NCBI RefSeq assembly: GCF_009797025.1
Contig: NZ_CP047027.1
Span: forward strand, 806,001-870,000
Origin: Cellulophaga sp. L1A9
GTDB taxonomy: Bacteria > Bacteroidota > Bacteroidia > Flavobacteriales > Flavobacteriaceae
DNA: 64,000 nucleotides
Direction: 5' to 3'
Shown here in pieces: positions 1 through 64,000 of this stretch (the stretch's first letter is position 1; every line of letters begins with the position of its first letter). The notes beneath the pieces were generated by a model. The model saw only the letters and a list, made by a program, of their open reading frames with translations, did no database searches and had not been told where the DNA came from. The position numbers and the translations under genes were made by a program.

Positions 1-1647
1 ATAACCGTATAATGCATTCCCTTTTACATCGTGAGGAAAGCCTACGATGGCACTTTCTGAAACTGCAGGGTGCTCATTAATGGCATCTTCTATAGGCGCT
101 GTACCCAAGTTATGTCCCGAAACAATAATAACATCATCTACACGCCCTGTTATTCTATAATATCCTACCTCATCCCTAAGTGCTCCATCACCTGTAAAAT
201 ACATATTTTCATAGGCAGAAAAATAAGTGTCTTTATACCTTTGGTGATTCCCCCAAATAGTTCTTGCGATACTCGGCCAAGGGAATTTTATACACAAACG
301 GCCTTCGGCCTGATTCCCTTTTATTTCGTTACCACTTTCATCCATTAAGGTTGGTTGAACCCCAATAAACGGTAAGGTGGCATAGGTTGGTTTCGTTGGG
401 GTGCAAAATGGAATTGGGGTAATCATAATCCCTCCTGTTTCTGTTTGCCACCACGTATCTACAATTGGCGACTTTCGCTTTCCTACATTATCATCATACC
501 AATGCCACGCTTCTTCATTTATAGGTTCTCCTACCGTCCCTAATACTTTTAAGGAAGACAAATCATGCGTATCTACATACGCCACGCCTTCTTTTGCCAA
601 AGCTCTTATTGCTGTAGGTGCCGTATAAAATTGCGTAATTTTATGTTTTTCTACAATTTCCCAAAAGCGCCCATAATCAGGGTAACTAGGTACCCCTTCA
701 AACATCACTGTGGTTGCGCCATTTGCTAAAGGCCCGTACACGATATAACTATGTCCCGTGATCCATCCAATATCTGCTGTACACCAATAAATATCATTCT
801 CTCTGTATTGAAATACATTTTTAAAGGTATACGCCGTATACACCATATACCCAGCAGTACTGTGCACCATTCCTTTTGGCATTCCTGTAGAACCCGAAGT
901 ATACAAAATAAACAAAGGGTCTTCTGCATCCATAACAGTTGCCACTAGTTCATCGGAAGCATCGTCTAACAAAGGCTGAAGCCATTCATCACGCCCTTCT
1001 TTCATAAAAATATCTGTATCAATACGCTTTACGACCAAAACAGTTTTTACACCCTTACAATCTTCTAAAGCTTCATCTACAATCCCTTTTAAATCGATGG
1101 ATTTAACACCTCTATAGGACCCATCAGATGTGATGACCATTTTACAATCGGAATCATTAATTCTCGTTGCCAAGGCTATAGAAGAAAAACCCGCAAATAC
1201 CACAGAATGTATGGCTCCTATCCGAGCACAAGCTAATATAGAAACTGCCAATTCTGGGATCATAGGCAGGTAAATACAAACCCGATCTCCTTTTCTAACC
1301 CCTTTGGCTTTTAATACATTCGCAAGTTTATTAACCCGATGATATAAATCTTTGTACGTAATATGTTGTGCCGCTTCTTTCGGATCATTGGGCTCAAATA
1401 AAATTGCCGTTTTATCTCCTCTGGTTGCCAAATGTCTATCGATACAGTTCTCTGTAATATTCAATTTTGCACCTTCAAACCATTTTACTTCTGGTTTCTT
1501 AAAATCCCAGCTTAGCACCTTGTCCCATTTTTTACGCCACAAGAAATGTTCTTCTGCTATTTCCTCCCAAAATGATTCAGGATTACGTACGGACTTTCTA
1601 TATACTTGATAATACTCTTCTAAATGTTTTATATGATAATTACTCAT
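1..1647 (-). CDS. acs: acetyl-CoA synthetase, C-terminal end cut by window
   Basis: AMP-forming acetate:CoA ligase of the cytoplasm, which activates acetate with ATP and CoA. The first 549 codons are present and the frame stays open to base 1, so roughly the last 80-100 residues of a usual 630-650-residue enzyme lie outside. Visible landmarks are the N-terminal WDKVLSWDF region, the phosphate-binding loop YTSGSTGMPKG, the acyl-site WWQTETGG motif, and the hinge-region YFTGDGA and GRVDDVIIVSGHNLGT motifs. The start ATG is at 1645-1647, giving MSNYHIKHLEEYY. It is the last visible gene of a minus-strand series with a porin, symporters, a symporter-fused kinase and a response regulator, which suggests acetate scavenging. 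Confidence in the family is very high; acetate rather than propionate is inferred from context. Confidence 0.96.
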   Translation of the reverse strand, partial: MSNYHIKHLEEYYQVYRKSVRNPESFWEEIAEEHFLWRKKWDKVLSWDFKKPEVKWFEGAKLNITENCIDRHLATRGDKTAILFEPNDPKEAAQHITYKDLYHRVNKLANVLKAKGVRKGDRVCIYLPMIPELAVSILACARIGAIHSVVFAGFSSIALATRINDSDCKMVITSDGSYRGVKSIDLKGIVDEALEDCKGVKTVLVVKRIDTDIFMKEGRDEWLQPLLDDASDELVATVMDAEDPLFILYTSGSTGMPKGMVHSTAGYMVYTAYTFKNVFQYRENDIYWCTADIGWITGHSYIVYGPLANGATTVMFEGVPSYPDYGRFWEIVEKHKITQFYTAPTAIRALAKEGVAYVDTHDLSSLKVLGTVGEPINEEAWHWYDDNVGKRKSPIVDTWWQTETGGIMITPIPFCTPTKPTYATLPFIGVQPTLMDESGNEIKGNQAEGRLCIKFPWPSIARTIWGNHQRYKDTYFSAYENMYFTGDGALRDEVGYYRITGRVDDVIIVSGHNLGTAPIEDAINEHPAVSESAIVGFPHDVKGNALYGY

Positions 1648-1688
1648 AATGGATTATTTTTTTATTCTAAATTCTAGAAACTTCGAAT

Positions 1689-1844
1689 TCAGGGTATTGA
1701 TTTTATTTTGTTGATGGGTGCTGTTGGACTCAAAGCAACCTCCTGCCTTAAAAAATTTAAAGTGTGCTTCATCACCTCAATAGGTAAAGGGTTACGCTTC
1801 GCGATTTCTGACCAATTAGGATTGCCAAAAAATCTGGACAACAA
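1689..1844 (-). CDS. possible 51-codon small protein or gene remnant between acs and a small membrane protein
   Basis: The minus strand is open from a TAG at 1863-1865 to a TGA at 1689-1691. The frame reads like protein, with phrases such as FFGNPNWSEIAKRNPLP and FLRQEVALSPTAP, which is less low-complexity than random AT-rich frames. There is no ATG near its beginning. The possible starts are two adjacent TTG codons at 1842-1844 and 1839-1841, and TTG is used by several other genes here. It fits the gap between two co-oriented genes. I do not recognise the family. It may be a real small gene in the acetate operon or the surviving C-terminal end of a decayed one. Confidence 0.3.
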   Translation of the reverse strand: MLSRFFGNPNWSEIAKRNPLPIEVMKHTLNFLRQEVALSPTAPINKIKSIP

Positions 1845-1872
1845 ACACTTTTGTTCTAAAAACTAGAACAAC

Positions 1873-2097
1873 TTAGAGCTCTGAGTTTTTCGGATTAAAT
1901 AAGCCGAACCACTTGGGATTAAGGATCTTTAGTTTGATAAGAGACCAAGGCATAGCAATAAGGCATAGTCCAATTACAAGAGATTGTAATGTCGTAACGC
2001 CTGCTTCGTTTTCAAACTTTATTCTATAGAACAAAGTGAGTACTACATAAATCGTAATAAGAATATCTGATGTATGCGGTTTTATTTGATACTTCAC
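1873..2097 (-). CDS. small two-helix membrane protein of unknown function
   Basis: A 74-residue protein with two predicted membrane segments, about residues 11-25 (LITIYVVLTLFYRI) and 38-57 (LQSLVIGLCLIAMPWSLIKL), ending in a polar tail. The start codon is GTG at 2095-2097 because there is no ATG before residue 49. It lies 74 bases downstream of the response regulator and on the same strand as acs, so it is probably co-transcribed with the sensor/acs group. I do not recognise a named family. That it is a gene at all is supported mainly by its position and clear hydrophobic pattern. Confidence 0.55.
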   Translation of the reverse strand: MKYQIKPHTSDILITIYVVLTLFYRIKFENEAGVTTLQSLVIGLCLIAMPWSLIKLKILNPKWFGLFNPKNSEL

Positions 2098-2171
2098 GTC
2101 TTAAAATTTTAGTTAAACATTGTTTGTTTGCACACAAAACCAATATTTAAAAAAGACTTATAAGACTACTT

Positions 2172-2537
2172 TTAAGTCATAAGTTGCAGAACTTCTGCCA
2201 CTATTTTTTTTACTGAAAAAGGTTTGATTAAATATTTATCAGCTCCTAGATTTAACCCTTTTTCAATATCTGAAGCTTTATTTTTAGCCGTTAAGAAAAC
2301 TACTTTCGTAGCCTTTAAACTAGCTGTACTTTTTATATGTTTTAACGTTTGATACCCATCTACATTCGGCATCATAATATCTAGTAATACGATATCTGGC
2401 GTCCGAAGTTTTAGTAATTCTAATGCTTCACTACCATCTCTAGCAATAAACACCTCAAAATCATTCTTTTTAAATGCATATTCTAGTGACATTACTATAT
2501 TTGGTTCGTCATCGACGATTAAAATTTTGTACTTCAT
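2172..2537 (-). CDS. single-domain response regulator paired with the symporter-fused kinase
   Basis: A CheY-like receiver domain of 121 residues with no output domain. Visible are the acidic pair D9/D10 in ILIVDDEP, the phospho-acceptor D53 in IVLLDIMMP, the switch Thr in VVFLTAKN, and the conserved Lys in LIKPF. I chose the ATG at 2535-2537 (MKYKILIVDDEP). The frame is open 17 codons further upstream, but that stretch overlaps the end of the kinase and does not resemble a receiver. It follows the kinase by 16 bases and is surely its partner. Without a DNA-binding domain it must act by protein contact or phosphotransfer, so how the pair would reach transcription of acs or the porin is open. 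Confidence 0.92.
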   Translation of the reverse strand: MKYKILIVDDEPNIVMSLEYAFKKNDFEVFIARDGSEALELLKLRTPDIVLLDIMMPNVDGYQTLKHIKSTASLKATKVVFLTAKNKASDIEKGLNLGADKYLIKPFSVKKIVAEVLQLMT

Positions 2538-2553
2538 AAAATCTGTAACCAAG

Positions 2554-5241
2554 TTAACTAAATGGTAACGTAAAAACAAGTTCTGCACCTGTTTTTATGT
2601 GTTTAGAGGCCCAAATTTTTCCACCGTGTTTTTCAATAATCTGTCTTGTAATCGCTAAGCCTAACCCACTACCTTCTGGCTTAATAGTATTTTGATGTTG
2701 AGATTGGTAGAATTTATCAAAAATAAAATCGATATCTTCAAGCGGAATCCCTTTTCCATTGTCTCTTACAGAAATCTCTAGCACTTCATTTCCAAGCCTA
2801 TAATCTATTTCAATCTGTCCAGATTCTGGTTCGCAAAATTTTATGGCATTTGACAGCAAGTTGTACAATACCTGAATGATTCTATCTTCATCATAATTTA
2901 GATAAAAACGATGCACATTCTTAATGTTTATTTTTATGCCTTTTTTTGCAGCGATATGTTGTGTGCGCTCCACAGCTTTTCTAATGGTTTGTAAAATATC
3001 AAGAGACCCCATATTTAAGCTAAGTCGCCCTGTTTCCATCTTTTCAAAATCTAAAATATTATTAATGAGACGCCCCAACCTATCTGAATCTTGAAGTATA
3101 TTATTTAGAAACTGTTTTTTAATCTCCTTTGGCATATCATCCTCTTCATCCATCAAAAGTTCTGTAGCCGCTCTAATTCCAGTAATAGGCGTTTTCAACT
3201 CGTGCGCTACGGTATCTAAAAACTCATCTTTTTGTTTATCCTTCACCACAAGTTCTTCATTTGCATCTTTTAATTTTGAAGACAATTGAGAAAGCTCATC
3301 TGATTTTTCAAGCAGCATTTTATTACTTACAATATTCTTCTTAGACTCTTCTAAAATTTTAAGGACTTCCACTAAGCTTATTTGCTCTTCCTTAACCACA
3401 CTAGCGATTAAAATTTTAGCAGAAGCACTCCCAATACTACCTGTTAAAAGCTTTTCTGAAAAGTTTATCAATCTAGCATCTGCTAATTGTGTATCCAAGG
3501 GTAAATTATACTTCGTGAAAAATAATTTTAATGCTCTAGTCGCTTTTGTTTCTCCTAAAAAACGGATAAGTACATTTTTAATATCAGCTACATAGGCCTC
3601 TCCCTTCCATACGAGTGCACTATCTTGCAAGGCGGTAAAATTCCTACTGTCTACAAACATTTCAGCATAATTACGTTCTCTATAATTTCCTTTTGTTATA
3701 ATTGAAAATACTAAATAACACAATAAATTAAATAGAATACTCCAGAAAAAAGCATGTGCTGGCGGACTCAAAAAATCGATTCCAAAAAGAGCATACGGCT
3801 TAAGGGCTGTAATGCCAAATAAACCATGTTGTGTAAAATCATCTCTTCCTGTAGCAGCTATTGTAAATGGAAGCACCAAGGTATAAACTGTTATAAAAAA
3901 ACCCACAATTATTCCTATTATAGCCCCTCTAGAGGAACCACGATTCCAAAACAATCCAATAAAAAAAGAGGGAGCAAGTTGGCCTATAATTACAAAGGAA
4001 ATTAGCCCTATAGCGTACAATGATAATTCTCGCGAAAAAGAAACATAGAAAAAATAAGCTATTATAATAATGGTAAAAATAGAAATTCGGCGAATATTCT
4101 TAATATACTTGGCATTCCGTTCTGTTTGGTTTCTGATGAATTTGTCTAAAAAACCATAGGGGATGATTAAATTATTACTCACCATGGTTGACAGTGCTAA
4201 TGTAGAAACAACCACCATTGAAATAACTGCTGAGAATCCTCCAAGAAAAACTAAGGTCGCCAGAAAAGAGTTGCCGTTCTCCAAAGGCAAAAGCAAGGTG
4301 TAGTATTCCGAATTTGCAGTGCCACCAAAAGTTAGCTCTCCTGCCCAAGCGATAAAAATTACAAATATGTTAAACAAAAGAAGGTAAAGCGGAAACAACC
4401 AAATCGCTTTTTTTAAATATTTTTCTCGAGTATTCTCTAAGACCGAAACTTGAAATTGTCTGGGCAATAAAAAGATGGCCATAAATGATAATCCAATCAT
4501 AAAAAACCAATTAAACCCATCTTCTAAACCTGAAAGACTGGTGAGTTCTTTAAAATTATCTATGGTCGCTATTTGATTATAAATGTCTGTGGTACCATCA
4601 AATAAATAAAAAGTTACGTAAATACCAATGACTAAAAAGAATACTAATTTTAGTATTGATTCAAAAGCTACGGCAACAATTATTCCTGTATGTTTTTCTG
4701 ATGCATCTGCTTTTTGCGTACCAAAGAATGTTGCGAATATGGCTAAAAGTAGCGCTACATAAAAGGTAGAATCATTAAAAATATTAGTTGAAACATGAGG
4801 AAAACTATCTCCCATAATTTCGAATGTTTCTGAAACCGCTTTTAGTTGTAGCGAAATATAAGGAATGGTTCCAAAAAGACAAACCAACGTAACTAATGCT
4901 CCTAAAAATCGATTGTTCCCATAACGCAAAGAAATAAAATCTGCTATAGAAGAAATCTTATTTTGCTTAGAAATTCGTATCACTTTTCGAAGTACTACTA
5001 TCCACAATGGTGCAGCAATAACAGGCCCTAAGTAAATAGGCAAAAAATCAATTCCAGAATTAGCCGCAATCCCTATACTACCATAATAGGTCCATGCTGA
5101 ACAATACACCGCTAAGGATAACGTATAAACATATGGGTTGTTTACCCATTTGCTTTTTTTCTTTTTTTCTCCCAAAAAAGCAATGAAGAACAACACTGCT
5201 AAATACACTACGATAATAACGATTAGCAAATAATTATTCAT
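2554..5241 (-). CDS. sodium:solute symporter-sensor histidine kinase fusion (CbrA-like)
   Basis: An 895-residue membrane kinase. The first ~490 residues form a complete SSS-type transporter with about 13 membrane helices (for example VNNPYVYTLSLAVYCSAWTY and SIADFISLRYGNN). Next comes a STAC-like linker around residues 575-640 (LINFSEKLLTGSIGSASAKIL, VVKEEQISL), a coiled coil, and a HisKA domain with phospho-accepting H680 in DTVAHELKTP. The HATPase domain follows, with an N-box (NLLSNAIKF), DNGKGIP and GSGLGLAI. Fusions of this kind (CbrA, CrbS) couple substrate binding or transport to signalling, and in CrbS/R systems they control acs. Here it lies beside a separate symporter, a response regulator and acs, so sensing of acetate or a related carboxylate is inferred. 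It overlaps the upstream small membrane gene by 8 bases. Confidence 0.94.
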   Translation of the reverse strand: MNNYLLIVIIVVYLAVLFFIAFLGEKKKKSKWVNNPYVYTLSLAVYCSAWTYYGSIGIAANSGIDFLPIYLGPVIAAPLWIVVLRKVIRISKQNKISSIADFISLRYGNNRFLGALVTLVCLFGTIPYISLQLKAVSETFEIMGDSFPHVSTNIFNDSTFYVALLLAIFATFFGTQKADASEKHTGIIVAVAFESILKLVFFLVIGIYVTFYLFDGTTDIYNQIATIDNFKELTSLSGLEDGFNWFFMIGLSFMAIFLLPRQFQVSVLENTREKYLKKAIWLFPLYLLLFNIFVIFIAWAGELTFGGTANSEYYTLLLPLENGNSFLATLVFLGGFSAVISMVVVSTLALSTMVSNNLIIPYGFLDKFIRNQTERNAKYIKNIRRISIFTIIIIAYFFYVSFSRELSLYAIGLISFVIIGQLAPSFFIGLFWNRGSSRGAIIGIIVGFFITVYTLVLPFTIAATGRDDFTQHGLFGITALKPYALFGIDFLSPPAHAFFWSILFNLLCYLVFSIITKGNYRERNYAEMFVDSRNFTALQDSALVWKGEAYVADIKNVLIRFLGETKATRALKLFFTKYNLPLDTQLADARLINFSEKLLTGSIGSASAKILIASVVKEEQISLVEVLKILEESKKNIVSNKMLLEKSDELSQLSSKLKDANEELVVKDKQKDEFLDTVAHELKTPITGIRAATELLMDEEDDMPKEIKKQFLNNILQDSDRLGRLINNILDFEKMETGRLSLNMGSLDILQTIRKAVERTQHIAAKKGIKINIKNVHRFYLNYDEDRIIQVLYNLLSNAIKFCEPESGQIEIDYRLGNEVLEISVRDNGKGIPLEDIDFIFDKFYQSQHQNTIKPEGSGLGLAITRQIIEKHGGKIWASKHIKTGAELVFTLPFS

Positions 5242-5428
5242 AATGTCGCTTTAGAATAATCCCAGAAATAATAATTGAAAGAAACCAAATAGAAAACATA
5301 GAAAAGTAAAACGTTGGAATACCAAATAATGCCCCTTCAAAATTAAAAATTAAGACAAATGGGATATTAAATATTAAAAACAAAGCAATCGAAAGGACGA
5401 CTAGTTTTTGTTCATGACGTTTCTTCAT
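5234..5428 (-). CDS. small two-helix membrane protein, translationally coupled to the kinase
   Basis: A 64-residue protein with a basic start (MKKRHEQK) and two membrane helices, about residues 9-30 and 40-59 (FSMFSIWFLSIIISGIILKR). Its end overlaps the start of the symporter-kinase by 8 bases, which implies coupled translation and a physical partnership. Small two-helix partners are known for SSS transporters (the DUF4212 and DUF3311 types), and this may play that role for the kinase's transporter domain. I cannot assign it to a named family with certainty. Confidence 0.75.
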   Translation of the reverse strand: MKKRHEQKLVVLSIALFLIFNIPFVLIFNFEGALFGIPTFYFSMFSIWFLSIIISGIILKRHYE

Positions 5429-5506
5429 TTTTAAATATTTGTTGGTGCACTTTCCAATTTGCTGTGTAAAAAGTAGTGAAAAAAAATCATTTTATTACAT
5501 CAATAA

Positions 5507-5539
5507 AAATCAGCACTACAAAAATTGCAATGCTGATTT
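5507..5539 (-). terminator. hairpin terminator of the porin-symporter operon
   Basis: On the minus strand, 9-base arms AAATCAGCA and TGCTGATTT surround a 15-base loop and are followed by TTATTG. It lies about 75 bases after the symporter stop codon. A second weaker stem (arms at 5565-5573 and 5603-5611) sits between. Together they separate the symporter operon from the downstream kinase operon. Confidence 0.6.
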
Positions 5540-5615
5540 CGTTTTAACTAACTAAATCTAAACGAATGCTCTTCATCCATTCAAAATACATTTTATGAAT
5601 AAAAGAGCATTTTTC

Positions 5616-7322
5616 TTAGTGTCCAGAAGCCTCTCCAGCTCCTGAAGGTATTCTTATATTTTCTACAATGTCTTGAACATCTTCTGGTGGTGCAGGAGTC
5701 ATTCTTGAGATCACTACAGAGATTACAAAGTTGACGAACATGGCGATAGTCCCAAACCCTTCTGGGGATATCCCAAACCACCAACTAGACTTTAAACTAT
5801 CTACTGCTTCTTTACCTCCATCGAAGATTCCAAATTTGAATTTCAGCATATAAAAAAGCATTAAACCTAAACCTATAACCATACCAGCAATGGCACCTTC
5901 TTTGTTCATTCGTTTATCAAAAATCCCCAATACAATGGCCGGAAAAAATGAGGCGGCAGCGAGTCCAAAGGCTAATGCGACGACGGCTGCAACAAACCCA
6001 GGAGGATTAATTCCAAAATATCCTGCAATCACTACTGCAACTGCAGCTGCAAGACGTGCAGCAATAAGCTCTCCTTTTTCACTAATGGTTGGCATTAAAA
6101 TTTTCTTGAATAAATCATGAGAAATAGAAGATGCTATGACTAACAACAAACCTGCTGCTGTAGATAATGCTGCGGCCAACCCACCTGCTCCTACTAATGC
6201 AATTACCCAATTAGGCAATTTTGCTATTTCAGGATTTGCGAGCACCATAATGTCACGATCAATAGTAAGTTCATTTGTGTTTTTGTCTGCTACATATTGA
6301 ACCACGCCATCATTATTTTTATCTTCATATTTTAAAAGCCCAGTTTTCTCCCAATTAGCAAACCACTCTGGTAATCCATCGTAGGGTTTGTTACTAACAG
6401 TTTCTATAAGATTAACTCTTGCAAATACTGCTACAGCCGGAATGGTGGTATACATAATAGCAATAAATAATAACGCCCAACCTGCAGATTTACGTGCATC
6501 TTTAACACGAGGAACGGTAAAGAAACGGACAATTACATGAGGTAAGCCTGCGGTACCTGCCATTAAAGCAAGTGTAATTGCAAACACATCTATCATAGAT
6601 TTACTCCCTGTAGTATATTCACTAAAACCTAATTCTGCATGCAAACCGTCTAATTTATCTAAAAGATATACCCCATCATCACCTGAACCACCAAACCCTA
6701 ATTGCGGAATAGCGTTCCCTGTCATTTCAAACGAAATGAAAATTGCGGGCACCATAAAAGCAAAGATTAGCACACAATATTGTGCTACTTGTGTATAGGT
6801 AATACCTTTCATACCTCCAAGTACCGCATAGAAAAGTACTATGGTCATACCGATATAAACACCGGTCTCAATATCTACTTCTAAATACCTTGAAAAAACA
6901 ATTCCCACACCTCTCATTTGACCTGCTACATAGGTAAATGAAACAATTAAAGCTGCAATTACAGCAACAATACGTGCTACATTGGAATAATACCGATCTC
7001 CAATAAAATCTGGCACTGTAAATTTTCCGAATTTCCTTAAATACGGTGCGAGCAATAATGCTAAAAGCACATATCCACCTGTCCACCCCATGAGGTAAAC
7101 AGAGCCATCATACCCGCCAAAAGACACAATACCGGCTAATGATATAAATGATGCCGCAGACATCCAATCGGCAGCAGTTGCCATACCATTGATAATTGGT
7201 GGCACACCACCTCCTGCTACATAAAATTCTTTTGAAGATCCTGCTCTAGCCCAAATTGCAATTCCTATATAAAGCGCAAAAGTGATTCCTACGAGTATCC
7301 AGGTCCAAGTTAATATTCCCAT
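5616..7322 (-). CDS. sodium:solute symporter, large subunit (acetate-permease-like)
   Basis: A 568-residue integral membrane protein of the SSS family with about 13 helices. Family signatures are EFYVAGGGVPPIINGMATAADWMSAASFI near the N-terminus, KFTVPDFIGDRYYSN, and GGLAAALSTAAGLLLVIASS with the sodium-site serines. A loop of about 60 residues (around 310-370) contains DKNNDGVVQ, which looks like a calcium-binding-type acidic loop. It is preceded by the DUF4212 small subunit (24-base gap) and a porin, the usual arrangement for this two-subunit type. With acs and a CbrA/CrbS-like kinase downstream, the substrate is probably acetate or another short carboxylate. Confidence 0.93.
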   Translation of the reverse strand: MGILTWTWILVGITFALYIGIAIWARAGSSKEFYVAGGGVPPIINGMATAADWMSAASFISLAGIVSFGGYDGSVYLMGWTGGYVLLALLLAPYLRKFGKFTVPDFIGDRYYSNVARIVAVIAALIVSFTYVAGQMRGVGIVFSRYLEVDIETGVYIGMTIVLFYAVLGGMKGITYTQVAQYCVLIFAFMVPAIFISFEMTGNAIPQLGFGGSGDDGVYLLDKLDGLHAELGFSEYTTGSKSMIDVFAITLALMAGTAGLPHVIVRFFTVPRVKDARKSAGWALLFIAIMYTTIPAVAVFARVNLIETVSNKPYDGLPEWFANWEKTGLLKYEDKNNDGVVQYVADKNTNELTIDRDIMVLANPEIAKLPNWVIALVGAGGLAAALSTAAGLLLVIASSISHDLFKKILMPTISEKGELIAARLAAAVAVVIAGYFGINPPGFVAAVVALAFGLAAASFFPAIVLGIFDKRMNKEGAIAGMVIGLGLMLFYMLKFKFGIFDGGKEAVDSLKSSWWFGISPEGFGTIAMFVNFVISVVISRMTPAPPEDVQDIVENIRIPSGAGEASGH

Positions 7323-7346
7323 AATATATTTGTTTTTTTAGTTAGT

Positions 7347-7607
7347 TTATTCGTCAACCCCATATTTTTTATCCAACTTATTCATCAATCTTATATAGAC
7401 GAATATGAGAACGACAAACACATAAATTGAACCTTGTTGTGCAAACCAGAATCCTAGTTTGAAGCCACCCATTTTTATTTCGTTTAATTGATCGACCATT
7501 AAGATTCCAAAGACGAAGGAAACTAAAAACCAAATGGATAATAGAATAGTTAGGTACCGCAGATTTTCCTTCCAGTACGCTGTTGCGTTTTTTTGTTTAT
7601 CAGACAT
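7347..7607 (-). CDS. DUF4212 small subunit of sodium:solute symporter
   Basis: An 86-residue protein with two membrane helices. It has the DUF4212 pattern: a polar N-terminus with a YWKENLRYL motif, then LLSIWFLVSFVFGILMVDQLN, GGFKLGFWFAQQGSIYVFVVLIFVYIRLMN, and a charged tail ending KKYGVDE. This family occurs immediately before the large SSS subunit and is thought to be its accessory subunit. It sits 12 bases after the porin stop and 24 bases before the symporter. The start ATG is at 7605-7607. Confidence 0.93.
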   Translation of the reverse strand: MSDKQKNATAYWKENLRYLTILLSIWFLVSFVFGILMVDQLNEIKMGGFKLGFWFAQQGSIYVFVVLIFVYIRLMNKLDKKYGVDE

Positions 7608-7619
7608 ATTTTTTATTTT

Positions 7620-8867
7620 TTATAGGTAAATCATCGCTTGAAGCGATATAATATTAGAATCTACTGTTCCAAAATTTTGGTTTTGATATTCTAAAGTTAG
7701 TTTTGAATTATGACCACTCATAAAGGCATTTATTCCAACACCAAATGTATTACGGTTGTCATTTACTGCATCATAACTATGCGTGCCATAACTTAAATAG
7801 GGCTGGTATCTGGTTTTAGTAAGATCTCCTTTAAAAACATATCCTACGTGCCCGTAAAGCATATTTCCAGTACCATACGCACTAAATAAATAATCTTTTC
7901 CGTAATCACTAGATTGAAACATTGCATAAGCAGTTACTGCACTGCCATCTTCACCAATTGGCGTATCATAAAATGCATCTACAGCTAAAATTGAAACATC
8001 TTCTCCTACCAAGTTTGGAGCCGCTAGGGTACCATTATCTATAACAGATCCTTTTGGATGCAGAAAGAAACCTGCTCCAATATTGAACACTTTTTTACTT
8101 CCCAAATACGTTCCCACTTTATACGGTAAGAAATTAGATTCTTGATCTAAAAAATTATAATCGAAGTATCCAGCATAGGCCTTTCCTGCATCCTTAGATC
8201 CTAATGTAGCACGACCGTTATAAACCGCATAACTACCAACTTCTGCCGCACGTGTATCTAAAGAAGAAGCCGAAGCATCATTGATAGCCACACGATATTG
8301 CAGCCGATCAAATTTTCCTTTTGCAAAAAATCCTAAATGGCGTGCGAATTGATCGGATAACCCTATAGTTGCCCAAGCTTGACGATGGTTATCCAGGGTC
8401 ATCATATTTAAGGTACTCTGATTGTTTAATCTTGAAATACCATTAAAATAATGCAACCCACCTCCTAGCGTAAGATCATCTCCTATATTATATTGCGCCC
8501 AAACTCCGTGAAAAAATAACTGGGAACCGTCTCCTTTTCCTGTTGGACTTAATGCACTACTGTTTAGACTATTAAGTCCAAAGTGGGTTAAGATTAAAAA
8601 ATCCTTATTGATTTGTGCAAACATTAAAATACGCGCTCGACGCAGATTGAAGTTTAGCTGACTATTTTCATTGCCGTTTGCATCAAAAGTATCCTCCGTA
8701 TTGTAATTTGCTTGTACTTGTGCCCAGGAAATAACTCTTAGGTATTTTGAGCCATCCTCATTAAATTTAAATTTAAGACCTCCGGTATAATCAGGAGAGC
8801 CTTGGGCATTCATAATCTGAAAGGAAGCGAGAAATATTCCTATCCATACTAGTGTTTGTTTTCCCAT
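7620..8867 (-). CDS. outer-membrane porin (phosphate-selective porin O/P-like barrel)
   Basis: A 415-residue beta-barrel protein. From the ATG at 8865-8867 it begins MGKQTLVWIGIFLASFQIMNAQ, a standard signal peptide. Alternating polar and aromatic strands follow (LRRARILMFAQI, GGGLHYFNGISRL, NIGAGFFLHP, GYVFKGD) and the last residue pattern is SLQAMIYL. The frame also extends to a GTG at 8910-8912 preceded by AGGAG at 7 bases. That start would add a 15-residue hydrophobic extension to the signal peptide, and I prefer the ATG. As the first gene before the symporter pair it probably gives the substrate passage across the outer membrane. The substrate is inferred from neighbours only. Confidence 0.87.
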   Translation of the reverse strand: MGKQTLVWIGIFLASFQIMNAQGSPDYTGGLKFKFNEDGSKYLRVISWAQVQANYNTEDTFDANGNENSQLNFNLRRARILMFAQINKDFLILTHFGLNSLNSSALSPTGKGDGSQLFFHGVWAQYNIGDDLTLGGGLHYFNGISRLNNQSTLNMMTLDNHRQAWATIGLSDQFARHLGFFAKGKFDRLQYRVAINDASASSLDTRAAEVGSYAVYNGRATLGSKDAGKAYAGYFDYNFLDQESNFLPYKVGTYLGSKKVFNIGAGFFLHPKGSVIDNGTLAAPNLVGEDVSILAVDAFYDTPIGEDGSAVTAYAMFQSSDYGKDYLFSAYGTGNMLYGHVGYVFKGDLTKTRYQPYLSYGTHSYDAVNDNRNTFGVGINAFMSGHNSKLTLEYQNQNFGTVDSNIISLQAMIYL

Positions 8868-8929
8868 TGTTAAGTTGATTAATAAGTGAATAATTGGTTT
8901 TGTGTGCACCACTAATCTCCTAAAAACAA

Positions 8930-8941
8930 TTTGTTAACAAA
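8930..8941. promoter_or_regulatory. 12-bp palindrome upstream of the porin
   Basis: TTTGTTAACAAA is a perfect 12-bp palindrome 63 bases upstream of the chosen porin ATG (18 from the alternative GTG), in an AT-rich leader. It could be an operator for the transport operon, but such palindromes also arise by chance in AT-rich DNA. Confidence 0.25.
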
Positions 8942-8974
8942 AAACTAATATATTATTTTGTTAAATAAGTATAC

Positions 8975-9394
8975 TTAATCCTTAAAACGCTCCCATTTTA
9001 TTAGCATAAACTTATCTCCTAACTCCGTTACTACTACTCCCGCACCTTTTATATTTTCAGCATTTTGAAAGTACTTACCCAACTCTATCGCATTCAATAT
9101 TTTATAGGTTGGATGGTAATTGGAGTTATAAGGACGCTTGATATTATACTTCTTTACCCAGTTCATAATACTCACATGAGAAACCCCAAGGATACGCTCA
9201 ATCTCTCGGTACGACAAACCCTCTAAATACAACTGAAGCGACTTGTTTATGTAGTAGTCATCTATCTTCTTACCAATCTTATTTACAGAGAAGAAATAGC
9301 CGCATTGTTTGCACTTATAGCGTTGTCTATTATTTACAATTCCGCTTTTAATCTTATGGTCTGACCCGCAGTTTGGACATAGCTCAATTTTCAT
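8975..9394 (-). CDS. InsA-like zinc-ribbon plus HTH protein without a transposase domain
   Basis: A 139-residue protein. An N-terminal zinc ribbon carries two CxxC pairs (CPNCGS and CKQCGYFF, about residues 6-31). An HTH follows around residues 52-75 (YLEGLSYREIERILGVSHVSIMNWVKKY), the arrangement of the InsA protein of IS1-type elements. The C-terminal ~55 residues (ending KWERFKD) are not catalytic: no DDE triad is visible, and I found no terminal repeats or partner transposase frame. It may be a domesticated DNA-binding regulator, placed just upstream of the porin/symporter genes on the same strand. The start is taken as the second ATG (MKIELCPNC); another lies three codons earlier. Confidence 0.75.
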   Translation of the reverse strand: MKIELCPNCGSDHKIKSGIVNNRQRYKCKQCGYFFSVNKIGKKIDDYYINKSLQLYLEGLSYREIERILGVSHVSIMNWVKKYNIKRPYNSNYHPTYKILNAIELGKYFQNAENIKGAGVVVTELGDKFMLIKWERFKD

Positions 9395-9583
9395 ATATAC
9401 CAAATTAGCATAAATATATCAATTTAGCACTATTAATTTTAAGGCTCATATGTTATTTACTAAAATACAACTCCCTAATTAACATGTATTTATATACTAA
9501 TCACTAGACACCATAAGAACTTTATCTCTATTAACTTATGGGAATACTGACATAAACGGCTATAAATCTAGCCATAATAGCAT

Positions 9584-9625
9584 AAAAAAAATCCCAGTAA
9601 ATTTAAATTTACTGGGATTTTTTTT
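9584..9625. terminator. perfect 42-base palindromic terminator
   Basis: Eight A, a 13-base arm starting TCCCAGTAAATTT, its exact complement, then eight T. The centre lies between 9604 and 9605. It lies 19 bases after the stop of the GH114-like gene (minus strand), and by symmetry it would also stop plus-strand transcription. Confidence 0.9.
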
Positions 9626-9644
9626 ATGAATACCATATGCTCAC

Positions 9645-10493
9645 CTACTCATTAAAATGAACATACTTTTTTAATATGGCATCTTCACAAATAAAGGAAA
9701 GGTCATCATTATAGATGCCTTTATATTCAGAATACACTTCTCCACAAGATTTCTCATTATAATGATTTATAATCACCAATTTCCCTGCATCTAAAAAACT
9801 TTGGGCTCCAGATTGATCCCACCAATTTTTTTCATCAGAATACGATTCATACAAGACTCCATCAAAATCAGTAGCATCTTCTACCCTATTTTTCGCCATA
9901 CATTTCATTCCTTTTGAATGTACATAATCACATAGTTCTTGGTAATAGGCTGCTCCGTCAGTTTCTGTTGCGATTATCCCATAGGTGGCTCTAGATTCAT
10001 CATCAAAAGCCCAGTCCATATTATCAAACTCTACCCAATCAAATCCCCTAGCAGCAATCTTATCTATTCTTGCTTTCATTACTTCTAATACTCCGGTTGT
10101 AGTTTCTTTGATAAAAAATTCATCGGGCCATTCTCCCCAAGGCGTTGCTACTAGGTAGGGTTTTATTTGTTCATAGTCTTCTCTATAAGTTTCACCCGTA
10201 CCGATACTGATATAAGCGCCTACCTGGTTTCCATTTGCTTGTATCGCTGCTACATGATCAGTTACGCCATCCTGAAAAGGATCTAGTAAAACATATCCAT
10301 TTTTGGCTGTGCTTAAAATAGTACTAATCTTATCTGCCTCAAAATTCTCTTGATAGGCTTGATTGTAAACTGGTATGGCAGCACTTTCAACTGTAGTAAT
10401 AGGATCATCACTATTATCTGTCGCATCAACACTCTCATCACTAGCACAAGAAACAAACAAAAACAGAAATGTAATTATTAGAGGGTAATTCAT
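9645..10493 (-). CDS. lipoprotein with GH114-type (endo-alpha-1,4-polygalactosaminidase-like) TIM barrel
   Basis: 282 residues beginning with a short lipoprotein signal (FLFLFVSC, lipid Cys about residue 16). A Ser/Asp-rich tether follows, then a TIM-barrel domain with GH114 features: GAYISIGTGETYREDY, TPWGEWPDEFFI, IAARGFDWVEFDNMDWA (probable acidic catalytic residues), and YHSKG/MKCMAKN-like strands. Members are linked to cleavage of galactosaminogalactan-type polysaccharides, though many are uncharacterised. It is probably a cell-surface or periplasmic glycan hydrolase. A likely -7 box (GAAAGATA on the plus strand, 10523-10530) lies 30 bases upstream. It is a monocistronic unit with its own terminator. 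Confidence 0.8.
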   Translation of the reverse strand: MNYPLIITFLFLFVSCASDESVDATDNSDDPITTVESAAIPVYNQAYQENFEADKISTILSTAKNGYVLLDPFQDGVTDHVAAIQANGNQVGAYISIGTGETYREDYEQIKPYLVATPWGEWPDEFFIKETTTGVLEVMKARIDKIAARGFDWVEFDNMDWAFDDESRATYGIIATETDGAAYYQELCDYVHSKGMKCMAKNRVEDATDFDGVLYESYSDEKNWWDQSGAQSFLDAGKLVIINHYNEKSCGEVYSEYKGIYNDDLSFICEDAILKKYVHFNE

Positions 10494-10599
10494 TCTAATG
10501 GTTTTTAAACTATAATTTACGGAAAGATAGTATTTCTAATTTTACGCTTTTCTACCTTAAAGGTGATTTTAACTGAAAGGTTTAAATTTAATAAATACG

Positions 10600-11487
10600 C
10601 TAGTCTGCAGGCACAACATTTTCTGGATTAATTTTAGGGGGAAATATTACAACATGCGAGTAGTAATCTCTATAATTGCTAAATTTCGTTTTTAAGAATA
10701 ACGGTTTATTCTTTTCTTCGTCGTATTTTCTGATGGGTGCTCCCCACCAATTACACTCTTTTAGAGAATCAAACCTTGTGATCCAAGTGTGCCAACCTTG
10801 ATCACTAAAACCCCATCCAAATTCATTTGCATTTAAGAGTTGCTCAATTTCTGACATATCTTCATCAACATCAAAAACCCCTTCTAAGGGAATATTTGGT
10901 TGTTTCCATACATGGTACTTTTTGTCTTTCTTGAAATTAGATAAACAACTTTTATATTCTTCTGAGTTTTTTGAAATAAATAAATAGGCTTTCCATTGGT
11001 AAAATTCAGTTAAAATATACCCTAAACTCCATCCCGCATATTCACGATTAGACCAAATATCTTTATGGTGTTTTTTAATAGTTTCAAACTCAGTTCCAAA
11101 ACCAGACTCTAAAGCTTTAACCGCATAAATAGTACAATGCATACTGTCTAACTTTATATTACTTTTTTCCAATCCATATTTTTGAAATACTGAAATTGAA
11201 TCCTTTTCAATAGTACGCTTCTCTAAATCATTATACCATTGCGTTCCGTAATAAATACTTCCGACAGTAGGATAACTATTAAAATATTCATTCTCTATCT
11301 CTGCAATTTTATTTATGGCATCTACGGAATTAAAATTTGAATATTCATTTCTTGATTGGCTCAACGCTGTAAACACTTTAAAACTATCTTCTTTTTCCGT
11401 AGCAATATCTATAGGTTCTTTAACAACTTCTTTGCAGGTGTTGCAGAGCAATGCAAAAGCTAGAATAAAATAAATTGTTCTTTTCAT
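10600..11487 (-). CDS. exported protein of unknown function
   Basis: 295 residues with a hydrophobic leader (MKRTIYFILAFALLCNTCKE). The Cys at about 18 may be lipidated, although CNTC is a poor lipobox. The body is mixed alpha/beta, rich in aromatic residues and Trp (GWGFSDQGWHTWITRF, ECNWWGAPIRKY), and I see no catalytic signature I recognise. It follows the next lipoprotein gene by 18 bases on the same strand and so is probably co-transcribed with it. The function is unknown. Confidence 0.75.
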   Translation of the reverse strand: MKRTIYFILAFALLCNTCKEVVKEPIDIATEKEDSFKVFTALSQSRNEYSNFNSVDAINKIAEIENEYFNSYPTVGSIYYGTQWYNDLEKRTIEKDSISVFQKYGLEKSNIKLDSMHCTIYAVKALESGFGTEFETIKKHHKDIWSNREYAGWSLGYILTEFYQWKAYLFISKNSEEYKSCLSNFKKDKKYHVWKQPNIPLEGVFDVDEDMSEIEQLLNANEFGWGFSDQGWHTWITRFDSLKECNWWGAPIRKYDEEKNKPLFLKTKFSNYRDYYSHVVIFPPKINPENVVPAD

Positions 11488-11505
11488 ATTTTCGTCATTC
11501 CAAAA

Positions 11506-12324
11506 CTATTTTTCAGCGGTATCCATTTCAAAATAGGTTCTTATAGTATCCACTTCAGCATATGGGTCTTTCTCCATCTCGTAAAACGAAAATAAATTTT
11601 CACTTAAATTAAGTATTTCAATAGTAAAATATTCTTTTTTATTTAAGCGTTCTTCTGGAAAAAACCTAGTTTCTTTAAATTCATTTGCACTAATAAACTC
11701 CCAAGTACCGGTATACTCTTCGGAACCCAATTTCTCTACAAAAGTTCCATCCTCAAAATATTCTTTTGTTTTTTTTCTATTTCCGCTCATTAAGGAAGTA
11801 AATTTCTGATCAAACACACCGCGTACAAATGGTTTGTTCTTGTGTTCTCCTAGAACAAAATTCATAGTTACTCCCTCAAAGTTATTTGTTTTGTTTAATA
11901 TGGTTTTAGCTAATTCAATATTTTCATTAGAATTATTAGGAATCGTTAACTGCATTCCAAATGCTGAAATAATCCATTTTTTTGAGCATAACATTTTTAG
12001 ACGGAGTGCTATACTTTTATTTAAACTTTCTTCTGCTGTTTTCCTTGCCTCTTCTAGGAGCTCCTCTTCTAAGATTAATGCTTTTTTATTGTCTATTTCT
12101 TCAATTTCACGGAGAAGTTTTCGATAGGTTTTATCCTTTAAACCACTCCCTGTTAGTTCCAAATTATTTACATGTCCTTTTAACTGAATAAGTTGTAACG
12201 GTGTAATCTGCTCTGCTACTTCACTTAAATCTTCTACTTTGGTAGCCTTTTGATATTTTTTATCTAAACCACGGACACATGAAATACAGATTATACATAA
12301 TAGAAGTAAGATGAACTTTTTCAT
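11506..12324 (-). CDS. lipoprotein with coiled region and lipocalin-like C-terminus
   Basis: 272 residues. The signal MKKFILLLLCIICISC gives lipid Cys16. Residues ~60-115 are a Glu/Lys-rich helix with coiled-coil character (EIEEIDNKKALILEEELLEE). The C-terminal ~120 residues have the strand-rich pattern of small lipocalin-like domains, with GTWEFIS and an FSFYEMEKDPYAEVD ending. It sits between the YbjQ/zinc-finger gene (28-base gap) and the next exported protein (18-base gap), so the three probably form one transcript. No function can be assigned. Confidence 0.75.
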   Translation of the reverse strand: MKKFILLLLCIICISCVRGLDKKYQKATKVEDLSEVAEQITPLQLIQLKGHVNNLELTGSGLKDKTYRKLLREIEEIDNKKALILEEELLEEARKTAEESLNKSIALRLKMLCSKKWIISAFGMQLTIPNNSNENIELAKTILNKTNNFEGVTMNFVLGEHKNKPFVRGVFDQKFTSLMSGNRKKTKEYFEDGTFVEKLGSEEYTGTWEFISANEFKETRFFPEERLNKKEYFTIEILNLSENLFSFYEMEKDPYAEVDTIRTYFEMDTAEK

Positions 12325-12352
12325 ATAAATTATTTAATGTTTTGGAATAGAA

Positions 12353-13408
12353 TTAAGCAAAGTTTTTTTCTAAAAGTGCCAACTTAAAAATTAAATTTTC
12401 CTTAATTTCTTTAAGGTCGATAACGGCATCTTTTAATCCGTGAATATCCTTTCTACATTCTCTACAAATAGCTCTTTCCAAGTTATTTTCTGTTCCGCAT
12501 TCGCATTTCCAAACATCAATTTCTTTATCTGAAAACGATTCTTTAGATCTTATGAATTTTGCCTTTACAGGAAATTTTTCTTCTAAAACCATAATCGTTT
12601 CTTGAATAGGTTTCAAGTCAGCTTTAAAATAGGTTTTTTTATGCATTCCAGCAATGGAAGCTCCCAAAGTATGTAAATACTGTTTTTTACTAGTCAATAG
12701 CTTTAGATTCTTATCATAGTCCACCATATTTAATTCTTGTATCACTTCTAGAACATACTCCAAATCTCTATCTTCATTGTTTTCTAAGAAATCAAAAATC
12801 TGCGTTATTGTATTCTCTCTTTCTAGCGTATCAAAAAACAACTTAATATTTTCTTTAACATCAAACTGACTTAAGTTATTGGTGAGTTTGCTCAATAGAA
12901 AAGGGATTAATTCTGAAACTTGATTTTCTATAATTTGATTCCACTTATTCTCAGTTAAAATCAGTTCATCTTTTTCTGCACTAGCCAACAATCGTGCTTT
13001 TAAAGACAATTGCTCAAAAGCTTCTAAATTTATGGAGGTTGAATTTTTAATTACATTCTTAGCCTTTCCTGCTACTCTTACCGCTGTCCCCATAGCGGTA
13101 ACCATCAACATTGATTTTCCTTGGGCAGAAATCTCATCATTGTCAATACTGAGACCGATAACGTAATTGGCATTTAAATAATGGGCACGTCTTTTAAGTT
13201 CTATAATAGCTTCTTCATTAATCTTTTCTAATGATTTGGTATATGTATTAGACTTACCTCCAATAACATCCCGAAATCCTGTTAGTAAATCTTCAAAGAA
13301 ATTCATCCCAATAACGATAGTTACAGAAATAGGTTCCAGGTATTCTACTATTTCAACATTCTGCAAAGAAGAAGTTGTTGTTACTTTTATATGTTTAAAA
13401 TTTTCCAT
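12353..13408 (-). CDS. YbjQ/UPF0145 domain fused to a C-terminal zinc-finger region
   Basis: 351 residues, probably cytoplasmic. Residues 1-~110 match the heavy-metal-binding-domain/YbjQ family: an opening VTTTSSLQNVEIVEYLEPIS, then GGKSNTYTKSLEKINEEAIIELKRRA and NANYVIGLSID. This fold forms pentamers and its role is unclear. A helical middle follows. Near residue 305 is a double-CxxC zinc finger (WKCECGTENNLERAICRECRKD) resembling RanBP2-type or zinc-ribbon fingers. The final segment is helical. The fusion is unusual, since YbjQ proteins are normally about 105 residues. It is the first gene of the probable three-gene operon. Confidence 0.85.
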   Translation of the reverse strand: MENFKHIKVTTTSSLQNVEIVEYLEPISVTIVIGMNFFEDLLTGFRDVIGGKSNTYTKSLEKINEEAIIELKRRAHYLNANYVIGLSIDNDEISAQGKSMLMVTAMGTAVRVAGKAKNVIKNSTSINLEAFEQLSLKARLLASAEKDELILTENKWNQIIENQVSELIPFLLSKLTNNLSQFDVKENIKLFFDTLERENTITQIFDFLENNEDRDLEYVLEVIQELNMVDYDKNLKLLTSKKQYLHTLGASIAGMHKKTYFKADLKPIQETIMVLEEKFPVKAKFIRSKESFSDKEIDVWKCECGTENNLERAICRECRKDIHGLKDAVIDLKEIKENLIFKLALLEKNFA

Positions 13409-13749
13409 TTGTAGACTACTGTAAAGTTTATAATAGGCGCGTTATCGCTAAAAATGAGTTGCAAAAAAAATCAATCCATTTGCGCTACACCTCTAACGCA
13501 TAAAAGAGAATATATATTCTACAACAAAATCAAATATATAAGATAATTCCCCTAGCGCTCTTAATACAAGTTTTGAACAATAATAAAAACCTGAATTTCT
13601 ATTTCATTATTCCTATCAAATTCATTTGAGCTTATTTTTTTTTCATCTGGGTCCGTTTAAAATTTCTTCTACAACTAGTTTTAATAAATTTTTTAGCCTT
13701 TGCATTCGCGAAGAATTATTATAATTAAACTATATAAACGAAATGGGTT
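13409..13749. other. 341-base intergenic region
   Basis: AT-rich DNA between divergent genes, holding the promoters of the YbjQ-like gene and of the small plus-strand gene. I see no long open frame. A 20-codon minus-strand frame begins near 13703 (MQRLKNLLKLVVEE...) but has no support. No clear TAnnTTTG box or large inverted repeat was seen. Confidence 0.5.
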
Positions 13750-13971
13750 ATGGAACTATTCAATTATTATTATACGTTGGTTAACAAGAATACGGGAGAG
13801 GCAATAGCTTCAAATATTTCAACCATTGCACTCCTAAAACCTTTTTTATCTGAAGCACTCTATGAATATCTTGAAAGTGAATCTAAAACTGGAAAACTTA
13901 ATGCTTCTCGTTTAGAAGATGATCTTACTATTTGTATTGTAAAAAAAGCATTTGAATCAAGAGCATCGTAA
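13750..13971 (+). CDS. small orphan protein of unknown function
   Basis: A 73-residue soluble protein starting MELFNYYYTLVNKNTGEAI, with a central FLSEALYEYLESES helix and a C-terminal TICIVKKAFES segment. No signal peptide or membrane helix. Support comes from normal-looking composition, the following convergent terminator, and isolation from other genes in any frame. It shows no motif that I can link to a function. Confidence 0.55.
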   Translation: MELFNYYYTLVNKNTGEAIASNISTIALLKPFLSEALYEYLESESKTGKLNASRLEDDLTICIVKKAFESRAS

Positions 13972-13993
13972 CAAATTAGAAAATCATAAAAAC

Positions 13994-14026
13994 AAAAAAA
14001 CCTGTAAATTTCTTTACAGGTTTTTA
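13994..14026. terminator. bidirectional terminator between convergent genes
   Basis: CCTGTAAA (14001-14008), loop TTTC, TTTACAGG (14013-14020), flanked by an A run on the left and TTTTT on the right. It serves the small plus-strand gene and the NodT-type channel gene on the minus strand. Confidence 0.88.
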
Positions 14027-14049
14027 ATTAGGTAGGTATTATGACCTCT

Positions 14050-15507
14050 TTAATTCCATCCGCCCCCTAATGCTTTATACATAGTTGTTTGGGCAATCAT
14101 TTGATCCTTTTTAGTTTCGATAAGTTCAATGGTAGCCTCTAACGCATCACGTTGCGTTAAAAGTACTTCCATATAATCTGCACGAGCCGATTGAAAAAGA
14201 CGTATCGAAATATCGATAGATTCTGTTAAAGCTTCAACCTGACCTACTTTTAAATCAAAATTTTGCTTCAAGTTATCAATATTTGAAAGTTCATTTGACA
14301 CTTCAATATAAGCATTCAAAATAGTTTTTTCATATTCAAAAACGGCCTGGATCTGCTTGTCATTTGCATTTTTATATTCCGCTTTAATAGCATTTCTATT
14401 GATTAATGGGCCAACGACATCCCCTACTACAGAATACAAAAGAGATTCCGGTGTCGTATTCAAATACTTAGGTTTAAAAGCCTCTAAACCCACGCTTGCT
14501 GTAATATCAAAGGAAGGATAAAAATTAGCTTTTGCCACTTTAATATTTAATTTAGCAGCCTCTAACTCTAATTCTGCTTGACGAACATCTGTACGATTTT
14601 GAAGTAATTGCGAGGGTACACCGGCATAAATAGCATCAACAGCATGGCCTATAAAATCGCCTGTATTTCTAGCTACCTTTTGTGGAGACCTACCCATTAA
14701 GAAATTAATCTTATTCTCCATTTCAACAATTTGTTGTTTTAGTTCAAATCTGTGGCTTCTATTTTTCAATACTTCCGCCTCAAACTTTTTAACTGCTAAC
14801 TCCGTCGCTCTTGCAGCCTGCTTCTGAAGTCGTACCATTTTAAGAGCATTCTCCTGAATTTCTAAGTTCTGGTCAATTATTGCTAACTGACTATCTACTG
14901 CCAAAAGTTCATAATAAGAATTTGCAATTTCGGAAACAATAGTAGTGACCATAAAATTCTTACCCTCTACTGTAGATAGGTATTCAAAAACAGCAGATTT
15001 TTTAGCATTACGTAACTTCTTCCACACATCTATCTCCCAAGAAGCTGTTAACCCAAAAGAGTAGTTAGTCAATGGCTCAGGAAACTCCTCACCATCTCTA
15101 ATGTCTAGATTTTTTTCAACAGCTCCATTTCTGGTATACTCACCTACTTTCTCAACCTCAGCACCACCAAAATAATTGACAAAAGGCAAATATTCTCCTT
15201 TTCTCGTTTTTATTTCGTTTTTAGACATATCTACATTCTGTAGCATAATATTTAACTCCTGGTTATGTACCAAAGCGGTGTCTATCAACGCAACTAAATA
15301 GGGATCAGAAAAAAATTCTTTCCATTTCATTTTGGCTGTATTTACAGTATCTGCAGACTGATTTGCGTACTGTTCTGGAACACTTTTATTTTCTTCTTTT
15401 ACTGTTCTAGTAGGCACGCAAGCATACACACTCGTAAGTACCAGAAAGCCTACAAAAGAAGACTTTCTATACCTTAATATTTTGCCTATATTAATTTTCA
15501 TCATCAT
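14050..15507 (-). CDS. outer-membrane efflux channel lipoprotein (NodT/OprM type)
   Basis: 485 residues and the last gene of the RND operon. The leader ends in VYAC, a probable lipidation site at about Cys30. Two outer-membrane-efflux repeats follow, with LIDTALVHNQELNIMLQNV in the first half and LLQNRTDVRQAELELEAAKLNIKVAKANFYPSFDITAS in the second, as in TolC/OprM channels. It exports pump substrates across the outer membrane. Three consecutive ATG codons (15499-15507) open the frame. Its first codons overlap the pump gene's end by 17 bases, indicating coupled translation. Confidence 0.93.
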   Translation of the reverse strand: MMMKINIGKILRYRKSSFVGFLVLTSVYACVPTRTVKEENKSVPEQYANQSADTVNTAKMKWKEFFSDPYLVALIDTALVHNQELNIMLQNVDMSKNEIKTRKGEYLPFVNYFGGAEVEKVGEYTRNGAVEKNLDIRDGEEFPEPLTNYSFGLTASWEIDVWKKLRNAKKSAVFEYLSTVEGKNFMVTTIVSEIANSYYELLAVDSQLAIIDQNLEIQENALKMVRLQKQAARATELAVKKFEAEVLKNRSHRFELKQQIVEMENKINFLMGRSPQKVARNTGDFIGHAVDAIYAGVPSQLLQNRTDVRQAELELEAAKLNIKVAKANFYPSFDITASVGLEAFKPKYLNTTPESLLYSVVGDVVGPLINRNAIKAEYKNANDKQIQAVFEYEKTILNAYIEVSNELSNIDNLKQNFDLKVGQVEALTESIDISIRLFQSARADYMEVLLTQRDALEATIELIETKKDQMIAQTTMYKALGGGWN

Positions 15508-18500
15508 TCTTTTTGGTTAATTTTTTCAACAGTTTTTTCACTTCACGTAATGCTGCTCTTGTTTTACCTTCTGTTTCACTTTCTCTAATAAATTCTTCCG
15601 AAACTGGTTCTGTAGCTTCTCCTTTTATAAGACTTCTACCATCTGCCATGGTACCGAAAATATAATACAAGCCAGGAATCACTAACACTCCGAAAAGAGT
15701 ACCGATAAGCATACCACCCATTGCAGAACCTCCAATGGTTCTGTTCCCAATTGCTCCTGCACCGCTAGCAATTACAAGCGGAATTAACCCTGCAATAAAG
15801 GCAAAAGAAGTCATTAGAATAGGTCTAAATCTTGATCTAGAACCTTCAATAGCAGCTTCTAGCACGGTAGCACCTTGCCTACGTTTCTGGACGGCAAATT
15901 CTATAATCAACACGGCATTTTTACCGAGTAACCCTACCAGCATAATGACTCCGATTTGCGCATAAACGTCATTTGCTAACCCCATTACTTTAAGTAAAGC
16001 AAAGGAACCAAATATCCCTACGGGTAGTGATAAGATCACAGCAAATGGCAATAAGAAACTTTCATACTGTGCCGCCAAAACAAAATACACGAAGATTAAT
16101 ACGATCGCAAAAATATAGATGGACTCACTCCCTCTATTTGCTTCATCATACGAAAGACCTTCCCAAGCAATATCATAGCCTCTTGGTAGCGTTTCTTTTG
16201 CTACTTCTTTTATGGCATTAATGGCATCTCCCGTAGTAAAACCAGTAGCTGGAAGTCCGTTTATAGATGCAGAATTATACAAATTATATCGCGTAATTTC
16301 ATTAGGACCTAACTTCTTCTCTAGGGTCATGAATGCCGAATAGGGTACCATATCGCCTTCTTCGTTTTTAACAAATAATTTATCTAAATCTGTGGGTAAG
16401 GCTCTATATTCAGGAGCTGCTTGTGTATACACTTTAAAGAATCTCCCAAAACGTATAAAACCTTGCTCGTAAGTACTCCCTATTAGAATATTCAAGTTTT
16501 CCATAGCGTTACCAATGGTAACCCCTTTCTGCATCGCAATTTTATTGTTTATTTTTAATTTATACTGAGGGTAATTAGCAGAATAAAAAGTAAACAAACC
16601 AGAAAGCTCTTTACGCTCCCCTAAAGCTGCCATAAAATCATTATTTATCTTTTCGAAAGCATGATAATCGGTAGAATTTGTTTTATCTAACAAACGCATT
16701 GAAAAACCTCCTGAAGAACCAAAACCTGGTACCGCTGGTGGCTCAAAATATTCAATCACCGCACCCAAATCTTTAGTTTCTTCTTCTAAAAGCTCCATAA
16801 TTTCATGAACCGAATGACTACGTTCTGACCATGGCTTAAGGTTAATTAAACACGTACCCGCGTTTGAGCCTCTCCCTTCTGTCATAATTTCATATCCTGC
16901 CAATGAAGATACCGATGCTACACCGTCCATTTCTTCACAGATTTTCTGAAGTTTTCTAGCCACATCATTCGTACGTTCTAAAGTTGCTCCTGGAGGTGTT
17001 TGAATAATCGCATAGATCATCCCTTGATCTTCATTAGGAATAAATCCTGCAGGCAATACTTTGCTGGTCAAAAATATCCCCACACAGAAAGCTATTAGAA
17101 TTCCGAAAGTAACCATACGTCTGGCTACAATTTTATTCAAAATATTAACGTAGGTACCTGTTAGCCTTTCAAAGCCTTTATTAAACCAAGCTATAAATTT
17201 ATCTATCGGTGATTTACTTTTGGGCTTACCATGATTATTCTTCAACAATACCGCACATAATACAGGTGTTAAGGTAAGGGCTACAATTGCAGAAATTATG
17301 ATTGACCCAGCCATAGTAATAGAGAACTGACGGTAAAAAACCCCTACTGGTCCGGACATAAATGAAATAGGAATAAAAACCGAAACCATGACCAAAGTTA
17401 TGGCTATAATTGCCCCACCTATCTCACCCAATACGGCATAAGATGCATTGTACGGTGTGAGGTTCTCCTCCTCCATTTTAACATGGACCGCTTCTACGAC
17501 CACAATGGCATTATCTACCACAATACCAATGGCTAATACTAATGCGAATAAGGTAATCAGGTTAATGGAAAGTCCAAAAAGTTGCATTACAAAAAATGCT
17601 CCAATTAAAGATACGGGTACTGCAATTATCGGAATTAACGTAGAACGCCAATCTCCTAAGAATAAGAATACCACAATAGCTACTAATATAAAAGCATCTC
17701 TAAGCGTATGAATTACCTGCTCAATAGAGGCATCTAAGAAATTAGAAACATCATAACTAATTTTATAATCTACTCCCGGAGGCAATTCTGCTTTGAGTTC
17801 TACAAGCTTATTTTTAACTTCATCAATGACATCTTTACCATTACTCCCTAAGGTTTGTTTTAAAATGATTGATGCAGAAGGGTGTCCGTCTAAATTGGAA
17901 TAAATATCAAAAAACTCACTCCCTAATTCTACATCGGCAACATCTTTTAACTTTAAAAGCTCTCCTTCTTCATTAGCTCTAATGATGATGTCTTCATATT
18001 GTTCGGGTTCTGAATACCGATCTTCATACGTTAGTACATATTCTAAAGCTTGTGAGGTTTTACCAGAGCTCCCCCCCAGTCTTCCTGGTCGTGCAATAAT
18101 GCTCTGATCTTGCATAGCCTCCATCACTTCTTCTGCTGACACATTATAAGCACGCATACGATCTGGTTTTAACCAAACACGCATGGCATATTTACGGCTT
18201 CCTAGTATTTGAGCACTCGCAATCCCGTCAATACGTTGTATTTCTGGAATTATTTTTGTGTATGCATAGTTGTATAAAAATAATTCATCATCATCTTCTT
18301 GTGTACTAAACAAGTTTACATACATCAACATACTTGGTTGAACTGGCGTAATGACTACCCCTTCACGCTGAACTAATTCCGGCAATAAGGGCATTACTTG
18401 ATCTACCCTTGTTTTTACCATAACCACAGCTTGATTTGGGTCGGTACCGGGTTCAAAAATAATACGTAAAGTTCCTTCCCCAGCGCTAGTAGCATCGGAA

Positions 18501-18736
18501 GCAATGTAACGCATTCCCTGCACCCCATTAATTGCTGTTTCTAAAGGAATAAGGGTTGAATTTACCAATACGTCGGCACTAGCTCCTGGATAGGCAATAA
18601 AAATATTAACTGTTGTAGGTGCAATTTGCGGAAATTGAGATATAGGCAATTGTTTGATAGCCAGTAATCCCGTAAATACAATTATTACCGATATGACTAT
18701 AGCCAACACCGGTCTTTTTAAAAATTTACTAAACAT
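15491..18736 (-). CDS. RND multidrug efflux pump, inner-membrane subunit (AcrB/HAE1 type)
   Basis: 1081 residues, of the expected length. It has an N-terminal membrane helix, two large periplasmic loops and 12 membrane helices. Markers include LPISQFPQIAPTTVNI, the TM4 region GIVVDNAIVVVEAVH, GFIPNEDQGM, and GLLGKNAVLIIEFA with the proton-relay Lys. AcrB has an Asp-Asp pair in TM4; here D408 is followed by Asn, so one of the two relay acids is replaced. The C-terminal tail is long and charged (KKLLKKLTKKNDDEN). It follows the fusion-protein gene by 24 bases and overlaps the channel gene. Substrates cannot be read from sequence. Confidence 0.96.
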   Translation of the reverse strand: MFSKFLKRPVLAIVISVIIVFTGLLAIKQLPISQFPQIAPTTVNIFIAYPGASADVLVNSTLIPLETAINGVQGMRYIASDATSAGEGTLRIIFEPGTDPNQAVVMVKTRVDQVMPLLPELVQREGVVITPVQPSMLMYVNLFSTQEDDDELFLYNYAYTKIIPEIQRIDGIASAQILGSRKYAMRVWLKPDRMRAYNVSAEEVMEAMQDQSIIARPGRLGGSSGKTSQALEYVLTYEDRYSEPEQYEDIIIRANEEGELLKLKDVADVELGSEFFDIYSNLDGHPSASIILKQTLGSNGKDVIDEVKNKLVELKAELPPGVDYKISYDVSNFLDASIEQVIHTLRDAFILVAIVVFLFLGDWRSTLIPIIAVPVSLIGAFFVMQLFGLSINLITLFALVLAIGIVVDNAIVVVEAVHVKMEEENLTPYNASYAVLGEIGGAIIAITLVMVSVFIPISFMSGPVGVFYRQFSITMAGSIIISAIVALTLTPVLCAVLLKNNHGKPKSKSPIDKFIAWFNKGFERLTGTYVNILNKIVARRMVTFGILIAFCVGIFLTSKVLPAGFIPNEDQGMIYAIIQTPPGATLERTNDVARKLQKICEEMDGVASVSSLAGYEIMTEGRGSNAGTCLINLKPWSERSHSVHEIMELLEEETKDLGAVIEYFEPPAVPGFGSSGGFSMRLLDKTNSTDYHAFEKINNDFMAALGERKELSGLFTFYSANYPQYKLKINNKIAMQKGVTIGNAMENLNILIGSTYEQGFIRFGRFFKVYTQAAPEYRALPTDLDKLFVKNEEGDMVPYSAFMTLEKKLGPNEITRYNLYNSASINGLPATGFTTGDAINAIKEVAKETLPRGYDIAWEGLSYDEANRGSESIYIFAIVLIFVYFVLAAQYESFLLPFAVILSLPVGIFGSFALLKVMGLANDVYAQIGVIMLVGLLGKNAVLIIEFAVQKRRQGATVLEAAIEGSRSRFRPILMTSFAFIAGLIPLVIASGAGAIGNRTIGGSAMGGMLIGTLFGVLVIPGLYYIFGTMADGRSLIKGEATEPVSEEFIRESETEGKTRAALREVKKLLKKLTKKNDDEN

Positions 18737-18760
18737 TTTTTTTGTGAGATTAGGTTAAAA

Positions 18761-19843
18761 TTACTCTGCGTAAAGCGCCAAATTTGATATTACTGAATTT
18801 GGTTCTACAAACTCAATAGCTACCTTTTGTTGATCCTTTACCATTCGAATCCCATCAAGTATAATTTTATCATTCTCCGACAATCCTTTATCCACAATAA
18901 ACAAATTTTGCATTTCTGCCGCTACATGAATTAAACGTTGTCTCACTATATTATCCTTGTCTACTATAAAAACATATTTCTTATCTAGAATTTCAAAGGT
19001 TGCTTTTTGCGGAATAATTAACACATCCTTAAAAGGAACCTTCATTAAAATACTCCCTGTCTCTCCGTGACGAAGTATCCCATCTGGATTATCAAAAGTT
19101 GCTCTAAAGGCTATATTCCCTGTTTGATTATTAAAATCGGCCTCAATTGTCTCTACAATTCCAGCTTGATTAAAAACCTTATTATTGGCCATTAATAAGT
19201 TAACAGACTTTTTTGTGTCTTTATCTTTACCCGTGATGTAATCTAAATATTCTGATTCTGGAACATTAAAATATACCCACATTTTACTATTATCAGAAAG
19301 TGAAGTTAGCAGCTCCCCTTCATCTAAAAGACTCCCTTCTCTTACATGTAAGTGATTCATGATCCCTGCAAAAGGAGCTTTAATAGCGGTAAACCCTAAA
19401 TGCGTTTTTGCAAGGGATACTTCGGCATTTGCTTTATCAAAATTTGCTTTAGCCATAGAAAGTTCATTTTCAGAAACTACTTTTCCATCTGCCAATAATT
19501 GCGTATTTTTCAGTTCAATTTCTGCAACTTTGGCTTCTGCTGCGGCCTTCTGAAGATCTGCTTGATATACGTTTGGCATAATCTGAAACATAGCCTGTCC
19601 CTTTTTAATCGTTTGCCCTTCATCTACAGAAATATGCTGTAAGTACCCTCTTTCTAAGGCACGAATTTCTATATGTCTTATAGAATGAATTTGACTGACA
19701 TAATCTTTAGTAATGGAGGTGTCTTTTTTTACAGGACTGGTCACAAGAAATTTTGCTTCTTCATGTTTTTCCTCTTTTTTTGTACCGCAACTTGTTAGCA
19801 TTAAGAACACAAGCACGCCAATAAACATAGGAGTTTTACTCAT
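18761..19843 (-). CDS. RND efflux periplasmic adaptor lipoprotein (AcrA type)
   Basis: 360 residues and the first gene of the tripartite pump operon. Signal MSKTPMFIGVLVFLMLTSC gives lipid Cys19. The barrel-sandwich/lipoyl halves are visible (YLQHISVDEGQTIKKGQAMFQI and LGFTAIKAPFAGIMNHLHVREGSLLDEGELL), separated by an alpha-hairpin (AAAEAKVAEIELKNTQLLAD). The beta-barrel and membrane-proximal domains follow (IPQKATFEI, EMQNLFIVDKGLSENDKII). It bridges the inner-membrane pump and the outer channel. No local TetR, AraC or MarR regulator is seen; an inverted repeat lies 49 bases upstream. Confidence 0.95.
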   Translation of the reverse strand: MSKTPMFIGVLVFLMLTSCGTKKEEKHEEAKFLVTSPVKKDTSITKDYVSQIHSIRHIEIRALERGYLQHISVDEGQTIKKGQAMFQIMPNVYQADLQKAAAEAKVAEIELKNTQLLADGKVVSENELSMAKANFDKANAEVSLAKTHLGFTAIKAPFAGIMNHLHVREGSLLDEGELLTSLSDNSKMWVYFNVPESEYLDYITGKDKDTKKSVNLLMANNKVFNQAGIVETIEADFNNQTGNIAFRATFDNPDGILRHGETGSILMKVPFKDVLIIPQKATFEILDKKYVFIVDKDNIVRQRLIHVAAEMQNLFIVDKGLSENDKIILDGIRMVKDQQKVAIEFVEPNSVISNLALYAE

Positions 19844-19891
19844 AGTTTTACTAGTTTAAATAATTGATTTTTAGTTTGAAATAACAGCAAG

Positions 19892-19913
19892 CCTAAACCC
19901 TAAATTGTTTAGG
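19892..19913. promoter_or_regulatory. inverted repeat upstream of the RND operon
   Basis: CCTAAAC (19892-19898), 8 bases, GTTTAGG (19907-19913), in the leader 49 bases before the adaptor start codon. It could be an operator or a leader hairpin. No regulator is linked to it. Confidence 0.35.
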
Positions 19914-19991
19914 ACTCACCAATTTGTTTTGTAAAATTTTTAAAATAGATAATGAAGTAGCACTGGAAGTAAAAGGCTACTTAGAGATATA

Positions 19992-20405
19992 TCAGATACG
20001 ATATACCTGAAAGCGTATGTAATGTTTAAAAAAAACTGTTACGCATCTGGCTTCAAAAGAAAGTGTGTGTTTTTGAAGTTTATTTGAAAGATGCTCCGCT
20101 ACATCTATATTAAAAGAGAGAACAGAAAAAGCATTACTGCTTAATTTTTCTTGTGAAGAAACACGTTCTTCATTCTCTTCTTCAATATCAGAGATTTCAG
20201 CAAAATGCTTTTTATGCCCATTGAAATCAATAGTTTCTAAAAACTGAGGAATTGACTGCTCGTCTATTAGAGGAGCAACGGAATGCTCTAAAGAGCTAAA
20301 ATTAGGAACAATAAAGGAGTCTCCAATATTGGAGTTACTGGCATTGCATCCGCTGGTTATCAGAATACAAATTAGAAGTAAAAATTGCCCGAATGCCTTT
20401 TTCAT
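19992..20405 (-). CDS. small lipoprotein of unknown function upstream of the RND operon
   Basis: 137 residues from the ATG at 20403-20405; a TTG directly before it is also in frame. Signal MKKAFGQFLLLICILITSGC has a clean lipobox (TSGC, lipid Cys20). The mature part is Ser/Glu-rich and looks partly disordered (EISDIEEENEERVSSQEKLSS), then turns hydrophobic and aromatic at the C-terminus (RCVTVFFKHYIRFQVYRI). I do not recognise it. It precedes the pump genes on the same strand by 148 bases, so co-transcription is possible but not shown. Confidence 0.6.
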   Translation of the reverse strand: MKKAFGQFLLLICILITSGCNASNSNIGDSFIVPNFSSLEHSVAPLIDEQSIPQFLETIDFNGHKKHFAEISDIEEENEERVSSQEKLSSNAFSVLSFNIDVAEHLSNKLQKHTLSFEARCVTVFFKHYIRFQVYRI

Positions 20406-20757
20406 CAAGCCGTAAAATTATACTATGGAATAGTTGTGCACAAACAAATGCTTGTTAAAAAAAGTTAAATACCGAATTAAACACCATTATTATTCTTTCA
20501 CCAATTTACACCTTGCCTTATTGAGAAATACACAAATTTTGATTATATAAAACACATTTATAACAGTAAAAAAACAACACCCAAAAAAAGCATTTCGCAG
20601 TGATGCCTCCCTAAAAATACTATACCAAGAAATATAAAGGTCATATTTTAAAGACTTATCAATTTGATCTATTGAATCCTATTTCATTTTTCTATTACAA
20701 CTTAAAAAGCTTAAGTTTAGAAAACGAACTAATTACCAATTAAAACTTCAGATTAAA
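20406..20757. other. 352-base divergent intergenic region
   Basis: AT-rich spacer between the small lipoprotein (minus) and the dipeptidase (plus). No open frame of note. It should hold both promoters, but I could not find a convincing TAnnTTTG box for either. Confidence 0.5.
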
Positions 20758-22056
20758 ATGAAAAAAAATCGAACACTCTATTTTACATTACTATTGACAA
20801 CACTTTTTCTATCCTGTAAGGAAAAGCCAAAAGTGATTGATGAACCAGAAACTCTTGAACAAAAGGCACAGCGCATACACGAGAAAGTTATTACTATTGA
20901 CACTCACAATGATATCAATGTGGCTAATTTCACAGACAGTATTAACTATACACAACGCTTAGATACACAAATAAACTTGCCAAAAATGGAAGAAGGCGGT
21001 TTAGATGTCTCTTGGATGATTGTGTACACTGGACAAGACTCCCTAACTCCTGCTGGCTACGAAAAAGCAACTAAAAATGCGATGGAGAAATTTGATGCTA
21101 TTCATCGTCTGTGCGAACAAATTGCTCCAGATAAAATTGAATTGGCACTTACATCTGACGACGTAAGACGCATCAATGGTGCTGGTAAAAAAGTAGCCAT
21201 GATAGGTGTTGAAAATGCCTATCCTATTGGAGAGGATCTTTCAAATTTTAAAAAATATTACGATTTAGGTGCTCGTTACATTTCTTTATCACACAATGGT
21301 CATAGTCAGTTTTCTGATTCTAATACAGGAGAAAAGGATAGTATTTGGCTGTACAATGGCTTAAGTGATTTAGGCAAACAAGGAATTATAGAGATGAATA
21401 AACTCGGCATAATGATAGATATATCACATCCTTCAAAAGAAGCCATGAAACAAATGATTGCCTTATCTAAAGCGCCTATCATTGCATCACACTCCTCTGC
21501 TCGTGCACTTTGTAATCATAGTAGAAATTTAGATGATGAGCAGTTGCTTTTATTAAAGGAAAATGGTGGAGTAATACAAACTGTCGCTTTCAGCTCCTAT
21601 TTAAATACCGAAAAGCATGAAGCAAGAGCTGATTATATGAAAAATATCTATAAAAAAATTGCCGACTCACTGGATCTAAAACTATATGAACGCTCTGAGA
21701 TTGGCAAACTTACAGCTACAGAAAAGAAAGCTTTTTTTGCTGATTACACCAAAGTAAAAAAGATCGGAGACGAACTAGTTATTACGGATGAAAAAGCTCC
21801 ACCTGCAGTAAACGTATCTGACTTTATTGACCATGTAGATTATTTAGTAAAACTAATAGGCGTTGATCATGTAGGTTTAAGTTCTGATTTTGATGGCGGC
21901 GGCGGAATTGAAGGTTGGGATGATGCATCAGAAACGTATAACGTAACTTTAGAATTGGTAAAAAGAGGATATTCAGAAGAGGATATTGCAAAACTTTGGG
22001 GAGGTAATTTACTTCGTGTTCTAGATGAAGTACAAGCTATTTCTAAAACTATATAA
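20758..22056 (+). CDS. membrane dipeptidase (peptidase family M19) lipoprotein
   Basis: A zinc-dependent dipeptidase of the renal-dipeptidase family, 432 residues, probably exported and anchored by lipid Cys20 (TTLFLSC). Metal-site features are H50 and D52 in IDTHNDINV, the bridging Glu in IGVENAYPI, LGARYISLSHNGHSQF, ISHPSKEAM, IASHSSARALCNHSRNL, and DHVGLSSDFDGGGG near the C-terminus. It releases amino acids from dipeptides, including D-amino-acid-containing ones in this family. It is a single gene ending at a shared convergent terminator. Confidence 0.94.
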   Translation: MKKNRTLYFTLLLTTLFLSCKEKPKVIDEPETLEQKAQRIHEKVITIDTHNDINVANFTDSINYTQRLDTQINLPKMEEGGLDVSWMIVYTGQDSLTPAGYEKATKNAMEKFDAIHRLCEQIAPDKIELALTSDDVRRINGAGKKVAMIGVENAYPIGEDLSNFKKYYDLGARYISLSHNGHSQFSDSNTGEKDSIWLYNGLSDLGKQGIIEMNKLGIMIDISHPSKEAMKQMIALSKAPIIASHSSARALCNHSRNLDDEQLLLLKENGGVIQTVAFSSYLNTEKHEARADYMKNIYKKIADSLDLKLYERSEIGKLTATEKKAFFADYTKVKKIGDELVITDEKAPPAVNVSDFIDHVDYLVKLIGVDHVGLSSDFDGGGGIEGWDDASETYNVTLELVKRGYSEEDIAKLWGGNLLRVLDEVQAISKTI

Positions 22057-22057
22057 C

Positions 22058-22095
22058 AAAGAATGGGTAAAACTATGCGGTTTTACCCATTCTTT
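22058..22095. terminator. convergent terminator overlapping the end of the receiver gene
   Basis: A 16-base perfect stem: AAAGAATGGGTAAAAC (22058-22073) pairs with GTTTTACCCATTCTTT (22080-22095) around a 6-base loop. On the minus strand it lies inside the last codons and stop of the receiver gene, so that gene's end and the terminator share sequence. Confidence 0.85.
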
Positions 22096-22495
22096 CATTT
22101 TCTATATCTTTTAAAAGAATTTCAAATTTTGAATCTGTAAGTGGTTTACTAATAAAATCTTTAACCACACTATATTCTTTAGACTTATCTATATCAACAG
22201 AGAAAATAGAAGAACTTAAGATATATACTCTAGTTTTGTTTTCTAAATCAGGAATTTTACAGAATTCATCTAAAAAATCCCAGCCATCCATAATGGGCAT
22301 ATTTAAATCCAAGAAGATTACTTCTGGTAAAGCCTGGTTTGTTTTAACAAGTGCCTCCAGATCATCTAAAGCCTCCTCTCCATTTTCAAACACCGTAATA
22401 TTTGAACAAAATTTACCATTGCTATTTAAAATAACTTTAGTTCCATATACGAATATTGGATCATCATCAATAATACAAACAGTATCTATTTTCAT
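22073..22495 (-). CDS. stand-alone response regulator receiver protein
   Basis: 140 residues from the ATG at 22493-22495 (MKIDTVCIIDDDP). A nine-residue upstream extension is open but unlike a receiver. The acidic cluster is D10-D12 and the phospho-acceptor is D63 in VIFLDLNMPIMDGW. The Ser in YILSSSIF replaces Thr at the switch position, and DFISKPL carries the conserved Lys. No output domain. This Rcp1/CheY-like type usually acts by phosphorelay or protein contact. No kinase is adjacent; the nearest orphan kinase in the window is at 46831-47886, but pairing is not shown. Confidence 0.92.
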   Translation of the reverse strand: MKIDTVCIIDDDPIFVYGTKVILNSNGKFCSNITVFENGEEALDDLEALVKTNQALPEVIFLDLNMPIMDGWDFLDEFCKIPDLENKTRVYILSSSIFSVDIDKSKEYSVVKDFISKPLTDSKFEILLKDIENERMGKTA

Positions 22496-22561
22496 AGCGT
22501 TCACAATAAAAACTAATTGCAAATGTAAGATAAATCCTATAACAACAAAAAAACTTACCCT

Positions 22562-23011
22562 CTAAATTGATTTAAATAGCCATTCTTTTTCATTGCCGCT
22601 TACTTTTTCTGAAAATAAGCTAAAATCATTCTTTTTATAAAATAGCTTTAGCCCTTCTTCTTCAATAGTTAACCAAAAGGAATTATGAGGATAATACTGT
22701 TTTAAGCTCCTTAACCATAGTGAACCTAAATCTTCTCCTCTTCTTGTTTTCAAAACCCATAAATACCCAATATAATAGCTTTCTGACGCTAATAATTGTC
22801 TTGCTTCTTCTTTAAACAGCTGCATATCTGCAGTCATTTCTTTAAAGATAATACCTCCTGCAATAATTTTATTCGCTTCCTGAATTACAAATAGTTCTGA
22901 AGTAGCACTAACTTCTAGCCAAACCAAGCCTAGTGCTTCCTGCCAATCTTCTGGTAACATTTCAAAAAACAACTTAGGATTACCTGTATGTTTTAAAAAT
23001 TTTACAGCCAT
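22562..23011 (-). CDS. GNAT-family N-acetyltransferase
   Basis: 149 residues of GNAT fold. The acetyl-CoA-binding region reads YIGYLWVLKTRRGEDLGSLWLRSLKQ (core RRGEDLG, a variant of the R/Q-x-x-G-x-G/A motif), preceded by the beta-strand pair FVIQEANKIIAGGIIF and followed by FWLTIEEEGLKLFYKKNDF. The substrate is unknown. It begins 9 bases after the PurD-like ATP-grasp gene, so the two are probably made together and may act in one pathway. Confidence 0.85.
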   Translation of the reverse strand: MAVKFLKHTGNPKLFFEMLPEDWQEALGLVWLEVSATSELFVIQEANKIIAGGIIFKEMTADMQLFKEEARQLLASESYYIGYLWVLKTRRGEDLGSLWLRSLKQYYPHNSFWLTIEEEGLKLFYKKNDFSLFSEKVSGNEKEWLFKSI

Positions 23012-23020
23012 AATTTTAGG

Positions 23021-24376
23021 TTATAAAAGTCCCCAAGACCATAATTTATCAGAATCTTCAAACCAACGATCGCCAATATCGGTACGGTAGTAACAGTTAT
23101 TTATAATCACCGTATTAATACGATTATACATCATTTTCTGGGCATCTTTCATTGTAAGCCCTGTTCCTGTCACTAATAAAGCAATCCCTGTATTTCCAGT
23201 TATTAGCCATTGATCATTTACAATTTTTAAGTGCATGGGATGTATCCCCTCCAAACTATCTTTTTTCAAAATAACAACAGCGTCTTTTGAGAAAAGTTCG
23301 AAAGTTTTTTTATCCTCGTATGGAAATGGCGGAACAACCACGAAGGCACCCACTTGAAATCCTTTTTTCACTTGCACCTGAAACTTATTCCCTGAAGCTA
23401 CTTTATACAATAATTCTCCAATAGGTTCTGTGATTCCAGCACGTTGAATAAATATTTGTGGAAAGCCAAAACGAGATGTAAATTCTAAAGGGTAAATTCC
23501 GTGCCCGTTTACAATACAATTCAAATCTATATGCCCAAAAAAATTATTCTTAGCTAAAATGGGTTCCATTTTCTTGAGTGTTTTATCAAAAATAGGAGAA
23601 TCTTTTACCCAAAACATACTACTCCCCATTTCCCCTGTGGAAACACCAAGCTCTTTAGGAAATAATTTCTTATGTTCAAAAGTGATGTTTATGGGCGTAA
23701 GAAATTCTACGCCATTAAAAAATGCAGAGACCGAAATTTCTACACCTTTAACCTTTCGCTGCAGTTGAAAAGTCCCAAAATCATCTCCCCAAGATTTTTC
23801 ATAAGCCTTTAATACCCGCACCACATCTTGCCCAGAATCATCATTACCCACGAAAAGTAACTGTTTTAATTCCTGTGTTTCCCCAGAAGGTTTTATAACA
23901 TAAGCATTGGGGTTTGCTTCTACATATTTAATTGCCTCTTTAAACGTTTCAAATTCCTTAAAAGGCAATATATTAATCTTATGTCTTTTTAATTCTTCTT
24001 GCCCAAAATTACGATCTAATTCTAATGAATCTGTGTACTCCGTTCCTCCAAAAACTAGCTTCCCTTGTGCACGCAACTCTTGACATACAGCACCATTTCC
24101 TGTATAATCAAAAATTAAAATATCTGCCCAGTCTACATGTTTCTTCCAATCTTGTACTTTTTTTACAAAACCATAACCTATCTCCTTTGAAGCTTTATCT
24201 TCTATAAATAACTTAACTTCATTACCTTCTTGCAGTGTTGCATTGGCAATGTCTAATGATTCTCCCCAACGAGAAATAAAAAGAAACTTTTTTTTAATTG
24301 GAACTGTTTTTTGCAATGTATTATGTTCTTTATTGTATGATTGGGGCGCATATATATTAAGATACGCCCGTTTCAA
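23021..24376 (-). CDS. PurD-like ATP-grasp ligase paralogue, TTG start
   Basis: 451 residues related to phosphoribosylamine-glycine ligase. It has an N-terminal Rossmann-type part (KKKFLFISRWGESLDIANATLQEGNEV, DILIFDYTGNG), an ATP-grasp core (NAYVIKPSGETQELKQLLFVG, FQLQRKVKGVEISVSAFFNG, GHIDLNCIVNGHGIYPLEFTSRFGFPQ), and a C-terminal hammerhead-like domain (GAFVVVPPFPYE, TGNTGIALLVTGTG). True PurD starts with a GSGGREHAL motif, which is absent here, so the substrate is probably different. The frame opens with TTG at 24374-24376 directly after the TAA of the upstream gene, and no ATG is available before the conserved core. It is a ligase of unknown substrate joining a carboxylate and an amine at ATP expense. 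Confidence 0.82.
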   Translation of the reverse strand: MKRAYLNIYAPQSYNKEHNTLQKTVPIKKKFLFISRWGESLDIANATLQEGNEVKLFIEDKASKEIGYGFVKKVQDWKKHVDWADILIFDYTGNGAVCQELRAQGKLVFGGTEYTDSLELDRNFGQEELKRHKINILPFKEFETFKEAIKYVEANPNAYVIKPSGETQELKQLLFVGNDDSGQDVVRVLKAYEKSWGDDFGTFQLQRKVKGVEISVSAFFNGVEFLTPINITFEHKKLFPKELGVSTGEMGSSMFWVKDSPIFDKTLKKMEPILAKNNFFGHIDLNCIVNGHGIYPLEFTSRFGFPQIFIQRAGITEPIGELLYKVASGNKFQVQVKKGFQVGAFVVVPPFPYEDKKTFELFSKDAVVILKKDSLEGIHPMHLKIVNDQWLITGNTGIALLVTGTGLTMKDAQKMMYNRINTVIINNCYYRTDIGDRWFEDSDKLWSWGLL

Positions 24377-24694
24377 TTATTTATTTTTTTTGATTAATTT
24401 TAAATCGGTGATGGTTAAAACTTCATAAGCTTCATTTTCTTCATCTTGAAATTCTTCTGAAGTATAGGTAACCTCAAAGTCTGTTCCGATTAGTTTTCTA
24501 TCTGCCATGTTATATTTTGCCCCTGCACGCTCTTCTATATTTTTAAAAGCATAGGTATTAAAATCCTCCTCAGAAGAAAAGTAATATATACCGTCATCTA
24601 CACCCTCATAGGTTACGGTGATTGTTGTTGCCTCTTGATTGGTTTTTAAAAAAGAAGTAACTAATAATAAAATTGAAATTGCTAATGTTTTCAT
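24377..24694 (-). CDS. small exported protein of unknown function
   Basis: 105 residues with a signal peptide (MKTLAISILLLVTSFLKTNQ, probable cleavage near residue 20-22). A compact, strand-rich acidic domain follows (TITVTYEGVDDGIYYFSS, LIGTDFEVTYTSEEFQDEENEAYEV). Its TAA touches the TTG start of the PurD-like gene, so translation is probably coupled even though this protein is periplasmic and the next is cytoplasmic. No family recognised. Confidence 0.7.
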   Translation of the reverse strand: MKTLAISILLLVTSFLKTNQEATTITVTYEGVDDGIYYFSSEEDFNTYAFKNIEERAGAKYNMADRKLIGTDFEVTYTSEEFQDEENEAYEVLTITDLKLIKKNK

Positions 24695-25087
24695 GATTCT
24701 TATGCGTAATTAATTAGAGTTTATTTAAATAAATTAAAAGTGATTTACCCTACATACCTTGTATATAAGGGGTAATAATAACAAACACTATCCTTTGCTA
24801 GAAAACGATTTTAATAAAAAAACAAGAACAAGCACCGCTCTTTTCTGACTGAAAAAAGAATACTTTTTTAAAGTATAGAAGTAAGAAATCTGTCCTAATT
24901 TTCGGTTTTCCAAACCATGGAATGTTTTTGATATTGATTTCAAAATAAACAAAAACCCGAAATAAATATTTTTCTTCAAGGTGCTTCCCTATCAAGGGTT
25001 AAACACAAAATTTAGAGTACAAATGAAGTAAAAAAACAAACAACTTTTTCAATTATTTTCAAGAATATTTAATGCTAAAAAATACCG
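24695..25087. other. 393-base intergenic region without a supported gene
   Basis: AT-rich spacer between divergent genes. Two overlapping minus-strand frames of about 64 codons (24788-24995) are Phe/Lys-rich, lack any domain or signal logic, and look like chance frames. The region ends in the promoter of the exonuclease/GIY-YIG gene. Confidence 0.5.
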
Positions 25088-25095
25088 TAACTTTG
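25088..25095 (+). promoter_or_regulatory. TAACTTTG -7 box of the exonuclease/GIY-YIG gene
   Basis: An exact match to the Bacteroidota -7 consensus TAnnTTTG, 17 bases before the TTG start codon. No clear -33 TTG is seen at the expected distance. Confidence 0.6.
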
Positions 25096-25112
25096 CTCTA
25101 AAAAAGCGGCTT

Positions 25113-26486
25113 TTGTATACAATTATCGATATTGAAACTACTGGAAATGGTATTCAAGGAAATAAGATTACTGAGATTTCTATTTTTAAATATGACGGGT
25201 ATGACGTTATAGATGAATTTACAACACTTATAAATCCAGAAGCGGAAATTCCTTATTTTATTACGGGCTTAACCGGCATAGATAATAATATGGTGCGTAA
25301 TGCGCCTAAGTTTTCTGAAGTTGCAGCTCAAATATTAAAAATTACTGAAGGAACCATATTCGTTGCTCATAATGTAAGTTTTGATTACAATATCATAAAG
25401 CACGAATTTAAAAGTATTGGAGTAGATTTTATCCGTAAAAAACTCTGTACTGTTCGTTTGTCCAGAAAATTATTTCCAGGATACAATAGCTATAGTTTGG
25501 GAAAACTTTGCTCGGCATTAAAAATACCGCTTACAGATCGGCATAGAGCTCGAGGTGATGCTGAAGCAACAACCATTCTATTTAATAAATTACTGCGCGC
25601 AGATGATGCTGACGAGGTGTTTAAATCATTTTTAAACGCAAGATCACAAGAAGCTACCCTACCTCCTAGTTTACCAAAATCGGACTTTGACAAACTACCG
25701 AATACTCCGGGTATTTACTTTTTTAAAAATGCAAAAGGAAAAATAATATATGTAGGCAAAGCTATTGATATAAGGAAAAGGGTATTGAGTCATTTTTATG
25801 ACAAAACAACCAAAGAAATTACCATGTGCCAAGAAACCTCAGCGATAGATTTTGAACTTTCTGGAAGTGAAATTATGGCTTTATTAATGGAGTCCGATGC
25901 TATAAAACAACATTACCCAGAATACAACCGCTCTCAGAAAAGAAAAGTACAAGCCTTTGGAATATTCACCTACGAAGATCGAAATGGGGTCATGCATTTG
26001 GCATGGAATACACAGAAAATGGCTCCCAATGCCTTTTACACCTTATACTCCAAAACAGCTAGTCGCACATTTTTACAGGAACTTTGTAAAACCTATAAAC
26101 TTTGCCCTAAGTTCTGCCACTTGCAAGAGAATGTACCACAATGTTCCCATTATGATATTTTAGAATGTGAAGGTATTTGCCAGGGCACAGAAGATATAGA
26201 AACGTATAATGCTAAAGTGAAACAAGCAATAATCGATATTCAATCTAAAAACGAAAACTATATAATTCGTGAAAAAGGAAGAAATATGGACGAGTCTGGA
26301 GTTATTCTTATTCAAGACAATACCTATATGGGATATGGGTTTGTAGAAAATGAAATAGCCATTGAAAATATTAATGACCTCACTCCGTTTATCACAGCTC
26401 AAAAAAACACTTTTGAAACAGAACGACTGATTGCTAATTATATGATCAAAAATGAGGATAGAATTTATAATCTAGCCTCAACATAA
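25113..26486 (+). CDS. DnaQ-type 3'-5' exonuclease fused to a GIY-YIG (UvrC/Cho-like) endonuclease
   Basis: 457 residues. Residues 1-~165 are a DEDDh exonuclease: IDIETTGNG (first two acids), FVAHNVSFDYN, and HRARGDAEAT (His and last Asp). Residues ~195-280 are a GIY-YIG nuclease (TPGIYFFKNAKGKIIYVGKAIDIRKRV) related to UvrC and Cho. A Cys-bearing stretch (KLCPKFCHLQ, CEGICQG) resembles the one following GIY-YIG in Cho-like proteins. Known fusions of this layout are assigned to DNA repair. The start is TTG at 25113-25115, just before the conserved YTIIDIETTG; no ATG fits. It is a single gene. Confidence 0.9.
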   Translation: MYTIIDIETTGNGIQGNKITEISIFKYDGYDVIDEFTTLINPEAEIPYFITGLTGIDNNMVRNAPKFSEVAAQILKITEGTIFVAHNVSFDYNIIKHEFKSIGVDFIRKKLCTVRLSRKLFPGYNSYSLGKLCSALKIPLTDRHRARGDAEATTILFNKLLRADDADEVFKSFLNARSQEATLPPSLPKSDFDKLPNTPGIYFFKNAKGKIIYVGKAIDIRKRVLSHFYDKTTKEITMCQETSAIDFELSGSEIMALLMESDAIKQHYPEYNRSQKRKVQAFGIFTYEDRNGVMHLAWNTQKMAPNAFYTLYSKTASRTFLQELCKTYKLCPKFCHLQENVPQCSHYDILECEGICQGTEDIETYNAKVKQAIIDIQSKNENYIIREKGRNMDESGVILIQDNTYMGYGFVENEIAIENINDLTPFITAQKNTFETERLIANYMIKNEDRIYNLAST

Positions 26487-26493
26487 ACCTAGA

Positions 26494-26622
26494 TCATTTT
26501 TTCTTTTCATTATTGATAAATGCAATAATAATTAAGACTAAGGAAATACATACGGCAGCAAAGATTCCGATCATCACAATCCCATTGTTATAGTTTACTA
26601 AAGATATTGCTAGCTTATTCAT
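26494..26622 (-). CDS. 42-residue single-helix membrane protein
   Basis: ATG at 26620-26622 and TGA at 26494-26496. An 11-residue polar start (MNKLAISLVNY) leads to a helix of about 22 hydrophobic residues (VMIGIFAAVCISLVLIIIAF) and a basic tail NNEKKK, consistent with an inner-membrane single-pass protein with cytoplasmic C-terminus. It lies after the terminator of the MBL/rhodanese gene, so it would need its own promoter. The clean membrane-plus-basic-tail pattern argues for a real gene; the function is unknown. Confidence 0.55.
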   Translation of the reverse strand: MNKLAISLVNYNNGIVMIGIFAAVCISLVLIIIAFINNEKKK

Positions 26623-26706
26623 AATTTGTTCGGTTTATTTAGAGTGTAAAATTAATAGTATCGTTAATCCTAAAAAATGATAAAAATCATAAAATGAATA
26701 AAAAAA

Positions 26707-26729
26707 GCCATCAACAAACTGCTGATGGC
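26707..26729 (-). terminator. terminator after the MBL/rhodanese gene
   Basis: GCCATCA arms around a 9-base loop, followed on the minus strand by TTTTTTATT. It lies 29 bases after the stop codon of the MBL/rhodanese gene. Confidence 0.85.
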
Positions 26730-26757
26730 GCTATTCTTAACATTGTAATTTTATTTT

Positions 26758-28167
26758 TTATAGTGTTGTTGGACAAACATAATCTGTAACTTCTGCACCG
26801 TCTGCTTTTAATGCGGCAAAACCACCTGCAATATCAATTAGATTATGAATCCCTCTACTTTTTAAAATAGAAGCTGCAATTACAGAACGGTAACCTCCTG
26901 CACAATGCACAAAGAAGGTTTCTTTTGCTGGAAATTCAGCCAAGTAATCATTTAAAGAACTCAATGGGGTATTCTCTGCATTTTTTACATGCTCTGATAA
27001 ATATTCTGTTTCTTTACGAACATCAAATACCGGAGTGTGTTTTGTTTTGATTGCGGCCACAGCTTCTTCTGCAGGTACAGAGGTAATAGTATCATAATCT
27101 TTCGATGCTTTCTTCCAAGCTTCAAATCCGCCTTTTAAAAACCCTATAGTACCATCAAAACCTACACGAGATAAACGAGTAATCGCTTCTTCTTCTTTTC
27201 CTTCTGGAGTAACTAAAAGTAAAGGTTGGTCTACATCTGCAATTAAAGCACCTACCCATGGTGCAAAATCGCCATTTAAACCAATAAAAATAGAGCGCGG
27301 AATATGTCCTTTTACAAAAGCGTCCTGATGTCTTACATCTAGAACTATGGCCCCTGTTTCATTTGCTGCAACTTCAAAAGCATCTGGAGACAAGGCTGTC
27401 GTTCCACGTTCTAGAACTTCACCAAAATCTTCATATCCTTCTTTATTCATTTTCACATTCAATGGAAAATATTTTGGTGGAGGCAAAAGTCCGTCGGTAA
27501 CTTCTTTAATAAATTCATCTCTCGTCATATCTGCACGGAGTGCATAATTCATCTTTTTCTGATTCCCTAAAGTGTCTACAGTTTCTTTCATCATGTTTTT
27601 ACCACAAGCAGATCCTGCACCATGAGCTGGGTAAACAATAACATCATCTGCTAAAGGCATAATTTTGGTTCTCAAACTATCAAATAAAGTCCCAGCTAAC
27701 TGTTCTTGCGTCATGTCTGCTGCTTTTTGGGCAAGATCTGGTCGTCCTACATCACCTAAAAACAAGGTGTCTCCTGAGAAAATCGCATGGTCTTTTCCAT
27801 TTTCATCTTTTAGTAAAAATGTAGAACTCTCCATGGTATGTCCTGGTGTATGTAAAACTTGAATGGTTATAGCACCAAGTTTAAACTCTTGGCCGTCTTT
27901 AGCAATAATTGCTTCAAAAGAAGGGTTTGCATTAGGTCCATAAATAATTGGAGCTCCTGTTTCTTTAGATAATGTCACGTGTCCACTTACAAAATCGGCA
28001 TGAAAATGAGTTTCAAAAATGTATTTTATCTTAGCCTTATCATCTTCCGCTCTTTTTATATAGGGTCCAACTTCTCTAAGTGGATCTATAATAGCCACTT
28101 CTCCATTGCTTTCAATATAATAAGCTCCTTGCGCTAAGCATCCTGTATATATCTGTTCTATTTTCAT
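26758..28167 (-). CDS. MBL-fold hydrolase/persulfide dioxygenase-like protein with two rhodanese domains
   Basis: 469 residues. The metallo-beta-lactamase part is residues 1-~250, with metal ligands in THFHADFVSGH (H54, H56, D58), LHTPGHTMES, FSGDTLFLGDVGRPDL and YPAHGAGSACG, the pattern of ETHE1-like persulfide dioxygenases. A first rhodanese (LDVRHQDAFVKGHIPRS) has TPEGK in its active-site loop and no Cys. The second (FDVRKETEYLSEHV) keeps the Cys in FVHCAGGYRS. It probably oxidises or transfers persulfide sulfur. It lies next to the SulP transporter on the same strand with 130 bases between, containing an inverted repeat that is also found before SulP. Confidence 0.93.
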   Translation of the reverse strand: MKIEQIYTGCLAQGAYYIESNGEVAIIDPLREVGPYIKRAEDDKAKIKYIFETHFHADFVSGHVTLSKETGAPIIYGPNANPSFEAIIAKDGQEFKLGAITIQVLHTPGHTMESSTFLLKDENGKDHAIFSGDTLFLGDVGRPDLAQKAADMTQEQLAGTLFDSLRTKIMPLADDVIVYPAHGAGSACGKNMMKETVDTLGNQKKMNYALRADMTRDEFIKEVTDGLLPPPKYFPLNVKMNKEGYEDFGEVLERGTTALSPDAFEVAANETGAIVLDVRHQDAFVKGHIPRSIFIGLNGDFAPWVGALIADVDQPLLLVTPEGKEEEAITRLSRVGFDGTIGFLKGGFEAWKKASKDYDTITSVPAEEAVAAIKTKHTPVFDVRKETEYLSEHVKNAENTPLSSLNDYLAEFPAKETFFVHCAGGYRSVIAASILKSRGIHNLIDIAGGFAALKADGAEVTDYVCPTTL

Positions 28168-28287
28168 TGCTTTATATTTTAATTGATTGTTACCTACATC
28201 TCCTGATGCCTATTCAATCTATTTATTTTTTTATTTTTTCAGCACTAATTACCATCACAAAAATATATTAAATCATAACCACTGTCA

Positions 28288-28301
28288 GTAACAATGGTTA
28301 C
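28288..28301. promoter_or_regulatory. GTAAC-N4-GTTAC inverted repeat upstream of the MBL/rhodanese gene
   Basis: GTAACaatgGTTAC overlaps the SulP stop codon and lies 121 bases upstream of the MBL/rhodanese start. The same arms with the same spacing occur upstream of SulP at 30060-30073. Probably a shared regulator site. Confidence 0.4.
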
Positions 28302-30025
28302 ACTTTAAATTGATTTTGATAAGCTACTCTTCCTTTTAAACTGGAGACCGAGCTTGGGTCATCAAAACACGCTACTGCTTCTTTTATTTTTACAAATAAA
28401 AATTCTTTATGCAATTCATTTATAATTCCGCTATTAAATATAATATCGCGAGTTGGACCAATAGCGCCTGCGATATAAAATTGCATATTCCTATCATGAA
28501 TTTCTCTAATGATCTTTGTTAAGGCTTGAGCTCCTGTAGAATCGATATAATTTATCGCTTCTGCATTAAGAATTACACCTTTTAATTTTAATCCTTTCTT
28601 ATCAATTTCATGAAACAATTGATTTTTAAAAAACCCAATATTCCCAAAATATAGTTGCGCATCAAAACGAAGGATCAGTAAATCTTCCCGATTGATAACC
28701 TCATCTGCGAAACGGGTTACGTTTTTATAATAATCCGTATCCTTAATATTTCCTAAAACTGCAAAATGCGGATTAGACGTTCTGTATACCATGAGTAAAA
28801 GAGAACTCATTACGCCTATCAATATTCCCTGCGGAATACCTATAAAGAGCGTAATAAAAAAAGTGATCAGTAAAATGATAAATTCATCTTTTCGCTTATG
28901 CCATAATTGCTTAGCATAGGCTACATCAATTAGCCCAATGACTGAAACCATAATAATACTCGCCAATGCTGCATTGGGCAAATAATAAAAGATTGGAGTT
29001 AAAAAAAGTAGGGTACCAATAACCATGATTACACTAAATAAAGCTGATAAATTGGTCTTTGCTCCTGCTTCACCATTGATAGCAGATCTTGAAAAACTAG
29101 CCGTAGAAGAATACGATTGAAAAAAGGATCCTACCATATTCCCTATTCCCAAAGCAATCAATTCTTGGTTGGCTACAATTGTTTCTTTTCCTGATTTTTC
29201 TTCTAATGCCTTTCCAATAGATATTGTTTCTAAATATCCTACCAGCGCTAAGGTTAAAGCAATTGGCCACAAACTCAATACATTATTTAATGCTAAGGAA
29301 GGCAGAGAAAAACTAGGTAATCCTGTAGGAATTACACCTACTACGTGAACCCCGTACTGCTCTAAATTGAAAAGGTACACAGCCAAAATTCCTAAAATAA
29401 CTACAATTAAAATTGCCGGAATTTTTTTATTTATATTTTTAAAAACTAGGATAATGATGATGCCAGATATACCTATGGCAAAATCATACAGATTTGTTTC
29501 TCCTATTTTCTGAAAAACATTCATCACCAATTGATGAAACATTTTACTATTTTCTATTGGTGCACCTAGTAAATGTTTTAATTGACTAAAAATTATCACA
29601 AAGGCTGCGGCAGAAGTAAAACCACTAATGACAGGTCGTGATAAAAAATTTACCAAGAAACCCATTTTAAATACCCCTAATAAAAACTGAATTACCCCAA
29701 CCATAAATGCCAATAAGATGGCCATGGCAATATAATTTTCTAATCCAATAATACTCAAAGCCCCCAAACCTGCTGCCACCAAGAGCGAATCCATCGCTAC
29801 TGGTCCCACGGATACTTGTCTAGAAGTACCAAATATCATATACATTAATACTGGAAAAAGAGCTGCATACAAACCGTATACAGGAGGCAAGCCTGCAACC
29901 ATAGCGTAGGCCATACCTTGTGGAACCAAAATGATCCCCACGGTTAACCCTGCTATTAAATCTTTAGAAAAATTGCCTTTGTTATATGCCGGCAACCATT
30001 TCAATATCGGAATGTATTTTTGCAT
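28298..30025 (-). CDS. SulP-family anion transporter with STAS domain
   Basis: 575 residues: about 12-14 membrane helices, then a cytoplasmic STAS domain (about 440-550). The SulP signature near the N-terminus is DLIAGLTVGIILVPQGMAYAMVAGLPPVYGLYAALFP, and GYLETISIGKALEEKSG lies in the mid-region. The STAS core is VILNAEAINYIDSTGAQAL. These carry sulfate, bicarbonate or other anions. Its place beside a sulfur-handling MBL/rhodanese protein favours sulfate or another sulfur oxyanion, but that is inference. A TAAATTTG box ends 4 bases before the ATG, which implies a nearly leaderless transcript. Confidence 0.94.
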   Translation of the reverse strand: MQKYIPILKWLPAYNKGNFSKDLIAGLTVGIILVPQGMAYAMVAGLPPVYGLYAALFPVLMYMIFGTSRQVSVGPVAMDSLLVAAGLGALSIIGLENYIAMAILLAFMVGVIQFLLGVFKMGFLVNFLSRPVISGFTSAAAFVIIFSQLKHLLGAPIENSKMFHQLVMNVFQKIGETNLYDFAIGISGIIIILVFKNINKKIPAILIVVILGILAVYLFNLEQYGVHVVGVIPTGLPSFSLPSLALNNVLSLWPIALTLALVGYLETISIGKALEEKSGKETIVANQELIALGIGNMVGSFFQSYSSTASFSRSAINGEAGAKTNLSALFSVIMVIGTLLFLTPIFYYLPNAALASIIMVSVIGLIDVAYAKQLWHKRKDEFIILLITFFITLFIGIPQGILIGVMSSLLLMVYRTSNPHFAVLGNIKDTDYYKNVTRFADEVINREDLLILRFDAQLYFGNIGFFKNQLFHEIDKKGLKLKGVILNAEAINYIDSTGAQALTKIIREIHDRNMQFYIAGAIGPTRDIIFNSGIINELHKEFLFVKIKEAVACFDDPSSVSSLKGRVAYQNQFKV

Positions 30026-30029
30026 CCGT

Positions 30030-30037
30030 CAAATTTA
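30030..30037 (-). promoter_or_regulatory. TAAATTTG -7 box of SulP
   Basis: A minus-strand TAAATTTG matches TAnnTTTG exactly, only 4 bases before the start ATG at 30023-30025. If it is used, transcription starts at or very near the start codon. Confidence 0.4.
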
Positions 30038-30059
30038 TACTTATTTTTTGTCACAGTAA

Positions 30060-30073
30060 GTAACCTAAGTTAC
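30060..30073. promoter_or_regulatory. GTAAC-N4-GTTAC inverted repeat upstream of SulP
   Basis: GTAACctaaGTTAC, 22 bases upstream of the putative -7 box and so over the -33 region. It is identical in arms and spacing to the site at 28288-28301. The shape suits a dimeric activator or repressor. Confidence 0.45.
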
Positions 30074-30098
30074 CCATGAAAGAATTGTATGATTGCTT

Positions 30099-30878
30099 TT
30101 AAAGCGAAACGGAAATCAACATTTTATACACCGCATCTTTCGCCTCAAGTTTTGAAAAACCTTCAGATAGATTTTCTTGCGCTACAGCATACGGATAGAA
30201 AGTAATGGGTTCAATGCAGACCATATTTTTTACTTCTGTCCATAACATAAAGTTCCCGAAACCTTCTGTCTTTATAGTTACCGTGTTTTTATCTTCTAAT
30301 TTAATTTCAGTACAATCGGCTATTTGTAATGCCCTATTGCCAACTTCTAAAATAGCTGCAAGAGCTATCTCTTTGGTATTTGCGGTAATGGTTGGACCAT
30401 CTGTTACTAAATTAAAAGCAGGATGATAGCCTAACATATACGGCATTCCCGCAACTCCCGAAATCACAAAAGAAACCTCTAAACCCGCTTCAGAAAGTGT
30501 AAACATTTTCTTGAATACAAAATCATAAGGCCATTGTAACAATTCTTCAGTGGATTTCGCTGGGAATTTAGAATTTTTGATTGCTGTTCCTGCGGTGTAT
30601 GCTTTCTGAAAAACAGCTTCTGTCTTAGTGGCTTCTATACGTTCATACGTCATTTCACGAAGCAAACCATGCTGATCCTGAATCGCTTCTCCTTTTGGCG
30701 TGCTTACTCTAAAGTTAGCATCTGCTGTGGGGCCTATAATTGGAAACATCTCTGTATCTGCATTACGCCATCCCGGACTTCCTTTCTGATGAATATATTC
30801 ATGTCCATCTACAAGGTAACTTACTAATTCTCCAGCATCTATGGTTACCGTTTGATTTTTATAAGATAGTGTTGTCAT
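30099..30878 (-). CDS. aldose 1-epimerase family protein (LacX-like)
   Basis: 259 residues of the galactose-mutarotase superfamily, cytoplasmic. Visible are the N-terminal strand pattern AGELVSYLVDGHEYIHQ, the substrate-site motif GWRNADTEMFPIIGP, DQHGLLREMTYE with the conserved His, GYHPAFNL with the second His, and CIEPITFYPYA near the C-terminus with the catalytic Glu. It interconverts anomers of a hexose or a phosphorylated sugar. It starts 4 bases after the stop of the M20 peptidase, so it is the last gene of a permease-peptidase-epimerase operon. Confidence 0.9.
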   Translation of the reverse strand: MTTLSYKNQTVTIDAGELVSYLVDGHEYIHQKGSPGWRNADTEMFPIIGPTADANFRVSTPKGEAIQDQHGLLREMTYERIEATKTEAVFQKAYTAGTAIKNSKFPAKSTEELLQWPYDFVFKKMFTLSEAGLEVSFVISGVAGMPYMLGYHPAFNLVTDGPTITANTKEIALAAILEVGNRALQIADCTEIKLEDKNTVTIKTEGFGNFMLWTEVKNMVCIEPITFYPYAVAQENLSEGFSKLEAKDAVYKMLISVSL

Positions 30879-30882
30879 TATT

Positions 30883-32178
30883 TTATTGATTTATTAATCT
30901 ATAAATTAAAATCGCCGTTCTTTTGGTTAACGCTTCAATAGTGTTCAAGTTTACAGTTTCTTCAGGGGTATGTGCTCCTGTACCCATTGTTCCTAGGCCA
31001 TCTAAAGCAGCTACATAAGCTGCTACAAATGAAGTATCTGCTGCCCCTCTTTTTCCTGGATCATACGCAATAACCTCGCCTTGTTTTAAATCTAAACTAA
31101 CTTGATTTAATTGCTTTAGAAGTTCTAAGTTTCCTTCTGTTGGCCCCATGGCAGGGTAACTGTCTTCAAAGCGTATGGTAGCGGAAGTATTCGGTAAATT
31201 ATTTGCAACAATTTCTCGCATTTTATTTCTTGCGTTTTCTTTTTGCGCCTCAGACATAAATCGGAGTCCCCCTTTTACCAATGCTGTTTGTGCTACTACA
31301 TTGGTTTTCCCAAAAGCATCTCCTTTCCCGGTTTTAGCATCATAGTCTATAAAAGTACCTCCTAATAATACACCAGGATTAAAGGTTAAATACTCTTCTC
31401 CTTTTACTTCTTCGTAAAAACTATTCAATATTCTTGACATTTCAAAAATGGCACCAGCACCTGTATCTTCATTAAAAATTCCGGAAGAATGTGCTCTTTT
31501 GCCTGTCACCTCAACTTCCCAACCTGAAGAACCACGACGTGCAACTGTAGCATAATTAAATCCTGTAGATGTTTCAAAACCCAAGGCTATATCACTTTTT
31601 TTTGCAGCGGCTACCAAATCTTTTCTACTCACAGTTAATGGCTTACCTGTACTTTCTTCATCACCTGTAAAAGCCGCAATTATTTGAGCATCTTTAAGTA
31701 ATCCGTTTTCCTGTAAAGCTTTTAATGCATATAAGATGATTACATTTCCGCCTTTCATATCGTTTCCGCCAGGTGCGTGGGCGATACTATCATTAACCAT
31801 TTCAAATTTTTGAAACGGACTACCCTCTTCAAAAACAGTATCTAAATGACCTATTAAAAGTAATTTTTTACCTTTTTTACCTGAAGTTTCTGCAAATAAA
31901 TGTCCCGCTCTATTTAATTCTGCCGGCATTTCTATCCAATTTGTCTGGAAGTTTATAGCATCAAAAGCATCTTTAAAAACAAGCCCTACTTCTTTTACAC
32001 CTTGAAGATTTAGGGTTCCACTGTTTATATTCACCACTTTTTCTAGAAACTGTTTTGCTTCTGAATTATTTTTTTCAACACTTGAAACAATCTTTTTTTC
32101 TATTTTAGATAATTTCTGAGAAAATCCGTTTAATGAAATTGTCATTAGGCAGAAGAAGATGTATTTTTTTATTTTCAT
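30883..32178 (-). CDS. exported M20-family metallopeptidase (carboxypeptidase G2-like)
   Basis: 431 residues with a signal peptide (MKIKKYIFFCLMTISLNGFS). Metal-site motifs are LLIGHLDTVFEEGSPF (His and Asp), GGNDMKGG (bridging Asp), FTGDEESTGKPL (catalytic and metal Glu), and GLGTMGTGAHTPEE near the end. The lid-domain GKRAHSSGIF and the length fit glutamate carboxypeptidase-like enzymes of the periplasm. It is the middle gene of the operon, 23 bases after the permease and 4 bases before the epimerase. Confidence 0.92.
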   Translation of the reverse strand: MKIKKYIFFCLMTISLNGFSQKLSKIEKKIVSSVEKNNSEAKQFLEKVVNINSGTLNLQGVKEVGLVFKDAFDAINFQTNWIEMPAELNRAGHLFAETSGKKGKKLLLIGHLDTVFEEGSPFQKFEMVNDSIAHAPGGNDMKGGNVIILYALKALQENGLLKDAQIIAAFTGDEESTGKPLTVSRKDLVAAAKKSDIALGFETSTGFNYATVARRGSSGWEVEVTGKRAHSSGIFNEDTGAGAIFEMSRILNSFYEEVKGEEYLTFNPGVLLGGTFIDYDAKTGKGDAFGKTNVVAQTALVKGGLRFMSEAQKENARNKMREIVANNLPNTSATIRFEDSYPAMGPTEGNLELLKQLNQVSLDLKQGEVIAYDPGKRGAADTSFVAAYVAALDGLGTMGTGAHTPEETVNLNTIEALTKRTAILIYRLINQ

Positions 32179-32201
32179 GGTGTTACTTTAATTTATCAGG
32201 C

Positions 32202-33443
32202 TTAATCAAACTTAATGGCTTTCACTGGGGTAATTTTTGTAATGATATAAGATGGCACAATCAGCATTAACAAACATAAAATCATCACTCCTACATTTAG
32301 CATAACAATTGTAGTAACACTAATATCTACAGGAATGTATTCTATATAATATTCCTTAGGATTAGGAAACTTAAACATTCGATATTTGTCTTGAGCCCAA
32401 ATAATACCTAATCCAATGACATTTCCTAAGAACAATCCAATACTAATTAGATAAGCAGCATTGTATAAGAATATTTTGCGAACACTCCAATCATCAGCCC
32501 CTAATGCTTTAAGGATTCCGATCATGGTGGTGCGCTCTAAAATTAAGACCAACAATGCAGTAATCATATTAATACCACCAACAATGATCATAATACCAAT
32601 TATTAATGCGGTATTAAAATCAAAAAGATCCAACCATTGAAAAATAAAACTAAATTTATCTTTTATCGTTCGCGTTTGCAGCAGAGCAAAAATATTTTCA
32701 CTGATTTCTATACTTTTTTCATCTATAGCATCAAAATCATCTATAAATATTTCAAAATTACCCACTTGATTCTCTTCCCACTTATTCATACGCTGAATAT
32801 GGCGGATGTCCATAAAAACATAGGTAGCATCAAATTCTTCAAAACCACTATCGTAAATACCTACGATTTCAGATTTTTGCTGATTAGGCATTTTGGAAGG
32901 ATCATTATCCCTCAAAAAAACAGACATGAAAGTATCTCCTAATTTTAATTTAAGCTTATTTGCTAATAATTTAGAAATTAAAACCTCATCGGTACGGTCT
33001 CCTAAAAAATTAGGCACGCTACCCTCAACTATAAATTCTTTAAAAACACTCCAGTTATAATCTTTCCCTACACCTTTTGCTAAAATTCCTTCTACCGTTT
33101 CTTCTGTACGCACAATACCTCCCTTACTAGCAACAGCCTGTACATGGTTGATTCCCGTAACATTTTTAAATTCTGGATAAAAATTTTGCTCCAAAGAAAT
33201 GGGCACTACAGAGACATCAGACCTATTATTATCATAATTACTGATTTGAATATGCCCATTAAAAGCTGCTATTTTCTCTCTTATTTTCTTTTTAAGTCCA
33301 CCTCCTGTAGCTATCGCAATTAGCATCATCACAATACTTATTGTAATTGCAGCAATTGCTATTTTTATTATCGGAGCCGAAATACTATTTTTATGCCCTT
33401 TACCAGCCGAAAGTCGTTTTGCAATAAAATATTCTAAATTCAA
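32202..33443 (-). CDS. FtsX/LolC-type ABC transporter permease, TTG start
   Basis: 413 residues. The layout is that of MacB/LolC permeases: an N-terminal membrane helix (IIKIAIAAITISIVMMLIAIATGGGL), a large periplasmic domain (~50-270), and three C-terminal helices (ALIIGIMIIVGGINMITALLVLILERTTMIGILKALGA). The C-terminus SYIITKITPVKAIKFD is typical. The start is TTG at 33441-33443, because the family begins directly with NLEYFIAKRL and no ATG is available. It probably acts in lipoprotein or envelope-component release with an ATPase encoded elsewhere. Its start codon is only 3 bases from the divergent DUF1343 gene. Confidence 0.9.
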   Translation of the reverse strand: MNLEYFIAKRLSAGKGHKNSISAPIIKIAIAAITISIVMMLIAIATGGGLKKKIREKIAAFNGHIQISNYDNNRSDVSVVPISLEQNFYPEFKNVTGINHVQAVASKGGIVRTEETVEGILAKGVGKDYNWSVFKEFIVEGSVPNFLGDRTDEVLISKLLANKLKLKLGDTFMSVFLRDNDPSKMPNQQKSEIVGIYDSGFEEFDATYVFMDIRHIQRMNKWEENQVGNFEIFIDDFDAIDEKSIEISENIFALLQTRTIKDKFSFIFQWLDLFDFNTALIIGIMIIVGGINMITALLVLILERTTMIGILKALGADDWSVRKIFLYNAAYLISIGLFLGNVIGLGIIWAQDKYRMFKFPNPKEYYIEYIPVDISVTTIVMLNVGVMILCLLMLIVPSYIITKITPVKAIKFD

Positions 33444-33446
33444 TTT

Positions 33447-34691
33447 ATGATGCTTTTTCCTTGTCTCAAAAATACATTTTTATTATTGGTTTTAGTGTTT
33501 TCTTCTTGTGGAAAGACAAAGAAGGCTACAATTAATACCAATGAAACCGTAAATATAAAAATTGAAAAAGCAATAGATACGCCCTTAGTAATTGCTGCCA
33601 ATAAAACAAAAACTTACTTACCGCTATTGAAAGGAAAAAATATAGCTATAGTTGCCAACCAAACCAGCGTAATTTTTAATAAAAAGGGGCATACTCATGT
33701 TGTAGATTCTTTAGTCGCTTTAAATATATCTATTGCCAAAGTATTTGCTCCTGAACATGGATTTAGAGGTGAAGTAGATGCTGGGGAGCATGTAAAAGAC
33801 GGTTTGGATAAAAAGACCGGTTTACCACTTGTTTCTTTATATGGTAAAAACCGGAAACCATCGAAAGAGCAATTAGAAAACATCGATTTAATGTTATTTG
33901 ATATTCAAGATGTTGGCGTGCGATTCTATACGTATATCGCGACCTTACAATTGGTTATGGAAGCTTGCGCTGAAAACAATATTCCTATTATCGTTCTAGA
34001 TAGGCCCAACCCTAATGCTCATTATATTGATGGCCCTACCATGGAAGCCAAACATACTAGCTTCTTAGGAATGACCCAAATACCATTGGTATACGGAATG
34101 ACCATTGGTGAATATGCGCAAATGATTAATAAAGAAAGCTGGCTGAAAAATGAAGTAAAAGCAGACTTAACAGTGATACCGATGGATCATTATTCTCACG
34201 AATACTTTTATAGCTTACCTATTAGACCTTCGCCTAATCTACCCAATGACCTATCTATAAAATTATACCCTAGTTTGGGACTTTTTGAAGGCACTGATGT
34301 AAATGCAGGACGAGGAACAGAATTTCAGTTTCAACGTTACGGCGCTCCTTTTCTAGACCAATCACATTATTCCTTCTCTTACACTCCCGTTGCCAATTTT
34401 GGTGCTAAATACCCAAAACACAAGGGAGAAGTTTGTTTTGGCACTGATTTAACAACAATAGACACCTCAGACTTAAAGATGGTAGATCTTCAGTGGATTA
34501 TTGATGCCTATACCCACACAAAGGACAAAAGCCTATTTTTCTTAACCAGCGGATTTACCAAACATGCCGGAACTGAGAAGTTGCAAAAACAAATTGAAGC
34601 AGGGATGAAGGCCGCTGAAATTAGAGAAACATGGCAAGCTGATATAGCAAACTTTAAGAAAATTAGAGGGAAATATTTGATGTATAATTGA
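33447..34691 (+). CDS. DUF1343/NamZ-like lipoprotein (exo-beta-N-acetylmuramidase family)
   Basis: 414 residues. Signal MLFPCLKNTFLLLVLVFSSC gives a lipid Cys near residue 21. DUF1343 signatures are KNIAIVANQTSVIF, VFAPEHGFRGEVDAGEHV, GLPLVSLYGKNRKP, LMLFDIQDVGVRFYTYI, IIVLDRPNPN, MTIGEYA and LGLFEGTDVNAGRGTEFQF. NamZ of this family removes N-acetylmuramic acid from peptidoglycan fragments, so cell-wall recycling is likely. Start: two ATG codons at 33447 and 33450. It diverges from the permease gene with 3 bases between start codons, so each promoter must lie inside the other gene. Confidence 0.93.
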   Translation: MMLFPCLKNTFLLLVLVFSSCGKTKKATINTNETVNIKIEKAIDTPLVIAANKTKTYLPLLKGKNIAIVANQTSVIFNKKGHTHVVDSLVALNISIAKVFAPEHGFRGEVDAGEHVKDGLDKKTGLPLVSLYGKNRKPSKEQLENIDLMLFDIQDVGVRFYTYIATLQLVMEACAENNIPIIVLDRPNPNAHYIDGPTMEAKHTSFLGMTQIPLVYGMTIGEYAQMINKESWLKNEVKADLTVIPMDHYSHEYFYSLPIRPSPNLPNDLSIKLYPSLGLFEGTDVNAGRGTEFQFQRYGAPFLDQSHYSFSYTPVANFGAKYPKHKGEVCFGTDLTTIDTSDLKMVDLQWIIDAYTHTKDKSLFFLTSGFTKHAGTEKLQKQIEAGMKAAEIRETWQADIANFKKIRGKYLMYN

Positions 34692-34766
34692 AGCCTAGAT
34701 TTGATTTAGGTACTGTCATAAAGTTTTATAATAATTTTAAATACACCAACCTTGTAGCTTTTAGTT

Positions 34767-35357
34767 ATGCATCAGAAACCAAACCCTCATTTTCTAAATA
34801 ACATCTTTAATTCTAATGACTTTAACAAAGAAGAATTAGAGGCTATACTCCCAAAATTTAAACAAAAAGCATTTAAAAAAAATTCATTTCTCCTAGAACA
34901 AGGCAAAGCAGCCAATGAGTATTGGTTTGTAGAAAGTGGTTTTATTCGTTCTTTTGTGTTAGATATTAAAGGGAATGATATTACTACCAATTTCTATTCT
35001 GCTGGTGATATTGTTATTGATTGGCCATCCTTTTTTTTAAGAAACCCTACTCGAGAAAATATTCAAGCACTTACGGATTGTGTTTGCTGGCAATTAGATT
35101 TTGAAACTTTTCAGCAACTTTTTCATAGCATAGAAGGTTTCAGAGAACAAGGGCGAACTACTCTTGTCAAAAGCTATTTTAATTTAAAAAGTCATAATAT
35201 CTCCATGATTGCAGATCAGGCAAAAGAGCGTTACGAGAATTTATTAAAAGAAAACCCTCTTATCATCCAGAATGTTTCTTTAAAACATATTGCCACTTAT
35301 CTTGGCATTACAGATACCTCACTTAGTAGAATTCGTAAAGAAATTTCGAGCGAATAG
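34767..35357 (+). CDS. Crp/Fnr-family transcriptional regulator
   Basis: 196 residues. The cyclic-nucleotide-binding-type beta-barrel is residues ~20-125 (KKNSFLLEQGKAANEYWFVESGFIRSF, DITTNFYSAGDIVIDWPSFF). A helix follows, then a C-terminal winged HTH (VSLKHIATYLGITDTSLSRIRKE). The binding pocket lacks the RxS pattern of true CRP and there is no Cys cluster as in FNR, so the effector is unknown. This is the common Bacteroidota subtype, often controlling a neighbouring gene. The next gene, 74 bases downstream, is an SRPBCC protein and may be its target. Confidence 0.92.
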   Translation: MHQKPNPHFLNNIFNSNDFNKEELEAILPKFKQKAFKKNSFLLEQGKAANEYWFVESGFIRSFVLDIKGNDITTNFYSAGDIVIDWPSFFLRNPTRENIQALTDCVCWQLDFETFQQLFHSIEGFREQGRTTLVKSYFNLKSHNISMIADQAKERYENLLKENPLIIQNVSLKHIATYLGITDTSLSRIRKEISSE

Positions 35358-35431
35358 CTTTTCTTGTCCTATGGCAAGATTTATTATTTTTATCAAACAC
35401 ATCTTTGTTTCATTATTAACCTATACACTAA

Positions 35432-35974
35432 ATGAATAAAAAGATGACTATTGTACTAATTAGTATTGCTCTTACCATTTTTGTTATTTACGGATTTTAT
35501 AATGCACAGCAGCTCAAATCCATTGAAATTACAAAATCAATCACCATACAGAAATCAAAAGAAGAGGTATTTGATATGGTTCAATATTTGAATAATTTCC
35601 CCAAATGGTCTCCTTTTCTGGCACAAGATCCAAATCAGAAATATAAGATCACTGGCATTGATGGAACTATCGGCGCAAAATACCATTGGGAAGGCAACAA
35701 AGGTAAGGACCTTGGATTACAAGAAATTGTAAGCATCGCAGAAAATAAATCTATTAAAATGATTTGCGATATACAGAAACCTTTTGTAGCAAAACCTATT
35801 TTTGATTATTCATTTAAAACAACCAACGAAGGTACATTGGTAACGCAAAATTTTCAGCTCGAATCTGGATTAATGGATGCTTTTTTTATGTGGCTTTTTG
35901 GCGTGAAATCTAAAATGGAAAAAACCAACGAACAAGGTTTACAATTGCTCAAAAAATCTCTTGAAAACGTATAA
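35432..35974 (+). CDS. membrane-anchored SRPBCC-family protein
   Basis: 180 residues. One N-terminal membrane helix (MTIVLISIALTIFVIYGF) is followed by a START/SRPBCC domain (SITIQKSKEEVFDMVQYLNNFPKWSPFLAQDP, GTIGAKYHWEGNKGKDLGLQEIV). The fold binds hydrophobic ligands; the ligand is unknown. Its TAA shares one base with the ATG of the next membrane protein (TAATG), so the two are translationally coupled and probably act together. Confidence 0.85.
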   Translation: MNKKMTIVLISIALTIFVIYGFYNAQQLKSIEITKSITIQKSKEEVFDMVQYLNNFPKWSPFLAQDPNQKYKITGIDGTIGAKYHWEGNKGKDLGLQEIVSIAENKSIKMICDIQKPFVAKPIFDYSFKTTNEGTLVTQNFQLESGLMDAFFMWLFGVKSKMEKTNEQGLQLLKKSLENV

Positions 35975-36621
35975 TGATTGAAATGGTCTTTATTACAATT
36001 ACCCTTTTATCTTTACTACTGTTTTATTTAGGTACAGGTAAAATCAAAAAGGTTTTAATCATCAGCATCTTTTGGCTTAGTAGTATCGGTATATTATCCT
36101 TTTATGGTTATTTTGAAAACACAGCAACAACTCCGCCGCGATTTTTCTTTGTTCTGATTGGTAGTATTTTTTTTAGCATATACGTATTGAAAACACTTAA
36201 GACAAAGAAAGCCAATACTACAATGATTCTGCTCTTGCACAGCTTAAGGCTACCTATAGAAATTTGCTTACTGCAACTATATTTTAAAAATCAAATACCC
36301 AAACTCATGACTTTTCTTGGGTATAATTTTGATATTTTTATGGGGATATCTGCCTTAATTATCTTATTATCGATGTATTCTAAGAAGCCATTCCATAGCA
36401 ATAAAATTCTGTATTTTTGGAATATTATCGGTATTATTTTTCTATCTATCATCGTGCTAATTGCCATTTTATCCGCACCATTACCTTTTCAACTATTTGC
36501 TTTTAAACAACCGAATATAGCGCTCACGAAATTTCCATTTGTATTCTTGCCTGCCTTTATTGTCCCTCTTATTTATACATCACATTTTTTAACACTTAGA
36601 AGACTTAAGAACACGTCTTAG
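35974..36621 (+). CDS. multi-pass membrane protein of unknown function
   Basis: 215 residues with about seven hydrophobic helices spread along the length. A conserved-looking central stretch LLLHSLRLPIEICLLQLYFKNQIPKLMTFLGYNFD separates helices 3 and 4. No enzyme motif recognised. It is coupled to the SRPBCC gene through the TAATG overlap. Similar 7-helix proteins are frequent in Bacteroidota and remain uncharacterised. Confidence 0.75.
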   Translation: MIEMVFITITLLSLLLFYLGTGKIKKVLIISIFWLSSIGILSFYGYFENTATTPPRFFFVLIGSIFFSIYVLKTLKTKKANTTMILLLHSLRLPIEICLLQLYFKNQIPKLMTFLGYNFDIFMGISALIILLSMYSKKPFHSNKILYFWNIIGIIFLSIIVLIAILSAPLPFQLFAFKQPNIALTKFPFVFLPAFIVPLIYTSHFLTLRRLKNTS

Positions 36622-36665
36622 TATTTGACAATATTAATTACCGTCAAATCTAAAAGTCATAAAAA

Positions 36666-36681
36666 TGTCGTTGGAACGACA
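36666..36681. promoter_or_regulatory. 16-bp inverted repeat upstream of the XRE regulator
   Basis: TGTCGTT-GG-AACGACA, perfect 7-base arms, ends 50 bases before the start of the HTH-membrane gene. It stands out as GC-rich against the flanking AT-rich DNA and is a good candidate operator, perhaps for the regulator itself. Confidence 0.5.
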
Positions 36682-36731
36682 GTAATGCAGTGTAATTAAT
36701 TGGTTATTTTTAATAAAAATTAAACCCAGTT

Positions 36732-37286
36732 ATGAATTCAATTGCAAATAAAATTATTGAAACAAGAAAAATAAAAGGTTTATCTCAAGAAGAACTTGCT
36801 GAACAATCTAAAATTAGTTTAAGAACACTTCAGCGTATTGAAAATAATGAGAATAATCCTCGTGGAAAAACACTGTCTTTAATATGCAACACACTAGAGT
36901 TAAATCTAGAAGGAATGTTAGCTAGAAACCAAAATCAATCCCCTAACATAGCTACTAAATTTATCGATTTTTTATTTTTTACACTTGCGAATCTGCTATT
37001 AGTTGCATTATTAGGCTTCATGACTATAGATTCACAGGCTAACTTTAACAGCCGGTTTGCCATGGTACTACTCAGTATACTCATCCCTTTATTCATTGTC
37101 AATTTCACCCCGAATATGAGTTCCAATGAGCGCTTATTAAAATTTGGTCTTGGATATCTATTATACTTTATCGCGACACTAAGTATTGCAGGATTTGTAA
37201 CTGGTTTTTTATCAGGATTATTTTTATGTATCCTAATTAATCTATCTATGTTGTATTTTGGCAGTCAATTAATAAATAAAAAATAA
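36732..37286 (+). CDS. XRE-type HTH protein with four C-terminal membrane helices
   Basis: 184 residues. Residues 3-62 are an HTH_3 domain (IIETRKIKGLSQEELAEQSKISLRTLQRIENNENNPRGKTLSLIC). Residues ~75-180 hold about four membrane helices (FLFFTLANLLLVALLGFM, FAMVLLSILIPLFIVNF, and others). The DNA-binding domain is therefore tethered to the inner membrane and may sense a membrane or environmental signal. A 16-bp inverted repeat lies upstream. A GNAT gene follows after 10 bases and is probably co-transcribed. Confidence 0.88.
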   Translation: MNSIANKIIETRKIKGLSQEELAEQSKISLRTLQRIENNENNPRGKTLSLICNTLELNLEGMLARNQNQSPNIATKFIDFLFFTLANLLLVALLGFMTIDSQANFNSRFAMVLLSILIPLFIVNFTPNMSSNERLLKFGLGYLLYFIATLSIAGFVTGFLSGLFLCILINLSMLYFGSQLINKK

Positions 37287-37296
37287 GAGCCAGTTA

Positions 37297-37809
37297 ATGA
37301 AAATTATTAAAGCTACTATTGAAGATAGCAAATTGCTATCGGAAATTGGAAAAGAAGCATTTTTACAAACCCATGGTAAAAGTGCCCCTGAAAAAGATAT
37401 AGCTGCTTTTACAGCTAAATATTATACGGAAGCTGCTTTTTTTGATGAGCTAAATAATCCTGACAACATTTATTATTTAATCTATAGTAATGACTTTGTG
37501 GCTGGGTACTCTAAAATTGCGTTTAACCAAACGCACCCAAATATTCCTGAAAAACACATCACTAAATTGGACCGAATCTATCTGTTACAAGAATTTCATG
37601 GTCAAAATTTAGGAACTGCACTATTCAATCATAACGTTGAATTATCAAAAAAAGAAAACCAATTAGGTCTATGGCTTTATGTATGGACAGAAAATGAAAA
37701 AGCCATTCGCTTCTATAAAAAAAGTGGATTTAAAATTGTGGGATCTCATGATTATCAAATTTCGGAAACCCGTACAAATCCTAACCACATACTATTCTTA
37801 AAATATTAA
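37297..37809 (+). CDS. GNAT-family N-acetyltransferase
   Basis: 170 residues with a full GNAT pattern: an N-terminal IIKATIEDSKLLSEIG, central strands VAGYSKIAF, the cofactor motif LDRIYLLQEFHGQNLGTALFNHNVE, and the C-terminal LWLYVWTENEKAIRFYKKSGFKIVGSHDY. It resembles PaiA/RimI-like small-molecule acetyltransferases; the substrate is unknown. It ends one base before the convergent sterol-desaturase-like gene, with no terminator between. Confidence 0.9.
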   Translation: MKIIKATIEDSKLLSEIGKEAFLQTHGKSAPEKDIAAFTAKYYTEAAFFDELNNPDNIYYLIYSNDFVAGYSKIAFNQTHPNIPEKHITKLDRIYLLQEFHGQNLGTALFNHNVELSKKENQLGLWLYVWTENEKAIRFYKKSGFKIVGSHDYQISETRTNPNHILFLKY

Positions 37810-37810
37810 A

Positions 37811-38641
37811 TTACCTTTCGAGAGTAGTTGGCTTTCTATAGCTATGAAAAGGTTGCTTTAAGAGTGATTTTATAGTTCCGTTTTCCTCTTCATCAGGAAA
37901 TGTATCTACACCGTACACAATAGCATCCCGATCATAGGTCATAAAAGTGCCAAAAATGCGATCCCAAATAGAAAATATATTTCCGTAGTTAGCATCTGTA
38001 TAAGGCAACATATAATGATGGTGTACCTTATGCATATCTGGTGACACCAATACCCAACTCAATATCTCATCTACTTTTTTAGGTAATTTTATATTTGCAT
38101 GGGTAAATTGTGTAGCTATTAAGGATACTGATTGATATAACATAACAACACCAATTGGTGCACCAACCAATACAACACCAAACAATGTAAATACAAAACG
38201 AATAATACTTTCAAAGGGATGATGCCTGTTTGCTGTAGTGGCATCTACATGGTGATCTGTGTGATGCACCAAATGTATCCTCCATAACAATTTTACCTTA
38301 TGCTCCGTATAATGCGCTAAGTAAGCACCAAAAAAATCTAATAGCAACACCCCTAAAACAACATAGGCCCAGAAAGGTAATGGAAGCCAATTAATAATGC
38401 CAAAATTGGCTTTTACCGTCCAGTCACTAGTTTTTAATAACAGAAAAGCTAATGCAAGATTTATGAGAACTGTTGTTACTGTAAAGAACAAGTTTGGCAA
38501 GGCATGTTTCCACTTTTTATACTTAAAAAATACTAAAGGAATAGCGCCTTCTAAGAACCAAAAAAATGAAATTCCACCAACTAAAAGTAGTGATCGGTGC
38601 AAAGAAGGTATCGTTTCAAAGTAATGTATAAGTGCTTCCAT
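37811..38641 (-). CDS. sterol desaturase/fatty-acid hydroxylase-family membrane protein
   Basis: 276 residues with about four membrane helices and the di-iron histidine clusters of the family: HYTEHKVKLLWRIHLVHHTDHHVDATTANRHHPFE and, after further helices, MHKVHHHYMLPY. The terminal region DANYGNIFSIWDRIFGTFM is typical. It probably hydroxylates or desaturates a lipid in the inner membrane. Bacteroidota relatives act on hopanoids, carotenoids or fatty acids, and the substrate here cannot be told. Confidence 0.92.
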   Translation of the reverse strand: MEALIHYFETIPSLHRSLLLVGGISFFWFLEGAIPLVFFKYKKWKHALPNLFFTVTTVLINLALAFLLLKTSDWTVKANFGIINWLPLPFWAYVVLGVLLLDFFGAYLAHYTEHKVKLLWRIHLVHHTDHHVDATTANRHHPFESIIRFVFTLFGVVLVGAPIGVVMLYQSVSLIATQFTHANIKLPKKVDEILSWVLVSPDMHKVHHHYMLPYTDANYGNIFSIWDRIFGTFMTYDRDAIVYGVDTFPDEEENGTIKSLLKQPFHSYRKPTTLER

Positions 38642-38687
38642 CTGTTTAAATATATAAAATTAAACCGAAAAGAGCGCTAACAGACAC

Positions 38688-39179
38688 TTACCCAATACGC
38701 TTCTTCATTTCCTCTACGATATTATATGCTGCTGGGCATATAGCTACATTTTTAATCGTCAAATTACTAATTTGCTGAAACTTTTTACGATCTGTATGTG
38801 GGAATTCCCTACATGCTTTTGGCCGTACATCATAAATAGAACAGTAATTATCTGCCCCTAAAAAGGTACACGGCACCTGTTGTAACACATAATCATTCTC
38901 GTCATCTATGCGCAAGTATTGATCTATAAATTGCTGTGGTTTTTGCCTGAAATGTTTTGAAATACGTTCAACATCTGCATTTGTAAATAACGGACCCGTA
39001 GTTTTACAACAGTTGGCACATTCCAAACAATCTGTACGTTCAAATTCGTTTTCATGCAACTCTTGCATGAGGTAATCCAAATTTTTAGGTGTTTTCTTCT
39101 TTAGCTTAGCAAAGAATTTTTTATTCTCATTCTGCTTGTCTTTTGCAAGCTTCGGGAGTTGCGCAATAAATTCTTTCAT
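38688..39179 (-). CDS. YkgJ-family cysteine-cluster protein
   Basis: 163 residues. The cysteine pattern of the family is complete: CLECANCCKTTGPLF in the first half and CTFLGADNYCSIYDVRPKACREFPH in the second, with a further C in VAICPAAYN. It probably binds zinc or an Fe-S cluster; its biological role is unclear. Its ATG overlaps the stop of the DUF2059 gene by one base (39179), giving translational coupling. Confidence 0.92.
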   Translation of the reverse strand: MKEFIAQLPKLAKDKQNENKKFFAKLKKKTPKNLDYLMQELHENEFERTDCLECANCCKTTGPLFTNADVERISKHFRQKPQQFIDQYLRIDDENDYVLQQVPCTFLGADNYCSIYDVRPKACREFPHTDRKKFQQISNLTIKNVAICPAAYNIVEEMKKRIG

Positions 39180-39694
39180 TATTTTAACATGCTTAAAGCT
39201 GTTTCATACAGGTCTCTACTCCACCCCTCTGAAACCTTAGCAATTTCAGTTGCAAGAATGGGTTGCTTTTCCATGATTGTTTTACCCGTTTCTGTTCCGT
39301 AAAAATCATTTACCTCTTTTTTTTGTGCTTCCGTTAATTTTGCTCCATCAGCTACCAACTGTTTCCCTGCATCAGAAGTATAAAATAAATTCATTTTTTT
39401 TATTTCCTCGTGTGTAAAATTTTTCTCATATACTGGAGCTAATTGCATCAGTATTTCATTCACATGCTTTTCTTTATTCGCTTCCAAATAATCCCAACCT
39501 GTTGCGTTTTCTTCTGTTTTCGGAAACTGGTTCCCTAACATCTTCAATAATTCATCATACGCATAATTGTACTGCTTTGCAGTTCCATTACTCTTAATAT
39601 ACGTCAACACATCTTCTTGAAAAGTAGCTTCTTGTCCGCAGCTTGATAAGGTAATCAATAGAAAAATTGCTGAAATATTTTTTATTAGTTTCAT
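39179..39694 (-). CDS. DUF2059 lipoprotein
   Basis: 171 residues. Signal MKLIKNISAIFLLITLSSC gives lipid Cys19. The helical DUF2059 pattern follows: VYEKNFTHEEIKKMNLFYTSDAGKQLVADGAKLTEAQKK, then FYGTETGKTIMEKQPILATEIAK. The family has no firmly assigned function. It precedes and is coupled to the YkgJ gene, although one product is exported and the other cytoplasmic. Confidence 0.88.
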   Translation of the reverse strand: MKLIKNISAIFLLITLSSCGQEATFQEDVLTYIKSNGTAKQYNYAYDELLKMLGNQFPKTEENATGWDYLEANKEKHVNEILMQLAPVYEKNFTHEEIKKMNLFYTSDAGKQLVADGAKLTEAQKKEVNDFYGTETGKTIMEKQPILATEIAKVSEGWSRDLYETALSMLK

Positions 39695-39758
39695 CTGGTC
39701 GTGTTTTATTTTTGTTAATGGGTTAAAATGCTGAATTTTGCTGCAAATTACAAATTAA

Positions 39759-40466
39759 ATGCAAACTGATATTTTAGGCGAAGCTGTTTTAGATTTTCAA
39801 AATGGAAACTACACTACAGATATTAAAACCTATTCATCATTGGATGAGGAAGATATAATCCCTATTCCCTATTTATTCCGCTCCTATAAAGAAATGCCTT
39901 CTTTAGAAAAAAAAGCATTACAACTTGCTAAAGGGGCTATTTTAGATATTGGTTGTGGTGCAGGAAGCCATAGTCTGTACCTGCAAGAAAATGGCAAAAA
40001 TGTAACTGCTTTAGACGCTTCTAATGGCGCCATAGAAGTTTGCAAAGCAAGAGGCATTAAAAATACTTTGTGTATTAATCTTTTTGAGTATCAAGGTAAA
40101 AAGTTTGACACACTCCTTCTTTTAATGAATGGTATAGGTTTAGCTGGTAAGTTAAATCAGGTTAATAAATTTTTTACGCAATTAAAAACATTCCTAAATC
40201 CAAATGGTCAAATCCTATTAGACTCAACCGATCTTTTATATATGTTTGACGAAGATGAAGATGGCGGCTATTGGATTCCAGATGTTGAATATTATGGAGA
40301 AGTATCGTTTGTAATGGAATACAAATCTAAAAAAAGCGATTCTTTTAACTGGTTATACCTAGATTACAACACATTACAAAGAGCTGCCGTTGCTAATAAT
40401 TTTAAATGTGAGCTTATAAAAGACGGCGAACATTTTGATTATTTAGCTAAACTTACCTTAAAATAA
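39759..40466 (+). CDS. class I SAM-dependent methyltransferase
   Basis: 235 residues. Motif I is AILDIGCGAGSHSLYLQENG, followed by VTALDASNGAIEVCKARGIKN (acidic residue of strand 2), FDTLLLLMNGIGLAG (strand 4), and FLNPNGQILLDSTD (strand 5). The C-terminal part (YWIPDVEYYGEVSFVMEYKSKKSDSFNWLYLDYNTL) is of the small-molecule type. The substrate is unknown. It diverges from the DUF2059/YkgJ pair and is separate from the metalloprotease downstream. Confidence 0.9.
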   Translation: MQTDILGEAVLDFQNGNYTTDIKTYSSLDEEDIIPIPYLFRSYKEMPSLEKKALQLAKGAILDIGCGAGSHSLYLQENGKNVTALDASNGAIEVCKARGIKNTLCINLFEYQGKKFDTLLLLMNGIGLAGKLNQVNKFFTQLKTFLNPNGQILLDSTDLLYMFDEDEDGGYWIPDVEYYGEVSFVMEYKSKKSDSFNWLYLDYNTLQRAAVANNFKCELIKDGEHFDYLAKLTLK

Positions 40467-40529
40467 CAATAGTTTTTTTGTAAATACGTTATTTTAGTTG
40501 ATCGATGATATAATTTGATACATGACGTT

Positions 40530-41360
40530 ATGAAAAAAAGTTTCCCCGTTGTTCTTTTATTAGCCTTATTTATTTTTGTTAATTGCTCTAAAAGTACAAG
40601 TACAGACACCGAAAATTCTGGATCCACAGATCCAAACGAAACGGTGAATAAAATCCCAAATTTACAAAGCACGGGAGACTCTGCTAATGATTTTTTATCC
40701 AACACAAATTTTGATAAACTTTTAATCGAAATAGGCTATGTAACTGGATTTAAACCAGATGAAACAGCTATTGACGATTTCATTGAGTTTATTAAAGAGA
40801 CTACTTTTAAAGAAAGCGTTGAGATTCAATACTTAGAATTAAGCTCTTCTGGAAAAGAGAATCTAACGATAAATGAAGTAGATGATATTATCCAAGAAGA
40901 AAGAACAGCCTACAATACAGACGACACTTTAGCTCTTTTTATCTATTTTTCTGATGCCCCTTCTGATGAGGATGAACCTGAAGAAGATTTGGTAACTTTA
41001 GGAGCTGCGTTTAGAAATACGTCTTTAGTTATTTATGAATCTACAATCATAGATTTAGCAAACAAATCATTTCGTGTAGACATTGCTACTGTTGAAACTG
41101 CAACCTTACATCATGAACTTGGGCATTTACTTGGTTTGGTAAATATTGGCACCGAAATGGTGAACCCACATGAAGGTACTTTTACAAATGAAGATGGCAT
41201 AGAAACACCAAGTCAACACTGTAACCAAGAGGGTTGTTTAATGCTTGCTGAACTAGAGTTTGGAGCCGCAATGAGCAAAATGATTACTGCAAAAAACGGG
41301 CAAGTTCCAGAACTTGACACCGAATGTTTATTAGATTTAAAGGCCAATGGCGGAAGATAG
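40530..41360 (+). CDS. zinc metalloprotease lipoprotein
   Basis: 276 residues from the ATG at 40530; a TTG five codons earlier is a less likely start. Signal MKKSFPVVLLLALFIFVNC gives a lipid Cys near 19. A Ser/Thr-rich tether follows, then a catalytic domain with HHELGHLLGLVNIG (HExxH), an insertion, and QHCNQEGCLMLAELEFG, where a Met-turn-like CLM follows the site as in metzincin-type folds. It is probably exposed on the cell surface or in the periplasm. The target is unknown. It ends at a strong convergent terminator. Confidence 0.82.
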   Translation: MKKSFPVVLLLALFIFVNCSKSTSTDTENSGSTDPNETVNKIPNLQSTGDSANDFLSNTNFDKLLIEIGYVTGFKPDETAIDDFIEFIKETTFKESVEIQYLELSSSGKENLTINEVDDIIQEERTAYNTDDTLALFIYFSDAPSDEDEPEEDLVTLGAAFRNTSLVIYESTIIDLANKSFRVDIATVETATLHHELGHLLGLVNIGTEMVNPHEGTFTNEDGIETPSQHCNQEGCLMLAELEFGAAMSKMITAKNGQVPELDTECLLDLKANGGR

Positions 41361-41368
41361 TCTAACAT

Positions 41369-41419
41369 AAAAAAAAGTCCAAAAGATCTGTTTTAATAGA
41401 TTTTTTGGACTTTTTTTTT
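41369..41419. terminator. bidirectional terminator between metalloprotease and queE
   Basis: A run of A, AGTCCAAAAGATCT, an 8-base loop, AGATTTTTTGGACT and a run of T. The arms pair except for one G-U. It serves both convergent genes. Confidence 0.85.
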
Positions 41420-41441
41420 AATAGCTAAACTTCACGCTATT

Positions 41442-42074
41442 TTAAGGGATATTTAAATACTTATGCGTTTGTAAAGAAACTTTCCACTTTGGATTTTTCA
41501 TCACATAATCTACAATAAGTGGCACCATTTTGTCACGAACACTCCATTCTGGTTGTAAATACAAAATACAATCTTTATTCGTTTTGGCAGCTTGTTCTTC
41601 TGCGAAGATAAAGTCATGCTTATTAAAAATGATCATTTTTAATTCATGTGCTTCATCGTATATTCTTCCTTCTGGCAATTTATTTTTCTTGGGAGAAAGG
41701 CAAATCCAATCCCACTCCCCAGATAGCGGATACGCACCGGAAGTTTCAATATGCGTCTGAAGATTTCTTGCTTTTAGACCCTTTGTTAAAGGTCCCATAT
41801 CCCAAGTTAGTGGCTCTCCACCTGTTATAACAATGGTATCAGAATATTTTGCTGCATTAGAAATAATAGTTTCCGTAGCTGTTGGCGGGTGCGTATCTGC
41901 ATTCCAGCTTTCTTTTACATCACACCAGTGGCAGCCAACATCACAACCACCCACACGAATAAAATAAGCAGCGGTGCCTTTATGAAAACCTTCTCCCTGA
42001 ATTGTATAAAACTCTTCCATTAAAGGCAACATTTCGCCTTTATTGACCAATGCCAACACATCATTATCTACCAT
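41442..42074 (-). CDS. queE: 7-carboxy-7-deazaguanine synthase (radical SAM)
   Basis: A 210-residue radical SAM enzyme converting 6-carboxytetrahydropterin to 7-carboxy-7-deazaguanine in queuosine/preQ0 synthesis. The cluster-binding motif is GGCDVGCHWCDVKESW (CxxxCxxC). The N-terminal FYTIQGEGFHKGTAAYFIR and ITGGEPLTWD are diagnostic. I prefer the ATG at 42072-42074 over one five codons upstream, because a TATCTTTG -7 box (42079-42086 on the minus strand) overlaps the longer reading and would start transcription near the shorter one. No other queuosine gene is adjacent. Confidence 0.94.
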   Translation of the reverse strand: MVDNDVLALVNKGEMLPLMEEFYTIQGEGFHKGTAAYFIRVGGCDVGCHWCDVKESWNADTHPPTATETIISNAAKYSDTIVITGGEPLTWDMGPLTKGLKARNLQTHIETSGAYPLSGEWDWICLSPKKNKLPEGRIYDEAHELKMIIFNKHDFIFAEEQAAKTNKDCILYLQPEWSVRDKMVPLIVDYVMKNPKWKVSLQTHKYLNIP

Positions 42075-42078
42075 CCTG

Positions 42079-42086
42079 CAAAGATA
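42079..42086 (-). promoter_or_regulatory. TATCTTTG -7 box of queE
   Basis: An exact TAnnTTTG match on the minus strand, 4 bases before the preferred ATG. It implies a leaderless or nearly leaderless message and argues against the upstream start. Confidence 0.45.
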
Positions 42087-42202
42087 CATTTTACTTCTGA
42101 AATTAGCGCATAACAGCCAAATTTGTCCTTACAGAGATCTAAGAAAGATTACATTTTCAAAGTTGCCGAAAAAACCCTTATTTTTATACAAAATTAACTT
42201 CA

Positions 42203-43714
42203 ATGAGTACCAAAGACGAATTCCTCTCCTACATAGAGGAAGGCTACAAAACAAAAGGGGAATTTATAACTATGGGATCTGCTATTTTAGAAGGAGAAAC
42301 CGTAACCAATGCTTTTGTTAAAATACCTTTAAAAACCTTAAACAGACATGGTTTAATTGCAGGCGCAACCGGTACTGGAAAGACAAAAACACTTCAAGTT
42401 CTCGCTGAAAATCTTTCAGAAAAAGGCATTCCTGTTATGCTTATGGATTTAAAAGGAGATTTGAGTGGCTTAGCACAACCAAGTCCTGGGCATGCAAAAA
42501 TTGATGAACGCCATGCTAAAATTGGTATCCCATTTACAGCTAAAGGTTTTCCTGTTGAAATCTTATCGCTTTCTGAGCAAGACGGTGTAAAACTACGAGC
42601 AACTGTTTCTGAATTTGGCCCAATTCTACTTTCTAGAATTCTAGACCTTTCTGAAACACAAGAAGGTATTGTTGCTGTAATTTTTAAATATTGCGATGAT
42701 AACAAATTACCTCTTTTAGATTTAAAAGATTTTAAAAAAGTACTTCAGTATGCTACCGACGGCGGTAAAGAAGAATTTAAAGAAAATTACGGACGTATAA
42801 GCACCAGCTCAACAGGTACTATTCTCCGAAAAGTTATAGAATTAGAACAGCAAGGTGCCGAGCTTTTCTTTGGTGAAAAATCATTTGACGTTAATGATTT
42901 AACCCGAATTGACGAAAATGGAAACGGCTATATTAACATCTTACGATTAACAGATATCCAAGATCGACCAAAATTATTTTCAACTTTTATGTTGAGTTTA
43001 TTGGCCGAAATATATAGTACTTTCCCTGAGCAAGGCGATAGTGACAAACCTGAATTAGTGTTGTTTATTGATGAAGCCCATTTAATTTTTGACGAGGCAT
43101 CAAAAGCACTTATCAACCAGATAGAAAATATTGTAAAACTTATCCGTTCTAAAGGAATCGGAATTTACTTTGTCACACAAAACCCTACAGATGTACCCAA
43201 TGATGTTTTAGCTCAATTAGGTCTAAAAGTACAGCATGCTTTAAGAGCCTTCACAGCAAGAGATAGAAAAGCCATTAAACTTACTGCCGAAAATTATCCT
43301 GAATCTGAATATTACGATACCAAAGAAATATTAACTTCTTTAGGAATAGGAGAAGCATTAATCTCTGCATTAGATGAAAAAGGACGCCCTACACCTCTAG
43401 CTGCTACTATGCTAAGAGCTCCTATGAGCCGTATGGATATTTTAACAGACGAAGAATTGAATGTGCTTGTTAAAAAATCTAAATTGGTAAAGAAATATGA
43501 AGATATTATTGACCGCGAAAGTGCTTATGAGCTTCTAAATGAGAAAATAGAAAAGGCAGAAGCCCTTGCAGAAGAAGAGAAAGAAAAGCCCAAAACTACA
43601 CGATCTACTTCAAGAAGCAGAACAAGTACGAGACAAAACCCCATAATAAAAGTACTCACGAGTGCTACATTTATACGAGGAGTTTTAGGCGTCCTAAAAA
43701 AAGTAATGCGTTAA
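42203..43714 (+). CDS. HerA-like helicase/ATPase of the DUF853 (YjgR) family
   Basis: 503 residues. Walker A is GLIAGATGTGKTKTLQ at about residue 54. The family's LKGDLSGLAQPSPGH follows, then Walker B LVLFIDEAHLIF, and further on KGIGIYFVTQNPTDVPNDVLAQLGLKVQHALRAFTARDRKAIK with arginine-finger candidates. The C-terminus is basic and Ser/Arg-rich (TTRSTSRSRTSTRQ). The family is related to HerA/FtsK motor ATPases, but its role is not established; no NurA-type partner is nearby. It is probably cytoplasmic. Confidence 0.92.
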   Translation: MSTKDEFLSYIEEGYKTKGEFITMGSAILEGETVTNAFVKIPLKTLNRHGLIAGATGTGKTKTLQVLAENLSEKGIPVMLMDLKGDLSGLAQPSPGHAKIDERHAKIGIPFTAKGFPVEILSLSEQDGVKLRATVSEFGPILLSRILDLSETQEGIVAVIFKYCDDNKLPLLDLKDFKKVLQYATDGGKEEFKENYGRISTSSTGTILRKVIELEQQGAELFFGEKSFDVNDLTRIDENGNGYINILRLTDIQDRPKLFSTFMLSLLAEIYSTFPEQGDSDKPELVLFIDEAHLIFDEASKALINQIENIVKLIRSKGIGIYFVTQNPTDVPNDVLAQLGLKVQHALRAFTARDRKAIKLTAENYPESEYYDTKEILTSLGIGEALISALDEKGRPTPLAATMLRAPMSRMDILTDEELNVLVKKSKLVKKYEDIIDRESAYELLNEKIEKAEALAEEEKEKPKTTRSTSRSRTSTRQNPIIKVLTSATFIRGVLGVLKKVMR

Positions 43715-43751
43715 AACAAAAATCATTTAAAAAAATAATTCAATCTTACGA

Positions 43752-44375
43752 ATGAAAAAAATATTATCTCTTGCTTTCACAGCAACTTCTTTATTATTCT
43801 TAAACTGCGAATCTCTTGATACCAAATTTAAAATCGGCACCGGAGTTATTGGTCAACTTACCAAAGACACCAAGATAACCGATCTTGAAACAATTTATGC
43901 GGAAGATTCAATTGTGGCCGAAGATGGTATTCCTAATATAAAATTACAATTAGGGTTAAAAAATGAGATATTAAATGATGATGTTATTGACACCACAAAC
44001 ACTATAAAATCTAATTTTATCTACAATAAGATAGACATCTATGAAAAAGGTGGTAAGCAACTTTTATCGCTAACTCCTACAAGAGATAGTATTCCTAAAA
44101 TAGAAAATATTAGAATCTACGATCCTCGTTATGTTACAGACAAAGGTATTTCTACCATGAGTACTTTTAAAGATATTAAAGAGAAATACAGCATAAAAAA
44201 AATCATTACGTCCATGAATAATGTGGTAATTTTACTTAAAGATTCTGGATTGTATTTTACCATAGACAAACAGGAATTACCCTCTAGCCTTCGGTATGAT
44301 TCTAGTGCAAATATTGAAGAAGTACAGATTCCTGATGCAGCAAAAATCAAATATATGATGCTTGCCTGGGAATAA
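43752..44375 (+). CDS. lipoprotein of unknown function
   Basis: 207 residues with a signal ending LLFLNC (lipid Cys about 19). The mature part is a mixed alpha/beta domain with many Asp/Lys residues (KIGTGVIGQLTKDTKITDLETIYAEDS, SGLYFTIDKQELPSSLRY). No recognised family. It follows the HerA-like gene by 37 bases and may share its transcript, though the products act in different compartments. Confidence 0.75.
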   Translation: MKKILSLAFTATSLLFLNCESLDTKFKIGTGVIGQLTKDTKITDLETIYAEDSIVAEDGIPNIKLQLGLKNEILNDDVIDTTNTIKSNFIYNKIDIYEKGGKQLLSLTPTRDSIPKIENIRIYDPRYVTDKGISTMSTFKDIKEKYSIKKIITSMNNVVILLKDSGLYFTIDKQELPSSLRYDSSANIEEVQIPDAAKIKYMMLAWE

Positions 44376-44412
44376 TAAATAGATAGGCTATAATTACTTT
44401 TATAAATAAATT

Positions 44413-44541
44413 ATGTGGCATTTAAAAAATGACTTACATACTAAAATATTTAAAATACCAAAGTAGGAAACTTTAGAATTTAAACAAGCAGTTGAGAACC
44501 TTGGAAATAAGGCATTTACTGCTTACTCAGACGGAAACTAA
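44413..44541 (+). pseudogene. possible short gene remnant with an in-frame TAG
   Basis: A plus-strand frame from ATG (44413) to TAA (44539-44541) reads MWHLKNDLHTKIFKIPK, then TAG at 44464-44466, then ETLEFKQAVENLGNKAFTAY and SDGN before the stop. Both halves look protein-like and the frame is kept across the TAG, as in a decayed gene. The family is not recognised. At 43 codons, chance cannot be ruled out. Confidence 0.25.
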
Positions 44542-44604
44542 AACAATTTTCGTGTATTAACATTACAATAGCTAAACCGCCACAACCAATTAAAAAAAAA
44601 AAAA

Positions 44605-45051
44605 ATGAAGATCATCCTTACGTTTTTCTTTGCTATACTACTTGCTAATTCTTGTAAACCTTCCAATTCTGAATTATTGTATGGGACCTGGAAGCATTCT
44701 GAAATTAGAGAGCAAAAAAATGATTATGATATAATGAACATTCAAGAAGGAACCTCTAGCGAAACAATATATACGGAAACGGACTTAAAACAATCAAAAA
44801 CCGCTACAACAGTTCAAGACTTTTATTTAGTTTTTGATAATGAAACAAACTATATAGAATACAAGGTAGGTATGGGGATGAAATTTGGGTTTAAACTTTC
44901 TAACGATACTATTTACAGCAATGGCGAACCAGAATTTAAAATAGTCTCCGTTACCAATAAAGTACTGAATTTAAAAAAACTGAAAACAGGAAAACCAGTA
45001 AATTATATAAAGTCTAATGATGATTTATCTAAATTCGAGATACTTAACTAA
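44605..45051 (+). CDS. lipoprotein with lipocalin-like domain
   Basis: 148 residues. Signal MKIILTFFFAILLANSC gives lipid Cys17. The mature part begins with LLYGTWKHSEI, the G-x-W strand of lipocalin-like domains, and continues as short strands (DFYLVFDNETNYIEYKVG, EFKIVSVTNKVLNLKKL). It may bind a small hydrophobic ligand; the function is unknown. A 13-base A run precedes the ATG. Confidence 0.7.
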   Translation: MKIILTFFFAILLANSCKPSNSELLYGTWKHSEIREQKNDYDIMNIQEGTSSETIYTETDLKQSKTATTVQDFYLVFDNETNYIEYKVGMGMKFGFKLSNDTIYSNGEPEFKIVSVTNKVLNLKKLKTGKPVNYIKSNDDLSKFEILN

Positions 45052-45162
45052 ATACTTACAACAAATCATGGGGCTTGAACTTGTTTATTAATTCCCTGAT
45101 TTTTTTAAAAAAAATGGCTTTTAAAAATGAAAGTTTTGGTAAAGTAATAAATCAAATTATTT

Positions 45163-45534
45163 ATGATGATGAAAAAATATACCATTCAAAAATCGCCTTT
45201 TATAGTACCTACTACCGACGGTAAAAGAATAGAAGAACATTTTGGTAAAACAAGCAAAGGTGGCGACCAGTTGAGCGTTGCACACATGATTGCTCCTCCA
45301 GGATGGAGTGAACCTTTTCAAACACCAGAATTTGATGAGTACACGTATATCATCAAAGGGAAAAAACAATTCAGTATTGACAACGAGACTATTATTTTAG
45401 AAGCCGGACAGTCTATAAAAATAGAAAAGAACACACGTGTTCAATATGCTAATCCGTTTGAGCAAGAATGTGAATATCTAGCCATCTGCCTACCTGCTTT
45501 TGATTTCACAAAAGTTCATAGAGAAGATTTATAA
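45163..45534 (+). CDS. cupin-domain protein
   Basis: 123 residues, a single small beta-barrel. Visible are the substrate-facing EFDEYTYIIKGKKQFSIDNETIILEAGQSIKIEKNTRVQYANP and a C-terminal ECEYLAICLPAF. The first cupin motif lacks the usual His pair, so metal binding is doubtful. Three ATG codons open the frame (45163-45171). It overlaps the alpha/beta-hydrolase gene by one base (TAATG), and a VOC protein follows, suggesting a small-molecule catabolic or detoxifying operon. Confidence 0.85.
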   Translation: MMMKKYTIQKSPFIVPTTDGKRIEEHFGKTSKGGDQLSVAHMIAPPGWSEPFQTPEFDEYTYIIKGKKQFSIDNETIILEAGQSIKIEKNTRVQYANPFEQECEYLAICLPAFDFTKVHREDL

Positions 45535-46376
45535 TGAAAAAAATACTCAATAAATATATCCCTTTATTTTACGGTAGCTATTTTAACTCTGTTGCTTTAG
45601 TATCAAAGGAGAAAGCCGCTAAAAAAGCATTCAAACTATTTTGCTCCCCCCGAAAAGGACGAGTCTTAGAGCATCAGAAAGAATTTCTTGACCACGCAAA
45701 AAGCGAAACCATTTCAACTGAAGGGGTTGATCTGCAAACCTACAAATGGAAGGGCTCTAAAGAAACAGTATTATTGCTTCATGGTTGGGAAAGTAACGTA
45801 TATCGCTGGAGGAATTTAATTGCTTTTTTACAAAAAGAAGATTATGATATTATCGCATTTGATGCACCAGGGCAAGGTTATTCATCTGGAAGCATTCTTA
45901 ATGTGCCTTTATACACACTTTGTACGGAAAAAATTATCGCTACTCATAATCCAAAATATATTATTGGCCACTCCATGGGGGGAATGACCATGATGTATAA
46001 TCAATATAAGCACCCAGATAACTCCATTCAAAAGTTTATTTCTCTTGGTTCGCCCTCCGAGCTTTCTGAAATTGTAGATGACTACCAAAATTTATTAAAA
46101 TTCAACTCCGTTGTAAAGAATAGTCTAAACAATTACTTTAAACATAATTTTAATTTTACAATTGACGAGTTTTCTATTGCTGAATTTTCTAGAAACATTA
46201 CTAAAAAAGGATTAATTATACATGATGAGTTTGATAAAATAGCCCCTTACAGTGCCGCAGAACGCATCCATAAAAATTGGAAAAACAGCAGGTTAATAAA
46301 AACGCAAGGCTTAGGGCATTCTTTGCATCAAGAAGAAGTAAATAATGAGATTCTTACATTTCTTAAATCGGAATAA
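45534..46376 (+). CDS. alpha/beta-hydrolase
   Basis: 280 residues of the alpha/beta-hydrolase fold, no signal peptide. The oxyanion-hole strand is VLLLHGWESNVYRW, followed by DIIAFDAPGQGYSSG. The nucleophile elbow is IIGHSMGGMTMMY. The acid is in IHDEFDKIAPY and the catalytic His in GLGHSLHQEE. It is a probable carboxyl-ester or related hydrolase of unknown substrate. It is coupled to the cupin gene and lies 25 bases before the VOC gene. Confidence 0.92.
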   Translation: MKKILNKYIPLFYGSYFNSVALVSKEKAAKKAFKLFCSPRKGRVLEHQKEFLDHAKSETISTEGVDLQTYKWKGSKETVLLLHGWESNVYRWRNLIAFLQKEDYDIIAFDAPGQGYSSGSILNVPLYTLCTEKIIATHNPKYIIGHSMGGMTMMYNQYKHPDNSIQKFISLGSPSELSEIVDDYQNLLKFNSVVKNSLNNYFKHNFNFTIDEFSIAEFSRNITKKGLIIHDEFDKIAPYSAAERIHKNWKNSRLIKTQGLGHSLHQEEVNNEILTFLKSE

Positions 46377-46401
46377 AATACTATTTTTAAAATAAAAAAT
46401 T

Positions 46402-46827
46402 ATGTCAGCAGTTACTCCTTTTCACATTGCAATACCCGTGCATAACCTAGCAGAATGTAGAACGTTTTATCGTGATGTATTAAATTGTGAAGAAGGTCGT
46501 AGCAGTGACCAATGGGTAGATTTTAATTTATTCGGACATCAATTAGTGATCCACTACAAACCAAAAACTACCAAGGAAGAAATGCACCACAATCCTGTTG
46601 ATGGCCACGATGTTCCTGTTCCTCACTATGGCGTTGTTTTACCATGGGAGGTCTTCCAAAGTTTTTCTGAAGAATTAAGAACAAAAGGAGTGAAATTTAT
46701 CATTGAACCCTATATAAGATTTCAAGGTTTGGTTGGAGAACAAGCAACCATGTTTTTCTTAGATCCTGCAGGTAATGCTTTAGAGTTTAAAGCCTTTAAA
46801 GACATGAAACAATTGTTTGCTAAATAA
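46402..46827 (+). CDS. VOC-family (glyoxalase/dioxygenase fold) protein
   Basis: 141 residues with two beta-alpha-beta-beta-beta modules: [29 protein letters not shown] and, in the second half, [33 protein letters not shown]. Metal-ligand positions are His in FHIAIPV, His in HYGVVL and Glu in NALEFKAF. It probably binds a divalent metal and acts on a small substrate. It is the last gene of the cupin/hydrolase/VOC operon, ending 3 bases before the convergent PAS kinase gene. Confidence 0.9.
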
Positions 46828-46830
46828 GAC

Positions 46831-47886
46831 CTACTTAAAAGTAATTGTAAACGTTGTACCTACATTTACAGCACTGGTCACGGCTATTTCCCCTCCCATT
46901 TCCGTAATATGGCTATGCACCAAATACAAACCAACTCCTTTACTGTCTTTTGTTGAATGAAAGCGTTGGTTAAGATTAAAAATCTTACCCTCTACTTCAT
47001 CCATATTAAAACCTAGTCCATTATCCGAAAAGACTACTGTTTGTTTACCCGCTACAATTCTAGATTCAATATTTAGTACAGGAAAAACATCAGGCCTAGC
47101 ATATTTAATGGAATTTGTAATTAAATTCAGATAAATACTCTCCATAAAATTTCTATTAAACAAGAGCTCATCAAAAGCTGAAAAATTGGTTACTATTTTA
47201 GCTTTTGAGTCATGAATCAATGCACTAATTGAAGACTGAACTATGCGTGCTATTTTTGAAAGTGAAATTAATTCACGAGAAGATTCTAGCTGCTCTGTTT
47301 CTGTCAATGAATCTACATAATTATTTAAAGAGTCTTTAAGACCTTCTGTTGATCTACTTATCAGATCAAAAACCTGAAGCGTTTCTGGATCCGTAATTTT
47401 ACTTACATCTAAAATATTACATAAGGTAAGTAGGTTGTTAACGGGAGATCTTAAGTCGTGGGAGGTTTTAAAGTTTAGATTTTTAAGGTTTTTATTCTTT
47501 TTATCTAAAGAGAGTAAGTGCACTGCTCGTTCTGATTCTAATTTTTTCTTGTAGGTGATATTTTTTGCTATGGCGTAAATTAAGCGCTCATCTGGCAGCG
47601 GTATTGCTGTCCAATCCAACCAAATGATGTTGCCCGATTTGCTCACATACCTGTTCTCGAAATTCAGTAACGGAAGGCTCTTTTTTAAATTTTTTCTATT
47701 TGAAGCTGTCCTTAACCGATCTTCCTCGTAAATAAAATCACTTATTTTCCTAGAAAGTAATTCTTCTTTTGAATACTCTAAGAGATTTATTAATGCCGGA
47801 TTTATTTTCTTAAAATACCCATCGTACCCCGCTATACAAAGCAGATCACGTGACACTTCAAAAAAAGGCTCTAGGCTATATGGCAT
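46831..47886 (-). CDS. cytoplasmic PAS-domain sensor histidine kinase
   Basis: 351 residues with no membrane helix. A PAS domain is at ~8-120 (LLCIAGYDGYFKKINPALINLLEYSKEELLSRKISDFIYEEDR, NRYVSKSGNIIWLDWTAIP). A HisKA-like helix has the acceptor His in KTSHDLRSPVNNLL. A HATPase domain has NLITNSIKYA, VFSDNGLGFNMDEV and KGVGLYLVHSHI. It is an orphan: no response regulator is adjacent. It might signal to a stand-alone receiver such as that at 22073-22495, but nothing here proves that. Confidence 0.93.
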   Translation of the reverse strand: MPYSLEPFFEVSRDLLCIAGYDGYFKKINPALINLLEYSKEELLSRKISDFIYEEDRLRTASNRKNLKKSLPLLNFENRYVSKSGNIIWLDWTAIPLPDERLIYAIAKNITYKKKLESERAVHLLSLDKKNKNLKNLNFKTSHDLRSPVNNLLTLCNILDVSKITDPETLQVFDLISRSTEGLKDSLNNYVDSLTETEQLESSRELISLSKIARIVQSSISALIHDSKAKIVTNFSAFDELLFNRNFMESIYLNLITNSIKYARPDVFPVLNIESRIVAGKQTVVFSDNGLGFNMDEVEGKIFNLNQRFHSTKDSKGVGLYLVHSHITEMGGEIAVTSAVNVGTTFTITFK

Positions 47887-47959
47887 TAATTTTTATACGT
47901 TAGTAAAAACTATTGAGGCCTAAGATTAAACCTCAATAGCTAACAAAATACCTTCTGAT

Positions 47960-48844
47960 TTATTTTCTACTTCTATGACGATCGCGCGCCAACAACGTAT
48001 TTTTAAGAAGCATTGCAATCGTCATAGGCCCCACCCCACCTGGAACAGGAGTAATGAAACTCGCTTTTTTACTTACATTCTCAAAATCTACATCTCCTGT
48101 AATATAGTATCCTTTTTCATAAGAATCATCTGCGACCCTTGTAATACCCACATCTATAATTACCGCATCGTCTTTAATCATTTCTGCTTTCAAGAATTTA
48201 GGAACTCCTAATGCAGAAATTACAATATCTGCTTGAGAAATAATTTGAGTAATGTTCTTCGTATGGCTGTGTGTTAAAGTTACCGTTGAATTTCCTGGCC
48301 ACCCTTTTCTTCCCATTAAAATACTCATAGGTCTCCCTACAATATGACTCCTACCAATAACTACGGTATGCTTCCCTTTAGTATCTACATTATAACGTTC
48401 TAAAAGCTCTAATATTCCAAAAGGAGTTGCCGGAATAAACGTACTCATATCTAAAGCCATTTTACCAAAATTCATAGGATGAAAACCATCTACGTCTTTA
48501 TCTGGATCTACAGCCAACAATACCTTTTGAGTATCTATTTGTGGAGGTAATGGCAATTGTACGATAAACCCATCTATATCCTCGTTTTTATTTAATTCTT
48601 CAATCTTATTTAAAAGCTCTAGTTCTGATGTTGTACTTGGCATTCTAACCAAAGTAGATTCAAAACCAACTTTTTCACAAGACCTAACTTTACTACCAAC
48701 ATAAGTTAAACTTGCACCATCACTACCCACTAATATCGCCGCTAAATGAGGTACCTTCTCCCCTTTTTCGCGCATTTTAGCAACCTGAATTGCAATCTCT
48801 TCTTTTATTTCGTTGGATACTTTTTTCCCGTCTAATATTTCCAT
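47960..48844 (-). CDS. folD: methylenetetrahydrofolate dehydrogenase/cyclohydrolase
   Basis: A 294-residue bifunctional enzyme of one-carbon metabolism, oxidising 5,10-methylene-THF and hydrolysing the methenyl form. Diagnostic stretches are LAAILVGSDGASLTYVGSKVRSCEKVGF (catalytic Lys in YVGSK), GFIVQLPLPPQIDTQKVLLAVDPDKDVDGFHPMNFG, VVIGRSHIVGRPMSILM (NADP site) and FITPVPGGVGPMTIAMLL. Length and motifs are standard. It follows ffh on the same strand by 48 bases. Confidence 0.97.
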   Translation of the reverse strand: MEILDGKKVSNEIKEEIAIQVAKMREKGEKVPHLAAILVGSDGASLTYVGSKVRSCEKVGFESTLVRMPSTTSELELLNKIEELNKNEDIDGFIVQLPLPPQIDTQKVLLAVDPDKDVDGFHPMNFGKMALDMSTFIPATPFGILELLERYNVDTKGKHTVVIGRSHIVGRPMSILMGRKGWPGNSTVTLTHSHTKNITQIISQADIVISALGVPKFLKAEMIKDDAVIIDVGITRVADDSYEKGYYITGDVDFENVSKKASFITPVPGGVGPMTIAMLLKNTLLARDRHRSRK

Positions 48845-48892
48845 GGTATGGGTTACTTCGTTTATTAAGTAGTTATCTTAAGTTGTCTATTG

Positions 48893-50230
48893 TTATTGCA
48901 TGCCTTTCATAGCACCCATCATTTGCATCATCTTCTTACCGCCACCACCTTGCATCATTTTCATCATTTTACTCATCTGATCAAACTGCTTTAACAATTG
49001 GTTTATTTCTTGAATAGATCTTCCACTACCTTTAGCAATACGTTTTTTTCTACTCGCATCTAATTTTGCAGGCGTTGCTCTTTCAAATGGCGTCATAGAA
49101 TGAATAATAGCTTCTACATGCTTAAAAGCATCATCATCTATATCTAGACCTTTTAATGCTTTTCCTGCACCAGGAATCATCCCCATAAGGTCTTTAATGC
49201 TACCCATTTTCTTAATTTGCTGAATCTGACTTAAAAAGTCATCAAAACCAAACTGATTTTTAGCAATTTTCTTTTGAATTTTACGACTCTCTTCTTCATC
49301 AAACTGCTCTTGCGCTCTTTCTACCAGTGATACAACATCACCCATACCCAAGATACGTTCTGCCATACGTGCAGGATAGAATACATCAATAGCATCCATT
49401 TTCTCACCCGTACCAATAAATTTAATTGGTTTATTTACAACAGACTTAATAGAAATAGCAGCACCACCACGAGTATCTCCATCTAATTTAGTAAGGATAA
49501 CCCCATCAAAATTTAATATATCATTGAAGGCCTTTGCTGTATTTACTGCATCTTGCCCTGTCATAGCATCTACTACAAACAAGGTTTCTTGAGGCTGAAT
49601 TGCTTTGTGAATGTTAGCAATTTCATTCATCATTTCTTCATCTACAGCTAAACGACCAGCAGTATCAATGATCACTACATTATGACCATTTGCTTTTGCA
49701 TATGCGATACCTGCTTTTGAAATTGCCACAGGATCTGTATTCCCTCGGTCAGAAAACACCTCAACACCTATTTGGTCTCCTACTACAAGCAACTGATCAA
49801 CTGCCGCAGGGCGGTAAACATCACAAGCTACTAATAATGGCTTTTTAGTTTTTTTAGTTTTTAGATAACTCGCAAGTTTCCCAGAAAAAGTAGTTTTTCC
49901 AGAACCCTGCAAACCAGACATTAATATTACAGAAGGGTCTCCAGATAAATTAATTCCTTCAACATCACCCCCCATTAACTCAGTAAGCTCATCCTTTACC
50001 AACTTTACCATTAACTGGCCTGGCTGCAACGCTGTTAAAACGTCTTGACCTAGCGCTTTTTCCTTTACCGTATTGGTAAAATCTTTCGCTATTTTAAAAT
50101 TGACATCAGCATCTAGTAAAGCTCGTCGAACCTCTTTTAAAGTTTCTGCAACATTAATTTCTGTGATTTGACCATGCCCTTTTAGAACATGAAGTGCTTT
50201 ATCTAACTTTTCGCTTAAATTATCAAACAT
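48893..50230 (-). CDS. ffh: signal recognition particle protein (SRP54 homologue)
   Basis: A 445-residue GTPase that binds 4.5S RNA and signal sequences for co-translational targeting to the membrane. The N domain begins MFDNLSEKLDKALHVLKGHG. G-domain motifs are LMSGLQGSGKTTFSGKLA, DTAGRLAVD and TKLDGDTRGGAA. The M domain ends in a Met-rich tail (QMSKMMKMMQGGGGKKMMQM). A TAAATTTG -7 box lies 26 bases upstream. It is followed by folD. Confidence 0.98.
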   Translation of the reverse strand: MFDNLSEKLDKALHVLKGHGQITEINVAETLKEVRRALLDADVNFKIAKDFTNTVKEKALGQDVLTALQPGQLMVKLVKDELTELMGGDVEGINLSGDPSVILMSGLQGSGKTTFSGKLASYLKTKKTKKPLLVACDVYRPAAVDQLLVVGDQIGVEVFSDRGNTDPVAISKAGIAYAKANGHNVVIIDTAGRLAVDEEMMNEIANIHKAIQPQETLFVVDAMTGQDAVNTAKAFNDILNFDGVILTKLDGDTRGGAAISIKSVVNKPIKFIGTGEKMDAIDVFYPARMAERILGMGDVVSLVERAQEQFDEEESRKIQKKIAKNQFGFDDFLSQIQQIKKMGSIKDLMGMIPGAGKALKGLDIDDDAFKHVEAIIHSMTPFERATPAKLDASRKKRIAKGSGRSIQEINQLLKQFDQMSKMMKMMQGGGGKKMMQMMGAMKGMQ

Positions 50231-50256
50231 AGTATTACCTTAATTATCAAGTGTTG

Positions 50257-50264
50257 CAAATTTA
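50257..50264 (-). promoter_or_regulatory. TAAATTTG -7 box of ffh
   Basis: An exact TAnnTTTG match on the minus strand, 26 bases before the ffh ATG. No well-placed -33 TTG is visible. Confidence 0.5.
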
Positions 50265-50311
50265 ATAATAACAATGGGAAGTCTGAAGTTAGATTGAAAA
50301 AATATATGCAC

Positions 50312-50340
50312 AAAAAAAAGGCAGCTTTTTTACAGCTGCC
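50312..50340 (-). terminator. terminator after the five-module lipoprotein gene
   Basis: On the minus strand, GGCAGCT and AGCTGCC arms with a short loop are followed by TTTTTTTT. It isolates the lipoprotein transcript from ffh. Confidence 0.88.
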
Positions 50341-50366
50341 CATTTTCAAATCTGAAACCTAAATTC

Positions 50367-52076
50367 TTAGTTACATGTTTTGGTTAAAAGAAGTGTTTCT
50401 TCTCCTCTTTTTATTTTAAATAAATTATCTGCACATTCTATTACAGTCCATTCGCCTTCATAATTAGCTAAGGCCATAGTCAGGTTATTAAATTTCAAGA
50501 CAGCACCAGATAGCTCCCAATTCCCTTCTTCAACCACTACTTCACTGGTATTATACACATGAATATTCTCATTAGAAAAATCAATATCTAGCGCATCAAA
50601 GAAAGTACCATCAAGATTTGAAACTGTCCATCTACAAGATTGTATGACATCATAAATATATGCCTCTTCACAAACTGTACTGAGATCCTCACAATCTCTT
50701 AGCAACACATTTTCGTATATTAACTCGGTTTCGTTGTAAATTTCTATACTTAATTGTGTGTTAGAACTCGCTAAAACTTTCCATCTTTCAGCAATCAACT
50801 CTTGATTTACATTGTAAAACACGATAGAATTATTAACTATTGCCCAAGTGGCATAGGTATCTATCTCAAATAAATCTCCGTTTTCGTCTACAAACTTTAC
50901 AGCTCCGTTTTCTAAAAACTTGATTGTATATAATCCAATACTTGAACTACTAGGAACAGCAAACTTCCATTTACATTCTTCTAATAAAACTTCCAACTCG
51001 TCATTTGAGTTGTTATCAGGTAACTCACAATCTTTTTTAAGGATAATTCTATCGCCATCACTTTCAAAAAGCTTTATTCTACCCGCTTCCAATTCATACA
51101 CAGACCATTCTAGAGAAAAATCTACAAGCTCATAAAATTCTAAGTTCAAGAAAACTCCATCATCATTGGCACTAGTGCTCCAAGTACCTTCAAAAATGTT
51201 CCCTACACTATTATATACTTCTACAGTACCATCTGCTGTAAAATTCATGGTATACGCAAAATATTGTTCTGTTTGATATTGATTGTATCTCTTTACTTCT
51301 TTTACTAAAAAGCCACAGTCTACTAAATAAGCATCTAATTCTTCCTTACTAAAATCATCATCATTATAATCGTCATCATCATCTTCATCACAAGAATCTT
51401 TAGCATTACTTAAAGCTAAGGCTAACTCTTCATTAGAATTTACAGTGATTATTGTTTCATCATATAGTTTTAGGGAAACAGGGAAATTTAAACTTACCAC
51501 ATCATTATCACCTAAATCATTGAAGAAAAACCTCAACTCTTTATCACTTTCTACGGCAACACTTCCTGTTTGCTGGCTATTCGTATCATAGGTAAAAAAG
51601 GTTAATGGATATACAAAATCAATACATTCTATATCATCATCAGCACCATTCTCAATACAGTCATTTGCTAATTCTCGCAAAGCATCTGCATTTGAAATTT
51701 CAATTTCGGTATAATCTGATAAGGTAATTTTTATAGGAAATACAATAGTAAGAAGGTCACTATCATCTTCTAATTGATCAAAAATAGTTTCAATTAATTT
51801 TAAATCTTCGATAGAATCTATCGTTAATTCTAAGCCATTTACCATAACGCTATATGGAAATTGAACCGCTAAACAACTAGAGCCATCTACAATATTATCA
51901 TACGAACCATCTTTCGCAGACGTATCTGTAATTAACTTAGCAGTGCTAGAACTTGCTGTAATTGTTGACTGTTCTTCAGAATCTGGAAGCTCTTCAAATT
52001 CTTCTTGACAAGAAGAAATAAATAATGCACTTACCAATAGGCCTATAAATGCAAAATTTTTAAATACCTTTTTCAT
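50367..52076 (-). CDS. large acidic lipoprotein with 2 + 3 cysteine-bracketed repeat modules
   Basis: 569 residues from the ATG at 52074-52076; a 14-codon upstream extension would spoil the signal peptide. Lipobox FISSC, lipid Cys23. Two related modules at ~68-140 and ~151-229 share an opening C, an FPYS/VYPL strand, an IVFPIKITL/LNFPVSLKL strand and a closing C. A linker of almost only Asp follows (~229-242). Three further modules (~254-350, ~368-462, ~481-568) each start with Cys, carry a TW/NW strand and a W-x-V strand about 22-25 residues later, and end with Cys, a lipocalin-like pattern. It diverges from the ECF sigma gene and carries the same promoter-like motif as the FecR gene, so it is probably a surface-exposed target of that system. 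No family name recognised. Confidence 0.85.
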   Translation of the reverse strand: MKKVFKNFAFIGLLVSALFISSCQEEFEELPDSEEQSTITASSSTAKLITDTSAKDGSYDNIVDGSSCLAVQFPYSVMVNGLELTIDSIEDLKLIETIFDQLEDDSDLLTIVFPIKITLSDYTEIEISNADALRELANDCIENGADDDIECIDFVYPLTFFTYDTNSQQTGSVAVESDKELRFFFNDLGDNDVVSLNFPVSLKLYDETIITVNSNEELALALSNAKDSCDEDDDDDYNDDDFSKEELDAYLVDCGFLVKEVKRYNQYQTEQYFAYTMNFTADGTVEVYNSVGNIFEGTWSTSANDDGVFLNLEFYELVDFSLEWSVYELEAGRIKLFESDGDRIILKKDCELPDNNSNDELEVLLEECKWKFAVPSSSSIGLYTIKFLENGAVKFVDENGDLFEIDTYATWAIVNNSIVFYNVNQELIAERWKVLASSNTQLSIEIYNETELIYENVLLRDCEDLSTVCEEAYIYDVIQSCRWTVSNLDGTFFDALDIDFSNENIHVYNTSEVVVEEGNWELSGAVLKFNNLTMALANYEGEWTVIECADNLFKIKRGEETLLLTKTCN

Positions 52077-52101
52077 AATGATTTGGTTTTCTGTTATTAT
52101 A

Positions 52102-52133
52102 CCATTAAAACAACTCACGTTTAAAAAACCCTA
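52102..52133 (-). promoter_or_regulatory. putative ECF-sigma promoter of the lipoprotein gene
   Basis: Minus strand: TAGGGTTTTT (52133-52124), 12 bases, GTTTTAATGG (52111-52102), then 25 bases to the ATG. The first part (with a preceding G, 11 bases) and the 12-base spacing are identical to the plus-strand site before the FecR gene. Confidence 0.6.
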
Positions 52134-52158
52134 CCAAAACTTTTAATTATTTTTAAAA

Positions 52159-52166
52159 TACCTTTG
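52159..52166 (+). promoter_or_regulatory. TACCTTTG -7 box of the ECF sigma gene
   Basis: An exact TAnnTTTG match 25 bases before the sigma-factor ATG. It suggests that the sigma gene itself is read by the housekeeping polymerase, unlike its anti-sigma and target genes. Confidence 0.5.
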
Positions 52167-52191
52167 AAAAATACTTTTTGATAATTGATTG

Positions 52192-52701
52192 ATGGATACA
52201 CCAAAACAAAACGTTTGTGAGGAGCAAGTTTATAATGAGTTATTTAAAACCAATTCTAAAACGGTCTTTAACTACATATATTATAAATATGGGAATGAAG
52301 AGAAAGCCTATGACGTTGTACAAGAAGCTTTTATAAAACTTTGGGAAAATTGCAAAAAGGTAGCTCCAGAAAAAGCAAAATCGTTTGTATATACGGTTGC
52401 CAATAATTTGTATTTGAATGTCATTAAAGCAGAAAAAGTACGCTTCAAACATGCTAAAGAAACTTTAGAAGTTACCCACGAGTCTCCTGAATTTCTCCTT
52501 GAAGAAAAAGAATTTAAAATAAAGCTTGAGCACGCCTTATCAGATTTACCAGAAAACCAACGCAGCACCTTTTTATTGAATAGGATTGATGGAAAAAGAT
52601 ACAAAGAAATTGCAGAAATGGAAGGTGTGAGTTTAAAAGCCATTGAAAAAAGAATGCATCTAGCACTAAAATCATTACGAGAAAAAATTGACGGAATATA
52701 A
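52192..52701 (+). CDS. ECF-type RNA polymerase sigma factor
   Basis: 169 residues from the ATG at 52192 (MDTPKQNVCEEQVY); a TTG just before it is in frame. Region 2 is VFNYIYYKYGNEEKAYDVVQEAFIKLWENC. Region 4 is ALSDLPENQRSTFLLNRIDGKRYKEIAEMEGVSLKAIEKRMHLALKSLREKI, with the HTH. It would direct polymerase to the anti-sigma/receptor pair and, by motif sharing, to the divergent lipoprotein. The FecR-type anti-sigma gene lies 105 bases downstream, separated by a tandem repeat and a promoter-like element. Confidence 0.94.
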   Translation: MDTPKQNVCEEQVYNELFKTNSKTVFNYIYYKYGNEEKAYDVVQEAFIKLWENCKKVAPEKAKSFVYTVANNLYLNVIKAEKVRFKHAKETLEVTHESPEFLLEEKEFKIKLEHALSDLPENQRSTFLLNRIDGKRYKEIAEMEGVSLKAIEKRMHLALKSLREKIDGI

Positions 52702-52706
52702 TTTTG

Positions 52707-52742
52707 GTTGATAGTTGATAGTTGATAGTTGATAGTTGATAG
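52707..52742. repeat. five tandem copies of GTTGATA
   Basis: Five exact 7-base units (52707-52741) plus one extra G, between the sigma stop codon and the putative ECF promoter of the FecR gene. The perfect identity suggests recent slippage. It could vary in copy number between strains. Confidence 0.95.
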
Positions 52743-52759
52743 AAAATAAAAAAAATAAG

Positions 52760-52791
52760 TAGGGTTTTTACCTCACTAACTGTTATAAGAA
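52760..52791 (+). promoter_or_regulatory. putative ECF-sigma promoter of the FecR/receptor genes
   Basis: TAGGGTTTTT (52760-52769), 12 bases, GTTATAAGAA (52782-52791), then 15 bases to the FecR ATG. It pairs with the minus-strand site at 52102-52133. It lies inside the sigma-to-anti-sigma gap, so the anti-sigma and receptor could be induced separately from the sigma gene. Confidence 0.6.
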
Positions 52792-52806
52792 TATAAAGCA
52801 TAAATT

Positions 52807-53715
52807 ATGCAAGAGAATTACTTAGCCAAATGGCTCAATAATGAATTATCGGACACGGAACTCGAAGCCTTTGAAAAGTCTGACGAGTATACTGCGTATA
52901 AAAAAATAGCAAGTGTATCTAGTACCCTAGAAGCTCCTGAATTTGATGTTGAAAAAGCATTGGCAGAAAGTAAACTAGGACGCACTACTTCTAAAGGGAA
53001 AGTTATAAAGCTTAATCCTTTTAAGAAATTTACAAGTATTGCTGCAGCTATTGTGCTTTTCATTGCTGGAGCCTATTTCTTTATAAATACGAATGAGCAG
53101 ATAGAAACAGCCCTAGCACAAACAGAACTTATTACATTACCTGATGCTTCAGAGGTTGTTTTAAATGCCGATTCAAAAATAGAATACAGCATAAAGAATT
53201 GGGATAAAAAGAGGCATCTTACCCTTAACGGAGAAGCTTATTTTAAAGTTGCCAAAGGGAAAAAATTTACAGTAGAAACTTCTGCAGGAACCATTCAAGT
53301 ATTAGGAACACAATTTAACATTACAAACAGACCTAACTATTTTAAAGTCACTTGTTTTGAAGGTTTAGTAAGTGTTACTCATAAAAATGAAACTATAAAA
53401 TTACCCGCAGGAACTTCATTCCTAGTTCTAAATGATCAGATTATTTCAACAGAAGCACCTAAAACAAATAAACCTTCTTGGATTGACAACGAAAGTACCT
53501 TTACAAGTATTCCATTAACTTTTGTTTTAGCAGAATTAGAACGCCAATACAACATTAGCATTATATCAAATACTATAGATACGAATACTTTATTCACAGG
53601 AACGTTCACTAATAAAAATATAGACTCAGCATTAAAAAGTATTTGTGTTCCAAATAACATAACATATGCACTAGAAGGGAATAAAGTGATTTTACATGCT
53701 AAAAACGCAGAATAG
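52807..53715 (+). CDS. FecR-type anti-sigma factor
   Basis: 302 residues. The N-terminal ~70 residues are cytoplasmic (MQENYLAKWLNNELSDTELEAF, sigma-binding). One membrane helix lies at ~76-93 (FTSIAAAIVLFIAGAYFFI). The periplasmic FecR domain is at ~105-205 (ITLPDASEVVLNADSKIEY, LTLNGEAYFKVAKGKKFTVET, GTQFNI). The C-terminal STN-like DUF4974 segment is at ~230-298 (FTSIPLTFVLAELERQYNISI, FTGTFTNKNIDSAL). It relays the receptor's signal to the sigma factor. Its end overlaps the receptor gene by 20 bases. Confidence 0.95.
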   Translation: MQENYLAKWLNNELSDTELEAFEKSDEYTAYKKIASVSSTLEAPEFDVEKALAESKLGRTTSKGKVIKLNPFKKFTSIAAAIVLFIAGAYFFINTNEQIETALAQTELITLPDASEVVLNADSKIEYSIKNWDKKRHLTLNGEAYFKVAKGKKFTVETSAGTIQVLGTQFNITNRPNYFKVTCFEGLVSVTHKNETIKLPAGTSFLVLNDQIISTEAPKTNKPSWIDNESTFTSIPLTFVLAELERQYNISIISNTIDTNTLFTGTFTNKNIDSALKSICVPNNITYALEGNKVILHAKNAE

Positions 53716-56251
53716 TACCTTAACTCTCTTTTTAATTGCTGTAGTATTCTTCTCTTCCTTAAGTATTTCAGGGCAAGAAGATAAGGCTACACAGATTTCA
53801 CTTAGAAGCTATTTAAATCAAATAGAAAAAAACTTTTCTGTAAAATTTTCATTTGCAGATAACACTATTAATAGCATTTTAATTCATTCTCAAGAATTTA
53901 ATGAGCTGGAGGCTGCCATTCAGTACATTGAAACAGAAACACCTTTAGATTTAAAAAAAATAGATGCCCGATACTATACTATTTCTAAAAGTATGCTTTC
54001 TATTTGCGCTAAAGTTTTAGATAATTTTGAGCAAAACACCTTGCGTAATGCGAGCATTAAAGTTTTAGAACAAGGCATTTCTACCATTACTGACGACAGC
54101 GGAAATTTCTATTTAAACAACATTCCTAAGGCATCCATTATTGAAATTAGACATGTTGGTTTCAAACCCTTATTCATTAAGGCAGAAGAACTAGAATACC
54201 GCGAAGTTTGCAAGACCCTTTTGTTGGCTCAAAATATTCAACAATTAGAAGAAGTTATTATCTATAAATTTTTAACCACTGGATTAGAAAAACAAGATGA
54301 CGCGAGTATTGTTTTGAACACTGATGATTTCGGGATTCTCCCAGGTCTAATAGAGCCAGATGTTTTACAAACCATACAAGCACTACCCGGAATAAAGAGT
54401 ATAGATGAAACGGTTTCTGATATTAATGTTCGCGGCGGTACTAACGACCAAAATTTGATACTTTGGGAAGGTATAAAAATGTATCAATCCGGGCATTTCT
54501 TTGGCTTGATATCTGCTTTTAACCCGTACCTAACAGATAAAGTTACACTTATAAAAAACGGTTCAAGTGCTGCTTTTGGAGATGGCGTAAGTAGTATTTT
54601 AGATATGCGCACAAAGAACACCATTACCAACGAACTATATGGTGGCGCAGGAATTAACCTATTAAGTGGTGATGCTTACGGACAAATCCCCCTCAAAGAG
54701 AATCTAGCATTTCAGTTTTCAGGGAGACGCTCCATTACAGATCTTTTAAATACACCTACATACAACCAGTTTTACGAAAGAGCTTTTCAAGACACCGAAA
54801 TTAGAGGCAATGAACCTAACCAGGAAAATATCGTTAGACATGAAGACTTCTATTTTTATGATTTTACGGGGAAATTATTATATGACATTTCCCAGAAACA
54901 TAAAGCGCGTGTCAGTTTTATCGCCATAAATAACTTATTAGAATACACCGCATTAAACACCAATACTACAGAAACGACCAATAGTAAATTAATGCAGACT
55001 AACTTTTCTATAGGCGGTTACCTAAAAAGCACATGGAGTTCTAATTTCTCCACGCAATTAAATGCTTATTACACTTCTTATCATCTAGATTCAGAAAATT
55101 TTACTTCTGAAAACGACCAACAATTACTTCAAAATAACGAAGTTTTAGAAACTGCCGTTCAGCTAGAGTCTAACTACAATTTCTCTGAGCTATTAGCTTG
55201 GGAAAATGGATACGAGTTTAAAGAAGTAGGCATTATAAACTTAACGAATGTAACGCAACCCCCGTTCCGAAGTAATGTAAAAGGGGTTATTAGAACGCAC
55301 GCTTTATTTTCAGAACTTACCTACGCCTCTGAAAATGAAAAACTTTGGGCTAGAGCGGGTGTACGTGCAAACTACATTGAAAATTTAGCAACCTTTGAAA
55401 AACTCATTCTAGAACCACGTTTAAACGTAAACTATAAAGTAGCCCGTAATTTTAAGGTTGAGCTGCAAGGTGAGTTTAAGAATCAGACCACAAACCAAAT
55501 CATTGATTTGAAACAAAATTTTCTAGGAATTGAAAAAAGAAGATGGGTTTTATCTAATGAAGAAGATTTACCTATTACCCGAAGTAAACAAGTTTCCTTG
55601 GGCTTAAATTATGACAAAAACAAAATCTATATTGGCTTAGAAGGGTTTTATAAATATGTAAATGGCATTAGCACTACCACACAAGGTTTTCAGAATGAAG
55701 ATCAATTTAATGGAGAAATTGGGGAATATGCCGCTAGGGGATTTGAATTTTTAATTAACCAAAAAACAAAAAACCTTAGTAACTGGTTGACCTATACGTA
55801 TAATAAAAATGATTACACATTTGATTTGTTAAGTCCCACTACATTTCCTAATAATTTAGACATTAGACACACTATCACTTTTGCAAGCACTTATACCTAT
55901 CAGAATCTAAAATTAGGTCTTGGTCTTAATTACAGAACAGGAAGGCCGTATACGAAGCCACAAGAAGACGGCAACCCTATAAACACCTTTGTTTTTCCGA
56001 GTACTATAAATTACGAAGACGCTAATAACAGTAGATTACCAGAATACCTAAGAGTAGATGCATCTGCTATTTATGATTTTAAAATTAATCGAAATATAAA
56101 AGCATCGGTTGGCACATCGCTATTAAATTTGTTAGACCATAAAAATATTTTGAATAGATATTACCGATTGAATGACCAAGATGAAATAGAAACCATCGAA
56201 AGTGTTTCGTTAGGGATTACCCCAAACTTTAGCTTTCGAATGTTCTTTTAA
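53696..56251 (+). CDS. STN-domain TonB-dependent outer-membrane transducer
   Basis: 851 residues. A signal peptide (1-~26, ending SISG) is followed by a secretin/TonB N-terminal STN signalling domain (~33-98, ISLRSYLNQIEKNFSVKFSF). A carboxypeptidase-like beta-sandwich comes next (~104-185, GISTITDDSGNFYLNNIP). The plug is DVLQTIQALPGIKSIDETVSDINVRGG, with IKNGSSAAFGDGVSSILDMRT at its end. The beta-barrel ends in aromatic FSFRMFF. No SusD-like partner is encoded next to it. The ligand is unknown. It overlaps fecR by 20 bases, and its stop directly abuts the stop of the convergent MtfA-like gene. Confidence 0.94.
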   Translation: MLKTQNSTLTLFLIAVVFFSSLSISGQEDKATQISLRSYLNQIEKNFSVKFSFADNTINSILIHSQEFNELEAAIQYIETETPLDLKKIDARYYTISKSMLSICAKVLDNFEQNTLRNASIKVLEQGISTITDDSGNFYLNNIPKASIIEIRHVGFKPLFIKAEELEYREVCKTLLLAQNIQQLEEVIIYKFLTTGLEKQDDASIVLNTDDFGILPGLIEPDVLQTIQALPGIKSIDETVSDINVRGGTNDQNLILWEGIKMYQSGHFFGLISAFNPYLTDKVTLIKNGSSAAFGDGVSSILDMRTKNTITNELYGGAGINLLSGDAYGQIPLKENLAFQFSGRRSITDLLNTPTYNQFYERAFQDTEIRGNEPNQENIVRHEDFYFYDFTGKLLYDISQKHKARVSFIAINNLLEYTALNTNTTETTNSKLMQTNFSIGGYLKSTWSSNFSTQLNAYYTSYHLDSENFTSENDQQLLQNNEVLETAVQLESNYNFSELLAWENGYEFKEVGIINLTNVTQPPFRSNVKGVIRTHALFSELTYASENEKLWARAGVRANYIENLATFEKLILEPRLNVNYKVARNFKVELQGEFKNQTTNQIIDLKQNFLGIEKRRWVLSNEEDLPITRSKQVSLGLNYDKNKIYIGLEGFYKYVNGISTTTQGFQNEDQFNGEIGEYAARGFEFLINQKTKNLSNWLTYTYNKNDYTFDLLSPTTFPNNLDIRHTITFASTYTYQNLKLGLGLNYRTGRPYTKPQEDGNPINTFVFPSTINYEDANNSRLPEYLRVDASAIYDFKINRNIKASVGTSLLNLLDHKNILNRYYRLNDQDEIETIESVSLGITPNFSFRMFF

Positions 56252-57028
56252 CTACACTTCAAAAGGCTTATGAAAATCAAAATTCAACATCTTTCTTAAG
56301 ATCAAATAAATTTCAGGAAATTCTTGTCTAAATTCTAAAGGTGTTTCTACATAATTTTCTACGGCCACAGCAAAAAATTCTTGAATATTTGCTTTGCTAT
56401 AGGCTCTAAAATATGAGCTCTCTTCAAATTTCTGTTGAAATAGCACGGAATCATATACAGCAGCTAACAAATCCATCTGCTTACGAAAATTTCTGTTTTC
56501 AAAATTTCGTTCTAAAATAGCATTAAAACTTAAGGCATGTGCAAACTCATGAACCCCTAAGTTTTTATTGTCGTTAGGAATTTCAAAACCTTGTTTTACG
56601 TGTGCTGCAGAAAAAACAATAGTTTTTAATCCCGGGTTATATTCTCCTATATGGTTCCGGCGGTTTAGTTTAGAAAAATATTGATTTGGATAAATAATTA
56701 AGCGCTCTATTGCAGGAATTTTATACCTTTTAAAACCTAGCGTTAAAATTGTGGCCGTAGCGCTTAATAGCAAAGCCATATCTTCTTGTCTTGGGGTTAT
56801 CCCATGAAAGATAAATTGCTTATCTCTTCGAAACCGAAGCAGACGATATTCAAATTTCTGTTTTTGCTGATTGGATAGTTTTTTGTAAACCGGAAAATTA
56901 TTGAGAATAATTTTCTTTTCAGAAATGGTAAGCGGTGCTAATCTAGAAAAATTATGCTGATATGTATCTCGAATGAGATATAAGAAATATGTGGCAAATG
57001 CAATGACAAACAAAACAGGAATCCACAT
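56252..57028 (-). CDS. MtfA-family zinc peptidase with N-terminal membrane anchor
   Basis: 258 residues. One N-terminal membrane helix (WIPVLFVIAFATYFLYLI) is followed by an MtfA-type domain: FPVYKKLSNQQKQKFEYRLLRFRRDKQF, ATILTLGF, and the zinc site GVHEFAHALSF (HExxH), with AYSKANIQEFFAVAVENYVETP supplying the later Glu ligand. In E. coli MtfA responds to the Mlc regulator of glucose uptake; that role need not apply here. The stop codon abuts that of the TonB receptor gene. It lies 15 bases after argS on the same strand. Confidence 0.9.
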   Translation of the reverse strand: MWIPVLFVIAFATYFLYLIRDTYQHNFSRLAPLTISEKKIILNNFPVYKKLSNQQKQKFEYRLLRFRRDKQFIFHGITPRQEDMALLLSATATILTLGFKRYKIPAIERLIIYPNQYFSKLNRRNHIGEYNPGLKTIVFSAAHVKQGFEIPNDNKNLGVHEFAHALSFNAILERNFENRNFRKQMDLLAAVYDSVLFQQKFEESSYFRAYSKANIQEFFAVAVENYVETPLEFRQEFPEIYLILRKMLNFDFHKPFEV

Positions 57029-57043
57029 ATTTCTTAGCTTAAA

Positions 57044-58822
57044 CTACATACGCTCAGGAACTTCTATTCCTAACAATTTAAATGAAGATTGAATAACCTC
57101 ACTCACTTTTTTAGACAATTGCACTCTGAATGCTTTCTTATTTTCATCTTCTTCTCCTAAGATAGATACATTTTGGTAGAATGAGTTAAACTCTTTTACC
57201 AAGTCATACGTATAATTCGCTATTAAAGCCGGACTGTAATTAGCGGCCGCTAACTGAATAGCTTCAGGATACCCCTGTAGTTGTTTTATTAATTCTTTCT
57301 CCTTTTCATGAAGCGCTGTTAACCCATCAAAACCATTCAAACTTAACTCTTCTGCTTTACGTAGAATAGATTGAATTCTTGCATAGGTATACTGTATAAA
57401 CGGCCCCGTATTTCCCTGAAAATCTACAGATTCTTCAGGATTAAATAAGATTCGTTTTTTAGGATCTACTTTTAAAATGTAATATTTTAAAGCACCTAAG
57501 CCAATCATTTTATATAAACTTTGCTTTTCAGCATCAGAATAATCTTCTAGCTTTCCTAATTCTTGAGAAATTTCACCTGCAGTAGTCGTCATATCTTGCA
57601 TTAAATCATCTGCATCTACAACTGTACCTTCTCTACTCTTCATTTTTCCGCTTGGTAAATCTACCATCCCATAACTTAAATGGAATAAATTTTCTGACCA
57701 AGAGAAACCTAATTTCTTTAAGATTAAAAACAATACTTTAAAATGATAATCTTGTTCATTCCCTACGGTATACACCATACCACTCACCTCAGGATGATCT
57801 TTTACACGCTGTATAGCAGTACCTATATCCTGAGTCATATACACTGCAGTACCATCAGAACGCAATACAATCTTCTCATCTAGACCTTCATCTGTCAAAT
57901 CTATCCAAACGCTACCATCGTCTTTTTTAAAGAAAACACCTTTTTCTAAACCAGCTGCAACAACATCTTTTCCTAATAAATAGGTATCACTCTCATAATA
58001 TAAGGTATCAAAATCTACTCCTAAATTCTTATAAGTAACTTCAAAACCAGCATAAACCCATTGGTTCATAGTCTTCCAAAGTGTAACCACTTCTTCATCT
58101 CCTGCCTCCCACTTTAAAAGCATTTGTTGTGCTTCTAATAATATTGGCGCTTGTTTTTCTGCAGCTTCTTTAGCTAAACCACCCGCTATTAAATTGGCAA
58201 TTTCTTCTTTGTATGCTTTATCAAAAGCTACATAGTAATTACCAACCAACTTATCCCCCTTTAAACCAGTACTTTCAGGAGTTTCCCCTTTTCCAAACTT
58301 CTGCCAAGCCAACATACTTTTACAAATATGGATCCCTCGGTCATTAATAATTTGGGTTTTGTATACTTTTTTACCTGAGGCTTTTAATATTTCCGCAACG
58401 GAATAACCTAATAAATTATTTCTGATATGCCCTAAATGCAATGGCTTGTTTGTGTTTGGTGATGAATATTCTACCATCACAGCATTTGCTGTATCCGGAG
58501 CTACATGACCAAAAGTTACATTTGCATCAATGGCTTTAAAATCTGCCAAGTAATATGCATCACTAATCACAAGATTTAAGAACCCTTTGATGACATTAAA
58601 CCCAGTAACTTCAGCAACCTCTTCTACCAAATAAGCACCAATTTCGTTACCAATTTGTACCGGATTGCCTTTTACAACACGTAGCATTGGAAACACAACG
58701 ATAGTGATATCTCCTTCAAAATCTTTGCGTGTTGGTTGAAATTCAACCGATGGTAATTCTGCTTTAAATAATGTTGAAACCGCTTCTTTAACCTTGGTTT
58801 CTAATACGTTCTGGATATTCAT
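57044..58822 (-). CDS. argS: arginyl-tRNA synthetase
   Basis: A 592-residue class I synthetase charging tRNA-Arg. The start is the ATG at 58820-58822 (MNIQNVLETKV); a TTG six codons upstream is in frame but unneeded. The HIGH-type motif is NKPLHLGHIRNN at about residue 128. The KMSKS region appears as PSGKMKSREGTVV. The C-terminal anticodon-binding DALR domain ends SSFKLLGIEVPERM. A TAGTTTTG -7 box lies 22 bases upstream. The motifs and length are standard. Confidence 0.98.
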   Translation of the reverse strand: MNIQNVLETKVKEAVSTLFKAELPSVEFQPTRKDFEGDITIVVFPMLRVVKGNPVQIGNEIGAYLVEEVAEVTGFNVIKGFLNLVISDAYYLADFKAIDANVTFGHVAPDTANAVMVEYSSPNTNKPLHLGHIRNNLLGYSVAEILKASGKKVYKTQIINDRGIHICKSMLAWQKFGKGETPESTGLKGDKLVGNYYVAFDKAYKEEIANLIAGGLAKEAAEKQAPILLEAQQMLLKWEAGDEEVVTLWKTMNQWVYAGFEVTYKNLGVDFDTLYYESDTYLLGKDVVAAGLEKGVFFKKDDGSVWIDLTDEGLDEKIVLRSDGTAVYMTQDIGTAIQRVKDHPEVSGMVYTVGNEQDYHFKVLFLILKKLGFSWSENLFHLSYGMVDLPSGKMKSREGTVVDADDLMQDMTTTAGEISQELGKLEDYSDAEKQSLYKMIGLGALKYYILKVDPKKRILFNPEESVDFQGNTGPFIQYTYARIQSILRKAEELSLNGFDGLTALHEKEKELIKQLQGYPEAIQLAAANYSPALIANYTYDLVKEFNSFYQNVSILGEEDENKKAFRVQLSKKVSEVIQSSFKLLGIEVPERM

Positions 58823-58844
58823 GATTATTTGACTTATCAATTTG

Positions 58845-58852
58845 CAAAACTA
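58845..58852 (-). promoter_or_regulatory. TAGTTTTG -7 box of argS
   Basis: An exact TAnnTTTG match on the minus strand, 22 bases before the argS ATG, in the divergent gap with the 58931 gene. Confidence 0.5.
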
Positions 58853-58930
58853 AACATTTTTTGTCCTTTTAATAGTATATTAAGATTTAAACCACTCGTA
58901 ATAGCTTAACTTTATAAGAAATATTACATC

Positions 58931-59122
58931 ATGATAGATTTTCAAAAAGTATTTGCGCAGATTGATTCTCCTAGCTTAAGGAAAATAGCTACATCATTAG
59001 CCTCTTTTTTTAATGATTTAGTACAATCATTTTGTAATGACAAAGACGGTTCTGGTAAAAAAGTACAGTATTTAGCACAACGTGTTGACGGTAAAAAAGT
59101 ACCTGTTAATAGAAAATTATAA
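58931..59122 (+). CDS. small protein of unknown function, first gene of a four-gene operon
   Basis: 63 residues. The N-terminal half is probably helical (FQKVFAQIDSPSLRKIATSLASFFNDLVQSF). The C-terminal half is basic and Gly/Lys-rich (KDGSGKKVQYLAQRVDGKKVPVNRKL). No signal peptide or membrane helix. Only 3 bases separate it from the next gene. A near-consensus TAACTTTA lies upstream. No family recognised; reality is supported by tight packing with the three following genes. Confidence 0.6.
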   Translation: MIDFQKVFAQIDSPSLRKIATSLASFFNDLVQSFCNDKDGSGKKVQYLAQRVDGKKVPVNRKL

Positions 59123-59125
59123 CCT

Positions 59126-59551
59126 ATGCTTGTTAATGTATCGTACAATAACAAAGAGGTAACCCGAAAAGTAGATGATTTAGTAGGCAAACCTTTTCCA
59201 TTAAAAGAACGGTGGGCTATGAAAGGCATAGGCTCACCTAAATTATTTATTACCGAAACCAGTATTGAGATTCGTAATTTACTACTACTTGATAACAATA
59301 CTGATTCTTGTAATGTAGAATTACGTCCAAAAGGAATAATCGTTCGGTTTCGATCTTTATTAGAAACTTTCGCATTGGTAATCCCCTACTATAAACTATC
59401 TATTTATAAAGGAGATTTTGCGGTATATTCCATTTTTAAAGATCACTATTTCATTAAAGTCAAATCGGACACAAAAGCAATTCAAAATTATTTTAAAAAA
59501 ATTCTAGATTATAAAATCGAAAATACACCTACTTCCATAACAGACCTTTAA
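59126..59551 (+). CDS. conserved-looking protein of unknown function
   Basis: A 141-residue soluble protein, strand-rich in the middle (KLFITETSIEIRNLLLLDNN, VELRPKGIIVRFRSLLETFALVIPYYKLSIYKGDFAVYSIF) with a C-terminal helix (IQNYFKKILDYKIE). The strands-then-helix order resembles PH-like or GRAM-like folds, but this is only an impression. It lies 3 bases after the small first gene and 11 bases before the SDR/DUF2867 gene, so all are one transcript. Confidence 0.7.
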   Translation: MLVNVSYNNKEVTRKVDDLVGKPFPLKERWAMKGIGSPKLFITETSIEIRNLLLLDNNTDSCNVELRPKGIIVRFRSLLETFALVIPYYKLSIYKGDFAVYSIFKDHYFIKVKSDTKAIQNYFKKILDYKIENTPTSITDL

Positions 59552-59562
59552 ACCCAATCTTT

Positions 59563-60990
59563 ATGAAAATACTACTCACAGGTGCAAATGGCTATATTGG
59601 TATGCGATTATTACCACAGCTTCTGGAGTTAGGTCACGAAGTTGTTTGTGCCGTTAGAGACGAAAGTCGCCTATCCGTAGACAAAGAAACTAGAGCTCAA
59701 ATTGAAGTTATAGAATTAGATTTACTAAATAATTTTTCATCTGGTAAGATTCCCCAAGATATTGATATTGCTTATTTTTTAATACACTCTATGAGTTCTT
59801 CTACTCAGGATTTTGACAAACAAGAAGCAATAACTGCACATAACTTTAACGCCTATATGGCAGAAACAAAAGTGCAACAAGTTATCTACTTAAGCGGAAT
59901 TGTCAATGACAAAGAGCTCTCTAAACATTTGAGTTCTCGTAAAAATGTTGAAGACATTCTTTACCAAGGCGCTTTTAACCTTACGGTTCTAAGAGCCGGA
60001 ATTATTGTAGGTTCGGGAAGTTCTTCTTTTGAAATTATACGGGATTTATGTGAGAAATTACCTTTTATGATTACTCCAAAATGGGTCCTTACAAAAACAC
60101 AACCCATTGCCATTAGAGATGTTATTTCTTATTTAACAGGGGTAATTGGTAACGAAAAAACATATAACGATTCTTTTGATATTGCTGGCCCCAATGTATT
60201 AACGTACAAAGAAATGCTACATCAATATGCAAAAGCCCGTGGCTTCAAGAACTGGATTGTAACGGTACCGATCATGACGCCTAAACTCTCCTCTTATTGG
60301 TTATATTTTGTCACTTCTACGTCCTATAAGCTTGCCATAAACCTTGTGGATAGTATGAAAATGGAGGTTGTCGCGAAAGATCAACGTTTACAAGATATCC
60401 TACATATAACCCCTTTCTCTTACAGCGAGGCGATTGATATGGCGTTCAAAAAAATTGAACAAAATTTAGTTGTAAGTAGTTGGAAAGATAGTATGGTTAG
60501 TGGGCGCTTTCGGAAGAATTTAGAAAAGTATATTCAAGTACCTAAATATGGGGTGCTTACAGACAAGAAATCAATGAAACTTGATGATCCTGAATTAGCA
60601 TTTCAAAACATCTGGAAAATTGGTGGAGAGACAGGCTGGTATTATGCCAATTGGTTGTGGAAAATAAGAGGCTTTATGGACAAACTTTCTGGCGGTGTAG
60701 GATTACGACGCGGAAGAACACATCCTGACAAAATTTATACTGGCGATGCGCTCGATTTTTGGCGTGTACTGCTGGCCGATAAAAAGAACAAACGATTGCT
60801 CTTATTTGCCGAAATGCGCTTACCAGGTGAGGCTTGGTTAGAATTTGAAATTGACCAAAGTAATGTATTGCATCAAACAGCGACTTTTAGACCTCGCGGA
60901 CTTAGAGGTAGATTATACTGGTATAGTATTTTACCCTTTCACTTTTTTATTTTCGGTGGAATGCTTCGAGGAATTGCGACAAAAAAATAG
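59563..60990 (+). CDS. NAD(P)-binding SDR-type protein with C-terminal DUF2867 domain
   Basis: 475 residues. The N-terminal ~300 residues form an atypical SDR: MKILLTGANGYIGMRLLPQLLELGH (dinucleotide loop GANGYIG), a YFLIHSM strand, YLSGIVND, and VLRAGIIVGSGSSSF. The C-terminal ~150 residues match DUF2867: WKIGGETGWYYANWLWKIRGFMDKLSGGVGLRRGRTHP, then LDFWRVLLADKKNKRLLLFAEMRLPGEAWLEF. A hydrophobic end (WYSILPFHFFIFGGML) may associate with membrane. The role is unknown; it may modify a lipid or quinone. A BCCT transporter gene follows after 8 bases. Confidence 0.88.
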   Translation: MKILLTGANGYIGMRLLPQLLELGHEVVCAVRDESRLSVDKETRAQIEVIELDLLNNFSSGKIPQDIDIAYFLIHSMSSSTQDFDKQEAITAHNFNAYMAETKVQQVIYLSGIVNDKELSKHLSSRKNVEDILYQGAFNLTVLRAGIIVGSGSSSFEIIRDLCEKLPFMITPKWVLTKTQPIAIRDVISYLTGVIGNEKTYNDSFDIAGPNVLTYKEMLHQYAKARGFKNWIVTVPIMTPKLSSYWLYFVTSTSYKLAINLVDSMKMEVVAKDQRLQDILHITPFSYSEAIDMAFKKIEQNLVVSSWKDSMVSGRFRKNLEKYIQVPKYGVLTDKKSMKLDDPELAFQNIWKIGGETGWYYANWLWKIRGFMDKLSGGVGLRRGRTHPDKIYTGDALDFWRVLLADKKNKRLLLFAEMRLPGEAWLEFEIDQSNVLHQTATFRPRGLRGRLYWYSILPFHFFIFGGMLRGIATKK

Positions 60991-60998
60991 CAACTAAT

Positions 60999-62486
60999 TT
61001 GAAACTAAAAGCACTATTAAAGAATCCATTACTGACTGTATCTGTTGGTATTCTCTTAATCTTATCTTTGATCGCATTTTTCGCTACAGAAACGAGCTAT
61101 GCTATAATTAGTGATTGGTCCTTATGGGTACGCACTTATTTTGGCTACTTTTATTTGTATTTAGGGCTAGCTTGCGTACTATTCTTACTTGCAATAGCAT
61201 TTTCTCCATTAGGTAAAATAAAGCTGGGTAAAACGGACGCAAAACCGGAATACTCTTTATGGTCTTGGATTGCTATGTTGTATAGTGCAGGAATGGGAGC
61301 CGGTATATTACTGAGAGCAGTACAAGAGCCAATTTACATGCAACAGAATCCGCCTTTTTCCTCAGGTTTAGCACCAGAAATTCTCGCCTTAGAATTTACG
61401 TTTTACCAATGGGGTTTTACAGCGTGGGCCTTTTATGGTTTGTTTGCCATGGTTATTGCTCACACATTATTTGTTCGAAATAAAAAAACTTTAATTAGCG
61501 AAACCGTTTCTAATACCATACCTAATAAGCGCCTATTATACGGGATTGACATTCTTACGATACTCACAACTATATTTGGGTTAATAGCTGCAATTGGTTT
61601 AGGAACCACTCAAATAAAGGGCGGTATTAATCATGTTTTCAAAGGCGATTTCAACTTAAGTCTAACAATCATACTCACCACCGTCATTGTAATTGTAGCA
61701 GCTTATAGTGCATGGAGGGGTGTAAATAAAGGCATAAAAATTATATCGAAACTAAATATAATAATTGCCTTAAGTCTGCTCGTATTTACGTTTATATTTA
61801 GTGATGTTCAGTTAATTACCACTAACTTTTTTAAAGCCACCTATTACTACATTGTAGATTTCATCCCTTTAAGTCTAGCTTTAGGAAGCTACAATCCTGG
61901 AATGAATTTCTTATCTGATTGGACTTTTTATTATTGGGCTTTTTGGCTGGCATGGGCACCATTTACTGGAATTTTTATTGCAAGAATATCAAAAGGAAGA
62001 ACTCTTAGACAACTCCTATTAGGCGTTTTAATCATCCCGTCTTTAGGAACATTTTTCTGGTTCTCTGTATTCGGAACTTCTGCTTACCAGCTCGTAGAAG
62101 CTTGGGGAAGTTATAACAATGAATTCGGAAATGTATTTTCTTCCATTTTCGTGTTCTTTGAGCACTATCCTTTGTCTTTTGTTTTAAACATAATAACACT
62201 CTTTTTATTGGCTAGCTTTTTAGTTACCTCTGTAGATTCTGCGGTTTTTGTATTGAGCATGTTTACAGACAGTGGCAAAAAGAACCCGAGTAAAAAACAC
62301 AGAATGTTATGGTCTGTAATTATTCTGATTGCCACTATTGCTTTATTAGTTTTAGGCGATGTAAAGCCTGAAATAGATGTGCTTACTGCTGTTCAGAAAC
62401 TATTAATAATAACCTCCTTACCGTTTGCTTTTTTTAGCATATTTATGGCATGGGTGTTTTTAAAAGATGTCTTGAAAAAAAAGTAG
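60999..62486 (+). CDS. BCCT-family betaine/choline/carnitine-type transporter, TTG start
   Basis: 495 residues with about 12 membrane helices. BCCT signatures are LWSWIAMLYSAGMGAGILLRAVQEPIYM (Gly-rich GMGAGI of TM3), FYQWGFTAWAFYGLFAMVIAH, and WTFYYWAFWLAWAPFTGIFIARISKGRTLRQ (aromatic substrate-box region and the cytoplasmic motif). The start is TTG at 60999-61001, 8 bases after the upstream stop; no ATG occurs before the first helix. It imports compatible solutes or quaternary amines by sodium or proton coupling; the exact substrate is not readable. It converges with the CtlX gene. Confidence 0.93.
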   Translation: MKLKALLKNPLLTVSVGILLILSLIAFFATETSYAIISDWSLWVRTYFGYFYLYLGLACVLFLLAIAFSPLGKIKLGKTDAKPEYSLWSWIAMLYSAGMGAGILLRAVQEPIYMQQNPPFSSGLAPEILALEFTFYQWGFTAWAFYGLFAMVIAHTLFVRNKKTLISETVSNTIPNKRLLYGIDILTILTTIFGLIAAIGLGTTQIKGGINHVFKGDFNLSLTIILTTVIVIVAAYSAWRGVNKGIKIISKLNIIIALSLLVFTFIFSDVQLITTNFFKATYYYIVDFIPLSLALGSYNPGMNFLSDWTFYYWAFWLAWAPFTGIFIARISKGRTLRQLLLGVLIIPSLGTFFWFSVFGTSAYQLVEAWGSYNNEFGNVFSSIFVFFEHYPLSFVLNIITLFLLASFLVTSVDSAVFVLSMFTDSGKKNPSKKHRMLWSVIILIATIALLVLGDVKPEIDVLTAVQKLLIITSLPFAFFSIFMAWVFLKDVLKKK

Positions 62487-62489
62487 CAT

Positions 62490-63419
62490 TTACTTCTTAG
62501 GCAAAAATACTTCTGCCATCATACAACGTGCACTACCACCCCCACAAGTTTCAATAGTATTTAATGAACTATGAATGATTTCAGAATGCGCAGTAATGGC
62601 TTTTAGTTGTTCTGGTGTTAAACTAGTATAAGCAGCAGAACTCATCACTAAATAACGCTTGTCGTCTGCTCCTAATACTTGAAGCATATTCCCTGCAAAT
62701 TGATGCATTTGCTGTTCCGTAATTCTAATAATTTCTTTACCGTCATTATGTAAATGGTCTAGAACATTTTTGCGCTCTTTTTTATCATCAATAGTATCTG
62801 CACAAATGATAGCAAATGTTTCTGCTACTGCCATCATTACATTGGTATGGTAAATTGGCATACGTTTCCCGTCTACAGATTGATTGGCTGTAAAAATCAC
62901 TGGAAAATAATCAAAGTCCTCACAGAATTCTATAAACAACTCTTCATCTGCTCTGCCGGACAATGCACAATAGGCTCTTTTATTCGCTCTGTCCAAGGAA
63001 ATACTACCGGTTCCTTCTAGAAAAAAATCATCTTCTTCTGCGGAAGTATAATCAACAACATCAGTTATAGTAAAACCTTCTTCCTCTAAAATATCTAAGA
63101 TATCCTCACGCCGTTCATTTCTTCTATTTTCGGCAAACATTGGATACAAACCAACAATACCTTCTTTATGAAAAGAAACCCAATTGTTTGGAAAAATAGA
63201 ATCTGGAGTGTCAGGATTCACCGTATCATCCACCACTATTATATGTACTCCTTTTTCCCTTAACACTGCAACAAAAGCATCAAATTCTACCTGTGCTTTT
63301 TTATTTATTTCTATGTTTTTAAGATCAAGATCTTCTTGAAAAAAATTATTTACAGCCGTCTGCTCATTCATGCGAAAAGCAACTGGTCTTATCATTAAAA
63401 TAGTATTGGTAACTTGCAT
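62490..63419 (-). CDS. ctlX: CtlX-type citrulline-utilisation hydrolase (amidinotransferase fold)
   Basis: 309 residues of the guanidino-group-modifying superfamily. Characteristic of CtlX are the opening MIRPVAFRMNEQTAVNNFFQ, the acid-rich DTVNPDTPDSIFPNNWVSFH, FFLEGTGSISLDR (catalytic Glu), IYHTNVMMAV (catalytic His), and the C-terminal CGGGSARCMMAEVF (catalytic Cys). CtlX was linked to conversion of citrulline to ornithine in Francisella. It is cytoplasmic. It lies 68 bases after a second protein of the same fold. Confidence 0.92.
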   Translation of the reverse strand: MQVTNTILMIRPVAFRMNEQTAVNNFFQEDLDLKNIEINKKAQVEFDAFVAVLREKGVHIIVVDDTVNPDTPDSIFPNNWVSFHKEGIVGLYPMFAENRRNERREDILDILEEEGFTITDVVDYTSAEEDDFFLEGTGSISLDRANKRAYCALSGRADEELFIEFCEDFDYFPVIFTANQSVDGKRMPIYHTNVMMAVAETFAIICADTIDDKKERKNVLDHLHNDGKEIIRITEQQMHQFAGNMLQVLGADDKRYLVMSSAAYTSLTPEQLKAITAHSEIIHSSLNTIETCGGGSARCMMAEVFLPKK

Positions 63420-63487
63420 AAAACTGCTTTATTTTTTTTTATAAAATTATACTTTTGAGCCTATTAACTATAAATCTATAATGAAAT

Positions 63488-64000
63488 TTATGCTCTAATT
63501 AATGGCATTGTACTACAACGCAACAGGCCTTCTTGTTTAGAAATTTCAGCATACGCTATTTCTTCTACCGTGAAGCCTTTTTCTCTTAACCATGTATTTA
63601 ATCTAGTAAAGTTCTTTTCTGAAACAATAACCTCTTGAGAAATTGAAAATACATTACTAAACATCGTATACATTTCATCACTAGTAATTTCAAAAACGTT
63701 TTCTTTTCCAAAATAATCTACCAACCACTGGTACTCTTCTTCAATCAGAAAACCATTTTTATGTAAGATGGCCTTATCTTTTCCTATAGGTTGAAAACAA
63801 CAGTCTAAGTGCAATGCATTTTCACGTGCATTAGTTGATTTTCTAAGCTCAAATGATTTGACCTTTTTATTTGGAAAAAAATCTTTAATATATTCCACCG
63901 CAATTTTATTTGTTCTGGCAGTAATGTGATGTGAATAATTTTCAGCAGTATACGTACCTATAAATATATAATCATTCCAAGGCATAACATCGCCACCCTC
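63488..64000 (-). CDS. amidinotransferase/dimethylargininase-fold hydrolase, N-terminal part cut by window
   Basis: 171 codons visible. The frame runs off the right edge, so the ATG at 63983-63985 is internal: the preceding five codons read EGGDV, giving the family motif EGGDVMPWND. Other marks are NYSHHITARTNKIAVEYIKDFF, ALHLDCCFQPIGKDKAIL (catalytic His and Asp region) and the C-terminal LLRCSTMPLIRA, where the Cys corresponds to the catalytic nucleophile. This pattern fits arginine deiminase-like or dimethylarginine dimethylaminohydrolase-like enzymes, which release citrulline. With CtlX downstream, the pair may convert an arginine derivative to ornithine. Confidence 0.88.
   Translation of the reverse strand, partial: EGGDVMPWNDYIFIGTYTAENYSHHITARTNKIAVEYIKDFFPNKKVKSFELRKSTNARENALHLDCCFQPIGKDKAILHKNGFLIEEEYQWLVDYFGKENVFEITSDEMYTMFSNVFSISQEVIVSEKNFTRLNTWLREKGFTVEEIAYAEISKQEGLLRCSTMPLIRA

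Follow-up and report, generated by a model that had tools for sequence, protein, structure and literature searches.

The locus lies within a 64-kb window, the whole stretch of DNA analysed here, taken from a Cellulophaga-type genome, and comprises four genes in a divergent arrangement whose ORF calls agree with those of the preliminary description. On the plus strand, a gene for an ECF sigma factor of 169 aa (52192..52701; Pfam Sigma70_r2 and Sigma70_r4_2) is followed by genes for a FecR anti-sigma factor of 302 aa (52807..53715; Pfam FecR and FecR_C) and a TonB-dependent transducer of 851 aa (53696..56251; Pfam CarbopepD_reg_2 and Plug, with predicted structure), while an ORF for a predicted surface lipoprotein of 569 aa (50367..52076) lies head-to-head on the minus strand. 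Exact matches to a two-part motif mark two predicted sigma-ECF promoters, GTAGGGTTTTT-N12-GTTATAA upstream of the fecR–transducer operon (52759..52788, plus strand) and GTAGGGTTTTT-N12-GTTTTAA upstream of the lipoprotein gene (52105..52134, minus strand). Both were thus re-found where they had originally been placed; they are the only GTAGGGTTTTT-N12-GTTWTAA sites in the window, and 100 dinucleotide shuffles of the window gave no match. The sigma gene is preceded instead, as also reported before, by a housekeeping-type (TAnnTTTG) box, TACCTTTG (52159..52166, plus strand), and a TAnnTTTG box is found before the sigma gene at 66 of 70 family loci, a raw count with no control. No Rfam family reached its gathering score in the window.

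Both domains of the sigma factor scored above their Pfam cut-offs, and its best NCBIfam model, TIGR02985, reached 113.5 bits, under a cut-off of 126.4. The FecR protein matches FecR and FecR_C, each above cut-off, and has, by eye, a single hydrophobic segment at about residues 75-93. For the transducer, Pfam and the predicted structure together give an N-terminal signalling-type domain, a CarboxypepD-like domain, a plug (above cut-off) and a barrel; the barrel and an N-terminal alpha/beta domain, with a suitable alpha/beta order at residues 33-98, are seen in a model of moderate confidence (mean pLDDT 67). The earlier designation as an STN-TonB transducer holds for the TonB receptor, by Plug match and modelled barrel, but Pfam STN had no match in this protein; FecR_C, which we take to be a signalling-domain profile related to STN, matches 7 of 15 transducer orthologs and paralogs. 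Foldseek returned 275 matches for the transducer at E <= 0.001, the 50 listed being TonB-type receptors with FoxA and FpvA entries at the top.

The 569-aa protein has a signal peptide with the lipobox ISSC at residues 20-23 and an acidic N-terminus (QEEFEE) that fits the published surface-export signal of lipoproteins. This sequence feature supports its assignment as a surface lipoprotein and is in line with the surface display that the preliminary description had proposed. When compared with PDB structures, the model of the protein divides into two alpha/beta modules (about residues 60-230) and three lipocalin-like modules (about residues 240-569), in agreement with the five modules previously counted; the fold of modules 1-2 is known from the whole-protein model alone. 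Neither Pfam nor NCBIfam gave a match, and with modules 3-5 lipocalin-like these results agree with the earlier statement that the protein is not a SusD-type binder; no SusD-family lipoprotein partner is seen.

Within Cellulophaga, all 16 genomes that have an orthologous transducer contain the motif, and the two genomes without one lack it. It has 79 sites across the genus, of which 48 are not at the triad of sigma, fecR and transducer genes, as against 15 sites for the reversed motif and 8 when the spacer was shifted by one. At 15 of 16 ortholog loci in the genus, that of the window included, fecR adjoins the sigma gene; in G011 an insertion separates the two, and in G016 the spacer of the fecR promoter is longer by one base.

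The arrangement extends to other Flavobacteriaceae, where the gene order lipoprotein, sigma, fecR, transducer is kept at 68 of 70 testable loci. Ten loci with less than 2500 nt upstream of fecR were set aside as untestable for the lipoprotein count, and two of these still show it. All 70 lipoprotein genes detected at named family loci are preceded by the predicted promoter, six of these promoters being recognized past a too-early ATG (L199, L225, L231, L234, L259 and L262), and at up to three mismatches the motif lies upstream of fecR at 77 of 78 family loci (of 80, two having too little DNA for fecR). Across family and genus loci the spacing between the two boxes is fixed and the distance to the start codon near-constant. 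The exceptions are L254, from a Robiginitalea MAG, with a short fecR ORF and no sigma gene, lipoprotein or motif nearby, and L187, where the motif precedes fecR and the sigma and lipoprotein genes are absent from the stretch examined; because L187 carries a 422-aa gene resembling, by eye, the insertion gene of G011, both may lie beyond that stretch. The lipoprotein is also present at 20 of 20 hand-picked distant loci, one of which (L424) is probably the same locus as L262. At two distant loci, L434 and L435, fecR is preceded by ATAGGG, and these did not pass the GTAGG test.

At the level of whole genomes, and with the triad's own sites included, 38 of 40 genomes whose ortholog reaches 53% identity or more hold the exact motif, against 17 of 159 others, which lack a close ortholog (Fisher p 4e-25, which overstates independence because the genomes are related). 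The 40 were hand-picked at that identity and consist of 39 with full-length orthologs and one partial (G194); three genomes at 50-51% identity (G166, G213 and G132) were counted among the 159. Motif and lipoprotein are therefore kept with the triad in syntenic relatives across genus and family, and the presence of the motif tracks that of the transducer, which supports the earlier prediction that one sigma factor drives both the fecR–transducer operon and the head-to-head lipoprotein.

The motif also marks a wider set of genes that the preliminary description had overlooked. In the genome of the window, a genome-wide search found one further exact site, a third, 48 nt upstream of the gene for a secreted 144-aa protein. 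Judged from the motif and from our reading of the products, the predicted regulon and its recurrent product types comprise microproteins with a single membrane span, which form two families (27-59 aa), a secreted protein of about 144 aa and additional lipoproteins; some sites are intragenic or have no clear product. A further member is an sRNA without an Rfam family that, outside Cellulophaga, occurs in 34 of the 40 ortholog genomes and 3 of the 159 others. These strong model matches, in 37 of 199 family genomes, were defined by a cut-off of 49 bits chosen after a gap in the scores was seen; at E <= 0.001 the model matches in 67 of the 199 genomes, the weaker matches being assumed to be background terminators. 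The motif is present at 30 of 30 sRNA loci fetched, 16 of them from genomes outside model building, and the stem of the intrinsic terminator in which the sRNA ends is found at all 30 (26 distinct sequences). The sRNA was not detected in Cellulophaga genomes and is therefore not in the genome of the window.

A reading of the sRNA as a conserved short peptide (MCLGWF...) was rejected: the run of T that follows the core varies in length from 4 to 7, each of the three frames is represented, the 30 loci give 21 distinct peptides, and L365 has a different start; a six-codon start may be common to most sRNA loci. Searching Rfam by E-value with 14 sRNA loci gave four matches, all below gathering scores; BTnc049 at L326 (646-744) overlaps the sRNA at 28.5 bits (gathering score 81.9, E 0.59). 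A target search in 10 genomes with a 15-mer antisense to the conserved core, at no more than one mismatch, gave no clear target, with 29 matches (eight being the sRNA itself) compared with 19 for the reversed pattern. Four matches are located 3-8 nt upstream of an ATG (L404, L406, L407 and L409), each in one genome only, and we therefore claim no target.

Gene order, promoter conservation, co-occurrence, promoter–sigma co-variation among paralogs and the motif regulon are all established here in silico. We consider it likely that the locus is a FecI/FecR/FecA-type cell-surface signalling module with an envelope output. In our model, the sigma gene would be read from its housekeeping promoter and the sigma factor held by FecR. 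By analogy with known FecR systems, we infer that ligand binding to the TonB-dependent transducer would lead its periplasmic N-terminal domain to act on the C-terminus of FecR and so free the sigma factor. The freed sigma factor would read GTAGGGTWTTT-N10-TTGTTWY promoters: that of the fecR–transducer operon, as feedback; that of the divergent surface lipoprotein with its three lipocalin-like modules; those of scattered genes for single-span microproteins, the secreted protein of about 144 aa and other lipoproteins; and, outside Cellulophaga, that of the terminator-ended sRNA in most relatives that have the ortholog. Going by the types of product, we tentatively suggest, at somewhat below even chances, that the system's output serves to adjust the outer envelope, through lipoprotein and hydrophobic-ligand handling with an sRNA arm, and does not serve nutrient import.

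ECF/FecR systems are common in Bacteroidota, and to our knowledge few of their regulons are known. With the FecI–FecR–FecA, Fox and Fpv systems of Proteobacteria, the module shares an ECF sigma factor, a FecR-type anti-sigma factor and a TonB-dependent transducer with an N-terminal domain; in contrast to them, no uptake operon is seen here, and the output predicted from the motif consists of a surface lipoprotein, microproteins and a secreted protein, joined in many genera by an sRNA. SusC/SusD systems, which are regulated by ECF/FecR pairs, likewise combine a TonB barrel, a surface lipoprotein and ECF/FecR control, whereas the lipoprotein here is lipocalin-like, divergent and outside the receptor operon. 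The RpoE (sigma-E) envelope response drives the MicA/RybB sRNAs, which repress mRNAs of outer-membrane proteins, and here too ECF sigma control of a terminator-ended sRNA and of envelope genes is predicted; FecR and the transducer, however, stand in place of RseA/DegS, the anti-sigma factor is not of the RseA type that DegS/RseP releases, and the sRNA was not found in the genus of the window. It may even be, at rather less than even odds, that the module is what Flavobacteriaceae have as an equivalent of the sigma-E envelope response, with a TonB receptor and FecR as its sensor, in which the receptor might report envelope state and a dedicated sigma factor might set lipocalin-like surface lipoproteins, single-span microproteins and an unclassified sRNA that tunes outer-membrane gene expression, and which would duplicate whole (once with a microprotein), re-tuning one promoter half at a time. 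The system suggests that a TonB-type sensor can govern envelope state instead of uptake; one comparative motif defines a regulon that can be tested in dozens of marine genera, and it brings a candidate sRNA family and microprotein families for which a regulator is proposed, and natural controls in the genus genomes that lack both triad and motif and in paralogs with re-tuned promoters.

Other Bacteroidota ECF/anti-sigma systems that reach the outer membrane include the Dma/Das and EcfO-type pairs of Bacteroides, which are linked to vesiculation (PMC13088901) or to a toxin-induced envelope response (PMC9308784). In those pairs the anti-sigma factor itself spans to an outer-membrane barrel, whereas FecR (302 aa) and the transducer (851 aa) are separate here. 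Flavobacterial sigma regulons and sRNAs are also represented by the sigma motifs SM4-SM6 and the sRNA Rfp18 of F. psychrophilum; there, SM6 is marked by a CGT -10 box and includes T9SS genes, Rfp18 acts on protease mRNAs and pairs via a third stem-loop, and GTAGGG is absent from the main text (PMC9723704).

That the receptor is almost always paired with a surface lipoprotein would also fit import of a nutrient or cofactor, with the lipoprotein as the transducer's surface lid or capture partner in the style of BtuG–BtuB and the substrate inducing the pair through the sigma factor. BtuB1–BtuG1 (8blw) is among the transducer's Foldseek matches, and lipocalin-like folds often bind small ligands. 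We regard import as conceivable but unlikely, since neither the triad nor the targets that recur with the motif showed a transport, enzyme or SusD gene, microproteins and the sRNA are likewise preceded by the motif at unlinked sites, and the matches listed include no lipoprotein–BtuG match.

TonB receptors are frequent phage and bacteriocin receptors, and the module might instead respond to attack (phage, bacteriocin or T6SS) by shielding or altering the surface. In agreement with this, one study links an ECF/anti-sigma pair of Bacteroidales, which comes with a barrel, to a response that a toxin induces and that is partly protective, and reports NigD-type lipoproteins as toxin-induced (PMC9308784). 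We nevertheless find such a role improbable: the locus lies in conserved housekeeping synteny (ffh, folD and argS as read) and not in a variable region, and PADLOC gave for 5 proteins no noteworthy defence-family match, its single match scoring 14.5 bits (E 0.005), which leaves the defence role raised in the preliminary description unsupported. We also know of no defence proteins among the recurrent motif products.

That the motif, sitting as it does at two divergent genes, is the operator of an ordinary DNA-binding regulator co-controlling them and not a sigma promoter is scarcely credible given the fixed box-to-box spacing and near-constant start-codon distance, the loss of most sites on a one-base spacer shift (8 versus 79), its tracking of the triad and the separate variation of -35 and -10 halves among paralogs, where a changed -35 accompanies a changed region 4.2. 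Duplicated triads retain their own lipoprotein and their own matched promoter pair: one paralog has an altered -35 box together with an altered sigma region-4.2 helix, and another has an altered -10 box. They provide sigma–promoter pairs that differ in a single box each, and in one of these pairs the recognition helix of the sigma factor is visibly changed as well. L060 (24% transducer identity) was considered as a further lipoprotein-paired paralog and rejected, its divergent neighbour having no match to the lipoprotein; no shared motif was seen there by eye. Paralog B occurs in two genomes, G016 and G017, and there the promoter of the small protein has a paralog B-type -10 box.

In the window, the plus strand carries a triad of genes encoding an ECF-type sigma factor (52192-52701), the anti-sigma factor FecR (52807-53715) and a TonB-dependent transducer of 851 aa (53696-56251), head-to-head with a minus-strand gene for a 569-aa lipoprotein (50367-52076); the gene layout given in the preliminary description is correct. 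Its two copies of the motif GTAGGGTTTTT-N12-GTTWTAA were also confirmed as exact matches, before fecR (52759-52788, plus) and before the lipoprotein (52105-52134, minus), and no match occurred in 100 shuffles. A TAnnTTTG box lies ahead of the sigma gene (52159-52166), as it does at 66 of 70 loci from named genomes, a count made without a control. TTGATAG is repeated five times in tandem at 52708-52742, directly 3' of the sigma gene and 5' of the fecR promoter. The neighbor of the lipoprotein gene is ffh (signal recognition particle; 48893-50230), with folD (47960-48844) on the same flank, while a 258-aa gene and argS (57044-58840) occupy the opposite one (ffh, folD and argS named from sequence reading); ffh is retained next to the lipoprotein even at some distant loci (L424, L427, L430).

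Within the genus, the motif and the transducer occur together. A full-length transducer ortholog was found in 16 of 18 Cellulophaga-type genomes (56-100% identity) and was not found in the other two, G003 and G009. Sites of the relaxed motif GTAGGGTWTTT-N10-TTGTTWY (at most one mismatch) number 79 in 16 of the 18 genomes, and the genomes lacking them are exactly G003 and G009. By hand count, 31 of these sites are triad promoters, 10 precede a small secreted protein and 38 lie elsewhere, and the controls gave 15 matches with the motif read backwards, in the same search, and 8 with the spacer lengthened by one base, in another. The motif precedes the lipoprotein at all 16 genus loci (at most three mismatches to the stricter form) and, correctly spaced, fecR at 15 of 16, the spacer in G016 being one base longer. 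A lipoprotein homolog adjoins the triad at 14 of the 15 ortholog loci other than the window; in the exception, G011, a three-gene insertion splits sigma and lipoprotein from fecR and transducer, and both promoters remain. This insertion (L182, perhaps also L187) lies between fecR and sigma and includes a 422-aa gene, Gfo/Idh-like as read by eye; in G011, sigma promoters survive on either side.

The comparison of syntenic loci that had also been proposed shows that motif and lipoprotein are kept with the triad across Flavobacteriaceae. Among the best 80 loci of at least 572 named relatives, 70 have at least 2500 nt upstream of fecR and were testable; 68 of these 70 carry a divergent lipoprotein homolog, with sigma between lipoprotein and fecR in all 68. 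With at most three mismatches, the motif precedes fecR at 77 of 78 loci (minimum of four mismatches in one shuffle per locus), and it precedes all 70 lipoproteins found (64 directly, six after correction of an early ATG). Across the 199 family genomes of 95% completeness or more, 38 of the 40 whose ortholog reaches 53% identity contain the exact motif, vs 17 of 159 others (Fisher p 4e-25, including the triad's own sites and among related genomes), with 125 sites vs 8 for the reversed motif by hand count. Eleven of these 17 other genomes encode a full-length transducer relative of 41-51% identity, three a weaker or shorter match, and three none at the threshold used. At 20 hand-picked distant loci (43-48% transducer identity), sigma, fecR and a divergent lipoprotein homolog are present in all (E <= 1e-3, 25-38% identity). 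There, GTAGGG/A is correctly spaced from a TGT[TC] -10 before fecR in 18 of 20 (shuffle rate 0.002), the -10 being TGTCT in 11 of the 18, and a slightly looser motif precedes the lipoprotein in 14 of 20 (a count without control). Some distant subtypes (L426, L429, L431-L441, L443) have a second lipoprotein-like gene (about 250-280 aa) 3' of the lipoprotein on the same strand, many also with a secreted protein of roughly 195 aa and/or one of 150 aa.

Further triads at six Cellulophaga loci (38-43% transducer identity), each with its own divergent lipoprotein, fall into group A (the window's genome G000, G002, G003, G010) and group B (G016, G017). In group A, the promoter TCAGGAGTTTT-N10-TTGTTWTA lies ahead of both fecR and the lipoprotein, except that the G003 lipoprotein promoter is degenerate; in group B, GTAGGG...GTGTCYTA lies ahead of both. 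By these promoter sequences, A carries an altered -35 box, and B an altered -10 box. The aligned sigma sequences retain the helix GVSxKAIEKRM, which we take to be region 4.2, the reader of the -35 box, as SVKAVEKRM in B (two sequences) but have GVTRKVVEYRI at the same position in A (one sequence, from G010). The group A motif is confined to the four genomes with a group A triad (zero control matches), and its other targets are a 48-50-aa protein adjoining the 3' end of the transducer and a 45-aa peptide. In G016 and G017, the main regulon's small secreted protein is preceded by a promoter with a GTGTCTAA -10 of the group B type, as if this target had been handed over to the paralog. The matched promoter pairs, the box changes, the group A regulon and this apparent hand-over argue strongly, at the level of sequence, that the motif is a sigma promoter and that the lipoprotein belongs to the module. 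The loci L056-L059 (G000:C1:1655000-1667000 and relatives) have a paralog triad with its own lipoprotein and the TCAGGAGTTTT promoter pair, the 48-50-aa protein beside their transducers being hydrophobic; paralog B loci are L054, L055, L075 and L076 (G016, G017; -10 GTGTCYTA).

Away from the triad, target assignment from the motif alone predicts a regulon, some genus and family sites lying inside genes or having no product. The first class is a 144-aa secreted protein (G000:2280690), which the third exact site of the window's genome precedes by 48 nt; it has orthologs in 12 of 18 genus genomes, 10 behind the main motif and two behind the group B type, and outside the genus at L330. Second is a single-span protein of 55-59 aa (MDVINEII...FGY and its relatives; C1:4868681 in the window's genome), which follows the motif in 13 genus genomes (by eye at L155 and L179) and, in the family, at 12 of 40 sites hand-chosen from the 125 exact ones as lying away from the transducer; at some of these family sites the spacer reads GGCCCGATA or a close variant. 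A second single-span protein (MITFF..., 27-46 aa) occurs in seven genus genomes and at four of the 40 family sites, where by reading it adjoins an FKBP-type gene; "single-span" refers to the hydropathy of five examples. Assorted lipoproteins form a fourth class (for example L156, L168, L173 and L178, the last encoding modules homologous to the window's lipoprotein), and an sRNA at family sites a fifth. The small secreted, 55-59-aa, 27-46-aa and sRNA classes take up 31 of the 40 chosen sites. At L293 and L327, from two genera, the motif lies 29 and 59 nt ahead of a secreted ORF that is open-ended (780 aa or more) and has, by reading, a sorbosone-dehydrogenase-like start.

The putative sRNA lies at 14 of the 40 family sites, which drive no recognizable ORF and carry a conserved 5' part (like AAATTGCTATGAAAAAG), the core TTCATGTGTTTAGGTTGGTTTT(T)GAT and then a terminator hairpin. 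R1, a covariance model of its 3' part built from 16 sequences, has strong matches (at least 49 bits, a threshold chosen with the gap already in view; next best 42.7 bits) in 37 of 199 family genomes: 34 of 40 with the ortholog vs three of 159 others (G166, with a 50% ortholog, G211 and G047; p 1e-28), or 18 of 24 vs three of 159 without the 16 source genomes (p 5e-17). The motif lies upstream at all 30 loci fetched of the 37, 16 of them from genomes outside the building set, with zero mismatches in 16, one in 10, two in three and three in one, vs at least four in one shuffle each. The hairpin beats letter shuffles at 30 of 30 loci (z < -2, favored by cutting the stretch at the best stem), and 26 distinct stem sequences among them indicate that the stem persists as its sequence changes. 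No Rfam 15 family reached gathering score in 14 sRNA loci tried or in the window, and the sRNA family is unclassified. Because the best R1 match in Cellulophaga (34.6 bits) is within the range taken as background, the window's genome appears to be without it. Loci of this family, with the conserved GTTTAGGTTGGTTTT-type core and terminator, are L291, L297, L301-L304, L307, L311, L312, L316, L319, L322, L326, L329 and L351-L380, with the sigma motif upstream at each locus read. At L301, a second GTGTTTAGGTTGGT copy lies some 90 nt past the core, with a separate hairpin and T-run behind it.

In our model, a ligand would bind the transducer, the N-terminal domain of which would contact FecR, and this contact would release sigma to transcribe from GTAGGG-type promoters. 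This route is most likely that of known FecR systems, from which it is borrowed, and the predicted wiring and targets are shown in silico. FecR-type surface signaling is an established kind of system; what appears new here is its set of outputs, together with the sRNA arm and a lipoprotein module that duplicates. In the literature searched, which left most subscription papers beyond reach, we found no description of the regulon and, among the papers listed, no occurrence of GTAGGG. As far as the accessible parts of these sources go, a transcriptome of F. psychrophilum differs from our results in its sigma motifs and sRNA (PMC9723704), and a Zobellia expression study does not treat the locus (PMC5613140).

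A surface lipoprotein with lipocalin-like modules constantly accompanies the triad, membrane or secreted products and the sRNA make up the other recurrent targets, and no recurrent uptake genes were seen among the motif targets read; we therefore tentatively prefer, as one possible reading, that the output is envelope adjustment. Of the rival readings, a receptor-lid uptake system seems rather doubtful, and a response to attack is improbable. For an envelope output, a parallel exists in Bacteroides, in which, from the accessible parts of the reports, barrel-linked ECF/anti-sigma pairs govern vesiculation (PMC13088901) and a toxin-induced response (PMC9308784).

The top Foldseek matches of the transducer are FoxA (6i97) and FpvA (2iah; 2o5p, described as full length), and the N-terminal domain of its model has a strand-helix order suitable for a signaling domain. 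Pfam STN has no match in the transducer, and the FecR_C profile matches seven of 15 family members. Many family genomes also encode a shorter relative (about 770-790 aa, 47-52% identity; for example G062:C1:3021413-3023416) that aligns only from residue about 180 and so probably lacks the signaling domain.
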